In this document: piece after piece, positions 1 through 39,954 of the stretch
How positions within the stretch are numbered: the first letter of the stretch is position 1
How the letters are laid out: each line of letters starts with the position of its first letter
From: Methanomicrobiales archaeon HGW-Methanomicrobiales-6
GTDB taxonomy: Archaea > Halobacteriota > Methanomicrobia > Methanomicrobiales > Methanoculleaceae
Assembly: GCA_002839575.1 (NCBI GenBank)
Contig: PGYH01000018.1
Coordinates: forward strand, 9,011-48,964
Length of the DNA: 39,954 nt
Direction: 5' to 3'
Translations under genes and position numbers: made by a program
Notes under the pieces: generated by a model
Databases searched by the model: none
Seen by the model: the letters and a program-made list of their open reading frames with translations, nothing else
What the model was told of the DNA's origin: nothing

Positions 1-1235
1 TCTACGTGATCCCCCGCTACCGCACGGCGTTCGTGAACCCCTTTGCCGAGGTGCCGACGCTCGAGTTCCTCTGCTCGTTTTACGACAACGACGGGAAACC
101 CCTCGAGAGCTCGCCCGAGTACGTACTCCGCAAGGCGGACGAGGAGTTCACCCGCCGGACCGGGTACACCTTCAAGACGCTCGGCGAGCTCGAGTATTAC
201 GTCATCGGCCCGCGGGACGATCTCTACCCCGGCCGCGACCAGAAGGGCTACCACTCGGCCGAACCGTTCGTCAAGTTCGCGGACCTGCGGGACGAGGCGA
301 TGCGGCTGATTGCCCGCGCCGGCGGCCGGATCAAGTACGGCCACTCTGAGGTCGGATGTTTCTATAATGACGATACCTACTATGAGCAGCACGAGATCGA
401 GTTCCTGCCAATGTCGGTGGAGCAGGCGGTCGAGCAGTTGATCGTCGCGAAGTGGGTCTTGCGGATGCTCGGCAACCAGTACGGCGTCGAGATCAGCTTC
501 GCCCCGAAGATCACCGCCGGCAAGGCCGGGAGCGGGATGCATTTCCACATGCTCGTCGAGAAGGACGGCAAGAACCTGCTGGTCGAGGAAGGCAGGCTGA
601 GCCCGCTCGCCCGGAAGATGATAGCCGGTATTCTCGACGCCTCCGACGCCCTGACGGCCTTCGGGAACACCATCCCGACCTCCTACCTCCGTCTCGTTCC
701 ACACCAGGAAGCGCCGACGACGGTCTGCTGGGGCGATCGCAACCGCTCGGTCGTGGTCCGGGTGCCTCTCGGCTGGATCGGCGCCAACGGCATGACCTGT
801 GACGCCAACCCCGGTGAAAACGGCCTTACACCGAACCGTCCGTCGAAGCAGACGTTCGAGTATCGGGTCGCCGACGGCTCGGCCGATCCCTACCTGATCG
901 TCGCCGGCCTCGTCGTGGCGGCGCTACACGGGATCGAGATGCCCGGCGCGCTCGAGATGGCCGAGAAACTCTACGTCAGCGGGAACATATTCCGCCCCGA
1001 GTTCAAGGAGCGGCTCGCGGAGTTCCGGCAGCTTCCCGCCTCCTGTGTCGAGTCCGCCGAAGCGCTCAAGGCGAAAAGAGCGCTCTTCGAGCAGAGCGGA
1101 ATCTTCCCGGCGGGGATGATCGACAGCCGGATCACCACCCTGAAGGCCTTCGATGACCTGGGATTGAGCGAGAAACTGTACGGCAACAACGAAGCGATCC
1201 GCGAACTGGTTGAAGAGTTCCTCCACGTGGCGTGA
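1..1235 (+). CDS. glnA: Glutamine synthetase family protein, 5'-truncated by window edge
   Basis: Glutamine synthetase joins ammonia to glutamate using ATP in the cytoplasm. The reading frame is already open at base 3, and the first possible start (GTG at 6) falls inside a conserved stretch (VIPRYRTAFVNPF), so the true start lies left of the window. Visible catalytic-domain motifs are YYEQHEIEF (metal-binding glutamates), GSGMHFHM (the conserved SGMHxH), NRSVVVRVP (canonical NRSxxxRIP) and EYRVADGSADPYL (canonical ExRxxDxxxNPYL). About 410 residues are present, which is most of the catalytic region of a GSI-type enzyme. The residues differ somewhat from the best-known GlnA, so a paralogue acting on a related substrate is possible. 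A T-run lies 15 bases after the stop. The family is clear; the exact substrate is inferred. Confidence 0.9.
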   Translation, partial: YVIPRYRTAFVNPFAEVPTLEFLCSFYDNDGKPLESSPEYVLRKADEEFTRRTGYTFKTLGELEYYVIGPRDDLYPGRDQKGYHSAEPFVKFADLRDEAMRLIARAGGRIKYGHSEVGCFYNDDTYYEQHEIEFLPMSVEQAVEQLIVAKWVLRMLGNQYGVEISFAPKITAGKAGSGMHFHMLVEKDGKNLLVEEGRLSPLARKMIAGILDASDALTAFGNTIPTSYLRLVPHQEAPTTVCWGDRNRSVVVRVPLGWIGANGMTCDANPGENGLTPNRPSKQTFEYRVADGSADPYLIVAGLVVAALHGIEMPGALEMAEKLYVSGNIFRPEFKERLAEFRQLPASCVESAEALKAKRALFEQSGIFPAGMIDSRITTLKAFDDLGLSEKLYGNNEAIRELVEEFLHVA

Positions 1236-1249
1236 GAGCCGGAGAATAC

Positions 1250-1256
1250 TTTTTTT
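1250..1256 (+). terminator. T-run terminator after glutamine synthetase
   Basis: Seven consecutive T residues lie 15 bases downstream of the glutamine synthetase stop codon, with no strong hairpin. Archaeal RNA polymerase typically stops on such T-rich stretches, so this is the likely end of the transcript. Confidence 0.5.
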
Positions 1257-1467
1257 GCCGGCATTAACCGGGCACCGTCAACACCCCCCGCCCCCTGCAC
1301 CGATGGCTGCGGCACGGGGCAAACTTATTATCAGGAGGGCACCAGAGGAGGTCGCTCCCGGGAGTGAGGCGGGTTTTCCGGCGGGCGGAGGACACGGCCT
1401 CCCGCTATCCCCGGGGGCCGCGCAGAACCGCGACGGGCCGCGCACGTCCGGGTGGTGAGGAAAGCGT

Positions 1468-1761
1468 ATGAGAGGCGAAGCCGAAGAGAAGATGGGGGAA
1501 GAATCGAGACCGGTCACGTTTACCTGCTATCGTGTCACCCCGGGAGAGGAAGAAGGCACTCCCGAGGAGGGTATGAACACCTACAGCGTCGTGGTGCTGC
1601 TCCCCGACGGGGACATCAAGCACCAGGTCGTCTGGGCGCAGGCGCCCGAGGATATCGGCGATGCGATCCGGGTCCCCCCCGGTTCGCGGGTGATCATGAC
1701 CGAGATGAAGAACACCCTCGTATGGGACAGCGAAGAGGTGGGGGCCGCACCGGCCTCCTGA
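1468..1761 (+). CDS. Hypothetical small acidic protein (97 aa)
   Basis: This frame encodes 97 residues with no recognised domain. The upstream GGTGAGGA at about 1451-1458 is a fair ribosome binding site for the ATG at 1468; a second in-frame ATG at 1492 (MGEESRPV) is an alternative. The protein is soluble and acidic. Its central part (YSVVVLLPDGDIKHQVVWAQAPEDIGDAI) alternates hydrophobic and polar residues, as in a small beta-sheet fold. The GC-rich third codon positions agree with the neighbouring chromosomal genes, which supports it being real. It stands alone, between the glutamine synthetase terminator and an oppositely oriented Cache-domain remnant. Function unknown. Confidence 0.6.
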   Translation: MRGEAEEKMGEESRPVTFTCYRVTPGEEEGTPEEGMNTYSVVVLLPDGDIKHQVVWAQAPEDIGDAIRVPPGSRVIMTEMKNTLVWDSEEVGAAPAS

Positions 1762-1812
1762 TCTTTCAGGGTGCCGGGGAGGGGAGCGATGCGCTCTCCC
1801 CGGTGATCTCGC

Positions 1813-2085
1813 TTAAGTAGACCCCGACCCCACCCACCAGGTGTCGTCGACCGGGAGGACGTAGCCGATCTTGAGTTCGTCACGGTCCTCCTGCCCGGGG
1901 TTCGGCCAGATGAAGACGATGAATCCTCCTCCCGACTCTGCGGTATCCCTGAGCGCCCGGATGTTCTCCATCCCGTACGGGTCCTGCCGCCCGATCAGGC
2001 TCGTGCCGATCGCGTCCTTCTCGTGGGGGTGGGCAAGGAGCGTCCCGCCATAGTCGTAAGCGTATACGTAGAGGGGTCCCTGCGT
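1813..2085 (-). pseudogene. Remnant of a Cache-domain sensory protein (C-terminal half only)
   Basis: Read leftward, this frame gives about 90 residues ending at a TAA (1815-1813). They match the C-terminal half of an extracellular single-Cache domain: YVYAYDYGGTLLAHPHEKDA, then GTSLIGRQDPYGMENIRALRD, then KIGYVLPVDDTWWVGSG. Those are the usual GxxLAHP, GG.F and DDTWW.GSG positions of the family. The frame stays open upstream to a TGA near 2150 but has no ATG, GTG or TTG start, and the sequence stops being Cache-like above residue QGPLYV. The fragment also lacks any signal peptide or membrane segment. I read it as the surviving 3' end of a decayed extracytoplasmic ligand-sensing gene. Confidence 0.65.
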
Positions 2086-2198
2086 GATCCTGACACGCCG
2101 GAATCTTCCTCGCCGGGAAAATGATGTGCTCTCCTCTCCCGACTCCGCTCATCGAGAGGTATATGTGGGATCGCATCCCCCGACCGTGAGGTGATCTG

Positions 2199-2891
2199 AT
2201 GGCGAATGTTACCCAGCAGATGGCGAAAGCCACGGAGTACAGTGCGGTCAACCTGACGGCCGATGCCGGGGTGGATGTGGAGCGATGGAGCCGGACGCCG
2301 GACGAAGCGACGCTCAAAAAGACGGCTGAGGCGATCGAGGCCCGGAACGTCAGGGTGGTCGTCGTCGATACGGCCGAGGACGCGCTCCGGGCGGTCGTCG
2401 ACCTGCTGCCCGAAGGAGCCGAGGTCATGAACGGCTACTCGACGACCCTGATCGAGATCGGATACGACCGGGTGCTCAAAGAGAACCCGAAGGGGTGGCG
2501 GGACTACCACGCGGCCATCACCGCCGAGAACGACACCGGGAAGCGGCACGCGCTCCGCCGCAAGAGCGTCGCTGCGGACTACTTCCTCTCCGGGGTGCAG
2601 GCAATCACCGAAGCGGGCGAGATCGTCGGGTGCGACAAGACCGGGAGCCGGATGGGAGCATGGCCTCACGCGGCGGCGCACCTCATCCTCGTCTCCGGGA
2701 CGAACAAGATCGTGCCGACCCTCGACGATGCGCTCCGGCGGTGCCGGGAGTACGCCCTGCCTCTCGAGAACCAGCGTGCGCAGCATGCCTACAATATCGG
2801 GAGTTACATCGGCAAACACGTCATCCTCGACCACGAAGACACCGACGGGAGGATAACCCTGGTCCTGATCCGGGAGCGGCTCGGCTACTGA
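2199..2891 (+). CDS. LUD domain protein (LutC/YkgG-like)
   Basis: The 230 residues match the LUD domain family, best known from lactate-utilisation proteins LutB and LutC. Typical features are the N-terminal helix with RNVRVVVVDTAEDAL, the glycine-rich EVMNGYSTTLIEIG segment, and FLSGVQAITEAGEIVGCDKTGSR followed by HAAAHLILVSGTNKIVPTLDDAL, the family hallmark (VTGTD.AIAETGT... SG.NKIV). The ATG at 2199 has GAGGTGAT at about 2187-2194 as ribosome binding site. There are no partner lutA or lutB genes here, so a lactate role cannot be assumed; many archaea carry lone LUD proteins of unknown role. The gene appears to be monocistronic. Confidence 0.85.
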   Translation: MANVTQQMAKATEYSAVNLTADAGVDVERWSRTPDEATLKKTAEAIEARNVRVVVVDTAEDALRAVVDLLPEGAEVMNGYSTTLIEIGYDRVLKENPKGWRDYHAAITAENDTGKRHALRRKSVAADYFLSGVQAITEAGEIVGCDKTGSRMGAWPHAAAHLILVSGTNKIVPTLDDALRRCREYALPLENQRAQHAYNIGSYIGKHVILDHEDTDGRITLVLIRERLGY

Positions 2892-3064
2892 ATCCGGCTG
2901 TCCCGCGCGGCGGCACCGGGCCTGCCCGCTCATGTGAAGGGCGGTGTCTTCACGGCAGGCGTATGCCCGGTTCACCTCTTTTGCGAGGCGGGGGTCAACC
3001 CTACCCCCCCTCTCTCCTCAATCCGGGGGTTCAGTATATCTGACCGCCCGTGCTACCTTAATGC

Positions 3065-3886
3065 ATGGAGATCGCAGAAATCCTCAGCTTCCCCGTTCCG
3101 CTCTCCGACATCACGCTTGAAAGCGTTGTTCTCGCCGTGCTTGTCGCGATCATCGGGTGGATCGTGGTGAAGGTGCTTACGTCTGTCTTCACAAAGATGC
3201 TCTCCCGGGCGTCAAAACTGCCCGCCCTGGTCATCGAATTCCTGGTCCGGTTCTTCTCGGTCCTGCTCTACGTGATCCTCGCCCTCATTGTCCTCGCGAC
3301 GCTCGGGTTCGACGTCTCCTCCATGGTGCTCGGGCTCTCGGCGGTGATCGGGCTCATCCTCGGTTTCGGCCTCCAGGATACCGTCACCAACCTCGCCGCC
3401 GGGGTCTGGCTGGCGGCGTTCCGCCCCATCGACAAGGGTGAGTTCGTCGAGGTCAACGGCATATCCGGGACGGTCACCTCGGTCGGCATCATGGCGACCG
3501 AGCTGCTGAAGTTCGACAACACCTACATCACCATCCCGAACTCTCTGGTCTGGGGGAGCCCGGTGATCAACTCCACCCGCATGGATACCCGTCGTGCCGA
3601 GGTCAAGGTCAGGGTCGCTTACGACAGCGACCTGAATACAGCGATCCGGGTCGCCACCGACCTGATGGCGGCCCACGAACGGGTGCTCCCATCGCCGGAA
3701 CCTACGGTTCTCGTCACCGAACTTGCCGACTCTTCGGTGAACCTCTCCCTGCGCGCGTGGGCGAAGACGTCCGATATGTGGGACGTGCAGTGGGATCTGA
3801 CCCGTGACATCGTCGGGGCGTTCAAGGAGGCCGGAATCGAGATAGCCTTCCCGCAGGTGGACATCCACCTGGACAGGATGCAATAG
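3065..3886 (+). CDS. mscS: MscS-family mechanosensitive ion channel
   Basis: This 273-residue protein is a small-conductance mechanosensitive channel that releases osmolytes when membrane tension rises. Three membrane helices lie at about residues 16-40 (VVLAVLVAIIGWIVVKVL), 55-80 (EFLVRFFSVLLYVILALIV) and 88-125. The third contains the pore-lining, glycine- and alanine-rich LGLSAVIGLILGFGLQDTVT and the conserved turn before the beta domain. The beta domain follows with FRPIDKGEFVEVNGISGTV and the family signature ITIPNSLVWGSPVIN. The C-terminal part (about 175-273) is the cytoplasmic alpha/beta vestibule. Two ATG codons overlap at 3062 and 3065; 3065 gives the normal N-terminus. Length is normal for the minimal family. 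A T-run follows the stop. Confidence 0.93.
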   Translation: MEIAEILSFPVPLSDITLESVVLAVLVAIIGWIVVKVLTSVFTKMLSRASKLPALVIEFLVRFFSVLLYVILALIVLATLGFDVSSMVLGLSAVIGLILGFGLQDTVTNLAAGVWLAAFRPIDKGEFVEVNGISGTVTSVGIMATELLKFDNTYITIPNSLVWGSPVINSTRMDTRRAEVKVRVAYDSDLNTAIRVATDLMAAHERVLPSPEPTVLVTELADSSVNLSLRAWAKTSDMWDVQWDLTRDIVGAFKEAGIEIAFPQVDIHLDRMQ

Positions 3887-3896
3887 ATCACTTCTA

Positions 3897-3902
3897 TTTT
3901 TT
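3897..3902 (+). terminator. T-run terminator after mscS
   Basis: Six T residues begin 10 bases after the mscS stop codon, the usual form of an archaeal termination signal. Nothing coding was recognised between here and 4300; an antisense open frame at 3942-4163 has no protein-like features. Confidence 0.45.
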
Positions 3903-4222
3903 AGATTCGCGTCCGGCCCCTTCCCTGCCCGGCGGCACTCTCTATGGACATCGTCCCCGTGGTTTTAGGGTTCTCTCCCCGCACGGTAGAGGATCCGGTG
4001 TTTCCTGCTCCCCGGAAAGGGATCGCCGTAGTGCTCCCGGTACGGGACTACCTGTCACCGGGGTATCCACTCCGGCTGTATTGCAGTATGCCGAACCGGG
4101 GCTGAAAATGTCCCTGGATGCTCCCGGTGCGAGGGGGGAGTCACGTACAATGCCGGTTTTCAAACGTTAGCAGGTATCCCCTGTCCAGAAAGGAGAATGC
4201 ATTTTTTTAATTGATGTCCGAT

Positions 4223-4237
4223 GTTAATTGAATTAAC
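4223..4237. promoter_or_regulatory. Perfect 15-bp palindrome, candidate operator
   Basis: GTTAATTGAATTAAC reads the same on both strands around a central G. It sits in an AT-rich patch of an otherwise GC-rich region, about 20 bases upstream of the TATA-like box for the gene at 4300. Position and symmetry are those of a binding site for a dimeric regulator. The regulator is not identifiable. Confidence 0.5.
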
Positions 4238-4254
4238 TTATGATATCAGAGGGA

Positions 4255-4263
4255 TATTTATAA
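4255..4263 (+). promoter_or_regulatory. TATA box for the gene at 4300
   Basis: TATTTATAA is a good archaeal TATA element. A start site about 25 bases downstream would fall near 4285, just ahead of the ribosome binding site GGAGGTGA at 4288-4295. Confidence 0.55.
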
Positions 4264-4299
4264 CTTAACTTTGTAACGTGATGCAATGGAGGTGAAATT

Positions 4300-4641
4300 G
4301 TGGCAATAACCGCGATAATGAACATAATCGGCGGACTGGTATTATGTGCGGGAATTATAGGGGCCCTGCCCGTGCTCGGGGGCTTCCTTGAGAAGGCAGG
4401 CAAGTTCCTGGGCGGTTTCCAGGTCATCATAGGGATCATCATGATGATCCTCGGACTGCTGGGGATCTTCTCGCTGCAGGGTATAGTTGCCTTCCTGGTA
4501 GGAGTCATCCTCCTGACCGGTGCGTTCCACGTGGTCCCGGGTCTCGGTAAGTATCTCGAGAAGTTCGGCACGTGGCTGGGCGGCTTCCAGACGATCATCG
4601 GTGTCATCGCGATCGTCATCGGTATCCTGGGGCTTCTCTGA
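4300..4641 (+). CDS. Small membrane protein with two internal repeats (113 aa)
   Basis: The GTG at 4300 is the preferred start because a near-perfect GGAGGTGA lies at 4288-4295; an ATG at 4318 is less well placed. The protein is almost entirely hydrophobic, with four predicted membrane helices. It has an obvious internal duplication. Residues about 9-56 contain GALPVLGGFLEKAGKFLGGF followed by QVIIGIIMMILGLLGIF. Residues about 66-113 contain GAFHVVPGLGKYLEKFGTWL then GGFQTIIGVIAIVIGILGLL. Each unit is helix, amphipathic LEKxGxxLGGFQ loop, helix. Function is unknown; the fold could be a small channel or a membrane scaffold. It has its own promoter, preceded by a palindromic operator candidate, so it is probably regulated on its own. 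Confidence 0.75.
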   Translation: MAITAIMNIIGGLVLCAGIIGALPVLGGFLEKAGKFLGGFQVIIGIIMMILGLLGIFSLQGIVAFLVGVILLTGAFHVVPGLGKYLEKFGTWLGGFQTIIGVIAIVIGILGLL

Positions 4642-4799
4642 GGCTTTACCCCGGGGTTGAAGGCGGCAGAGCGTGAACTCCCGCGGGTGAAAACCCGGGA
4701 TGAACGCAAGGCCGCCCTTCTCCCTTATTTCAAGATCTTAACCGTTTTTTGCATCTTCACTATGAACCAGGAGGATTTCCCGGTTTCAACGAGCCTCCC

Positions 4800-6269
4800 T
4801 CACCGGGTGCGCCCGAAGTCGATGAAACCCTTGTAGGGATCGACCGCCATCAGGCGGACGCGCACCCTCTGGCCGACCCTGAGCCCCTGCTCGCCCAGCA
4901 CGACCCTTCCTTCGGCCGGCGGGTCAATCAGCCGGACATACGTCCCTTTCGCCGAGGCGCCGGTGACAAACGCTGCAAATGTCTCACCGATCCTCTCCCG
5001 GAGGAGGACCGCGGCCGCGGCCTTCCGGACGTAACGCTCGACCTTCTGTGAGGCCTTCTCCCGGTCGGTGAGCCGGGCGGCGAGGTCCTCGAGTTCGTCC
5101 ATCGTGTAGGGCGGGTCGCGCTCGCCGCCGACGGCTGATTTCACCAACCGCTGGATGATGAGGTCGACGTAGCGTCGGTTCGGGGCGGTGCCGTGGGTGT
5201 AGTCGGTGACGGCGAGGGCGAAGTGGCCGATCGGCTCGTCGCCCGGCCGGAACGCCACGTACTCGCCCGCTCCCATCAGTTTCACCACGGTGAGCGAGAG
5301 GTCGGGGAAGCGGTCGGGGTCGGCCGCTTTCTGCCGGATGAGGAACCGGGTGAGCGCTTCGGCGTCCGGCTCGGCGGGAAGGTTCTCGCCGCGCTCCGCG
5401 GCCTCGGCAACGATCCCGTCCCAGTTCTTCGGGGTGCGGACGACCCGGTGGATCATGGGGAGATCGGCGGCGTTCAAGAACGCCGTCAGGGTTCCGTTCG
5501 CCGCGACCATGAACTCCTCGATCAGGCACCGCGCGCGGTTCTGCTCCTGAACGACGAGACCCATGACCCGGTTCTCCTCAACGACCGGTTCGGCTTCGAT
5601 CGTCTCGAGGGCGAGCGCTCCCTGTTCCGTCCGGCGCTTCTTCATCTGCATCGCGGCCTCGTCCTGGAGGAGGACCTGTTCCGCGAGGCCCGGCGTCTCT
5701 GCAACCATCTCCGGGATGGCCCCTTTCCCTTCCAGCCAGTCGCCGACCTCCTCGTAGACGAGTTTTGCCCGGTTCGTGACAATCGCCCGGTAGACGTCGC
5801 CGGGTAGCGTGCTCCCATCGGGAAGAACGGTGTATTCGATGACGACTGCCATTCGGTCCCGGCCAGGCAGGAGTGAGGTGATGCCCGCCGAGAGGCGGTC
5901 GGGAAGCATTGGAAAGGTCGTAACGCCGGTGTAGACCGAGGTTCCGTTATGGGCGGCGTGCCGGTCGGTCCCCGAGCCTTTCGGGACGTAGACGTCGACG
6001 TCGGCGATGGCAACCCGGACCAGGATCTCGCCGTTGCTCTCTCTTTCGCAGACCTCGATCTGGTCAAGGTCCTCCGAGTCGTGGTTGTCGATCGAGGACC
6101 AGAGGAGCGAACGGAGGTCGCGTGGGTCATCGAGGGTCTCCGGGAAGACTTTGGCGTCGAGGCCCTCGACCTCGCGGAGGACGGGTGGCGGGAACCCGGG
6201 GATAAAACCGTACTGCTGCATCGCCGTCCACGCGATGCCCTTGAGGTTGACGGGCTGCTGGTTCTGCAT
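4800..6269 (-). CDS. RNB-domain (RNase II/R family) ribonuclease
   Basis: The 489-residue product belongs to the RNB exoribonuclease family, which degrades RNA 3' to 5' with Mg2+. The catalytic start of the RNB domain is near residues 58-72, SSIDNHDSEDLDQIEV, with the aspartates that bind metal in RNase II. VRVAIADVDVYVPKGS and TTFPMLPDRLSAGITSLLPG follow, both classic RNB motifs. Further on are RCLIEEFMVAANGTL and TDYTHGTAPNRRYVDLIIQR, which also match the family. The last roughly 55 residues (AKGTYVRLIDPPAEGRVVLG...) resemble an S1 RNA-binding domain. Cold-shock domains are missing at the N-terminus, so it is shorter than bacterial RNase R. RNB enzymes occur in only some archaea alongside the exosome. 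The next gene upstream on the same strand is unrelated. Confidence 0.9.
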   Translation of the reverse strand: MQNQQPVNLKGIAWTAMQQYGFIPGFPPPVLREVEGLDAKVFPETLDDPRDLRSLLWSSIDNHDSEDLDQIEVCERESNGEILVRVAIADVDVYVPKGSGTDRHAAHNGTSVYTGVTTFPMLPDRLSAGITSLLPGRDRMAVVIEYTVLPDGSTLPGDVYRAIVTNRAKLVYEEVGDWLEGKGAIPEMVAETPGLAEQVLLQDEAAMQMKKRRTEQGALALETIEAEPVVEENRVMGLVVQEQNRARCLIEEFMVAANGTLTAFLNAADLPMIHRVVRTPKNWDGIVAEAAERGENLPAEPDAEALTRFLIRQKAADPDRFPDLSLTVVKLMGAGEYVAFRPGDEPIGHFALAVTDYTHGTAPNRRYVDLIIQRLVKSAVGGERDPPYTMDELEDLAARLTDREKASQKVERYVRKAAAAVLLRERIGETFAAFVTGASAKGTYVRLIDPPAEGRVVLGEQGLRVGQRVRVRLMAVDPYKGFIDFGRTR

Positions 6270-6372
6270 CTCTGCTTGAGTGATTCGTTTACGTGTATAA
6301 AAAATGGCCTGTGGGGGCCTTCGCCCTATTCACGGCGGTTTCGGGCCGCTCCTACCATGCTCCCCGGACAGT

Positions 6373-7023
6373 TCACCGGATCTCGATCCGCTCCCCCGTT
6401 ACCATGTGGTGCGCCTTCTCCGCGATCTTGCACGCGTGGTCCCCGCAGCGTTCGAGGTATCGAGCGATCATGATGTAGTTCGTGCACCTCGCGATCGTCT
6501 CCGGGTTCTCCGTCATGCAGGCGAGGCATTCGCGGAGTATGGAATACCTGAGGGCGTCGACCGCCTCCTCCCTCTCTTCGATGCCGCGTATCGCAGTGAG
6601 GTCTTCGCGTTCGAAGGCGACCAGCGCGTCCGCGATCATCCCCTCGACGATATCCGCCATCTGGGGAATCCCTATAAGGCCTCCTGCGTGCGGCGCGTCG
6701 GCGAGTTCGGGCACGACGGCGGCGATGTCTTTGCCGTAGCGCCCGATGCGGTAGAGGTAGGTGATCGTCTTCAGCGAGGCCGCAATCGTCCGCAGGTCTT
6801 TTGCCATCGGCTGGTGGAGAGCGATGAGCCTCAGGCATTTCTGCTCGATCTCGTGATCCTGGTCCGCGATCCTCTGCTTGTCCCGGGCGACCAACTCGAT
6901 CAGCGCCGCGTCCTGGGTCCGGAGCGCTTCCATCGACCGGTGCAGCATGCCCTGCGCGAGGCAGCCCATCGCGAGGACGTCCCCTTTCAGGGACGCAAGT
7001 TCCGCATGAAATTTCTCTGCCAT
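6373..7023 (-). CDS. phoU: Phosphate transport regulator PhoU
   Basis: This 216-residue, all-helical protein has the two PhoU repeats, each a three-helix bundle. Residues 1-105 include ELASLKGDVLAMGCLAQGML and DQDHEIEQKCLRLIALHQPM. Residues 110-216 include TIARCTNYIMIARYLERCGD and HACKIAEKAHHMVTGE. The E..CLRLIALHQP and YLERCGDHAxxIAE strings are the metal-binding family signatures. PhoU damps the Pst transporter when phosphate is plentiful. It begins 5 bases after the pstB stop, in the same leftward operon, as is standard. A second PhoU-domain protein (10715-11725) sits at the other end of the locus. Confidence 0.96.
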   Translation of the reverse strand: MAEKFHAELASLKGDVLAMGCLAQGMLHRSMEALRTQDAALIELVARDKQRIADQDHEIEQKCLRLIALHQPMAKDLRTIAASLKTITYLYRIGRYGKDIAAVVPELADAPHAGGLIGIPQMADIVEGMIADALVAFEREDLTAIRGIEEREEAVDALRYSILRECLACMTENPETIARCTNYIMIARYLERCGDHACKIAEKAHHMVTGERIEIR

Positions 7024-7028
7024 TGTAT

Positions 7029-7790
7029 CTACCCGAATCGTCCCGTGATGTAGTTCTCCGTCAGTTCTTCGCCGGGATCTTCGAAGATCCGCGAGGTTTC
7101 GTCGAATTCGATCAGTTCTCCCATGTACATGAACCCGGTGTATTCGCTGACCCGCGCCGCCTGCTGCATGTTGTGCGTGACGATGACGACGGTGTAGTTC
7201 CGGGCAAGCCGGATAATGAGGTCCTCGATCTTTCCTGTGGCAATGGGGTCGAGGGCGGAGCAGGGTTCGTCCATCAGGATCACCTCGGGTTCGACGGCAA
7301 GGGACCGTGCGATACAGAGCCTCTGCTGCTGCCCGCCCGAGAGGGCGAGCGCCGGTTCATGGAGCCGGTCTTTTACCTCGTCCCAGAGCGCTGCGCCCTT
7401 CAGGCTCTCCTCGACGATACGGTCGAGCGCACCCTTTTCCCGCACCCCGTGAATGCGGGGGCCGTAAGCGACGTTCTCGTAGATGCTCTTTGGGAAGGGG
7501 TTCGGCTTCTGGAAGACCATGCCGATCTTTTCGCGGACTGCATACGCGTCCGCATGGCCGTCGTAGATGTCCTCCCCATTGAAGAGGACGTTTCCGGTGA
7601 TCCTCGACGAATCGATGAGATCGTTCATCCGGTTGCAGCACCGGAGCAGGGTCGACTTCCCGCATCCCGACGGCCCGATGAGCGCCGTGACCGTCTTCTT
7701 CGGGATGCGGACCGTGATGTCGATGAGGGCGTGTTTCTGCCCGTACCAGAGGTTGAGGTCTCTTGTCTCGAGAATTGTGGAATTGTCCAT
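7029..7790 (-). CDS. pstB: Phosphate ABC transporter ATP-binding protein PstB
   Basis: PstB powers high-affinity phosphate import. The 253 residues contain Walker [10 protein letters not shown] near residue 37-45, the Q-loop [20 protein letters not shown], the ABC signature LSGGQQQR, Walker [14 protein letters not shown] and the switch histidine in [10 protein letters not shown]. The start at 7790 ([12 protein letters not shown]) is chosen because it gives the normal N-terminus and sits 2 bases after the pstC-pstA stop. Its ribosome binding site (GGTGATG) lies inside the end of that gene. The frame is open much further upstream, but that stretch is antisense-type noise over the permease gene. 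Translational coupling within the operon is likely. Confidence 0.97.
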
Positions 7791-7792
7791 TT

Positions 7793-9685
7793 CTACATCA
7801 CCTTCGCGTGGTTGTATCGCCGCCGGACGAGGATTGCGGCGAGATAGATCGAGAGAACCAACAGCAGGAGCACAAACGCGGTCCCGTAACTCTGCGGGGT
7901 TGCCCCTGGAATGCTTGTGGTGAGGACGAAGAGGTGGTAGGGAAGCGCCATCACCGGCTCCGTGAGCGACGACGGCAGGAACCTGCTGCTGAAGACCGCT
8001 GCCGTGAACATGATGGGGGCCGTCTCGCCTGCGGCGCGCCCGATGGAGAGGATCGCTCCGGTGAGGATCCCGGGAAGCGCGGGGGGGAGGACGACCCGCG
8101 AGATCGTCTGCCACTTCGTCGCCCCGAGAGCGTAACTTCCTTCCCTGAAGGAGCCGGGGATCGACCGGAGCGCCTCTTCGGTCGTCCGTATGATCGTCGG
8201 GAGGATCATCAGGCCGAGGGTGATCTGTCCGGCGATCAGCGAGACCCCGAAGCCCAGGAAGAGAACCAGGAACGCGAACCCGAACAGCCCGAAGACGATG
8301 GACGGGGTTCCGTTCAGCAAGTCCACCGCGGCCCGGATGCTCCGCGTCAGCGGGGTCTCGGCCGTGTACTCGATGAGATAGACGGCGGTCGCGATCCCGA
8401 GGGGGAGAGCGATGGCGAGGGCTCCTCCCACGAGGTAGAGCGTCCCGGCGATCGCGGGGAAGATCCCGCCTTCTCTCCCGAGGTCGCTCGGCGACCCGGT
8501 CAGGAACTCCCAGGAGATCGCCCCGGCACCGTTGACGACGATCTCCGCGAGGATCACCCCAAGCGCCGCGAGCACGATCGCGACCGAGAGCGATATCAGG
8601 AGGAACGCGCACCGCTGCGAGGTCCTCGGGGAGACAACCCTCCCAAATGGTGCCGATGCGGCGTGGGGTATGCGCGAGGCCGCCGCTGTGAGCGCTCGAT
8701 GCGGCCCGGACCGTGCCGTCCCCTGCATCCGGCTGACGATGATCCTTGCCGTGCTGTTGACGACGAGCGTGATGAAGAGCAGGACCACCGCGACGCCGAA
8801 GAGTGCGTGGTAGTGCGTGCTCCCGAACGCGACTTCGCCCATCTCGATGCCCAGCGTCCCGGTCAGCGTCCGCACGGGAGAGAAGACGTTGGTTATCGGG
8901 TCCGGGATGACGGCGGCGTTCCCCGTGACCATGAGCACCGCCATCGTCTCGCCGATGGCGCGTCCCATCCCGAGGATGATCGCCGCGCTGATGCCGGAGA
9001 GCGCACCGGGGACGATGATGTTTTTGATCGTCTGCCAGTGGGTTGCTCCGAGCGCGAGGCTGCCTTCCCTGAACTCACGGGGGACCGAACTGATGGCGTC
9101 CTCGGCGACGCTCGTGATCGTCGGGATGGCCATGATCGCGAGGAGGATCGAGCCTGCGAGCCAGCTCGATCCCGACGGCTGGTCGAAGCCGATGCGTATC
9201 CAGTCGGTCAGGAGGATCAGGCCGAAGAACCCGTAGACGACGGAGGGGATACCGGCCAGCAACTCGATGGCGGGCTTTATGATCGTTCTCGTCCCGGAAC
9301 CGGCGATCTCAGCGATGAACACAGCGCTCCCGATGCTGAGCGGGACGGCGATGGCCATCGCGAGCGCCATCACCAGGAGCGTGCCGGTGATGAGCGGAAG
9401 TACGCCGTAGGCCGGGTGCTGGCCGGCCGGGTTCCATTCCGCGCCGGTCAGAAAGTTCCAGAGACCCGTCTCGAGGACGATCTGGTATCCGTCGCGGAGC
9501 AGGAAGACGATGATGAAGAAGACTGCGGCGATCGCGACCAGTGCGGCGCAAAAGAGGAGTTTCCCGACGGTCCAGTCGACGAGATGCCTTGTTGCCCCGG
9601 CAGGAGAGGGGCCGACCCCGGTTTCGGGCCGCCGGATCCTCCTGAAGTCCCGGAACGGAACCGGTGCAGCCTGTTCTTTCTTCAT
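7793..9685 (-). CDS. Fused phosphate ABC permease PstC-PstA
   Basis: One 630-residue protein contains both permease subunits of the phosphate importer. The N-terminal half (about 50-300) is Pst[16 protein letters not shown], then [17 protein letters not shown] and the coupling loop [22 protein letters not shown] short Ala/Arg-rich linker (about 305-345) follows. The second half is Pst[21 protein letters not shown], then [19 protein letters not shown] and the second coupling loop [21 protein letters not shown]. Each half has about six membrane helices. The ATG at 9685 is chosen because GGAGTGA lies just upstream; the longer frame to 9769 would overlap pstS. No frame break separates the halves, so this is a real fusion rather than two genes. 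Confidence 0.94.
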
Positions 9686-9716
9686 GGTCACTCCGACGAT
9701 CAAAAGAGAGGCGCGG

Positions 9717-10580
9717 TCATCTCCACACCGGGATGTAATCGAGGCTCGCCACGATCTCCTGCCCCTCATCGCTCATGATGAACTCGAGATACTGTTGCAC
9801 AAGCCCCTCAGGCTCTCCACTCGTCAGCATAAAGAGCGGCCGGCTGATCGGGTATAGCCCGCTCGATACATTCTCAAGCGTGGGTTCGATGATGGTTCCG
9901 TTGACGTCCAGCGCGAGCGGTTTCACGGCGTCGGTGTAGCCGAGGCCGACGTAGCCGATCGCGCCGGGGGTCCGGGATACCTTCTGCTGGATCCCGCCGT
10001 TCGAGTTGAACTCCTCCTGGGTTTTGACGAAGTCCTCTTTCTTCAGCACATACTCGGAGAAGAACTCCCGCGTTCCCGACGCACTGTCTCTCCCGATGAC
10101 GACGATCGGCTGATCAGGCCCGCCGACCTGGTCCCAGGCCGTGTAGGTGCCGTTGTAGATGCCCCGCACCTTATCAAGCGTGAGACTCTCGACGATGTTC
10201 TCCTGATTGACGATGAGAAGGATGGCGTCGCTGGCGATCTCGTGCCTGACGATATCGGGATAACCTGCGGTCTCCTCGGGTTTGAGGTCTCTCGAGGCCA
10301 TGCCGATGTCTGCGGTGCCCTCACCGACGGCCTTGATCCCGACGCTTGAGCCTCCGCCGCTCACCATGATGGCGGCGGAAGCGTCTTTCGCCTCGAATGC
10401 TTCCTTCGCTCTTTCGGCGATGGGCAGTACCGTCGTCGATCCCGTCACCGTGATCTGCTGCGACGGTGACGTTGCGGCACCGCCCTCATTGCCGAGACAT
10501 CCTGCTATCATGAGAAGAACCACGAGAGTGCCGGCGACGGCAACCGCGATCACGTCTCCTGACAGATTCTTTCCTGTCAT
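9717..10580 (-). CDS. pstS: Phosphate-binding lipoprotein PstS
   Basis: PstS captures phosphate outside the membrane and hands it to the Pst permease. The 287 residues start with a signal peptide (about 12-27) that ends in the lipobox LMIAGC, so Cys28 is probably lipid-anchored. The mature part has the PBP-like domain: ITVTGSTTVLPIAERAKEAF, VSGGGSSVGIKAVGEGTADI, GMASRDLKPEE, VVIGRDSASGTREFF and TPGAIGYVGLGY. The serine-, glycine- and arginine-rich turns (TGSTTV, GGGSS, RDSASGTR) form the phosphate pocket in the family. It is the first gene of the leftward pst operon, with pstC-pstA starting 31 bases after its stop. A TATA box lies about 80 bases upstream. Confidence 0.96.
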   Translation of the reverse strand: MTGKNLSGDVIAVAVAGTLVVLLMIAGCLGNEGGAATSPSQQITVTGSTTVLPIAERAKEAFEAKDASAAIMVSGGGSSVGIKAVGEGTADIGMASRDLKPEETAGYPDIVRHEIASDAILLIVNQENIVESLTLDKVRGIYNGTYTAWDQVGGPDQPIVVIGRDSASGTREFFSEYVLKKEDFVKTQEEFNSNGGIQQKVSRTPGAIGYVGLGYTDAVKPLALDVNGTIIEPTLENVSSGLYPISRPLFMLTSGEPEGLVQQYLEFIMSDEGQEIVASLDYIPVWR

Positions 10581-10655
10581 GGTAGAGAGAAAGGAAGAGA
10601 GCGGGCATATGGATTTTCGACATTGAATATTTTCGAGAACAGTGGGACAATACCT

Positions 10656-10666
10656 GTATATACTTT
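10656..10666 (-). promoter_or_regulatory. TATA box of the pst operon
   Basis: Read on the minus strand this is AAAGTATATAC, a strong archaeal TATA element. Transcription would begin near 10632, giving a leader of about 50 bases before pstS. The two promoters of this divergent region lie within 30 bases of each other, so one regulator could act on both. Confidence 0.55.
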
Positions 10667-10681
10667 ATTGGGGGGATCAAC

Positions 10682-10690
10682 AATTATATT
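10682..10690 (+). promoter_or_regulatory. TATA box of the AbrB-PhoU gene
   Basis: AATTATATT lies 25-33 bases upstream of the ATG at 10715. Initiation about 25 bases downstream of it would produce a leaderless or nearly leaderless transcript, which explains the missing ribosome binding site. Confidence 0.5.
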
Positions 10691-10714
10691 CACAAGAATA
10701 GTGATACATGTCTT

Positions 10715-11725
10715 ATGGAGTTTCGGAAGGTTCAGAGGACCGGGGGGTCGTCGTACGTCATCTCTCTTCCCAAGGAGTGGGTTCAGTCGATGAATATCAA
10801 GAAGAACGAACCTCTCCCGATCAAGATCCAGGCCGACGGAAGCCTGCTCATCCTCCCCCGCCCTTCGGAGGAGAAGGAGCCGCGAACGAAGGAGTTTAAT
10901 GCCGATACAATAGAGAACCCCACGTTTCTGTTCCGGTGCCTCGTGGGCTCGTATATCGCCGGATACACGGCCGTCCGGGTATCTTCCTCCGCAAAACTCT
11001 CGCCTGCAACCCGCAAAGCCGTCCGGGACTTCAGTTCAATGACCATCGGCCAGCAGATCGTCGAGGAGACCGACTCCTCTATCCTCATCAAAGATATCTT
11101 GAACCCCTCAGAGATGCCGTTTGCAAACAGCGTAAAACGGATGTTCGTGATCATCGGGACGATGTTTACCGATGTGATGACCGCCCTCGAGACGAAGGAC
11201 CGGGCTCTCGCAGAAGACGTCATCAACCGGGATGTCGAGGTGGACAAACTCCAGTGGCTGGTCTCGCGCCAGTATCATCTCATGTTCTGGGACGCAACTC
11301 TCCGGGAGAAACTCCACGTGTCCGTTGAAGAAGCTTCGAACTACTATGTCGTGAGCAGGACCCTTGAGCGGATTGGTGATCACGGTGTCCGGATCGCTTC
11401 TCACATCCCCGTTCTCCTGGACCATGGGGCTGATCCGGAGATCGTCGCCGATATAAAGGTAGCCACGAAAAACGCCATGGATATCCTACATTCAAGCATG
11501 CGGGCTCTCTTTTCGTCGAATATTGTTGATGCCAATCGCACCATCGATATGGTCGCCGGCCTCGCGGGGATGACCGACGGGATCAGCGCACTCGCGCACC
11601 GGGAAGAAGGCGAACTTGCCCAGTCGATCGGCTATATCGCGGAGAGCATCCGGCGGGCGGGCGAATACTCGAGCGATATCGCCGAAGCAATCATCAACCA
11701 GCTCATCCGTGAGAACGACGGATGA
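10715..11725 (+). CDS. Phosphate uptake regulator with AbrB and PhoU domains
   Basis: The 336-residue protein begins with an AbrB/SpoVT-type DNA-binding domain (residues 1-50: RKVQRTGGSSYVISLPKEWV, then KNEPLPIKIQADGSLLILP). Two PhoU-type helical repeats follow at about 110-225 and 230-330 (KRMFVIIGTMFTDVMTALET, YYVVSRTLERIGDHGVRIAS, EYSSDIAEAIINQL). The combination is a known archaeal class of phosphate regulators, thought to control pst transcription directly. It is transcribed away from pstS, with the two start codons 135 bases apart, so it likely binds the shared region. The start at 10715 gives the correct AbrB N-terminus; an overlapping ATG at 10708 is in another frame. Confidence 0.92.
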   Translation: MEFRKVQRTGGSSYVISLPKEWVQSMNIKKNEPLPIKIQADGSLLILPRPSEEKEPRTKEFNADTIENPTFLFRCLVGSYIAGYTAVRVSSSAKLSPATRKAVRDFSSMTIGQQIVEETDSSILIKDILNPSEMPFANSVKRMFVIIGTMFTDVMTALETKDRALAEDVINRDVEVDKLQWLVSRQYHLMFWDATLREKLHVSVEEASNYYVVSRTLERIGDHGVRIASHIPVLLDHGADPEIVADIKVATKNAMDILHSSMRALFSSNIVDANRTIDMVAGLAGMTDGISALAHREEGELAQSIGYIAESIRRAGEYSSDIAEAIINQLIRENDG

Positions 11726-11738
11726 GACAGGGATGCGG

Positions 11739-12440
11739 TCACCTGCCCTCTTTCTCCCACCAGACCGCCGCGGTCGGCCGCACTGTCGTCTCGACATACT
11801 TCTCGGACTCGTTTTTGCGGAGCGCCCGGGCGAAATACTCCCTGACCGGTGAGAGATCCTCCATACCGGGGTTGTGCATCGTCACCCAGGTCTGGACGGC
11901 CTCTTCGGGGGAGTCGTAGACCGCGTCCCAGACGGCGTGATAGATCCGGACGTTCGGGTAGATCCCGGCGTCGTGGAGGATGTTGACGGGGTAGATGTAG
12001 TCCGGGTAGCCCTTCCGCACGGTCGCTGCCTCCCCGAAGACCGCCCGGTAGAGCGCCATCTCGTTGGGGTTCCGCCACTCGCCCGCGTGCCAGAAGAGGT
12101 AGACCGCCCGGAGAGCCGCGGCGTCGAGTTTCTCCAGGGCAGCGGCGAGGTCGTAGAACCCGAGCGAGAACGCCGCGACGACGACGTCGTGCGGTTCTAT
12201 GTCCCTGCCGATCACCGTATCCTCCCACCGCATCGTGGCCGTGGAGTAGTTCGTGCGCCCTTCCGCCGCCATCCGCTCCCGGAGGACGGAGAGCATGCCT
12301 TCCGAGGGATCGAGGGCCGTCACGTGGGCGGCGGTTCGGGCAATCGGCACAGCCAGCCTCCCCGTCCCGGCACCCATATCGAGCACGGTGTCCTCCGGCT
12401 GGTCCGGTGCATGGTTCTTCCTTTCTTCGCGAAATATCAT
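11739..12440 (-). CDS. Class I SAM-dependent methyltransferase, N-terminus uncertain
   Basis: The core is a Rossmann-fold methyltransferase. Motif I is VLDMGAGTGRLAVPIA, the acidic end of strand 2 is ALDPSEGML, and the motif IV region is HDVVVAAFSLGFYDLAAALEKL. The C-terminal half (YLFWHAGEWRNPNEMALYRAVFGEAATVRKGYPDYIYP) belongs to a family common in methanogens. The substrate is unknown. The start is a problem: the ATG at 12440 leaves only about 17 residues before motif I, whereas relatives usually carry some 50-60. The frame is open further to 12611, but that stretch is Arg-rich and overlaps the upstream gene by 140 bases, so it is probably not translated. A lost or shifted 5' end is possible. 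It converges with the AbrB-PhoU gene. Confidence 0.75.
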   Translation of the reverse strand: MIFREERKNHAPDQPEDTVLDMGAGTGRLAVPIARTAAHVTALDPSEGMLSVLRERMAAEGRTNYSTATMRWEDTVIGRDIEPHDVVVAAFSLGFYDLAAALEKLDAAALRAVYLFWHAGEWRNPNEMALYRAVFGEAATVRKGYPDYIYPVNILHDAGIYPNVRIYHAVWDAVYDSPEEAVQTWVTMHNPGMEDLSPVREYFARALRKNESEKYVETTVRPTAAVWWEKEGR

Positions 12441-12469
12441 AAGCGCTCGCTCGCAGCAGTGGGATGCGA

Positions 12470-13483
12470 CTATGGTAGCGGCCCTTCTCCGGCATCCCAG
12501 AGATCCCGTCCGCGATCGGTGACGTCCCCCGGGAGATCTACGAGTTCGATGGGGTATGGGGCGAAGAACGACTGGTTCATCAGGTACGGTTCCTGGAACC
12601 GGATCACCCACGACCGGAGCAGGCCGCGGGGTTCGGCCAGCGTGGCATGGCCGTTTTTATAGCGGTCAATCAGCCTGATGCAGTAGGCTCTCTCCTCGTC
12701 TGAGATGCGGTCGGCGAAGTATCCGAGGGCGTGCAGGAGAACGTTGACGTTGCCGGTATACCGGGGAGCCCGTGCGAGCGCGATAGAGAGCATCCGGCGA
12801 TATTGGAGGAAGAGTTCTCCCGGTTCAACCGCTGCCCGGGACGCGACGAGCCGTCCCATCTCCCGCAGCATCTTCTGGCTCAAGGCGAGCAGGAGGAGTT
12901 TGTTCTCCGCGTGGAACTGCACGAGGGCTTCCCGATTTCGGGTCTCCTCGACACCCCGGAACGCCGCCAGGGTAAAGATTGCGGAGAGGAAGTGGTCGCG
13001 GATCCGCTGATTGTTGAGGCGGAGTTCGTCCTCGACGGGAAGGTCCGGGTACCGCTTCAGCACCTCGCGGGCGAAGAAGCCTGCGGACTTTGCTATCGCC
13101 GCGGACTTCTCCATCGACGGGTACACCCGCACGTTCCGGGTTCCGGAGGTTGGGGAGCCGCCTTTGAGGATAAACCCGTCGATCGGGGGCAGGGGATCGA
13201 GAAACCCGGCTGCAAAAGCGGACATCTCGGCAGTGACGTCCCGCCCGGTAGCCGGCTGCACAAGGCGATCGGAACCGCCTGTCCGGACAATCCTGACGGT
13301 CGAGCGGGGGATCCCGAGCCCGATCTCGACCTCCGGGCAGACCGGGATGCAGTCAGCGTACTCCCGCAGGTGTGCCACCGTGGGGGAGGGTATCTTCGAG
13401 CCGTCGTAGCGGCACGGGTCGAACTCGATGCAGCGGCTGACGACGAGGCGGGGGCGCGGGTATTCTCGGGTCATGGGGTTCAC
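12470..13483 (-). CDS. DUF523 and DUF1722 (YbgA-like) two-domain protein
   Basis: The 337-residue protein joins two uncharacterised domains. Residues about 5-155 match DUF523: RPRLVVSRCIEFDPCRYDG, HLREYADCIPVCPEVEIGLG, IPRSTVRI and FILKGGSPTSGT, with conserved cysteines that may bind metal. Residues about 190-310 match DUF1722/YbgA: LVQFHAENKLLLLALSQKML and NVNVLLHALGYF, with SWVIRFQEPYLMNQSFFAPYP at the end. The same fusion is known in bacteria and methanogens. A role in DNA repair or metal chemistry has been suggested but not settled. ATG at 13483 or 13474 (MTREYPRP) could start it. The methyltransferase follows on the same strand. Confidence 0.88.
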   Translation of the reverse strand: MNPMTREYPRPRLVVSRCIEFDPCRYDGSKIPSPTVAHLREYADCIPVCPEVEIGLGIPRSTVRIVRTGGSDRLVQPATGRDVTAEMSAFAAGFLDPLPPIDGFILKGGSPTSGTRNVRVYPSMEKSAAIAKSAGFFAREVLKRYPDLPVEDELRLNNQRIRDHFLSAIFTLAAFRGVEETRNREALVQFHAENKLLLLALSQKMLREMGRLVASRAAVEPGELFLQYRRMLSIALARAPRYTGNVNVLLHALGYFADRISDEERAYCIRLIDRYKNGHATLAEPRGLLRSWVIRFQEPYLMNQSFFAPYPIELVDLPGDVTDRGRDLWDAGEGPLP

Positions 13484-13584
13484 GATACGGCGGGGTGCAT
13501 ATGAATCCTTCTGGTGGTGGGTGCGGGTATACCTGCTGGACTGTATCCGGAACCCTTATTCACCCGCCCAAAAGAGATACGATC

Positions 13585-14178
13585 ATGAAGGTGCTTGGGA
13601 TCAGCGGGAGCCCGAGAGCAAGGGGGAACACCGCCCGCCTCCTCACGGAGGTTCTCCGCGGGGTCTCCGATGTGGGCGGCGAGGCGAGCGCCGTCAGTCT
13701 CTCCGAGTATGTCATTGCAGGCTGCGTCGGTTGCGAGCGGTGCAGGCGCGACCTGACCTGCACCCGCTTCAATGACGGCATGACCCTATTGTACCCCCGT
13801 ATCGTGGAAGCGGATGCACTCGTTCTCGGCTCGCCCGTCTACCACTACAACGTCACCAGCCAGATGAAGGCGTTCATCGACCGGCTCTATGCCTTCTACG
13901 ACTTCACCGATGAGCGCCCCCGGGGTTATTCCAGCCGTCTCGCGGGCCGGGAGCGCAAGGCCGTGGTCTTCGCGGTGGGTGAGCAGGCCGACCCTGCCGA
14001 CCTCGGCGTTGCACTCGAAGCGCTCTCCCTGCCGCTCCGGCCGCTCGGCTATGAGGTGGTTGCCGAACTCCCGGTCCTAAACTGCTTCGAGCCGGGGATC
14101 GTCGGGAAGAAGAAGGAGGTGCTTGAGCAGGCGTACCGGTGCGGCCGGGATCTTGCGGCGGCGCTCTCCGGGGCCTGA
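13585..14178 (+). CDS. Flavodoxin-like NAD(P)H-dependent FMN oxidoreductase
   Basis: The 197-residue protein has the flavodoxin-like fold of the iron-sulfur flavoprotein/NADPH-dependent FMN reductase group. The phosphate-binding loop is GISGSPRARGNTARLL (residues 4-19). A cysteine cluster, AGCVGCERCRRDLTC, follows at about 52-66, and the flavin-contact motif LGSPVYHYNVTSQMKAFIDR at about 86-105. The cysteines resemble the compact set that binds a 4Fe-4S cluster in the methanogen iron-sulfur flavoprotein, but spacing alone does not prove a cluster. The ATG at 13585 is preferred over a far upstream in-frame ATG at 13495, which adds residues unlike the family. It is divergent from the DUF523 gene. 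Confidence 0.88.
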   Translation: MKVLGISGSPRARGNTARLLTEVLRGVSDVGGEASAVSLSEYVIAGCVGCERCRRDLTCTRFNDGMTLLYPRIVEADALVLGSPVYHYNVTSQMKAFIDRLYAFYDFTDERPRGYSSRLAGRERKAVVFAVGEQADPADLGVALEALSLPLRPLGYEVVAELPVLNCFEPGIVGKKKEVLEQAYRCGRDLAAALSGA

Positions 14179-14362
14179 GGTGGCAGCGCGGAGCAGCACC
14201 CCCGTATGGAGAGTGGGGACGTCGGCCCGGTTCAGATATGCCCGCAGAACGGCCCCGATACCGGACTGACGCCGAACGGTGTGGGTATCCGCCTGTTGGG
14301 GATAATCTTATGTACGGTGAACCGCTCCTCGAATCACCGTTCCGGAACGGTGCAGGTGGCGG

Positions 14363-15124
14363 ATGCCGATGAGAACTACCACGACGTCGAGATCTGTGTG
14401 GCTCTTTTTCCTGCTGGTCTTCCTGTTATCCCTTCCCACGTACGTGCTCCGTCTCGCCGCTCCATACAGCCTGCTGATGGTCTTCAACCCCTTCATCGCG
14501 GCCTCGATCCTCACCTACCGGGAGGCGGGATCGGGCGGCGTGAGGCTTCTTTGGAAGAGAACCTTTGATTACAAACGGATCCAGCGGAAGATCTGGTATA
14601 TCCCCCTCCTTCTCCTGATTCCGGCCGTGACCATCCTGCAATATGGACTGATGAGACTGATGGGGGTGGTACCCATCCCTCGCCTGCAGTTCCCGTTCCT
14701 GATGATGCCCGTCTATCTCCTGGCCTTCTTCATCCTCGCAATCGGTGAGGAGGTGGGCTGGTCGGGATACGCCCTCGATCCGCTGCAGGACCGGTGGGGT
14801 GCTCTCCCCGCGGGCATCATCCTGGGGGTGGTGTGGGCGCTGTGGCACCTTGTGCCCTACTCCCTCGTGAACCCGCTGCTATGGGTGGCGGCCCAATGCG
14901 TCGCGACGGTGATGGTACGTATCCTCATGGTCTGGCTCTATAACAACACGGGAGGGAGCGTATTCGGCATGATCCTGTTTCACGCCATGGTCAACATGGG
15001 ATCGGTTCCCGATTACGGTTTCCGGTACGACCCCGTCCTGGTGGCCCCCATCCTGACCGTCATGGCTGCGGTTGTGATCTTCATGCGGGGGCCCGGGACC
15101 CTGGCCCGCTACCGCTATGCCTGA
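14363..15124 (+). CDS. CPBP-family intramembrane metalloprotease
   Basis: This 253-residue membrane protein belongs to the CPBP/CAAX-protease-like (Rce1-type, ABI) family. Six to eight hydrophobic helices are visible. The three catalytic motifs are present in order: EE..R-like GEEVGWSGY (about residue 130; the family's arginine position is occupied by W-S-G-Y here), WALWHLVPYSL (about 158, zinc-binding histidine) and ILFHAMVNMG (about 208, HxxxN). Family members process prenylated or secreted peptides or protect bacteriocin producers; the substrate here is unknown. It follows the flavoprotein after 184 bases with no recognised element between, so it is likely transcribed separately. Confidence 0.88.
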   Translation: MPMRTTTTSRSVWLFFLLVFLLSLPTYVLRLAAPYSLLMVFNPFIAASILTYREAGSGGVRLLWKRTFDYKRIQRKIWYIPLLLLIPAVTILQYGLMRLMGVVPIPRLQFPFLMMPVYLLAFFILAIGEEVGWSGYALDPLQDRWGALPAGIILGVVWALWHLVPYSLVNPLLWVAAQCVATVMVRILMVWLYNNTGGSVFGMILFHAMVNMGSVPDYGFRYDPVLVAPILTVMAAVVIFMRGPGTLARYRYA

Positions 15125-15163
15125 GCGGTCCGCTGCCACGATTCGAGGAGTAAGGCAGACTCT

Positions 15164-15553
15164 TCAGGAGAGCTGCTCGACGATATCCACGAATACGCCG
15201 GCCGGGTCTTTGAGGATGAAGTGCTTCTGGCCCCATTCTTCTTCGGTGTAGGGATACACGATCATCACGCCCTCGATCTTCTGCGCCTTCTCGTACTCTC
15301 TTCCGGCATCCCCGACCTCGTAGGTGACGATGATGCCCTTTCCGTCATACGTCTCGTGGAGAAACGGGGGCTGGTTCGAGAGGTTCGGTCTCATGAACCC
15401 GAGCTCGATGCCGTTTTCATGCTTTAACTGGATATACCAGTCTGCCTCAAAGACGATGTCGAAACCGAAGTGGTCGACGTAAAAGTCCCTGCACTCTTCG
15501 AGGTTCGGCGTGATGACGACGGGGTACTGTACGGATACATCTATCGGCTCCAT
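15164..15553 (-). CDS. VOC (glyoxalase/bleomycin-resistance) family protein
   Basis: The 129 residues form a single vicinal-oxygen-chelate module pair: VSVQYPVVITPNLEECRDFY, DHFGFDIVFEADWYIQLKH, then IVTYEVGDAGREYEKA and HFILKDPAGVFVDIVEQ. These are the N- and C-terminal beta-alpha-beta-beta-beta units. A conserved glutamate precedes the end (VDIVEQ). VOC proteins act as metal-dependent isomerases, dioxygenases or drug-binding proteins; the sequence does not decide which. It stands alone, leftward, between the CPBP protease and the PFL protein. Confidence 0.85.
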   Translation of the reverse strand: MEPIDVSVQYPVVITPNLEECRDFYVDHFGFDIVFEADWYIQLKHENGIELGFMRPNLSNQPPFLHETYDGKGIIVTYEVGDAGREYEKAQKIEGVMIVYPYTEEEWGQKHFILKDPAGVFVDIVEQLS

Positions 15554-15655
15554 ATCGCATCTCCTTCTGTCGGCACGACCCCTTCGAAGAAAAGGTTTGC
15601 CATGGGTCGCTTCCGGCGGGCGGACCGCCGGGAAAAAGGACGGCCCCCTTGCCCC

Positions 15656-17020
15656 TCAGTTCTTGAAACTGTGAATCGGTGCGGGGATCCGACCGCCGCG
15701 GTTGATGAAGTCGGCGCAGCCGAACCGGTTCACCTGCTGGACCGGTGCATGCCCCAAAAGCCCGCCGAACTCGACGGTCTCGCCGACGTCCTTTCCTACC
15801 ACCGGGATCAGCCTGACAGCGGTGGTCTTATTGTTGATCATCCCGATTGCAGCCTCGTCCGCGATGATGCCGGATATCGTCGAGGCGGGTGTGTCGCCCG
15901 GGACCGCGATCATATCGAGGCCGACCGAGCATACGCAGGTCATCGCCTCGAGTTTCTCGAGCGTGAGGGCACCGCGGTTCACCGCATCGATCATCCCCTG
16001 GTCCTCGCTGACCGGGATGAACGCGCCCGAGAGCCCGCCGACAAACGAACTCGCCATGATCCCTCCCTTCTTCACCTGGTCGTTTAGAAGGGCAAGCGCG
16101 GCCGTCGTCCCCGGTGCTCCGGCCGACTCGAGTCCCATCTCCTCGAGGATCCCGGCGACGCTGTCCCCGACGGAGGGCGTGGGGGCAAGGGAGAGATCCA
16201 CGATCCCGAACGGGATCCCGAGCCTCTCCGACGCCTCCTGCGCGACGAGCTGGCCTGCACGGGTGACCTTGAAGGCCGTCCGCTTGACTGTCTCGCAGAG
16301 CACCTCGAAGTTCTTGCCCCGGACCCCCTCGAGCGCGTGCTTGATGACCCCCGGGCCGCTTACGCCCACGTTGATGACCGCATCGGCCTCGGAGACGCCG
16401 TGAAACGCCCCGGCCATGAACGGGTTGTCGTCGGGGGCGTTGCAGAAGACGACGAGTTTCGCGCAGCCGAGGGAGTTGTTCTCCTTCGTCGCCTCGGCCG
16501 TCTCCCGCACGATCTCCCCCATCAGTTTCACGGCGTCCATGTTGATCCCGGTCTTCGTCGAGCCGATGTTCACCGAGCTGCAGACCCTCCCGGTCGCGGC
16601 GAGAGCCGCCGGGATTGAGCGAATGAGGGCTTCGTCGGTCGGGGTCGTGCCTTTCGAGACGATGGCCGAGTAGCCCCCGAGGAAGTTGACCCCCGTGTCC
16701 CGTGCGGCTTTATCCAGCGTCTTTGCAACCTCTACGAAATCCTCCTCGGACCTGCAGGCCCGCCCGGCGACGAGTGCGATGGGGGTTACGGATATTCTCT
16801 TGTTCACGATCGGGATCCCGTACTCGAGCTCGATCTCCCTCCCGGTCGAGACGAGGTCTTTGCCCAGTCGGGTGATCTTGTCGTATATATTCCGGTTTAA
16901 GGCGTCGAGATCGGCGTCGCAGCAGTCAAGAAGGCTGATGCCGAGCGTGATGGTTCGCACATCGAGCTTCTCCTGCTCGATCATCTTGTTCGTCTCGTTC
17001 ACTTCGAGAATAGTGACCAT
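15656..17020 (-). CDS. PFL family protein (UPF0210)
   Basis: This 454-residue protein belongs to the UPF0210/PFL family, distantly related to glycyl-radical enzymes in fold but without demonstrated activity. Family stretches are [20 protein letters not shown] near the start, [40 protein letters not shown] and [20 protein letters not shown]. The ATG at 17020 ([16 protein letters not shown]) is chosen; the longer frame to 17071 overlaps the upstream gene. Upstream by 8 bases is an ACT-domain protein of the UPF0237 family. The two are neighbours in a very wide range of bacteria and archaea, which points to a shared function, probably with the ACT protein sensing an amino acid. Confidence 0.93.
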
Positions 17021-17028
17021 AAAACCCC

Positions 17029-17301
17029 TCAGATACGGTGCATCTTCGTGAAAATGTCCTCGCGCTGGCACCGGATCTTAACCCCGATCTCATCGCCGAG
17101 TTCGTCAAGTTCGGTCACCATCCCGGCATACGGCTTTGACGATCCGCTGGTATCGACGATCATCATCATATTGAAGTAGCCCTGCACGATCGTCTGTGAG
17201 ATGTCCTCGACATTGACCTGGTTCTCGGCAAGATACGTGCAGACCTTCGCGATAATGCCGACGGTGTCCTTCCCGACGACGGTAATGATTGTCTTGCTCA
17301 T
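17029..17301 (-). CDS. ACT-domain regulatory protein (UPF0237)
   Basis: The 90-residue protein is a single ACT domain: [40 protein letters not shown] and [28 protein letters not shown] domains bind amino acids and control partner enzymes. The glycine turn [10 protein letters not shown] is the usual ligand site. The start at 17301 has GGGAGAGGGC immediately upstream; the longer open frame to 17379 is unlikely. It is cotranscribed with the PFL protein, the standard pairing. Confidence 0.93.
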
Positions 17302-17403
17302 GCCCTCTCCCGTCCTTGTGTGGGTATGGATAGGATGTACCGGTGATTCAAGGTTTGCCGGGGAGCGCCGTGAGATCATTCACCGGGAGATCGCGGACCG
17401 GTG

Positions 17404-17757
17404 TCACCCGGCCCCTTCCGGGGCCTGCCCGAAGACGATTGCGAGCAGGGGAAATACGATCAGACTGACCCCGACGTAGCCCAGGATACCGATGTTCCGG
17501 ATACCCATACCGGCAAGCGCCGCGCCGATTAACCCCGCGAGGCTCTGTATGCCGCCGATGACCATAAGAATCTGGAGCGTTCTCTCCAGAACTCCGGTGC
17601 GGCAACGATCATCGGGAGGGGGGCAAGATGTCCCACGCGAGGATGTCCGGTGCATACACCACCGGCGGCCACTCAAAGGAGAAGAGGAAAGGAGCCCGCG
17701 AGAGTCCCGCGGACGTGATCAGGGGGAATACCGCTACCCATACGCAATTTCCAGCGA
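17404..17757 (-). pseudogene. Frameshifted membrane-protein gene
   Basis: Three leftward frames join to give one plausible membrane protein. The first reads VFPLITSAGLSRAPFLFSF then EWPPVVYAPDILAWDI (about 17740-17640). The second adds PLPMIVAAPEFW (about 17630-17590). The third continues LERTLQILMVIGGIQSLAGL then IGAALAGMGIRNIGILGYVG and a final helix (about 17590-17404). Each shift falls at the point where the previous frame loses sense, once in a run of C residues. That is the pattern of a gene broken by two small indels. The only intact piece starts at ATG 17565 and would give 53 residues. The 5' end overlaps the cysteine hydrolase gene's 3' end, so it is also truncated. Family not identified. 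Confidence 0.55.
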
Positions 17758-18297
17758 CCGGATCCATTCTGCGGTCGTCATCACCTGCGAGAATCGCATC
17801 TGCTGGGTCACGAGGACTGCCCGGTGAAGGTCGGCATCGGAGATCGTCCCGGCCCGGTTGGTAACGGAGAGCGTCCCGGTGGCATCCGAGAGGAATTTCA
17901 CGCCGTACCCGTTATGGAATGCCTGCCGGGCGGTCGAATCACAGCACATCTGGGACATGTAGCCGGAGATGGTCACGGAACTGACGGAATGTTCTCTAAG
18001 CCAGGCATCAAGGCCGGTATCGGTGAAGCTCCCCGGCAGAGCCTTCTCGATGAGCAGGTCATACGGCCGCTTCTTCACTTCGGGATGGAGTTCCCATGCC
18101 GGGGTTCCGGACCGGAACGACGGGGCATCCGGAACGGTGCTGGTGTGCCGGATCACCACGACCGGGACATCTGCAGCACGTGCGGCGTCCATCGCCTGAA
18201 GGATGCTGGTCAGGCTCGCCTTCGGGTATGTTATCGGCAGATTGCCGGAGAAATATTCGTTCTGGACATCGATGACCAGTAATGCTTCCTTCATCAT
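17734..18297 (-). CDS. Isochorismatase-family cysteine hydrolase
   Basis: The 187 residues match the isochorismatase-like hydrolase family, whose members use an Asp-Lys-Cys triad. The aspartate is in [12 protein letters not shown] (about residue 9), the lysine in [18 protein letters not shown] (about 97) and the cysteine in [17 protein letters not shown] (about 130). [17 protein letters not shown] matches the family's cis-peptide and catalytic segment. Substrates range from isochorismate to nicotinamide; this branch is unassigned. Start ATG 18297 (or 18294) overlaps the GNAT stop codon, so the two genes are coupled. Codon use is less GC-rich than in core genes here. Confidence 0.88.
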
Positions 18298-18776
18298 GTA
18301 TCGGCCCCGTAAAATGTAATCCTGTTGATCTCCATCCGATAGAACTCCACAGGTTTTCCCTGGATCTCCTCTATGCACTCGCCGGTAGTTCGGAAGTGCA
18401 TCTCTTCATACAGTCTTTTTGCACGCGGATTATTCTTCCGTACAATAAGGCGGATGGTGCCGGTTGCGGTATCGGAAAATCCATGCACGAGTGAGAGATA
18501 TGTGACGGTTCTTCCTACCCCTCGCCCGCATCTCTCCGGGTGGAGTGCGATCCGGAACTCGGCAATGCCGCCGGGCTCGCGTGCAATGATCGAAAAACCG
18601 GCAATCGTTCCTTCATCGTCGGCGATAAGAATATCCGCGTCGGGTCTTTGCGAGTATTCATCCAGCCAGCCCCTGTCTCTGAGCGCGTAATCGAGATCGC
18701 TGAATTCAGCAGGGTAGGGAGGCCATCCTTTGATGACGGCAATGTCGTCCTGGGTGGCTTGACGAAGGAAGATCAT
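18294..18776 (-). CDS. GNAT-family N-acetyltransferase
   Basis: The 160-residue protein has the GNAT fold that moves acetyl groups from acetyl-CoA to amines. [17 protein letters not shown] opens the domain. [17 protein letters not shown] and [20 protein letters not shown] form strands 2-4 and the acetyl-CoA loop (R/Q-x-x-G-x-G/A as RCGRGVG, about residue 85). [19 protein letters not shown] is the typical C-terminal signature. The acceptor is unknown. Its stop codon overlaps the start of the cysteine hydrolase by 4 bases (ATGA), so they are co-translated. An inverted repeat lies 24-55 bases upstream of the start. Confidence 0.92.
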
Positions 18777-18799
18777 TCTCGGTAGAAGGTGATCTTATT

Positions 18800-18831
18800 G
18801 TTATTCGTTATTAGAGATGATGGCGAATAAC
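18800..18831. promoter_or_regulatory. Inverted repeat in the GNAT-hydrolase promoter
   Basis: GTTATTCG at 18800-18807 is matched exactly by CGAATAAC at 18824-18831, with 16 bases between. It lies just upstream of the GNAT start in an AT-rich stretch that also holds the likely TATA element. An operator is more likely than a terminator because no gene ends here. Confidence 0.4.
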
Positions 18832-19050
18832 CGTAAATATCGCTGTACGAAGAGATATTCTCGACGTGATTGCAGGGAGAGTAAAAAGCAGGGAACATCC
18901 GGGGAATTTGGGAAAACAAAAGTAATTCCGTCTCACAACCCCTCTCCCAGGCCCGTTTGCGGCTGTGGTGCCGCCGGGGGATTGGTCGCCCTGTTGGAGA
19001 TCCCACCGGTTCTCCGTTGCGGTGCTCATGGGTGAGGCGGGTCTGTGTAC

Positions 19051-19225
19051 GTCAACGCAGGTTGACTTAGAAGAGAGGTGTCGACGCTATGTCAACTTGC
19101 GTTGACTTAGAAGGGAGATGTCAATGCTACGTCAACCGGGATTGACATATACACCACTGCCTCTCTGTAAGTTACGTCTGGTTGACTTAGATTTCTGAAT
19201 CGCGTCTAAGTCAACTTGTGTTGAC
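19051..19225. repeat. Five GTCAAC-N4-GTTGAC palindromes at 40-bp spacing (operator array)
   Basis: Sites start at 19051, 19091, 19131, 19171 and 19210, so the period is 40, 40, 40 and 39 bases. Sites 1, 2 and 5 are perfect 6-bp inverted repeats around 4 bases (GCAG, TTGC, TTGT). Site 3 has one mismatch (ATTGAC). Site 4 keeps only the right arm intact (GTTACG...GTTGAC). Four of five are followed by CTTAGA or CTTGTA. Units 1 and 2 are alike over the whole 40 bases, so the array arose by tandem duplication and later decay. The last site ends 11 bases before the fic TATA box. This is best read as an array of dimer-binding operators controlling fic. The gap from 18777 to 19050 holds nothing else recognised. 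Confidence 0.8.
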
Positions 19226-19236
19226 TTGTAAGGCAA

Positions 19237-19244
19237 TTTATATT
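19237..19244 (+). promoter_or_regulatory. TATA box of the fic gene
   Basis: TTTATATT is preceded by a purine-rich AAGGCAA that could serve as the BRE. Counting about 25 bases downstream puts transcription start at the ATG at 19267, so the message is probably leaderless. That favours ATG 19267 over GTG 19258. Confidence 0.6.
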
Positions 19245-19266
19245 GTTCTAGATTGAAGTGTACTGC

Positions 19267-20421
19267 ATGGAGAGGTATCCCGATAATAGAGCGGGGGTCT
19301 TCGTCCGCCAAGATGGGTATGACGCGTTTATTCCGCACCCTTTACCGCCCCCGGATCTGGTTTTCGATGAGGGAATTCTCTATCTATTATCGAGAGCCGA
19401 TGGCGCTCTTGCCCGCCTTGACGGAGTTACCCAGGTGCTCCCGAACCCGGACCTTTTCGTGGCGATGTACATTAAAAAGGAGGCGCTGTTAAGTTCGCAG
19501 ATCGAGGGTACGCAGGCATCCCTTCAGGGTGTTCTCGAATTCGAAGCCCACATCCGGCCCAGAGACGACATCAACGAGATCCAGGAGGTCTTGAACTACA
19601 TAAAAGCGCTTCATCACGGCATAGAGAAACTGGGGTTCTCACCCCTGTCTCTTGATCTGATGAATGAAATTCACCGCTTTTTGATTCAGGGGACGCGGGG
19701 ATCGCATAAACTTCCAGGCCGGTTACGGCACGTTCAGAACTGGATCGGTGTACCGGGAGGAACCATCCAGGATGCAGTATTCGTTCCGCCGCCGCCGGAG
19801 CAGGTTCCGGGGCTTATGCAGGATCTGGAGCAATTTATCCAGAGCCACGATAGAACGCCGACGCTTGTGAAGGCTGCTCTCATCCACGCTCAACTGGAAA
19901 CGATCCATCCGTACCTGGATGGCAACGGGAGAATGGGCCGGTTGATGATCACGTTTTATCTCTGCTCTAAGGACGTCCTGGCGAGGCCGCTGTTGTATCT
20001 CAGTTATTATCTGAAGAGAAATCGGGAGAAGTACTATACGCTCCTCAACGGCATCCGGTACCAGGGGAACTGGGAGGCGTGGCTGGAGTTCTTCCTTCAA
20101 GGCGTAATAGAGGTATCCAATAATTCCATCGAAACCGCAAAGAGAATCATTCAACTCAAGGAAACGCTGATTGAAAAATTGCTGGAGAACAATATCGGCG
20201 GCGTCAATGCGGTTAAACTGATCGATACGCTCTTTGATCACCCCATCATCACAATAGGGCAGATAACAGAGGAATTGCGCATCAGTCGTCAGGCCGCAAC
20301 CAAGCTTGTAGGAAAATTCGAGGATATCGGTATCGTGGAAGAGATCACCGGGAAGGAACGGTATAAGCAGTACATGTTTGTGGATTACGTCAGGATCATC
20401 GAGGAAGGGACGCGAATATAG
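19267..20421 (+). CDS. Fic-family protein (AMP transferase) with C-terminal winged helix
   Basis: Fic enzymes usually attach AMP to hydroxyl side chains of target proteins. In this 384-residue protein the catalytic motif HPYLDGNGRMGR (about residues 214-225) matches HPFx(D/E)GNGRxxR in full, including the catalytic histidine. The N-terminal auto-inhibitory motif (S/T)xxxE(G/N) is present as SSQIEG at about 76-81, so this is a class II Fic that holds itself in check. The dimer and flap region QDAVFVPPPPEQVP lies between. The C-terminus (about 310-375, ITIGQITEELRISRQAATKL) is a winged helix-turn-helix, so the protein may bind DNA. The operator array directly upstream suggests autoregulation. 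Base composition is less GC-rich than in core genes, hinting at transfer. An Imm-5-like gene follows after 10 bases. Confidence 0.93.
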   Translation: MERYPDNRAGVFVRQDGYDAFIPHPLPPPDLVFDEGILYLLSRADGALARLDGVTQVLPNPDLFVAMYIKKEALLSSQIEGTQASLQGVLEFEAHIRPRDDINEIQEVLNYIKALHHGIEKLGFSPLSLDLMNEIHRFLIQGTRGSHKLPGRLRHVQNWIGVPGGTIQDAVFVPPPPEQVPGLMQDLEQFIQSHDRTPTLVKAALIHAQLETIHPYLDGNGRMGRLMITFYLCSKDVLARPLLYLSYYLKRNREKYYTLLNGIRYQGNWEAWLEFFLQGVIEVSNNSIETAKRIIQLKETLIEKLLENNIGGVNAVKLIDTLFDHPIITIGQITEELRISRQAATKLVGKFEDIGIVEEITGKERYKQYMFVDYVRIIEEGTRI

Positions 20422-20431
20422 TTGATTGTCC

Positions 20432-20923
20432 ATGAAGAAATACAGCAGACAGGATCAGACAACGATGGCTGCCTGGGCCGCGGACTGCGCCGGGCGGGTG
20501 CTCCCGCTCTTTGAGAAGGCATACCCGGAGGATGACCGGCCGCGGAGAGCCATCGAGACGGCCCGAACGTGGGTCAGGACAGGCATCTTCAGGATGGCTG
20601 AGATCCGCGGGGCGTCGCTCGCCGCCCATGCCGCCGCCCGCGACGCCAAAGAGAATGACACGGCTTGCTTTGCTGCCCGCGCCGCGGGCCAGGCGGTGGC
20701 GACCGCACACGTCCCCCAGCACGCCTATGGGGGGGCTTATTACGCTTTGAAAGCCGTCGCGGCGGCGGACCCGGCGAACGCCGTGGTGAATGTTACCCGG
20801 GAGCGGGCGTGGCAGGCGGAGCGGCTCCCCGTGGGGTTGAGGGAGGAGATTATGGAGAGGATTGTTGTTGAGGAGCGCGGGGGCGGGGTTTCTGTTAAAC
20901 TGAGGAAGGGGGAGGGGTTTTGA
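20432..20923 (+). CDS. Putative immunity protein (Imm-5-like)
   Basis: The 163-residue helical protein matches a family annotated as putative immunity protein, Imm-5-like. Hallmarks are AAWAADCAGRVLPLFEKAYP, DDRPRRAIETARTWV and the Ala-rich EIRGASLAAHAAARDAKEND, with ACFAARAAGQAVATAHVPQH and AYGGAYYALKAVAAA. Such proteins were first listed next to polymorphic toxins, but many members stand alone and their action is untested. Here it starts 10 bases after the fic stop (ATG 20432; TTG 20426 is also possible), so cotranscription with fic is likely. Its GC content is far higher than that of fic, so the two were probably not acquired together. Confidence 0.72.
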   Translation: MKKYSRQDQTTMAAWAADCAGRVLPLFEKAYPEDDRPRRAIETARTWVRTGIFRMAEIRGASLAAHAAARDAKENDTACFAARAAGQAVATAHVPQHAYGGAYYALKAVAAADPANAVVNVTRERAWQAERLPVGLREEIMERIVVEERGGGVSVKLRKGEGF

Positions 20924-21002
20924 GGGATTCGTGCCCCGACCGAGGGCTGATCGCGACAACCACATCCTACACCCTGTCTCATGCATCCACTCCAGAACCC
21001 GA

Positions 21003-21815
21003 TCACCCCACCTCCCGCAGATCCCTCCGCACCCGCCGCCGCATATACCACTCCGCTACCGTGCCCAACGCATGGTAGACCGGGTTGACCGGAACGTCCA
21101 CAAAGTAGCGCCTCCCCCTCTCGAACCACCCCTTCCCGGCCCAGTAGGCGTGGTCCGCGGGGCTCCGGTCGCCCAGCTCGTCGCAGGGCGCTCTCCCGAT
21201 ATGGAACGCCATCACGTCGAAGAGCCCCGGCTTCCTCGGCGTTTCCCTCCGGAGCGCGGCGAGAAAGGCCTTTGCCGCCGCCTGCAGTTTCTCTTCGTTC
21301 TCCCGAAGCCGGTAGGCGGGGAGCGGGCCCATCTTCGCGTGGGAGACGATCCCCGCCCTGGCGACGACCTCGAAACCCCAGATGCGGGCCACCGCGTTGA
21401 GGTAGTCCAGCACGTCCTTGTCTCCCATCACCCCGACGGTGGTGAGAAGCAGCGCCTTCTGCCGGAAGAACCGGGGGCGGTGGAAGATGTAGGAGTGGCG
21501 GTCGATGAAGACCTTCATCAGCCCCGAGACCTGGAACCCGTACACCGGGGTGGCGAAGATCACCCCGTCCGCGGCATGCATCTTCTCTTCCAGGAGGGCC
21601 GAATCGTCCTTGATGGGGCAGTACTCCTCCCCCCGGTCGAAACAGGTGTAGCACCCGCGGCACTGCTCCAGGCCGACGTCCCCGAGCATGACGTACTCCC
21701 AGTCAACCGCTGCCTCCTCCTGGAGAATCTCGCGGATCCGTTCGGCTGCACGGTAGGTGTTTGCTTTCCGGGCGCTGCCTATGATGACCAGGACCTTTAT
21801 GGGCCGATCTTCCAT
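21003..21815 (-). CDS. NADPH-dependent FMN reductase-like flavoprotein (270 aa)
   Basis: The N-terminal 180 residues are a flavodoxin-like domain. VLVIIGSARKANTYRAAERI is the phosphate-binding loop, EQCRGCYTCFDRGEEYCPIKDD a cysteine-rich segment, and FATPVYGFQVSGLMKVFIDR the flavin-contact motif. The cysteine pattern CxxCxxC...C recalls iron-sulfur flavoproteins. About 90 additional residues follow (PADHAYWAGKGWFERGRRYF then PVNPVYHALGTVAEWYMRRR), a helical tail seen in some archaeal members. A second flavoprotein of this type lies at 13585-14178 but is shorter. The ATG at 21815 (MEDRPIKVLV) is chosen; the frame extends 9 codons further to 21842. Electron donor and acceptor are unknown. Confidence 0.85.
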   Translation of the reverse strand: MEDRPIKVLVIIGSARKANTYRAAERIREILQEEAAVDWEYVMLGDVGLEQCRGCYTCFDRGEEYCPIKDDSALLEEKMHAADGVIFATPVYGFQVSGLMKVFIDRHSYIFHRPRFFRQKALLLTTVGVMGDKDVLDYLNAVARIWGFEVVARAGIVSHAKMGPLPAYRLRENEEKLQAAAKAFLAALRRETPRKPGLFDVMAFHIGRAPCDELGDRSPADHAYWAGKGWFERGRRYFVDVPVNPVYHALGTVAEWYMRRRVRRDLREVG

Positions 21816-21884
21816 GGAAGAGTGAAGGTAACTCTCATACATAGACTTTCTTCCCCTGTACCGTCAGGTGCGTGCGGCTGTATG

Positions 21885-22150
21885 GGGGAAAGGGGGCACA
21901 AAAAGAGATTAAATGCAGAACAGGGTGAATAAACAGTTCCGGTGCCGCGCTCATCGCAACGTGCTGCTGCCCGGGCGTGACGACGACCCTGCTGTTCGGC
22001 AACGCCGCATGCACCGCCGCCCCTCGCCCGGGCCATCGACCGCGCCGATCCCGGGGTCCGGGCAAGTATGATCCCCCGGGCGACAAAAATACTCAGAGCG
22101 GAGGGTGAAAGTGTAGTCCTTCGGGTAGGCCCGCTCACGCTGGTTGATGA
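21885..22150 (-). pseudogene. Alpha/beta-hydrolase C-terminal remnant
   Basis: Within the 432-base gap upstream of the flavoprotein, the leftward strand shows a short hydrolase tail: VHAALPNSRVVVTPGQQHVA then MSAAPELFIHPVLHLISF (about 22020-21905). That resembles the end of alpha/beta hydrolases, where GQQHVA carries the catalytic histidine. In a neighbouring frame RERAYPKDYTFTLRSEYF (about 22135-22085) resembles the strand before it in the same family. The two pieces are in different frames, and the nucleophile-elbow region is absent. I interpret this as a decayed gene. The remaining gap up to 22275 contains only AT-rich promoter-like sequence for the CDF gene. Confidence 0.45.
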
Positions 22151-22274
22151 GTGCCCTTCTAATGGTGCTGCTCCCGTATCCTCCGCCGTGAGGGGCTGTC
22201 ACGGTGCCGCTGTTTCTTCCCCATCAAATAGGCTATAATGGTTAGATTAATGGAAACATCACGCCAAGGAATGC

Positions 22275-23543
22275 ATGACGGGGCGATCCGGTATGCAGGA
22301 AGAGGTGCAGAAGAAGGCGGGGCCTGATCAGACGCCGGAGTCCGTCATCCTGCGTGTTGCGTATTACTCCCTTGCCGTCAACGCCGGGCTGGTCGTCGCA
22401 AAACTGCTACTCTCGGTCTATACGGGGAGCCTTGCCCTCCGTGCGGACGGCATACATTCGTTCGTGGACGTGGTCGCCTCGCTTGCGCTGATCGTGGGGG
22501 TGTACCTCTCCTCGCGCAAACGCCGGGATTTCCCGTATGGGCTTTATAAGGTGGAGAATGTCGTCGCGGTAGCCATTGCCCTCCTCATCTTCTTCACCGC
22601 CTTCGAGATTGCGGCGGAGGCGGTGACGGGCGATGCCGCCGCCCAGCCCTACAGCGGGTGGGTCCTCCTCGCCGTTGCCGCCTTCATCCCGGTGCCGTAT
22701 ATCCTCGGCACCTACGAGGTGAACGTGGGGCGGAAGTACAACTCCCCAAGCCTGATCGCGGACGGGAGGCAGCACCGGGTGGATGTCCTCTCGTCCTCGA
22801 TCGTGTTCTTCGCGCTCCTCGGGCAGTTCTTCGGCATACCCCTGGACCGGATCGCAGCCGTCGTTGTCGCTGTCTTCATCGTCCGGGCGGGCTGGGGGAT
22901 CTTAAAAGACAGCATGCGAACTCTCCTGGATGCCTCGGTCGATTACGATACGCTCAACGAGATCCGCAGCATCATCCTCTCGGATCCGAAGGTGAGCGGC
23001 ATCAAGAGTATCACGGGGCGCAACTCCGGGCGCTACATCTTCGTGGAGGCGATGGTTGAGATGGCGGAGTCGGATTTTGGGAAGGCGCACCGAGAAAGCG
23101 AGCGCATCGAGCAGGATATACGGCGTCAGGTGCAGAACGTCGAGCGGGTCCTCATCCACTATGAGCCCAAAAAGAAGACGCACCTGCGGTATGCGGTGCC
23201 GCTGCAGGACCGGGAGGGGTCGATCAGCGCTCACTTCGGTGAAGCGCCGTATTTCGCGATCCTCGACTATGACGTTGAGAAGAACCAAATCGAGCGCCAG
23301 GACACCATCTCCAATCCATTTACGGATGTGGAGAAGCGGAAGGGTGGACAGGTGGCGGAGATGCTGCTCGCGCAAAAGATCGATGTGGTCTTCGTGCATC
23401 ACTCGCTCGCGGGGAGGGCGGCAGGCTACGCGCTTGAGGCGGCGGGGGTCGAGATGAGGGCGACCTCCGCGACAACGCTTGCGGAACTGATCGACGATGT
23501 GGTCGTGAATCATGGGGAAGAGACCGGCGCTTCGCCCCGGTGA
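22275..23543 (+). CDS. Cation diffusion facilitator fused to NifX/NafY-like domain
   Basis: The first 300 of 422 residues are a CDF (cation efflux) transporter that exports divalent metals in exchange for protons. Six membrane helices are present. The metal-binding positions are LRADGIHSFVDVVAS in helix 2 and IADGRQHRVDVLSS in helix 5, both with the His/Asp pattern. A cytoplasmic domain (DYDTLNEIRSIILSDPKVSG, EMAESDFGKAHRESERIEQDI) follows, including the EKAH-like loop. Residues about 305-410 (LRYAVPLQDREGSISAHFGE, GGQVAEMLLAQKIDVVFVHH) form a dinitrogenase iron-molybdenum cofactor biosynthesis (NifX/NafY) domain, which binds metal clusters. The join is in frame. The added domain may sense or deliver the metal; iron is a reasonable guess. 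Confidence 0.92.
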   Translation: MTGRSGMQEEVQKKAGPDQTPESVILRVAYYSLAVNAGLVVAKLLLSVYTGSLALRADGIHSFVDVVASLALIVGVYLSSRKRRDFPYGLYKVENVVAVAIALLIFFTAFEIAAEAVTGDAAAQPYSGWVLLAVAAFIPVPYILGTYEVNVGRKYNSPSLIADGRQHRVDVLSSSIVFFALLGQFFGIPLDRIAAVVVAVFIVRAGWGILKDSMRTLLDASVDYDTLNEIRSIILSDPKVSGIKSITGRNSGRYIFVEAMVEMAESDFGKAHRESERIEQDIRRQVQNVERVLIHYEPKKKTHLRYAVPLQDREGSISAHFGEAPYFAILDYDVEKNQIERQDTISNPFTDVEKRKGGQVAEMLLAQKIDVVFVHHSLAGRAAGYALEAAGVEMRATSATTLAELIDDVVVNHGEETGASPR

Positions 23544-23661
23544 TCTCTTCGTTTATAGATCCGGATGAGATGCCTCGAACCGACCGGGAGCATTGGACTA
23601 TGAGGGAGAATTAAAATCCTGGCCTTTCTATTGCATCCCGATATTTCGGTCCGGTTGCGTC

Positions 23662-23892
23662 TCAGGGCGTTCCGCTGTGCCTCACGCTGACGGCAACGAC
23701 GATGGCTCCGATGATAAGAGCAACCGCTCCCGCCGCCGCCCAGGTTGGGGATGGGCCGACGACCTCTTCGCAGTTCGCGATGCATAATATCGGACGCATC
23801 CGAAGAATTCCCGTGCCCTGCAGAAGCCATAGCAGGCCGAGGGTGACTACAAAAGCGCCGAGAAGTGCTCCAATTATCTGGCTTGCCTTCAT
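23662..23892 (-). CDS. Small two-helix membrane protein (76 aa)
   Basis: The ATG at 23892 starts a 76-residue protein with two clear membrane helices, IIGALLGAFVVTLGLLWLLQ (residues 5-24) and WAAAGAVALIIGAIVVAVSV (51-70). Between them is a short extracytoplasmic loop holding two cysteines, RPILCIANCEEVVGP, which could form a disulfide or bind metal. The frame is open further upstream but without sensible protein sequence. Base composition fits the chromosome. It converges with the CDF gene and is divergent from the kinase gene. Function unknown; similar small proteins with this layout occur in methanogens. Confidence 0.65.
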   Translation of the reverse strand: MKASQIIGALLGAFVVTLGLLWLLQGTGILRMRPILCIANCEEVVGPSPTWAAAGAVALIIGAIVVAVSVRHSGTP

Positions 23893-24082
23893 GCTCGATC
23901 GACCGCCAATCTTCGATACCGGTAAAAATACCTTCTGCCTCGCAGGTTGTGATGTCGCCTGGCACCGTTCCGGGTTATGAGCATGGCCGGGGTAACTCCA
24001 GGCGATTGCACCTTCTGTCAAACAACCTTCATCTCCCCCAAAATCCCATCTAGATAACAATAGAGGGTTCCGGGAGAGCGGT

Positions 24083-24583
24083 ATGCATCAGCACAGAAAC
24101 ATCATCCTCATCGGGATGCCCGGCGCGGGGAAGAGCACCGTGGGCGTCATCCTTGCAAAAACGCTTGGCATGCAGTTCATCGATACGGATATCCTGATAC
24201 AGGAGCGGGCCGGGAAGATGCTGCAGGAGATCCTTGATACGGACGGGCCGGATGTCTTCAAGCGGATCGAGGAGGAGACGATCCTCTCCCTTCACCCCCG
24301 CAATGCCGTGATCGCGACGGGCGGCAGCGTGGTCTGCAGCGAGGACGCGATGGCGCACCTGAAGTCAGAAGGGCTGGCCGTATACCTGAAAATTCCGTAC
24401 GAGGAGATGGAAAAGCGGCTCAAGAACATCACGACCCGGGGGATACTCCTCCTTCCGGGCCAGAGCCTCCGCGAGATGTACGACGAGCGGGTCCCGCTCT
24501 ACGAGAAGTACGCCGATCTCACCGTCGCGTGCTCGGGCGAGGATCTCGAATCCGTGGTCGGGCGCGTGATCGAAGCGTTGTGA
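24083..24583 (+). CDS. aroK: AroK-type shikimate kinase family protein
   Basis: Shikimate kinase phosphorylates shikimate in aromatic amino acid synthesis. The 166 residues carry the P-loop GMPGAGKSTVG (10-20), the substrate-binding FIDTDILIQERAGKML (33-48) with the DxD pattern, the ATGGSVV loop (77-83) and the lid RGILLLPGQSLREMYDERVPLYEKYAD (about 115-141). These are features of the bacterial P-loop type. Most archaea use an unrelated GHMP-type shikimate kinase, so this is either a replacement by transfer or a relative with another small-molecule substrate. The lid lacks the usual RPLL form, which leaves the substrate open. No other shikimate-pathway gene is nearby. Confidence 0.85.
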   Translation: MHQHRNIILIGMPGAGKSTVGVILAKTLGMQFIDTDILIQERAGKMLQEILDTDGPDVFKRIEEETILSLHPRNAVIATGGSVVCSEDAMAHLKSEGLAVYLKIPYEEMEKRLKNITTRGILLLPGQSLREMYDERVPLYEKYADLTVACSGEDLESVVGRVIEAL

Positions 24584-24601
24584 GGGGTCCGGGATGGGGG
24601 G

Positions 24602-25240
24602 TTATGACCCCATTTCTGCAACCAGGAACCGCCCCTCCTCATCCTCGGCGAAGCGCACCGTGACCGTCTCCCCCTCGTGCACGCCAAAATCCGAGTAGGG
24701 TTCGTTCAGGAGAGTTCCCCGCAACGACGCGCCGTCGTCTGACTGGCCTTCCAGGCGGACCCACACGCCTTCGGGGATTGTTTCGCGGTCTTTCGAGACA
24801 AGGATCACCGATACGTCGTCGAAGCACCCCGGAGCCCTGAACCTGTCGAGGTCAACTCTCTTTCTTACCGCCTGGAGCTGTTCCGGTTCGTAATAGAGGC
24901 GCCATCGCTGTTCCTCGAGCAGCGAGAGATCGTTCGCTTCATCGTTTGAGAGGAGTGTATACGTTCCCACCTCGTCGGAGTGAAGTATGAGTCCCTCGCC
25001 GTGATTCTCGAAGTTCGCGACGATCTCCGGCGCCCCTCCGGGCTCGGTCCGGCACAGGGTATGGATACGAAAGGTGATGCCCTCCTCGTGGCCGACGTAA
25101 AAGAAGCCGATGCACCTGTCCGCGTCCGGCCGCATCAGTCCCTTCGCGGAGAGGATGCGGGAGATGCCGGGACCGATCTCCGCGATTGCCCACCTGTTGA
25201 TGATCTCTCTATCTGAATAGGGTGTCGTCCTGTTGTTCAT
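24602..25240 (-). CDS. Hypothetical protein with DUF2314-like C-terminus
   Basis: The 212-residue soluble protein has no firm family for its first 120 residues, which include AIAEIGPGISRILSAKGLMR and CIGFFYVGHEEGITFRIHTL. The C-terminal 65 residues, GVWVRLEGQSDDGASLRGTL then LNEPYSDFGVHEGETVTVRF, resemble DUF2314 or YegJ-like domains, where a W.xV...G...G.L.N.P.....GD.V pattern recurs. This match is from memory and modest. The gene converges with the shikimate kinase gene, 18 bases from its stop. GC content suits the chromosome. No function proposed. Confidence 0.7.
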   Translation of the reverse strand: MNNRTTPYSDREIINRWAIAEIGPGISRILSAKGLMRPDADRCIGFFYVGHEEGITFRIHTLCRTEPGGAPEIVANFENHGEGLILHSDEVGTYTLLSNDEANDLSLLEEQRWRLYYEPEQLQAVRKRVDLDRFRAPGCFDDVSVILVSKDRETIPEGVWVRLEGQSDDGASLRGTLLNEPYSDFGVHEGETVTVRFAEDEEGRFLVAEMGS

Positions 25241-25382
25241 GGTACGTGGTACAGGGTCTTCATGTGCAATGTGAAAGCAATTTCGAAATGTTCATGGAAA
25301 GTCCCTGACTTGCTCTCCCTGTCAATAAGAAGTATCTGAGTTGAGGAAGGGCCCGATATCGTCCCCGTCCGGGCATCAAGAT

Positions 25383-25533
25383 CCCTTGCAGATCACCTAC
25401 GAAGTTAAGCGCACCGTTGCCGGGATGCTCTGGGACGGCATATCTCCCTGAGCAGGTCGTCGAAGAGACCTCCGCGCTGTATGGCATCCCGGAAGAGTGT
25501 ATGAAGGAAGTGCTGGCCGCAGTTCCGACTTAA
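25383..25533 (+). pseudogene. DUF433-like antitoxin remnant with a frameshift
   Basis: The forward strand reads ITYEVKRTVAGMLWDGISP then a TGA. One base less in the CCC run near 25450 would continue it as EQVVEETSALYGIPEECMKE and VLAAVPT to a TAA at 25531-25533. Joined, this fits the DUF433 family (RIT.Y.V...L.DGxSPEEIxEEF....EQVxxALA), small DNA-binding proteins often paired with VapC-like toxins. No start or N-terminus is visible, so it is both truncated and shifted. The rest of 25241-25712 shows no gene. Confidence 0.5.
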
Positions 25534-25712
25534 ATCTCCCTTGTAGACCATATTTCCTCTGGCGAATCTCTTTTGATCATCCCTTCTTGGCAGTCTTTCC
25601 CTCTTTTTAAGATGGTCTAAGGAGAGGCCTCAATGTTCATGTATGGCCGGACGTGTCCGGACCGGAGGGATCCTGTTCTTTGCCATACGAAGACTTCCCT
25701 CATCACCGATTA

Positions 25713-26741
25713 TTATTCGCACCTGCGGATCAGAGCCTGAGTTGCACACCGCAGACTTCCGCCCTGTCCGTTATGAACCCCGAAATATACCGGATAAACG
25801 GAAATTCCACGTTTTTCCAATTCTTCCCTGATAAACGTATTGTCGTTGTGATCGTTCCAGGACATGATGTAATGACTTTCGTCAACGGGCAAACCATTAA
25901 CGGCCAGCCTTGAGGCATCTTCCAGAGAAACCGTTATTGTGTCAAAGTTTTCAAGGGCTTTTGGGATGCCTTCTGCAAACGCTTCAGGACAGAGAATTGC
26001 GAGACCACTTCTGGGAACCGAAAGCACACAGTCAAGATGGAGAATCTCAGGCACCAATGGCACACGAATTACATTGAAGGCATCACCCAGGAAATTTTTC
26101 AGCCAGCGATATCCGGCTTCATTTGAACCCACAGCGGGATTCATCGAGTTTCCCACCAGGATCGTGGTGCCAAGAACAATAACGTCGCCGCCTTCCAGCA
26201 ACGGTTTTTCGTCACCGGGAATTGCCAGTGGTTCTGTATGCGGCATGGCAACCCACCTGACACCGTCAACGCATTTTTTCCGTAAAATTTCACTGAAACC
26301 CGAGATGTCTGTTTTTCTGATAGGGGTTCTAAGATTGCATTCAATAATGGTATTTCCGATGATCACCAGATTGTCACGGGGAAAATCCTGAGAGTATCCG
26401 TTTATCAGGATTTGTTCGCCATAGTTCTCCCGAATGAATTCCGGAGTTATCTCTTTTGGGCGAAGAACCTTTACTCCGAGTTTTTTCAGAACAGTGATAA
26501 AAGCCTGAGTTTCTTCTTCAAGCATTTCGGATTCGCTTTTCCCCGTATCCGGATGTATCATATCTGCAAAGTTCATTCCGGCCGTTTCCCGGGCATAGGC
26601 AGCTTCATCCTCCGGCAGAATCCGGAGAGCATTTTCAAACCATGGTGCCTTAAGGTCCGGTGTCATTCCGGTAGATAATCCGACGATAACTTCCTGAAGT
26701 TTTCCGTATTCGGACTCTACATGGATTTTTGCGTCTTCCAT
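25713..26741 (-). CDS. Amidinotransferase-superfamily enzyme (DDAH/AGAT type)
   Basis: The 342-residue protein has the pentein fold of arginine-modifying enzymes. Expected motifs appear in order: NGYSQDFPRDNLVIIGNTII (substrate-binding, canonical RD), LLEGGDVIVLG, VPEILHLDCVLS (catalytic histidine, HLD) and GGSLRCATQAL near the end, with the nucleophilic cysteine. The segment IIGNTIIECNLRTPIRKTDI recalls amidinotransferases more than arginine deiminases. Possible reactions are transfer of an amidino group from arginine or hydrolysis of a methylated arginine or related guanidine. Start ATG 26741 is used; GTG at 26753 is an in-frame alternative. Codons are much less GC-rich than core genes, so it was likely acquired. 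It stands alone at the edge of the accessory region. Confidence 0.85.
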   Translation of the reverse strand: MEDAKIHVESEYGKLQEVIVGLSTGMTPDLKAPWFENALRILPEDEAAYARETAGMNFADMIHPDTGKSESEMLEEETQAFITVLKKLGVKVLRPKEITPEFIRENYGEQILINGYSQDFPRDNLVIIGNTIIECNLRTPIRKTDISGFSEILRKKCVDGVRWVAMPHTEPLAIPGDEKPLLEGGDVIVLGTTILVGNSMNPAVGSNEAGYRWLKNFLGDAFNVIRVPLVPEILHLDCVLSVPRSGLAILCPEAFAEGIPKALENFDTITVSLEDASRLAVNGLPVDESHYIMSWNDHNDNTFIREELEKRGISVYPVYFGVHNGQGGSLRCATQALIRRCE

Positions 26742-26953
26742 ATGGTTTTCCACTTCCCTGGGAATCCGTGTCGGGTCCTCTGAAATGAGTCCCTCTCCGG
26801 GGTTACATTGCCGGTTCGAAGTAGTTTGGATCGGAAGTGGTTATAAAATGCGGGGAATATGGGGGGGTCGCCTGATGAGAATAGATGAATCTCAAAATCA
26901 GTCTTCATTTATCGGCAGAGATTTCCCAAAAACTGCAACGGAAATAAAAATGA

Positions 26954-26990
26954 TGGGCACGTCGAGATTCGAACTCGAGACCCCCGCCGG
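26954..26990 (-). pseudogene. tRNA 3'-end fragment (T arm and acceptor strand), possible attachment site
   Basis: Read leftward the DNA ends with a T arm (TCGAG stem, TTCGAAT loop, CTCGA stem) and the acceptor strand CGTGCCC plus discriminator A at 26954. A 5' partner (GGGCACG) is not found in the following bases, and the sequence beyond about 26990 does not fold as an anticodon arm. So only the 3' part of a tRNA is present, the part that integrating elements carry. It resembles the tRNA-Val attachment core further right but with a compensating change in the T stem, so it derives from another tRNA. The intact copy is not in the window. The surrounding gap 26742-27559 holds no other recognised feature apart from the small frames near 27247 and 27429-27524. 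Confidence 0.6.
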
Positions 26991-27246
26991 CGAATGAGTC
27001 GTCATTACGCCGGCAGTTTTCGATTCTGGCGCCTATAAGGGATTTGATGATTTTTCAAAAACCTTGTGTAATATAGAGAATAGCCTGGAGAAGGGGAACG
27101 GGGTTGATACCCTTTTGATCTCTACAAGGTCCATGTAGAAGGGTTTAAGCGGTTTTGCACTGTCGGGGACTCTGTGATATCAGAAACGACCTATAACGAT
27201 TATGTTAACTGACAGTCTACGTGGGGAAGTCAGATAAGAACTCCCG

Positions 27247-27405
27247 GTGATATCGAATTTTTATACTGACAATGAAATTAAATTGAGCGAGAAGTTGGGA
27301 AAAACCTTCGGGAAACCGAGGGGATACTTTGCCGGACGGTATCGCCCCAGCAAGAAAACAATCCACTCGCCTGAGCAGAGGAATTTAGCAAAGAATATCT
27401 TCTGA
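27247..27405 (+). CDS. Possible small basic protein (52 aa)
   Basis: A GTG-started frame encodes 52 residues (VISNFYTDNEIKLSEKLGKT, then GKPRGYFAGRYRPSKKTIHS and PEQRNLAKNIF). It is hydrophilic and Lys/Arg-rich, and reads more like protein than its shadows do. No ribosome binding site of note and no family. It may be a fragment of a decayed gene in this accessory stretch. A second short frame, 27429-27524 (31 residues, MQKELLGIPAQWNKLPQIFK), follows and is equally unproven. Confidence 0.25.
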   Translation: MISNFYTDNEIKLSEKLGKTFGKPRGYFAGRYRPSKKTIHSPEQRNLAKNIF

Positions 27406-27559
27406 ATAGTCAAAGAGGGATTGTGTCTATGCAAAAAGAGCTGTTAGGTATACCAGCGCAATGGAATAAACTTCCTCAAATCTTTAAAAACAATGATATG
27501 TTAGTCGCTGTGTCAGCCGTTTGAACATGCCGCTGGCCTGGAAAGGAAGTATTTATAGT

Positions 27560-28393
27560 ATGAACATGGGTAAACGGGTAAAAATTGTAGCCGTTGTCGT
27601 GGTTTGCGTACTATTTGATATCGTTCTTCATCTTGTTACAAGCGCATACAGTACTATGCCTGAGAATCCGAACTACAGCATAGTGGCAGCGTTGCTCGGG
27701 ACGGAGATTACTGTATCTCTCTGGGCGCTATTCTCTTTTTCCGGTGCTGCTTATGTTTATTGCCGCATCAGAAACGTGATTCCGGGAGAGGGAGTAAAGA
27801 AAGGGGTGCGGTACGGGTCTGCAATAGCGCTGATCTGGCTTTTTGCCATGCTGGAGGGGGTATCCCTATTTGGCAATCCAATTATTAACGAATTTGTGGT
27901 TGGCCTCAGTGATGCAATACCTGTTTTTTTAATGGCGATTCTATTGAGTTTGCTAAATGCTGAGAAAGGAGAGAATGCTGGGGTAAAGCCGTTTACTCTT
28001 CGACAGAAGATGATTGCCGTATCCATATTCACAGGGATATTCTTAGTTGGACGATACGCTGCATATGTCACAGAAGTGATCCAATCCGGATACCAGACAA
28101 GCCTGTTTTATACATTTTTCTGGACGCTCCTTATGGGTGCCTGTATTGGGGTAGTATGTATATTGCTCGGGAATATCGGAGATACGTTGTCCCTGGAACG
28201 TAGAGCAGCGAAATTTGGATTCCTGATTTTTGGAGTTAACTGGGCTACGTTCCTTCTTTTTATGCCCTTATTGTTTTCCGGCTATTTAATCGACGTGTTG
28301 TCCAGAATCATTATAGACACCCTGCTTGTAACGATCGGATATTACCTGACATTTAGTCCCAGCTCTGAAAGAAACAGCCTTAAATGTGGGTAA
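27560..28393 (+). CDS. Polytopic membrane protein of unknown function
   Basis: The 277-residue product has seven or eight hydrophobic helices: VAVVVVCVLFDIVLHLVTSA, IVAALLGTEITVSLWALFSF, AIALIWLFAMLEGVSLFG, IPVFLMAILLSLLNA, IAVSIFTGIFLVGRYAAYV, LFYTFFWTLLMGACIGVVCI and a long last pair. There is no recognised motif or family. ATG 27560 is chosen because GGAAG precedes it at a normal distance; ATG 27527 and TTG 27521 are in-frame alternatives. The gene is AT-richer than the chromosome and lies directly left of the integrated element. It could be chromosomal accessory DNA or part of an older integrant. Confidence 0.6.
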   Translation: MNMGKRVKIVAVVVVCVLFDIVLHLVTSAYSTMPENPNYSIVAALLGTEITVSLWALFSFSGAAYVYCRIRNVIPGEGVKKGVRYGSAIALIWLFAMLEGVSLFGNPIINEFVVGLSDAIPVFLMAILLSLLNAEKGENAGVKPFTLRQKMIAVSIFTGIFLVGRYAAYVTEVIQSGYQTSLFYTFFWTLLMGACIGVVCILLGNIGDTLSLERRAAKFGFLIFGVNWATFLLFMPLLFSGYLIDVLSRIIIDTLLVTIGYYLTFSPSSERNSLKCG

Positions 28394-29453
28394 ATTGCAC
28401 GATAACGTGGTTTCTGAATTCAAAAAAACACGCGCAAAATCAGTCCTAATGTACAAAAGCGAGCAGGAAAATGGGCTCGTCGTGATTCGAACACGAGATC
28501 TTCGCCGTGTGAAGGCAGAATTTGAAAATCCGGTTCAAAATGCGGTTTCTTCCAATGGTGTAACTCTTCAGTTTACCCGTGAAGAACTCCAGCACTATAC
28601 AGCCAGCAGAACCAAAGGGCTATCTGATAAATCTATCAGGTGGCTGCAAAAGTCTAGAGATATCCTCTGGGAAAAAACAAATGGTGAGTTATCCGCATCG
28701 ACACTTTCTGCCTTACGGGAATCTGTTTTGGATCTCTTTGGAAGTAGAGACTCTTGGTCGAAGGTATTGGGCTTTACTGTTGCCTTCCTGAAATATTTAT
28801 CAAAGGTAAACTTTGATCAACGCTATCGACATTTGGAAGTGCATCTAGAACTGCCAAAGGCTATTAGAGCGGTAAAACTGCTTACATCGCGTATAATCAC
28901 TACTGAAGATATTCAGAACACTATCAAAGCCATTGATAGCGCCGATGACCTTTCCAGCGAGAAGAAATTGAACTACAAGGGCATGGTAATGTTTCTTGCT
29001 TACTCCGGTCAGAGGGTGCTTACAGGCGCGCAGATTACGGTAAGTCAATTTAAGGAAGCACTAAGACATGCCCCACCTGTTCTGACTGTAGAGGCTCACC
29101 AGGATAAGATTAGACTTCAGCATTACGTGCCCATTCATCCTGCCGTAATTCCGGTCCTTCAAGAAGTAATAGAAGGAAAGCAAGAGGATGAGGTTGCCTT
29201 TGATTACAATGGGCTTATGCGATGGCTGAAGGAAAACCCTGTTCCACTTGCCAGAATCAACGGTAAGATAGAACTGAAAGACTTAAGGAAGGCATTTGAG
29301 CAGATATCTGATGAAATTGGCTTTACTGATGCAAATAAAAACTTCATCATGTCGCATGGGGTTTCAAGCATCAATTGGCAGAGTTATAAGCAATTCTTAC
29401 CGGAGAATGTGTATAAGCGATACATGGAGTGTTGGGGAAAGGTATCCTTTTGA
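28386..29453 (+). CDS. SSV-type tyrosine integrase, C-terminal part (intC)
   Basis: This fragment holds the catalytic domain of a tyrosine recombinase, separated from its N-terminus by integration. True integrase sequence begins in the attachment repeat at 28472; the upstream part (28386-28471, GTG start) belongs to flanking DNA. Catalytic positions are the first arginine in MVMFLAYSGQRVLTGAQITV, the K-x-x-R box ELKDLRKAFEQI (in place of HxxR), the histidine in FIMSHGVSSINWQSY and the probable nucleophile in NVYKRYMECW. The SAM-like core-binding domain is at EELQHYTASRTKGLSDKSIR then WLQKSRDILWEK. When the element excises, the gene rejoins 33199-33569. In the integrated state this half has no native start codon and is probably inactive. 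Confidence 0.88.
   Translation: MGKLHDNVVSEFKKTRAKSVLMYKSEQENGLVVIRTRDLRRVKAEFENPVQNAVSSNGVTLQFTREELQHYTASRTKGLSDKSIRWLQKSRDILWEKTNGELSASTLSALRESVLDLFGSRDSWSKVLGFTVAFLKYLSKVNFDQRYRHLEVHLELPKAIRAVKLLTSRIITTEDIQNTIKAIDSADDLSSEKKLNYKGMVMFLAYSGQRVLTGAQITVSQFKEALRHAPPVLTVEAHQDKIRLQHYVPIHPAVIPVLQEVIEGKQEDEVAFDYNGLMRWLKENPVPLARINGKIELKDLRKAFEQISDEIGFTDANKNFIMSHGVSSINWQSYKQFLPENVYKRYMECWGKVSF
28472..28516. repeat. Left attachment repeat (attL), 45 bp
   Basis: Identical over 45 bases to 33525-33569. It contains the tRNA-Val T arm and acceptor strand but lacks the 5' half of the tRNA, so this is the displaced target copy. It is translated in the integrase frame as GLVVIRTRDLRRVKA. On its left, chromosome-side DNA is open in the same frame for about 40 codons. 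Confidence 0.93.
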
Positions 29454-29600
29454 CCAATACCCTTCATGTTCTCTAGCGCTCTATCCCCAATCCCCTTTCC
29501 TTCACGAATCTATGTCCCATTGGCAATAGACCTAATATGCGCGCATTTTTCCTAAAAATATTTTATATATACCTAAAATCGCCTGAAAAAATGAGAAGGG

Positions 29601-29609
29601 ATAAATATA
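29601..29609 (+). promoter_or_regulatory. TATA box of the lipoprotein gene
   Basis: ATAAATATA lies 22-30 bases before the ATG at 29631, so transcription would start at or beside the start codon and give a leaderless message. A second AT-rich stretch (TTTTATATATA) lies about 30 bases further upstream. Confidence 0.55.
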
Positions 29610-29630
29610 GTTTCCACATGATCTACATCC

Positions 29631-30488
29631 ATGCGCAAAATATTCTATTTGTTATTAGTGTTCGTGCTAGTTTTATTCGCTTGTAGTGCGGGTTGCACAT
29701 CTTCTACAACTAGATCGTCAGATGCATCGACCCCAAAGGAATATGTCCCGGTAATGGGTACTCACGCAACCCAGGTATCAACTCCCGTTCCAACACAAAC
29801 TTCACTTGCTTCCGACTTTAAGTATTCAGTTGGAGATGTGCTTGCTGAAGAAGATCCGGGTCATCAACAAGTGGGGTGGATTATTCTTGATTATCGGTCA
29901 GCAACCGACGAATATTTAACAAAATTAATATACAGAAATTCTACTGAAGAAACTTGGAAAGTAGTTCCTGGAGAAAATGCTACGTGGTCTGATAGAGTTA
30001 GTTTTCATGAATCATTGGCATCATGGACATATCATATAGATCAAGAAAATGTAAAAATAATATGGTCAACCCCAACTCCAACTGCAACCCCTGTGCCAAC
30101 TGTAACTTACCAGAATGGTGACTTGTGGATAGACATATCTCAATCAAGGAACAGGGTCGGAAACCTCGTGTTAGCATTGGCAGATGATGTAGATAATATA
30201 GATTTTCAATCGATGAAAAGCAATGGCGAAAAGCTAGAACAAACTGCACAAAGGGACTATAATACTATATCAAAATACCGTGTTTCCTCCGATTACCAAA
30301 ATTTAAAAACTAAATATCTTAGTTCACTGGATAAGGTGAAATATGCTGGTAAATACTGTAAAATGGCGGCAGACGAGTATCTTAACGGAAATGAGGATAA
30401 AAGCACTGAATATTTATATAAGGCTCAAGACTACATCGACAGTGCAACTCCGGATCTAGATGCAGTAGTAAAAGAAATGGGCTGGTAA
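29631..30488 (+). CDS. Secreted lipoprotein carried by the element
   Basis: The 285-residue protein starts with a signal peptide (MRKIFYLLLVFVLVLFACSA) ending at a lipobox-like SAGC, with Cys22 or Cys18 as lipid site. A Ser/Thr/Pro-rich linker follows, typical of archaeal surface proteins. Residues about 62-135 (FKYSVGDVLAEEDPGHQQVG then WIILDYRSATDEYLTKLIYR) match a domain repeated in methanogen surface lipoproteins, with the usual VGDVI...ILDY...Y....I.RN pattern. A second TPTPTATPVPT linker leads to a helical C-terminal domain (about 165-285, NLVLALADDVDNIDFQSMKS). Its role on the element is unknown; it could alter the cell surface, for example blocking another virus. A seven-T terminator follows. 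Confidence 0.8.
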   Translation: MRKIFYLLLVFVLVLFACSAGCTSSTTRSSDASTPKEYVPVMGTHATQVSTPVPTQTSLASDFKYSVGDVLAEEDPGHQQVGWIILDYRSATDEYLTKLIYRNSTEETWKVVPGENATWSDRVSFHESLASWTYHIDQENVKIIWSTPTPTATPVPTVTYQNGDLWIDISQSRNRVGNLVLALADDVDNIDFQSMKSNGEKLEQTAQRDYNTISKYRVSSDYQNLKTKYLSSLDKVKYAGKYCKMAADEYLNGNEDKSTEYLYKAQDYIDSATPDLDAVVKEMGW

Positions 30489-30512
30489 AGCCTCTTCTAA
30501 AATTTTGTAAAA

Positions 30513-30519
30513 TTTTTTT
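30513..30519 (+). terminator. T-run terminator after the lipoprotein
   Basis: Seven T residues, 25 bases after the stop codon, with an AAAATTTT-rich lead-in. The typical archaeal stop signal. Confidence 0.5.
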
Positions 30520-30593
30520 GAGCCACTTAACTGGGGTGTGCAAAGGCCGCCCCCCTCACCACATTTTGGAAACCGATTCTAACATCAAGAAAC

Positions 30594-30888
30594 GTGTAAG
30601 GCAACCATATCGCACATTACACCAATGAGGAGAGTGTAAGAGGAAGAGTGTAAGCAAGATCACTGAAGCGGTTGTATTGGCTTGATGTGAAGCCCTGTGC
30701 TCATGTTGTTACACAGGTAAGGAATCCGGCTTACAAGTTCATCGCCCATAGTAGGCGATGCTTACACATTTGTTATTCTTACCTTACGCTCCATTGCTCG
30801 TATCAGAAACCTTTTGATCTCTCGAATTTGCTATCCGTTTATACACTCCAGCATCCTGCTTTTGAGTTGAGGCATGTTACTGTGTAAC
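30594..30888. repeat. Iteron-like GTGTAAG motifs, possible origin of the element
   Basis: The 7-mer GTGTAAG occurs at 30594-30600, 30634-30640 and 30648-30654, and its complement CTTACAC at 30761-30767. Partial copies (ATTACAC, GTTACAC, CTTACA) fall between them. The array ends with a palindrome, GTTAC-TGT-GTAAC, at 30876-30888. The region is noncoding and lies on the SF3 helicase side of the element. Clustered short repeats plus AT-rich DNA beyond (31120-31255) are usual for replication origins of small plasmids. The 30489-31255 gap holds nothing else beyond a weak open frame at 30839-31036. Confidence 0.45.
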
Positions 30889-31036
30889 CACGCCTAATAG
30901 CGGTGTGATTTCCTTTCGATATTGCCCCATTGTTCTTGCTTACCGTTTTAGACCGCAATAATCTGTTTGATTCAATGATTGCTTTGTGTGAGATCTCTTC
31001 AATATTTAACGCTGAACTATAGGTATCATATCTCAT
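30839..31036 (-). CDS. Doubtful small ORF inside the element (65 aa)
   Basis: An ATG at 31036 opens 65 residues (MRYDTYSSALNIEEISHKAI then IESNRLLRSKTVSKN). The N-terminal half is helix-prone and charged and could be a small DNA-binding protein. There is an AGAAGAAA stretch ahead of the start but no recognised family, and the 3' half runs across the origin-like repeats. Listed because small elements often have one such gene. Confidence 0.22.
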   Translation of the reverse strand: MRYDTYSSALNIEEISHKAIIESNRLLRSKTVSKNNGAISKGNHTAIRRGYTVTCLNSKAGCWSV

Positions 31037-31255
31037 TTTCTTCTGAATTAAACTTCAGTGCCGTTTTTTTGAACGGGGTGAGTTATATGCATGTGTAGGA
31101 TAGTAAATCTGATTTTAATCCCCTGATTCATAAGAAGAAGCAAGTATTTCACCCCCTTATTGAATCTGTTCCAGTATATGGGTATTTTACATTTCAAAAA
31201 TAATATTGATGTTATATAATATATTGATAGAATTATATAATGCTGAAATACTCTG

Positions 31256-32806
31256 TTAATTTGCAGAAATCTCCTCTAATTCTTGAGATACCCTAATACC
31301 ACTTGGCTGAGATCCTGAAGTGGCTCTTTTTAATCGGGCCGCAACAATATACTCTATCTGTTCTCCCCTTGATCCTATTCTCTTCGTATTAAACCCGTTT
31401 TCATTGAGTTTCCCTCTGAATTTGCGTTTACTTGTAGGTCCTTCGTTTGCTGCCATACAATCTGTAAGGTAAAGTTGATAGGTGTCTTCAAAGGGGAGTA
31501 TATGGTTGTAAATCTCAATTGATTCCATGTCGTCGCTGATTTCATCATCAAACTCAAGATTGGCAGAGATGAACCGGTAACAACTATCGGACTGGTTCTG
31601 CCATACCTCCCTTGTTTCATCCACATTTTTATCTTTAATGAGGCCTTGTTCAAGCAAAATATCAATGCTATCCAGGCATAGATTCAACATAGCCGAGAGA
31701 TTTTCTTCGGTTGTTAATTCCTCTAGGAAGCCGATCTTTACTTTAAACTGATTCGGGAACTCAATAAGATAAAGGCGCTCGTAGAAGGGGCTACTATTCT
31801 CACCTATCTCCGGCAACTTATTGCACCCGAAGACCAAGAGGGCACGATTTCTTAATGAATATGGGTCTTGATACTTCCGTTCAACGGTAATTGTGTCATC
31901 ACCTGTTAGCGTTTTAAACAGTCCTATGTCTGGGATGTAATTACCGGGTAAATCTCCGTAGATGTTGGCAATTTTCCCATCAATCTCCGCAAGCCTGAAT
32001 CCTCCCTTGCAGAGGTCTTGCATACTCACGTGTGAAACATTTTCCTGCCCAAAGAATATGGTTGAAAATTCAAGGAACGTAGACTTTCCATTACCCCCAC
32101 TCCTGTTATAGAGTATATACGCTTTCTTCATTGGTTCATGGATGAGGGCTTGTGCATGCATCTGTATGAGCAGATCAACGCTACCTGCGTGAGTGAGTGA
32201 CTTGAGGTAATCGAGTACTGTTGTGGGGTCCGCATCGTGCTTGTATGATGGTGTAATGCAGTAAGTAAAACCAAACACTGGGGAATGCTCGAATAATTCC
32301 CTGGACTCAATATGCAGAGTGCCATTTCTTACGGGTATAAACTCCTTACAATGATTGAATGGGTATTCACTTACAGACGTAGATTTGATAAGCCTGAAGA
32401 GAATCTCTGCCACAAGGCTGTGAATCCCCTTTTTGCGAGTATATCCCTTTGATTTAAGAAGATTGATGATGAATCGTTCAATGTTGTTGTTGTCGGGGCG
32501 ATACTTCATCGAATTCCAGTCATAGACATAGGGAACACCATTGAAAGTTACTATGGCTAGAGTTTTAGCTACATGCTCTTCTATTGCATCGAATATTGGG
32601 TGTTTCTTGTTGTTATCATCAACTTCAATGAAGTCAAGGGTCGGTGAATGCTTTCGGTATTGTTCAATTGCTTCTGAAAGAGTAACCATGTCGCCGATGC
32701 TGATTTTATCAGAGTTTTGAACGATATCTGCGTTTAAATATACTGTACTGAGATGAGTGAATAGTGTGCTCATCGAATTATCAATTATAATTTTATTTTC
32801 GAACAT
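31256..32806 (-). CDS. SF3 helicase / primase-helicase of the element
   Basis: The 516-residue protein is a superfamily 3 helicase of the D5/P4 primase type, used by viruses and plasmids to start replication. The D5_N-like region spans about residues 85-225. Walker A is SGGNGKST (about 236-243), Walker B lies in EIDGKIANIYGDLPG (about 275-289), and sensor/motif C in ALLVFGCNKLPEIGEN (about 331-346). FYERLYLIEFPNQF is the arginine-finger segment. The C-terminal TSKRKFRGKLNENGFNTKRI resembles the winged helix found after D5 helicases. No primase active site is evident, so a separate or host primase is probably used. ATG 32806 is chosen for its GGATGATC; ATGs at 32815 and 32866 are alternatives. 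It is the only replication gene on the element. Confidence 0.9.
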   Translation of the reverse strand: MFENKIIIDNSMSTLFTHLSTVYLNADIVQNSDKISIGDMVTLSEAIEQYRKHSPTLDFIEVDDNNKKHPIFDAIEEHVAKTLAIVTFNGVPYVYDWNSMKYRPDNNNIERFIINLLKSKGYTRKKGIHSLVAEILFRLIKSTSVSEYPFNHCKEFIPVRNGTLHIESRELFEHSPVFGFTYCITPSYKHDADPTTVLDYLKSLTHAGSVDLLIQMHAQALIHEPMKKAYILYNRSGGNGKSTFLEFSTIFFGQENVSHVSMQDLCKGGFRLAEIDGKIANIYGDLPGNYIPDIGLFKTLTGDDTITVERKYQDPYSLRNRALLVFGCNKLPEIGENSSPFYERLYLIEFPNQFKVKIGFLEELTTEENLSAMLNLCLDSIDILLEQGLIKDKNVDETREVWQNQSDSCYRFISANLEFDDEISDDMESIEIYNHILPFEDTYQLYLTDCMAANEGPTSKRKFRGKLNENGFNTKRIGSRGEQIEYIVAARLKRATSGSQPSGIRVSQELEEISAN

Positions 32807-33198
32807 TATGATCATCCGAATTTTTTTGATTGAGCAATCATTATGGGAAAGTAGGCGGATAGCCACAATTTAAAAGAGCAATTTTCCTACAATAACTGCA
32901 TATAATAATTTGATGTATTTACTATTATATCTTTCGATATAATCAGATTGATATTAGGTGAGATAAATAAATTACCGTGCGTTTGGGGCGTCATATTGCC
33001 TTTTCCTACAATCAAATTATTGCCCCTAAATCCTATCAAAACTATATGGTTTAACACCCTATCTTTCTTCAGATGATGTTTAGTATAGGCTGAAAAAGTT
33101 AGTATGATTTTCGTGCAGTTTTACTCAAAGGAAATGGCTTCTTTTCCTTCTGGTTAAGAGACAGTAGTTTTATAATGTTTTACAACTGATGAAGGGAT
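32807..33198. promoter_or_regulatory. Divergent promoter region between SF3 helicase and intN
   Basis: This 392-base AT-rich gap separates the two outward-facing genes. On the minus strand TTTTAAAT at about 32869-32876 is a TATA candidate for the helicase. On the plus strand TTTTATAAT at about 33168-33176 serves intN. The 12-mer TTTTCCTACAAT occurs at 32882-32893 and again at 33001-33012, a possible binding site for an element regulator. No gene is visible in the gap. Confidence 0.4.
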
Positions 33199-33579
33199 AT
33201 GAAACTCATCGGAAGATCCAAAATAAGCAAGTTAAATCCAAAGCCCAATATCACATACCCTATTCTCCGCTTACCTCAAGATCAAGCAGATGTTATCGGT
33301 GAAATGGCCTACATTTATGAAACAGAGTGCAATGGTCGGCGCGCATTCCTTGTCATGCTCGATGAAATTGACCCTGCTGCATGTGATGTTATACAACTTG
33401 ATAGCAAAAATGATCTCGAAACTCGCGTTAATCGCTTAGAATCGAAGATGGATGAGATAGTCAGAGTTATTGGGGAGAATGGCAATAAATCTGAGTCAAA
33501 ACCTGAAAAGAAGCGGTTAACGAGTGGGCTCGTCGTGATTCGAACACGAGATCTTCGCCGTGTGAAGGCGACGTCATAA
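33199..33579 (+). CDS. SSV-type integrase, N-terminal part (intN)
   Basis: The 126-residue fragment is the front of the split integrase. It has the N-terminal segment seen in methanogen integrases (NITYPILRLPQDQADVIGEM then YIYETECNGRRAFLVML), followed by a short coiled coil (ETRVNRLESKMDEIVRVIGE). The last residues GLVVIRTRDLRRVKA are the antisense of tRNA-Val, shared with the left part of the gene. The final two codons (TS) and the stop lie in the tRNA outside the repeat. TGAAGGGAT precedes ATG 33199. Because intN keeps its promoter, a truncated protein may still be made after integration. Confidence 0.87.
   Translation: MKLIGRSKISKLNPKPNITYPILRLPQDQADVIGEMAYIYETECNGRRAFLVMLDEIDPAACDVIQLDSKNDLETRVNRLESKMDEIVRVIGENGNKSESKPEKKRLTSGLVVIRTRDLRRVKATS
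33525..33569. repeat. Right attachment repeat (attR), 45 bp
   Basis: Identical to 28472-28516. It restores the tRNA-Val gene at this end, so integration does not damage the tRNA. The match ends inside the anticodon stem. Confidence 0.93.
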
Positions 33580-33598
33580 CCAGCTAGACCACGAGCCC
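33525..33598 (-). tRNA. tRNA-Val(CAC)
   Basis: Read leftward the 74-base gene folds as a normal cloverleaf. The acceptor GGGCTCG pairs with CGAGCCC, with discriminator A at 33525. The D arm is GTC-TAGCTGGTTAT-GAC. The anticodon stem TCGCC/GGCGA encloses the loop TTCACAC, whose anticodon CAC (33564-33562) reads GUG. The T arm is TCGTG-TTCGAAT-CACGA. CCA is not encoded. It is the integration target of the element on its left, which supplies the 3' part. Confidence 0.95.
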
Positions 33599-33600
33599 CA

Positions 33601-33653
33601 TGCATCGACCGGGAATTGAACCCGGGCTATTGGCACCACTAGACCATCGATGC
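33601..33653 (-). pseudogene. tRNA-Gly-like gene lacking the anticodon arm
   Basis: The 53-base sequence begins and ends like an archaeal tRNA-Gly: acceptor GCATCGA pairs fully with TCGATGC, discriminator A at 33601, and the T arm is CCGGG-TTCAATT-CCCGG. The D arm start TGGTCTAGTGG is normal, but it is followed directly by TGCCAATAGC and the T arm. The 3' part of the D arm and most of the anticodon arm (about 20 bases) are missing, so it cannot decode. GCCAATAG looks like the 3' strand of an anticodon stem, suggesting an internal deletion. It lies 2 bases upstream of tRNA-Val and shares its promoter. Confidence 0.8.
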
Positions 33654-33690
33654 AATGCACGATCCGCTTACATAAGTAGGCCGTGCTGAA

Positions 33691-33700
33691 TATTAAATAT
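33691..33700 (-). promoter_or_regulatory. TATA box of the tRNA pair
   Basis: On the minus strand this is ATATTTAATA. Transcription would start near 33670, about 17 bases before the tRNA-Gly-like sequence, and continue into tRNA-Val. Confidence 0.5.
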
Positions 33701-33723
33701 TGGGTGGGAGAGGAGCCGGGCCT

Positions 33724-34617
33724 TTAATACCCGCGCCGCTGCGCCTGCAACTCCTCGAGGGCGGCCACCCGCTTCTCCAGCGGCGGGTGCGTGGAGAAGA
33801 GCTCCATCAGGGTGTTTCCCGAGAGGGCGGGGATGATGAAGAAGGCGTTTGCGCCCTCTACTTCCTGTTTCTTCTCGGCGGGGACGTAGTCCATCCGCCC
33901 GCTGATCTTCTGGAGCGCCGATATCAGCGCCCGGGGATTCTCCGTCAGTTCGGCGCTGCCCCGGTCCGCCGCGAACTCCCGGTAGCGGGAGAGCGCGCGG
34001 GTGAGCAGGGTGCTCAGGACCCAGACGAGGATCGAGACGATGTAGACCAGGATCAGCGCGCCCATGTTGTTGTCGCGGTTGCCGCCGCCACCGCCGAAGA
34101 GAGCCATGAAAAACCAGTTGCGCATGATCAGGAAGGCGAGCATCGATATGAAACTCGCCATCGTCAGGGTCAGCATGTCCCGGTTCTTCACGTGCGACAT
34201 CTCGTGGGCGAGCACCGCTTCGAGTTCCTCGCGGTTGAGCGTCCGCATGATCGAGTCGGTGACCGCCACGACGGCGTTCTTCGGGCTGCGCCCGGTCGCG
34301 AACGCGTTCGGAACCGGGGAGGTCATGATCCCGACCCTCGGTTTCGGGAGGCCCGCTCTCGTGGCGAGGCTCTCGATCATGCGGTGCAACTCCGGGTACT
34401 CGTCCTCTTCGACGATCCGGGTGCTGGTGCTCCAGAGCACCAGCTTATCGGAGAAGAAGAACTGGAGGAACGCCATCCCGGCGGCCACCAGCAGGAGGAA
34501 CTCAAAGGGGAATCCCAGGGCCGAAAGGACGCCCAGGAAGATCAGGTAGACTATGAGGAGCAGGAATGACGTGAGAAACATCCTCATAGTGAGACCGAAG
34601 TCGCGCGTCCACTTCAT
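33724..34617 (-). CDS. htpX: HtpX-type M48 membrane zinc protease
   Basis: HtpX degrades misfolded membrane proteins. In the 297 residues, two membrane helices lie near the start (TMRMFLTSFLLLIVYLIFLG and FPFEFLLLVAAGMAFLQFFF). The conserved VPNAFATGRSPKNAVVAVTD precedes the zinc site AVLAHEMSHVKNRD (HExxH at about 140), and the third ligand follows in SRYREFAADRGSA. Two more hydrophobic helices, with a Gly-rich patch between them, lie between the zinc motifs. FSTHPPLEKRVAAL is the usual C-terminal motif. ATG 34617 (MKWTRDFG) is chosen; the frame to 34710 adds non-family sequence. It is divergent from thi4. Confidence 0.95.
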   Translation of the reverse strand: MKWTRDFGLTMRMFLTSFLLLIVYLIFLGVLSALGFPFEFLLLVAAGMAFLQFFFSDKLVLWSTSTRIVEEDEYPELHRMIESLATRAGLPKPRVGIMTSPVPNAFATGRSPKNAVVAVTDSIMRTLNREELEAVLAHEMSHVKNRDMLTLTMASFISMLAFLIMRNWFFMALFGGGGGNRDNNMGALILVYIVSILVWVLSTLLTRALSRYREFAADRGSAELTENPRALISALQKISGRMDYVPAEKKQEVEGANAFFIIPALSGNTLMELFSTHPPLEKRVAALEELQAQRRGY

Positions 34618-34721
34618 GATAGAAACATGTTGTGCCGGATCGCTATTAAGGTCTATGCCACTCTCTCCGGTTGCTTCCGTTTGAACCGCGCTCCGGTGCG
34701 TTTTGCGCACGCGCCAGTGCC

Positions 34722-34749
34722 CTTATCTCTCTCCGGTGCCATAGATAAG
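34722..34749. promoter_or_regulatory. Inverted repeat just upstream of thi4
   Basis: CTTATCT (34722-34728) and AGATAAG (34743-34749) pair perfectly around 14 bases, ending 6 bases before the thi4 start. Some archaeal thiamin genes are controlled by a ThiR-type repressor; this repeat is a candidate operator, though no ThiR gene is in the window. Confidence 0.35.
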
Positions 34750-34755
34750 AATCGG

Positions 34756-35520
34756 ATGACGCTGAACGAAGTGACCATCAGCAGGGCCATTCTCGAGGAG
34801 CAGCACCGGGCGCTCATCGACCACCTCGAGATGGACGCCGCCGTCATCGGCGGGGGACCCTCGGGGCTCGCCTGCGCCGCGCTCCTCGGCGGGCGGGGTG
34901 TCCGTTGCGCACTCATCGAGAAGAAGCTCAGTATCGGTGGCGGCATGTGGGGCGGGGGGATGATGTTTCCCCGGATCGTCGTCCAGGAAGAGGCACGCCG
35001 TCTCCTCGACCGGTTCAATATCGCCTACAAGGAGTTCGAAGAGGGTTACTACGTCGCCAAATCGGTGGAAGCCGTATCTAAACTCACCGCAGCGGCCTGC
35101 GACGCCGGCGTCGAGTTCTTCAACCTCACCTCCGTCGAGGACGTCATGGTCCGGGGCGATGGCAGGGTCGGCGGCCTCGTCATCAACTGGACGCCGGTCG
35201 ATATGGCCGGACTGCACGTCGACCCGCTCACCATGGCCTGCACCTACACCGTGGATGCCACCGGTCACGACGCCATGATCGCCCGGATGGTCGAGCGAAA
35301 GGGCGGCGAACTCAGGGTGAAGGGCGAGAGTTTCATGTGGGCCGAGCGTGCCGAGTCACAGATCCTCGCTCACACAAAAGAAGTCTTTCCCGGACTCTTT
35401 GTTACCGGGATGGCGGCAAACGCCGTTGCCGGGGAGTGCCGCATGGGGCCGATCTTCGGGGGGATGCTTCTGTCCGGGGAGCGTGCCGCAGAACTTGTTG
35501 CAGAAAGGCTCGGCCGGTAA
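34756..35520 (+). CDS. thi4: Thi4-family thiazole synthase (sulfide-dependent type)
   Basis: Thi4 builds the thiazole part of thiamin from NAD-like precursors and glycine. The 254-residue protein has the dinucleotide-binding VIGGGPSGLACAALLGGRG (about 29-47), then SIGGGMWGGGMMFPRIVVQE, and INWTPVDMAGLHVDPLTMAC (about 138-157), with VTGMAANAVAGECRMGPIFG at the C-terminus. In yeast a cysteine of the protein is the sulfur donor and is consumed. Methanogen relatives have a histidine at that point and use free sulfide; GLHVDP here carries that histidine, so this one is probably catalytic. ATG 34756 is chosen because the upstream extension (34627-34755) is not family-like. Expression may be controlled by the adjacent inverted repeat. 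Confidence 0.93.
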   Translation: MTLNEVTISRAILEEQHRALIDHLEMDAAVIGGGPSGLACAALLGGRGVRCALIEKKLSIGGGMWGGGMMFPRIVVQEEARRLLDRFNIAYKEFEEGYYVAKSVEAVSKLTAAACDAGVEFFNLTSVEDVMVRGDGRVGGLVINWTPVDMAGLHVDPLTMACTYTVDATGHDAMIARMVERKGGELRVKGESFMWAERAESQILAHTKEVFPGLFVTGMAANAVAGECRMGPIFGGMLLSGERAAELVAERLGR

Positions 35521-35563
35521 CACTTCAAAATTCTTTTTACTCTCCCGGCGGTTACCAGTAAGT

Positions 35564-36214
35564 ATGGAAGAGATCGATCCGGAGTCACTGGCCGACGTCG
35601 CGTACGGGATCTTTGAGGTTTACCTCAACCGCGAACTCCGCCTCCGCGGCCCGTACCTGTTCGAACTTGTCGAGCAGGGAGCTGATTTTGAGGCGGACGT
35701 CCGTGAGGTCTTCGGGAAGTTCCAGGAGGACTACCCGGAGCTCGCAGAAGCTCTCCTCCGCCGGTTCGGCGGGATCGATGCAATCTACGCACCCCTCAGG
35801 GAGGGCGAAGGGGTCTTCCCCTCAAAGACGACCCGGATGTACTGGATCGTTCAGGATGCCCCCGGCCCCCTCGCGCGAGGCCTCGACGACGATCAGGTGG
35901 GGAAATGGCTCCTCTTCGTTCCCGGGAACGCGGTGGACGAGGCGTGGAAGAAAATCCGGGACGAAACGATGCAGGGAACGCTCGGCATATCCGCGAAAGT
36001 CAGCACCGCCAAGCCGAACCCGGACTCGCGTGACGAGCGGTCGGTCATCTACGTCTATACTCGGGACTGGGCGGACGAAGAGGACGTGATGCGGGTCCGC
36101 GAGCGGCTCCGCAACCTCGGCTTTGAAGAGCGGATCGGCTACAAGCGCAACATCGAGACCTACCGGGGCGAGTACAGCGAAGAGGGTCGAAAGGTCACCT
36201 ATTACAGCGCCTGA
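35564..36214 (+). CDS. Bles03/DUF1917-like protein
   Basis: The 216-residue soluble protein resembles the family annotated as putative phosphothreonine lyase domain containing (Bles03). The matching stretch is about 90-205: YWIVQDAPGPLARGLDDDQV, GKWLLFVPGNAVDEAWKKIR, LGISAKVSTAKPNP and VIYVYTRDWADEEDVMRVRE. The catalytic assignment is by fold only and the activity is unproven. The first 80 residues are helical and acidic. ATG 35564 is used; the frame is open for 72 codons upstream but overlaps thi4. It starts 43 bases after thi4 and may be cotranscribed, though a short T-run lies between. Confidence 0.8.
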   Translation: MEEIDPESLADVAYGIFEVYLNRELRLRGPYLFELVEQGADFEADVREVFGKFQEDYPELAEALLRRFGGIDAIYAPLREGEGVFPSKTTRMYWIVQDAPGPLARGLDDDQVGKWLLFVPGNAVDEAWKKIRDETMQGTLGISAKVSTAKPNPDSRDERSVIYVYTRDWADEEDVMRVRERLRNLGFEERIGYKRNIETYRGEYSEEGRKVTYYSA

Positions 36215-36291
36215 AAAGCGGGCTCTCTTCGCTACTGCCGCAACATCAAGAAAAGAGTATACCGGGTCTCGCTTCTGCGCGCCCGGGTGCG

Positions 36292-36438
36292 TTACGCCTT
36301 CCGTTCCTTGGACTTCGCCCGGAGCTCGTCCGAGCCGCATTTGCGGCAGCGGGTCGCGCGGATTGCGTTCCGGGCGTTGCATTTCATGCAGATCTTTACG
36401 TTGAGCAGACGTGCTTCAGCTTCGGGAAATCTTGCCAT
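36292..36438 (-). CDS. rpl40e: 50S ribosomal protein L40e
   Basis: The 48-residue zinc-ribbon protein reads [20 protein letters not shown] then [20 protein letters not shown] and AKSKERKA. The four cysteines (CxxC...CxxC) bind zinc, and the length is normal for archaeal L40e. It is the last gene of the leftward cluster, 28 bases after the pyrophosphatase gene. Confidence 0.97.
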
Positions 36439-36466
36439 GTCGAAAACACCACTTGTCAGTTTGGTA

Positions 36467-37045
36467 CTATTCGTGCTTGCTACTATTAACAGTTCTGCCT
36501 TCTTTGGTCTCCCGCTCGACCCAGGCGCGGAACGCCTCGAGCGCCCGCGCCCGATGAGAGATCCGGCTCTTCTCGGCTAGGGGCATCTCGGCGAGCGTCT
36601 GCCCGCTATGCTCGAAGATCGGGTCGTAGCCGAACCCTTCCTCCCCCCGGGGGGCGACGATCGTCCCCGGGAGGATGCCCCGGAAGATCCGGATGCCGTC
36701 CTCGCGGGCGAACGCGATCGCCGTCTCGAAGTGCGCGCTCCTCTCCGCGACGCCCTCCATGAGTCTCAGCACCCCGGCATTGCCGATGGTGTCGTGGACG
36801 TAGGCGGCGTACGGCCCCGGAAACCCGCGGAGCGCGTCGATGAAAAGGCCGGTATCATCGACGATCAGCGGGCGCGAGATCACCCGGTAGGCGAACTCCG
36901 CCTTTTCCCGGGCGATCTCTCCGACGTCGTCGTGGCGGAACTCCGGGCACTCCAGCGGGACGTGCTCGACCTCCAGCACCCCCGCAAAGTAGGCGGCCAC
37001 CTCCCGCGCCTTGTTGGCGTTGCTTGTCACCACCGCAAGCCTCAC
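36467..37045 (-). CDS. XTP/dITP diphosphatase (HAM1/RdgB family)
   Basis: This 192-residue enzyme hydrolyses non-canonical purine nucleotides such as XTP and dITP, keeping them out of nucleic acids. Family motifs are [16 protein letters not shown] (SxNxxK, residues 6-21), [20 protein letters not shown] (about 60-79), [20 protein letters not shown] (about 134-153) and [14 protein letters not shown] (about 158-171). It starts with GTG at 37045, and this GTGA overlaps the Kae1-Bud32 stop, so the genes are translationally coupled. The pairing of HAM1 with Kae1-Bud32 is common in euryarchaea. Confidence 0.96.
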
Positions 37046-38625
37046 AGGTAGCGCCCCCGCAGTTCCACCTCGTGCTCCCGGGCAAGGGCCTCGTCCGCCC
37101 CCGGGAACACGCTCGCGTAACCCCTCATGAACGCCTCCTTCAGTTCCTCGAAGTTCTCCGTGGTGCTCTCGAGCGTCTGGAAGAAGACGTGGAGGTCGAC
37201 TCCGCGCCCCTCAATCTCCGAGGATGTCGACGCAAGCCCGAAGTCTATTAAGACGCACTGACCGTCGCGGACGATCATGTTGCTCGTCGTCAGGTCGCCG
37301 TGGATGATCCCCGCTCCGTGCAGTCTCCCGACCGCCTCACCCGCGAGCCGGATTGTCTCCGGTGTGGTGACGTACTTCAGCACCTCACCTTCAACGCGCT
37401 CCATGACGATCGTGTCCGCGGTGATATCGCGGATCACCGGGGTGGGGACCCCCGCCCGCCGCGCCGTCGCCATCAGGCGGGCCTCCGCCCGGGTCCGCTC
37501 CACGATCAGCCGACGATCGAGCGCCGGGTTGCGGTAGCGCTTGCCTATCCGGCGCTTGACCACGTTCTCCTCCCCGATCTCCACGACCGCCTCCGCGCCC
37601 CGGGCGACACCCCCCTCGTGCGGCCCGATAGGAAAGACCTCGCCGGGCTCCGTCCGCCAGACGACCTCCACCTCGTCCGCACGGTAGCCCGGCCGGATCT
37701 GCGACTCCTCGAGGGGGAGCACGACGCCGTGCTCCAGCATGATCTTACCCGTATAGGCGATCATCGCGCCGTTGTCACCGAGGTACGTCCGCTCCGGGAC
37801 GGCAAACGACGCTCCCCGGTCCTCGCACATCACCTGGAGCATCTCCTGCAGCCGTCCGTTCGCGCCGACCCCGCCGACCAGCAGCACCTCGTTCTTGCCC
37901 GCGTGCGCGAGCGCGCGCTCCGTCACCTCGACACACATCGCAAACGCGGTCTCCTGCAGGCTGAAACAGACGTCTTCGAGCGGCGCGCTACTCTCCTGGG
38001 CGGCGCTGACGAGCCCGGAGAAGGCGAGGTCCATCCCTTTCACCGTGTAAGGGAACTCGATGTAGTTCCCCTGCCGCGCAAGGGTCTCGATGACCGGGCC
38101 GCCCGGGTGCGGAAGGTCGTGGCTCCGGGCGAACTTGTCAAGCGCGTTTCCAAGGCCGATATCCAGCGTCTCCCCGAATATCCGGTAGCGGCCGTTCAAG
38201 TAGCCAAGCACCTGCGTGTTCGCGCCGCTTGCATAGAGAACGATCGGATCCGAAAACCCTGTCGCCCACCTCCCGATCTCGACGTGCGCCACGCAGTGGT
38301 TCACGCCGACGAGCGGCACATCGAGGGCGATCGAGAGGGCGCGTGCGGCGGTCGCCACCGTCCGGAGCGACGGCCCGAGCCCCGGCCCCTGGGAGAAGGC
38401 GACCGCCTTAATTCGCTCCGGCTCCGTGAGCACCCGGGAGACGACCTCCTTCATCACCGAGGCGTGGTGTTGCGCGGCCTCACGCGGGTGGATCCCGCCC
38501 TTCGGCGGGACGTACGGCGACGAATGGAGGGCGACCAGGTCTTCTCCGAAGAGAGCGGCGCTGAGGTTCCACGCGGTCCCTTCAAGGCCCAGCACCAGCC
38601 CGTCATCGGGCATTACATCCGGCAT
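37042..38625 (-). CDS. Kae1-Bud32 fusion: tRNA threonylcarbamoyl transferase and kinase
   Basis: The 527-residue protein joins two KEOPS subunits needed for the t6A modification at position 37 of ANN-decoding tRNAs. Residues 1-325 are Kae1: LVLGLEGTAWNLSAALFGED, AAQHHASVMKEVV and VGVNHCVAHVEIGRW, the histidine sites for iron/zinc. EVLLVGGVGANGRLQEML and FAVPERTYLGDNGAMIAYTG follow. Residues about 335-527 are Bud32: KRRIGKRYRNPALDRRLIVE, IIHGDLTTSNMIV (catalytic HGDxxxxN) and LIDFGLAS (DFG). ATG 38625 (MPDVMPDDGLVLG) is chosen; ATG 38685 adds atypical residues. The fusion is widespread in methanogens. Confidence 0.97.
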   Translation of the reverse strand: MPDVMPDDGLVLGLEGTAWNLSAALFGEDLVALHSSPYVPPKGGIHPREAAQHHASVMKEVVSRVLTEPERIKAVAFSQGPGLGPSLRTVATAARALSIALDVPLVGVNHCVAHVEIGRWATGFSDPIVLYASGANTQVLGYLNGRYRIFGETLDIGLGNALDKFARSHDLPHPGGPVIETLARQGNYIEFPYTVKGMDLAFSGLVSAAQESSAPLEDVCFSLQETAFAMCVEVTERALAHAGKNEVLLVGGVGANGRLQEMLQVMCEDRGASFAVPERTYLGDNGAMIAYTGKIMLEHGVVLPLEESQIRPGYRADEVEVVWRTEPGEVFPIGPHEGGVARGAEAVVEIGEENVVKRRIGKRYRNPALDRRLIVERTRAEARLMATARRAGVPTPVIRDITADTIVMERVEGEVLKYVTTPETIRLAGEAVGRLHGAGIIHGDLTTSNMIVRDGQCVLIDFGLASTSSEIEGRGVDLHVFFQTLESTTENFEELKEAFMRGYASVFPGADEALAREHEVELRGRYL

Positions 38626-38717
38626 AAAACAGGTATCGCTCCGTTTGTTCGTTACGAAAAAGACCGGCTGCGGCCCATGAACCATGGCCGCGGCCGTATT
38701 GGTATCAGGGTGAGGAC

Positions 38718-38873
38718 CTACTTCCGGAACTCAGTGTAGCCGCACTTGCCGCAGGCCACGCGGTCCTTGTGCTCAGCCATCAGCACGCCGGGGCCGCACC
38801 GGGGGCAGTGCCGCTTCTGCAGGACCGCCACGTCGCCCTTGACGTCGTAGCACTCGTGTCTCTTGATCGCCAT
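38718..38873 (-). CDS. rps27ae: 30S ribosomal protein S27ae
   Basis: The 51-residue zinc-binding ribosomal protein reads MAIKRHECYDVKGDVAVLQK then RHCPRCGPGVLMAEHKDRVA and CGKCGYTEFRK. CPRCG and CGKCG form the zinc site. It lies 5 bases after rps24e in the classic archaeal pairing, with the Kae1-Bud32 gene 92 bases further on. Confidence 0.97.
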   Translation of the reverse strand: MAIKRHECYDVKGDVAVLQKRHCPRCGPGVLMAEHKDRVACGKCGYTEFRK

Positions 38874-38878
38874 GCTCT

Positions 38879-39172
38879 TCACGCCTCGCTCTCTGCCTTC
38901 GGCTCACCTCGCTTGAGCAGGTACTCCCGCTCGGTTGCCTTCTTGGTCTCCTCGTCGTCGTAGATTCGGGCACGGCCGAGAAGTTCCATCTTCCCGAACC
39001 GGGTTCGTTCAAGGTCCAGCACGAGAAGGCTTGCATCCTTGTTCTGCAGCGCGGCAAGCTTCTCCTGAATGCTCTTCCGCGAGGGCGTTGGTCCGTCGAA
39101 GGTGAGAGTAAACTCAAGCTCTCTTCTGCTCAACACCTCGTTCCTCACATCACGGGTAATTTCGAAGTCCAT
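38879..39172 (-). CDS. rps24e: 30S ribosomal protein S24e
   Basis: The 97-residue protein matches S24e: MDFEITRDVRNEVLSRRELE, TPSRKSIQEKLAALQNKDAS, RTRFGKMELLGRARIYDDEE and TEREYLLKRGEP. ATG 39172 is chosen; the longer frame to 39235 crosses the promoter. The start lies shortly after a strong TATA box, so this is probably the first gene of its own transcript. Confidence 0.96.
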   Translation of the reverse strand: MDFEITRDVRNEVLSRRELEFTLTFDGPTPSRKSIQEKLAALQNKDASLLVLDLERTRFGKMELLGRARIYDDEETKKATEREYLLKRGEPKAESEA

Positions 39173-39199
39173 CGATATCCCTAAAATATTGTTGGGGGG

Positions 39200-39210
39200 T
39201 TTATTTATAC
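39200..39210 (-). promoter_or_regulatory. TATA box of rps24e
   Basis: On the minus strand this reads GTATAAATAAA, a near-ideal archaeal TATA box. It lies 28-38 bases ahead of the rps24e start, so initiation near 39180 leaves a very short leader. It marks an internal promoter in the cluster. Confidence 0.65.
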
Positions 39211-39248
39211 TCTGGGATGGGACGCGGGAATGCATTTTGATGCATCTC

Positions 39249-39734
39249 TCACTCGCGCACGAAAACCGTCAGCATCGATGCGGCATCCCGCTTCGCTGAC
39301 GCATCAACGAGCCGGAGGACGACGCCCTCCTGCGGCTGGCCGTAGAGGACGGCAGCCCCGGCCGGCGCGGCGAGGACGAGCGGGATGACCGCAAGATCCT
39401 CCTCGCCCTCGACAAAGATCACCCCGGGCGGGTTACGGACCACGTCGGTGATCGCATCCACGAGTTCGTCGGTGATCGTGCCGGGAGGGTTCTTCGCTGT
39501 CAGCCTTCTTGCCCGGAGCAGGGGTGATCGGGTGCAGGGGATGCGCATCGTGTAGCCGTCGATGATGGCGACATCCGGGACAACCCCCGCGGCGAGGAGG
39601 TTGTGGGTCACCACATCGCCGACGGCGTAGACCGCCCGGCCCTCAAGCCGATCGAGGAGTTCGCCGATACTCCCATAAAGGGTGCCGAACGGTTTTTTGA
39701 AGAGATCTCTGTGCGCTTCGGGTAGCCGGAGCAT
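39249..39734 (-). CDS. GTP-dependent dephospho-CoA kinase (DUF359)
   Basis: The 161-residue protein belongs to the archaeal DUF359 family, shown in Thermococcus to phosphorylate dephospho-CoA with GTP in the last step of CoA synthesis. Typical stretches are LFKKPFGTLYGSIGELLDRL, VYAVGDVVTHNLLAAGVVPD, AIIDGYTMR, NPPGTITDELVDAITDVV and VIFVEGEEDLAVIPLVLAAP, with VLYGQPQEGVVLR near the end. ATG 39734 overlaps the spt4 stop by one base (TGATG), so the two are coupled, an arrangement typical of archaea. Confidence 0.95.
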   Translation of the reverse strand: MLRLPEAHRDLFKKPFGTLYGSIGELLDRLEGRAVYAVGDVVTHNLLAAGVVPDVAIIDGYTMRIPCTRSPLLRARRLTAKNPPGTITDELVDAITDVVRNPPGVIFVEGEEDLAVIPLVLAAPAGAAVLYGQPQEGVVLRLVDASAKRDAASMLTVFVRE

Positions 39735-39934
39735 CAACGGACCTTCAGCGCGTACCGGCCGGCCATGGTGATGTTCATCTTCTTTGCAATCTCTGAGTGC
39801 TCCGGATCGATGATCACAACGTAGCCCGCCCAGTCTTCGCTCAGGTTGGCCGTGCCGCAGATCACGCAGCTCTCTCCTTCCACGACCCGGTGGCACTCGC
39901 GGCAGACCTTGACCACCTTCTTACGGACGACCAT
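39734..39934 (-). CDS. spt4: Transcription elongation factor Spt4 (RpoE'')
   Basis: The 66-residue zinc protein partners with Spt5 to keep RNA polymerase processive. The zinc cysteines are in KVCRECHRVVEGESCVICGT, and LSEDWAGYVVIIDPEHSEIA (with W and the DP turn) is characteristic. Length is normal. It lies in the leftward cluster, just downstream of what is probably rpoE1, and overlaps the dephospho-CoA kinase start. Confidence 0.96.
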   Translation of the reverse strand: MVVRKKVVKVCRECHRVVEGESCVICGTANLSEDWAGYVVIIDPEHSEIAKKMNITMAGRYALKVR

Positions 39935-39935
39935 C

Positions 39936-39954
39936 TTACGCCGCTCCCTTCTCC
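39936..39954 (-). CDS. 3' end of an upstream gene (probably rpoE1/rpb7), cut by window edge
   Basis: The last bases read leftward as GAG AAG GGA GCG GCG TAA, a plausible C-terminus EKGAA ending 1 base before spt4. In most archaea the gene before spt4 is the RNA polymerase subunit RpoE1; five codons cannot prove it. Confidence 0.3.

Follow-up and report, generated by a model that had tools for sequence, protein, structure and literature searches.

The 39,954-nucleotide stretch of DNA analysed here (the window) very probably holds, at 28472-33524, an integrated Methanoculleus element, small and plasmid-like (or a satellite), that uses SSV-type self-splitting integration, and sequence comparison with its relatives indicates that integrase halves have been swapped between such elements. 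Joined end to end, the element has one att site inside its tyrosine recombinase gene; in the chromosome, the integrase gene is in two pieces, the 3' part of tRNA-Val(CAC) occurs twice and the tRNA gene is whole again. SSV-type integration in itself is already known in kind from a few other archaea. What is most unusual here is a catalytic half lying outside the described suicidal family and the different combination of halves from one element to another.

The element is delimited by a direct repeat present in exactly two copies, attL (28472-28516) and attR (33525-33569), identical at 45/45 positions with a spacing of 5,053 bp and impossible to extend by one base at either end, which confirms to the base the tRNA-Val-derived repeat and the element size that had been proposed from the letters of the window alone. 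The repeat corresponds to the 3' part of tRNA-Val(CAC), from the discriminator base to the anticodon stem. attR lies inside the reconstituted target gene, which is encoded on the minus strand, complete after integration and located at 33525-33597 by base pairing (33524-33598 according to ARAGORN); attL, in the circular form, lies within the integrase gene and is read as GLVVIRTRDLRRVK. The GC content is 39.8% within the element against 59.3% and 63.2% in the flanks. A sequence related to the target tRNA-Val is present in 35/35 genus genomes searched. The empty site anticipated by the sequence-only reading was found in the Methanoculleus relative G062, where the left flank of the element is joined to a single 45-bp copy, identical over the repeat.

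Rejoining int(N) (33199-33569, plus strand) with int(C) (28517-29453, plus strand; core-binding and catalytic part) gives 371 + 937 = 1,308 nt encoding 435 aa with no internal stop, and the integrase is indeed split exactly in frame, as had been claimed. As integrated, the int(N) frame terminates within the tRNA gene, at the stop codon 33577-33579. Leftward, the Int(C) frame continues open past the repeat, with an ATG at 28452, in host DNA, and a GTG at 28386, so that the catalytic fragment could begin outside the element. The rejoined protein displays the tyrosine recombinase residue pattern R...K...xxxR...(H)...Y; R290, K321, R381 and Y414 (rejoined numbering) are invariant in 9 rejoined proteins, the corresponding residues are invariant in 12 Int(C), and Y414 is taken as the predicted nucleophile from its spacing. 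The AlphaFold model of Int(C) (pLDDT 88.5) has as its best PDB fold match the archaeal Xer 4a8e (E 7.4e-6), with lambda Int, Tn1549 Int and Cre also matched; the Int(C) profile has no match among PDB sequences. By catalytic residues and modelled fold, the window integrase is thus a member of the tyrosine recombinase superfamily, with predicted activity. Int(N) members have no match in Pfam, and a PDB search with the modelled Int(N) (pLDDT 79) gives nothing significant, leaving unsupported the AbrB-like fold suspected from its sequence. The architecture is that of a suicidal (SSV-type) integrase, with an att site in the coding sequence, a gene split on integration and a restored RNA-gene target. 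At the sequence level, SSV-type integration of 28472-33524 with an in-frame split is well supported by the repeat, the rejoined frame, the G062 empty site and at least 16 relatives of the same anatomy.

Relatives of the integrase do exist in archaeal genomes, as was expected: about 18 elements with a window-type Int(C) were identified in Methanomicrobiales, bog MAGs and an Archaeoglobus-containing family, targeting genes for tRNA-Val, Asp, Glu, Pro and Arg as well as the RNase P RNA gene. In-frame rejoining holds for all those tested. One relative, of 14.8 kb and likewise sited at tRNA-Val, is carried by M. sediminis S3Fa. The open frame is restored across the repeat in 11/11 elements delimited by a repeat of at least 42 bp and taken unselected, and 6/6 further repeat-delimited elements outside the order also rejoin to one open frame, for an expectation of about one third per element by chance alone; repeat length and the recurrence of in-frame rejoining among relatives therefore exclude chance. 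The window protein has no match to PF16795 (Phage_integr_3) in Pfam, and this profile matches only 3 of the 12 members of the window-type Int(C) family (best E 0.002), which reaches E 1.4e-6 with PF00589; for comparison, the Int(C) of element G086 matches PF16795 with an E of 1.5e-38. Furthermore, Int(C) has no match in phage and plasmid records and no relative in IMG/VR, searched with protein and profile. The PF16795-type integrase of G086 matches pT26-2, SSV1 and Archaeoglobus proviruses, and the same search also retrieves the integrase of a 6,970-bp S. islandicus plasmid. On this reading, the window Int(C) would represent a second, PF16795-negative catalytic lineage using the same split-gene architecture. 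The literature searches made found nothing on suicidal integrases of Methanomicrobiales.

The pairing of the two halves varies between elements. G086 combines an Int(N) like that of the window (54% identity) with a PF16795 Int(C), and G098, whose Int(N) is equally 54% identical to that of the window, carries a window-type Int(C). Between these two elements, Int(N) is 53% identical and a shared 614-aa ATPase 42% identical, Int(C) gives no match, and DNA similarity breaks off at the att site. In G119, an Int(N) that is homologous (E 1.5e-9) comes with a PF16795 Int(C); in the elements of the Archaeoglobus-containing family, a window-type Int(C) goes together with an Int(N) of another sort, partly CcdA/RHH-like (best E 8e-8); and a fourth combination, RHH-like N with PF16795 C, is suggested in G027 by a weak N match (E 0.21). 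These mixed pairings make the in-gene att site look like a joint for swapping integrase halves. Tandem insertion is directly visible at locus L172, where an apparent unsplit integrase or free circle turned out to mark where one element abuts the next in tandem, the reading frame through att differing between them. A similar candidate in G080 (L053) was also discarded, as Int(N) and PF16795 Int(C) meet there out of frame; this arrangement fits an N/C hybrid and could be a frameshift.

We weighed the alternative that the window-type Int(C) is merely a fast-evolving branch of the PF16795 suicidal integrases, in which the gene split has a single origin and no halves were exchanged as G086 and G098 diverged. 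A single origin has been argued in a review (PMC8371274), and the two kinds have in common the split architecture, the tRNA targets and homologous Int(N) domains. The profiles also match weakly, with an hhalign probability of 49% (E 1.8e-4) between window-type Int(C) and PF16795, a comparison for which the XerA control profile was too shallow to be fair. This likeness would be compatible with a single ancient lineage that has diverged strongly. However, the similarity of G086 and G098 in Int(N) and ATPase next to undetectable similarity in Int(C), the occurrence of window-type Int(C) with unrelated Int(N), and the place of XerA and lambda-type integrases as fold neighbours of Int(C), the 50 matches listed containing no SSV1 integrase, render a single lineage rather unlikely. 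A bolder reading, to which we lend somewhat better than even credence, is that self-splitting archaeal integrases are not one lineage and that the in-gene att site is a joint exchanging N and catalytic modules of different origin, driven by repeated and tandem insertion at one and the same tRNA gene. In Methanomicrobiales, related bog archaea and Archaeoglobus-like genomes, the split architecture would have been adopted by a second catalytic lineage, negative for PF16795, and a single core would be redirected from tRNA-Val to the gene for RNase P RNA through swaps of whole cassettes.

A candidate for such a retargeted core is found in Methanoculleus sp. SM3-B2 (G071), where 3,078 bp of the element recur with 99.6% identity, while the tRNA-htpX region is about 87% identical between the two genomes, from which we deduce that the element moved recently. 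In G071, the core lies in the RNase P RNA gene, with a 48-bp repeat and a complete Rfam RF00373, and is paired with another integrase, 38% identical to that of the window in Int(C); the element also holds C-terminal stubs of older integrases.

In the mechanism that we propose, the intact enzyme made from the circle would recombine the attP site carried by its gene with the tRNA gene, and integration would part int(N) from int(C) and so be switched off, the circle being replicated by the helicase. For exit, either an incoming element would have to supply an intact, related integrase or the catalytic fragment would have to retain some activity. Since att separates the N-terminal module from the catalytic one, two elements in one tRNA gene juxtapose the N half of one with the C half of the other, and recombination at att or in the neighbouring region may yield novel combinations of halves and novel targets. 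The window's genome shows no obvious helper integrase, since XerA (125 bits) is its sole PF00589 match above cut-off and PF16795 has no match in this 87.6% complete MAG. A doubtful variant holds that the separated halves still function, with Int(C), made from ATG 28452, excising the element with or without Int(N) and hence no trapping. The frame open into the flank and its ATG speak for it, as do the weak Int(C) recombination reported for SSV1/SSV2 and trans-complementation for TKV4 (PMC8371274); yet the halves of IntSSV2 do not interact and their activity is much reduced (PMC8371274), and the ATG belongs to the flank and so was not put there by selection on the element. A question still posed in archaeal mobile-element biology is how integrases survive and come to use other targets when integration destroys their gene; from inversions between related Thermococcus elements, chimeric integrases have been proposed as the answer (PMC8371274). 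The natural Int(N)/Int(C) combinations, the homology break at att, the tandem array and a near-identical core with two integrases at two targets make this idea testable in mesophilic methanogens, some of them cultured. Frames spanning att are invisible to gene callers, and such elements are thus probably under-counted.

Besides the integrase, the element encodes on the plus strand a predicted 285-aa lipoprotein (29631-30488) having a signal peptide with a Cys lipobox, no Pfam family above cut-off and a C-terminal part 71% identical to its counterpart in the G071 element. On the minus strand lies a 536-aa P4/D5-type replication helicase (31256-32866; Walker A SGGNGKST; PF19263, E 8e-20; PHROG 864 primase, E 3e-60), which is 100% identical in G071 and resembles Sulfolobus plasmids NC_001771 and NC_004853. 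Pfam and PHROG recognise no primase domain in it, and of the pRN-type fusion of prim-pol with SF3 helicase it has the helicase part only. Between them, about 770 bp without a convincing gene or clear repeats (30489-31255), nearly identical in G071, possibly form a replication/partition region. An integrated satellite virus instead of a plasmid seems improbable: fuselloviruses integrate in the same way and satellite status has been proposed for other small archaeal primase/helicase plus integrase elements (PMC4158269), but no capsid, packaging or other virion gene is recognised among the ORFs and the helicase is like that of small Sulfolobus plasmids.

The plasmid-like element shares with the SSV1, pTN3 and pT26-2 families (PMC8371274) an att site of 40-60 bp in the integrase gene, the split on integration, a tRNA target and a catalytic part in the downstream fragment; its catalytic domain, unlike theirs, has no PF16795 match. 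With the small integrative pRN-type Sulfolobus plasmids pXQ1, pSSVi and pXZ1 (PMC8371274) it shares a small circle, one replication protein and an SSV-type integrase, and its helicase is similar to that of pRN1-like plasmids, but its host belongs to another archaeal phylum, its helicase lacks a recognisable prim-pol and its integrase is of another catalytic family. SSV-like split integrases are also known in Archaeoglobus: ArcVen-P3 has one in a euryarchaeon, whose closest relative, unlike that of the window, is the integrase of Thermococcus prieurii virus 1 (PMC4158269). The arCOG07809 elements of Methanosphaerula and others are likewise small elements with a replication protein, by description a different primase/helicase (PMC4158269). 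XerA and classical archaeal PF00589 integrases are the nearest in fold and weak Pfam match to the window Int(C), but score clearly with PF00589 and their genes are not split by integration. In view of these precedents, the sequence-only statement that this integration is undescribed in a small element was only partly right; the unusual catalytic half and the differing half combinations had escaped that reading.

An assembly artefact or chance repeat can be dismissed as extremely improbable, as the same anatomy recurs in many independent assemblies, including the one-contig genomes G193, G196 and G201, even though the metagenome-assembled genome comprises 205 contigs at 87.6% completeness and the neighbouring tRNA-Gly, at 33600-33655, shows an odd apparent deletion of 18 nt. 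To the left of the element, 27009-28471 is most likely the remnant of an earlier element at the same tRNA gene and not plain chromosome. It is preceded by an older att relic (26950-27008), about 85% similar to the tRNA-Val 3' part, and its counterpart in G063 lies inside a 9.7-kb tRNA-Val-flanked region. This segment carries a 290-aa membrane-protein ORF (27521-28393) and, at 27117-27257, a weak PF16795-type int(C) trace (E 0.03).

Recomputation bore out the coordinates and arithmetic of the sequence-only reading. Indeed, the element is bounded by a perfect 45-bp repeat (28472-28516 and 33525-33569, spacing 5,053 bp), with not one further matching base on either flank, which corresponds to the 3' part of a tRNA-Val(CAC) gene (33524-33598, minus strand, ARAGORN) that begins at the discriminator base and ends within the anticodon stem. 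The open reading frame of the N-terminal integrase half, int(N), starts at 33199, continues through the right copy and terminates 10 bases past it, and that of the core-binding and catalytic half, int(C), runs out of the left copy to 29453; joined at the repeat, they form 1,308 nt encoding 435 residues without a stop. GC content is 39.8% within the element versus 59-63% outside.

The tRNA-Val/htpX sequence is present in 35 of 35 searched genomes of the genus Methanoculleus. An empty site, as envisaged by the sequence-only reading, exists in the relative G062, where the counterpart of the window's left flank leads straight into a single 45-bp copy and the tRNA gene, with an identical repeat region; integration at the window's tRNA-Val site really took place. 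In two other genomes, G050 and G047, pieces of a related int(N) persist beside the tRNA gene, so similar elements arrived and decayed there earlier. The window itself holds the probable remains of an older element in this tRNA gene (26950-28471), consisting of a tRNA-Val att relic followed by a weak int(C) trace of the PF16795 type and a membrane-protein gene. In G051, too, a PF16795-type fragment comes after a comparable att relic. Adjoining the target, a tRNA-Gly(TCC) sequence (33601-33653, minus strand) is missing 18 nt, the anticodon loop among them, and is either a real pseudogene or an assembly error; the gene is complete at 22 of 22 Methanoculleus loci checked, and the search of the window's own genome yielded no intact copy.

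In the proposed life cycle, the circular form would carry an intact integrase gene and a helicase for replication. The attP inside the integrase gene would recombine with tRNA-Val, restoring the tRNA gene and splitting the integrase gene, which would make integration self-limiting. Exit could occur via an incoming related integrase or, poorly, via Int(C), which in the integrated state could start at an ATG in host DNA (28452); PMC8371274 gives precedents for both routes. In the window's own genome (assembly 87.6% complete), neither another match to the integrase nor any PF16795 match was found, and XerA is the only PF00589 match above cut-off.

The window enzyme is a tyrosine recombinase with suicidal architecture outside PF16795, as indicated by fold, invariant residues, Pfam scores and database searches. 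The AlphaFold model of its Int(C) (pLDDT 88.5) resembles known tyrosine recombinase structures, namely archaeal Xer 4a8e, the integrases of lambda and Tn1549, and Cre, and R290, K321, R381 and Y414 are invariant across the rejoined set. The window's Int(C) scores weakly against PF00589 (E 2e-4, below cut-off), other family members reach 1.4e-6, and PF16795 gives 0.002 at best; no relatives of Int(C) were found in the phage, plasmid or IMG/VR records searched. PMC8371274 gives PF16795 as the Pfam domain of the suicidal families and infers a single origin for them, whereas the window's Int(C) falls outside this domain despite the same split-gene architecture.

Eleven elements with 42-55 bp flanking repeats, unselected for frame, were excised and circularised in silico, and all 11 regained a single open frame across att, one (G203) with a premature stop within Int(C). 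They span 5.1-14.8 kb and target tRNA-Val(CAC), tRNA-Val(TAC), tRNA-Asp(GTC), tRNA-Glu(CTC) and RNase P RNA genes; G119 and G027 provide further split-integrase examples, of the PF16795 type. Outside Methanomicrobiales, in a family including Archaeoglobus sp. GB_MAG3_049, 6 of 6 repeat-delimited elements with the new Int(C) (targets tRNA-Val, tRNA-Pro and tRNA-Arg) rejoin in one frame, as does a seventh, G261, whose exact repeat is short (19 bp). On a bog contig (L172), a 3,081-bp element with a rejoined integrase of 540 aa is directly adjoined at the same att, in another frame, by a neighbour's int(N), forming a tandem array. Seven bog/SPRUCE genomes (G232, G241, G250, G259, G267, G273 and G279) seem heavily loaded with such elements, with at least five matches each to the Int(C) family. 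The repeat of the G201 element (L048:645-686 and 15304-15345) is the 5' half of tRNA-Val(TAC), a choice of target that PMC8371274 describes as unique to pTN3-like integrases among archaea. The G181 and G196 elements (L038 and L049) encode, besides the split tyrosine integrase, a small resolvase-like serine recombinase, assigned by sequence appearance (57% mutual identity).

Methanoculleus sp. SM3-B2 (G071) carries 3,078 bp of the window element (30072-33149) at 99.6% identity, including an identical helicase (536/536), versus about 87% for the chromosomal tRNA-htpX region, so the element moved recently. In G071, the core occupies the 3' end of a complete RNase P RNA gene (Rfam RF00373 over 1-288), with a 48-bp repeat, instead of tRNA-Val. 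Its integrase is a different member of the family (Int(C) 38% identical), and similarity to the window's element gives out some 50 bp before int(N) begins. These sequences suggest that the integrase cassette has been exchanged, the target changing with it. Among archaeal targets, the integration-site sections of PMC8371274 name tRNA genes, protein genes and intergenic regions, but not the RNase P RNA gene. The side away from int(N) holds only C-terminal stubs of older integrases; two (L047:10431-10505 and 12845-12920) begin near codons for LPENVYKRYMECW, right after the catalytic Tyr.

The halves also occur in differing combinations. G086 joins an Int(N) that shares 54% identity with that of the window to a plain PF16795 Int(C) (E 1.5e-38) resembling the integrases of pT26-2, SSV1 and Archaeoglobus proviruses. 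Between G086 and G098, Int(N) is 53% and a 614-aa ATPase 42% identical, no Int(C) similarity was detected, and DNA similarity breaks off at att. G119 likewise joins a homologous Int(N) (E 1.5e-9) to a PF16795 Int(C). In the Archaeoglobus-containing family, the new Int(C) accompanies other N-terminal domains, some CcdA/RHH-like (best E 8e-8), and G027 pairs a PF16795 Int(C) with a possibly RHH-like Int(N) (E just 0.21). Deep divergence of a single lineage, with no exchange of halves, would be a rather improbable account of these pairings; the simplest reading is that N and C modules were swapped at or near att. We infer that exchange may proceed through tandem elements sharing an att, which place the N half of one next to the C half of the other. 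Such a meeting over a shared att is seen in the L172 array; furthermore, G193 has a pair of adjacent int(N), and G071 its leftover C stubs.

To the sequence-only reading, this integration mode appeared undescribed in a small element with only a helicase and a lipoprotein, which is only partly right: integration that splits the integrase gene is already known, as are small integrative plasmids that use it. As far as the openly accessible literature searched shows, what is new is a second catalytic family of self-splitting integrases, its spread across Methanomicrobiales and hosts resembling Archaeoglobus, the use of the RNase P RNA gene as a target and natural Int(N)/Int(C) combinations. At L053 (G080:C5), a window-type Int(N) meets a PF16795 Int(C) over an att copy, out of frame and with no tRNA gene near the junction, possibly a dead hybrid.
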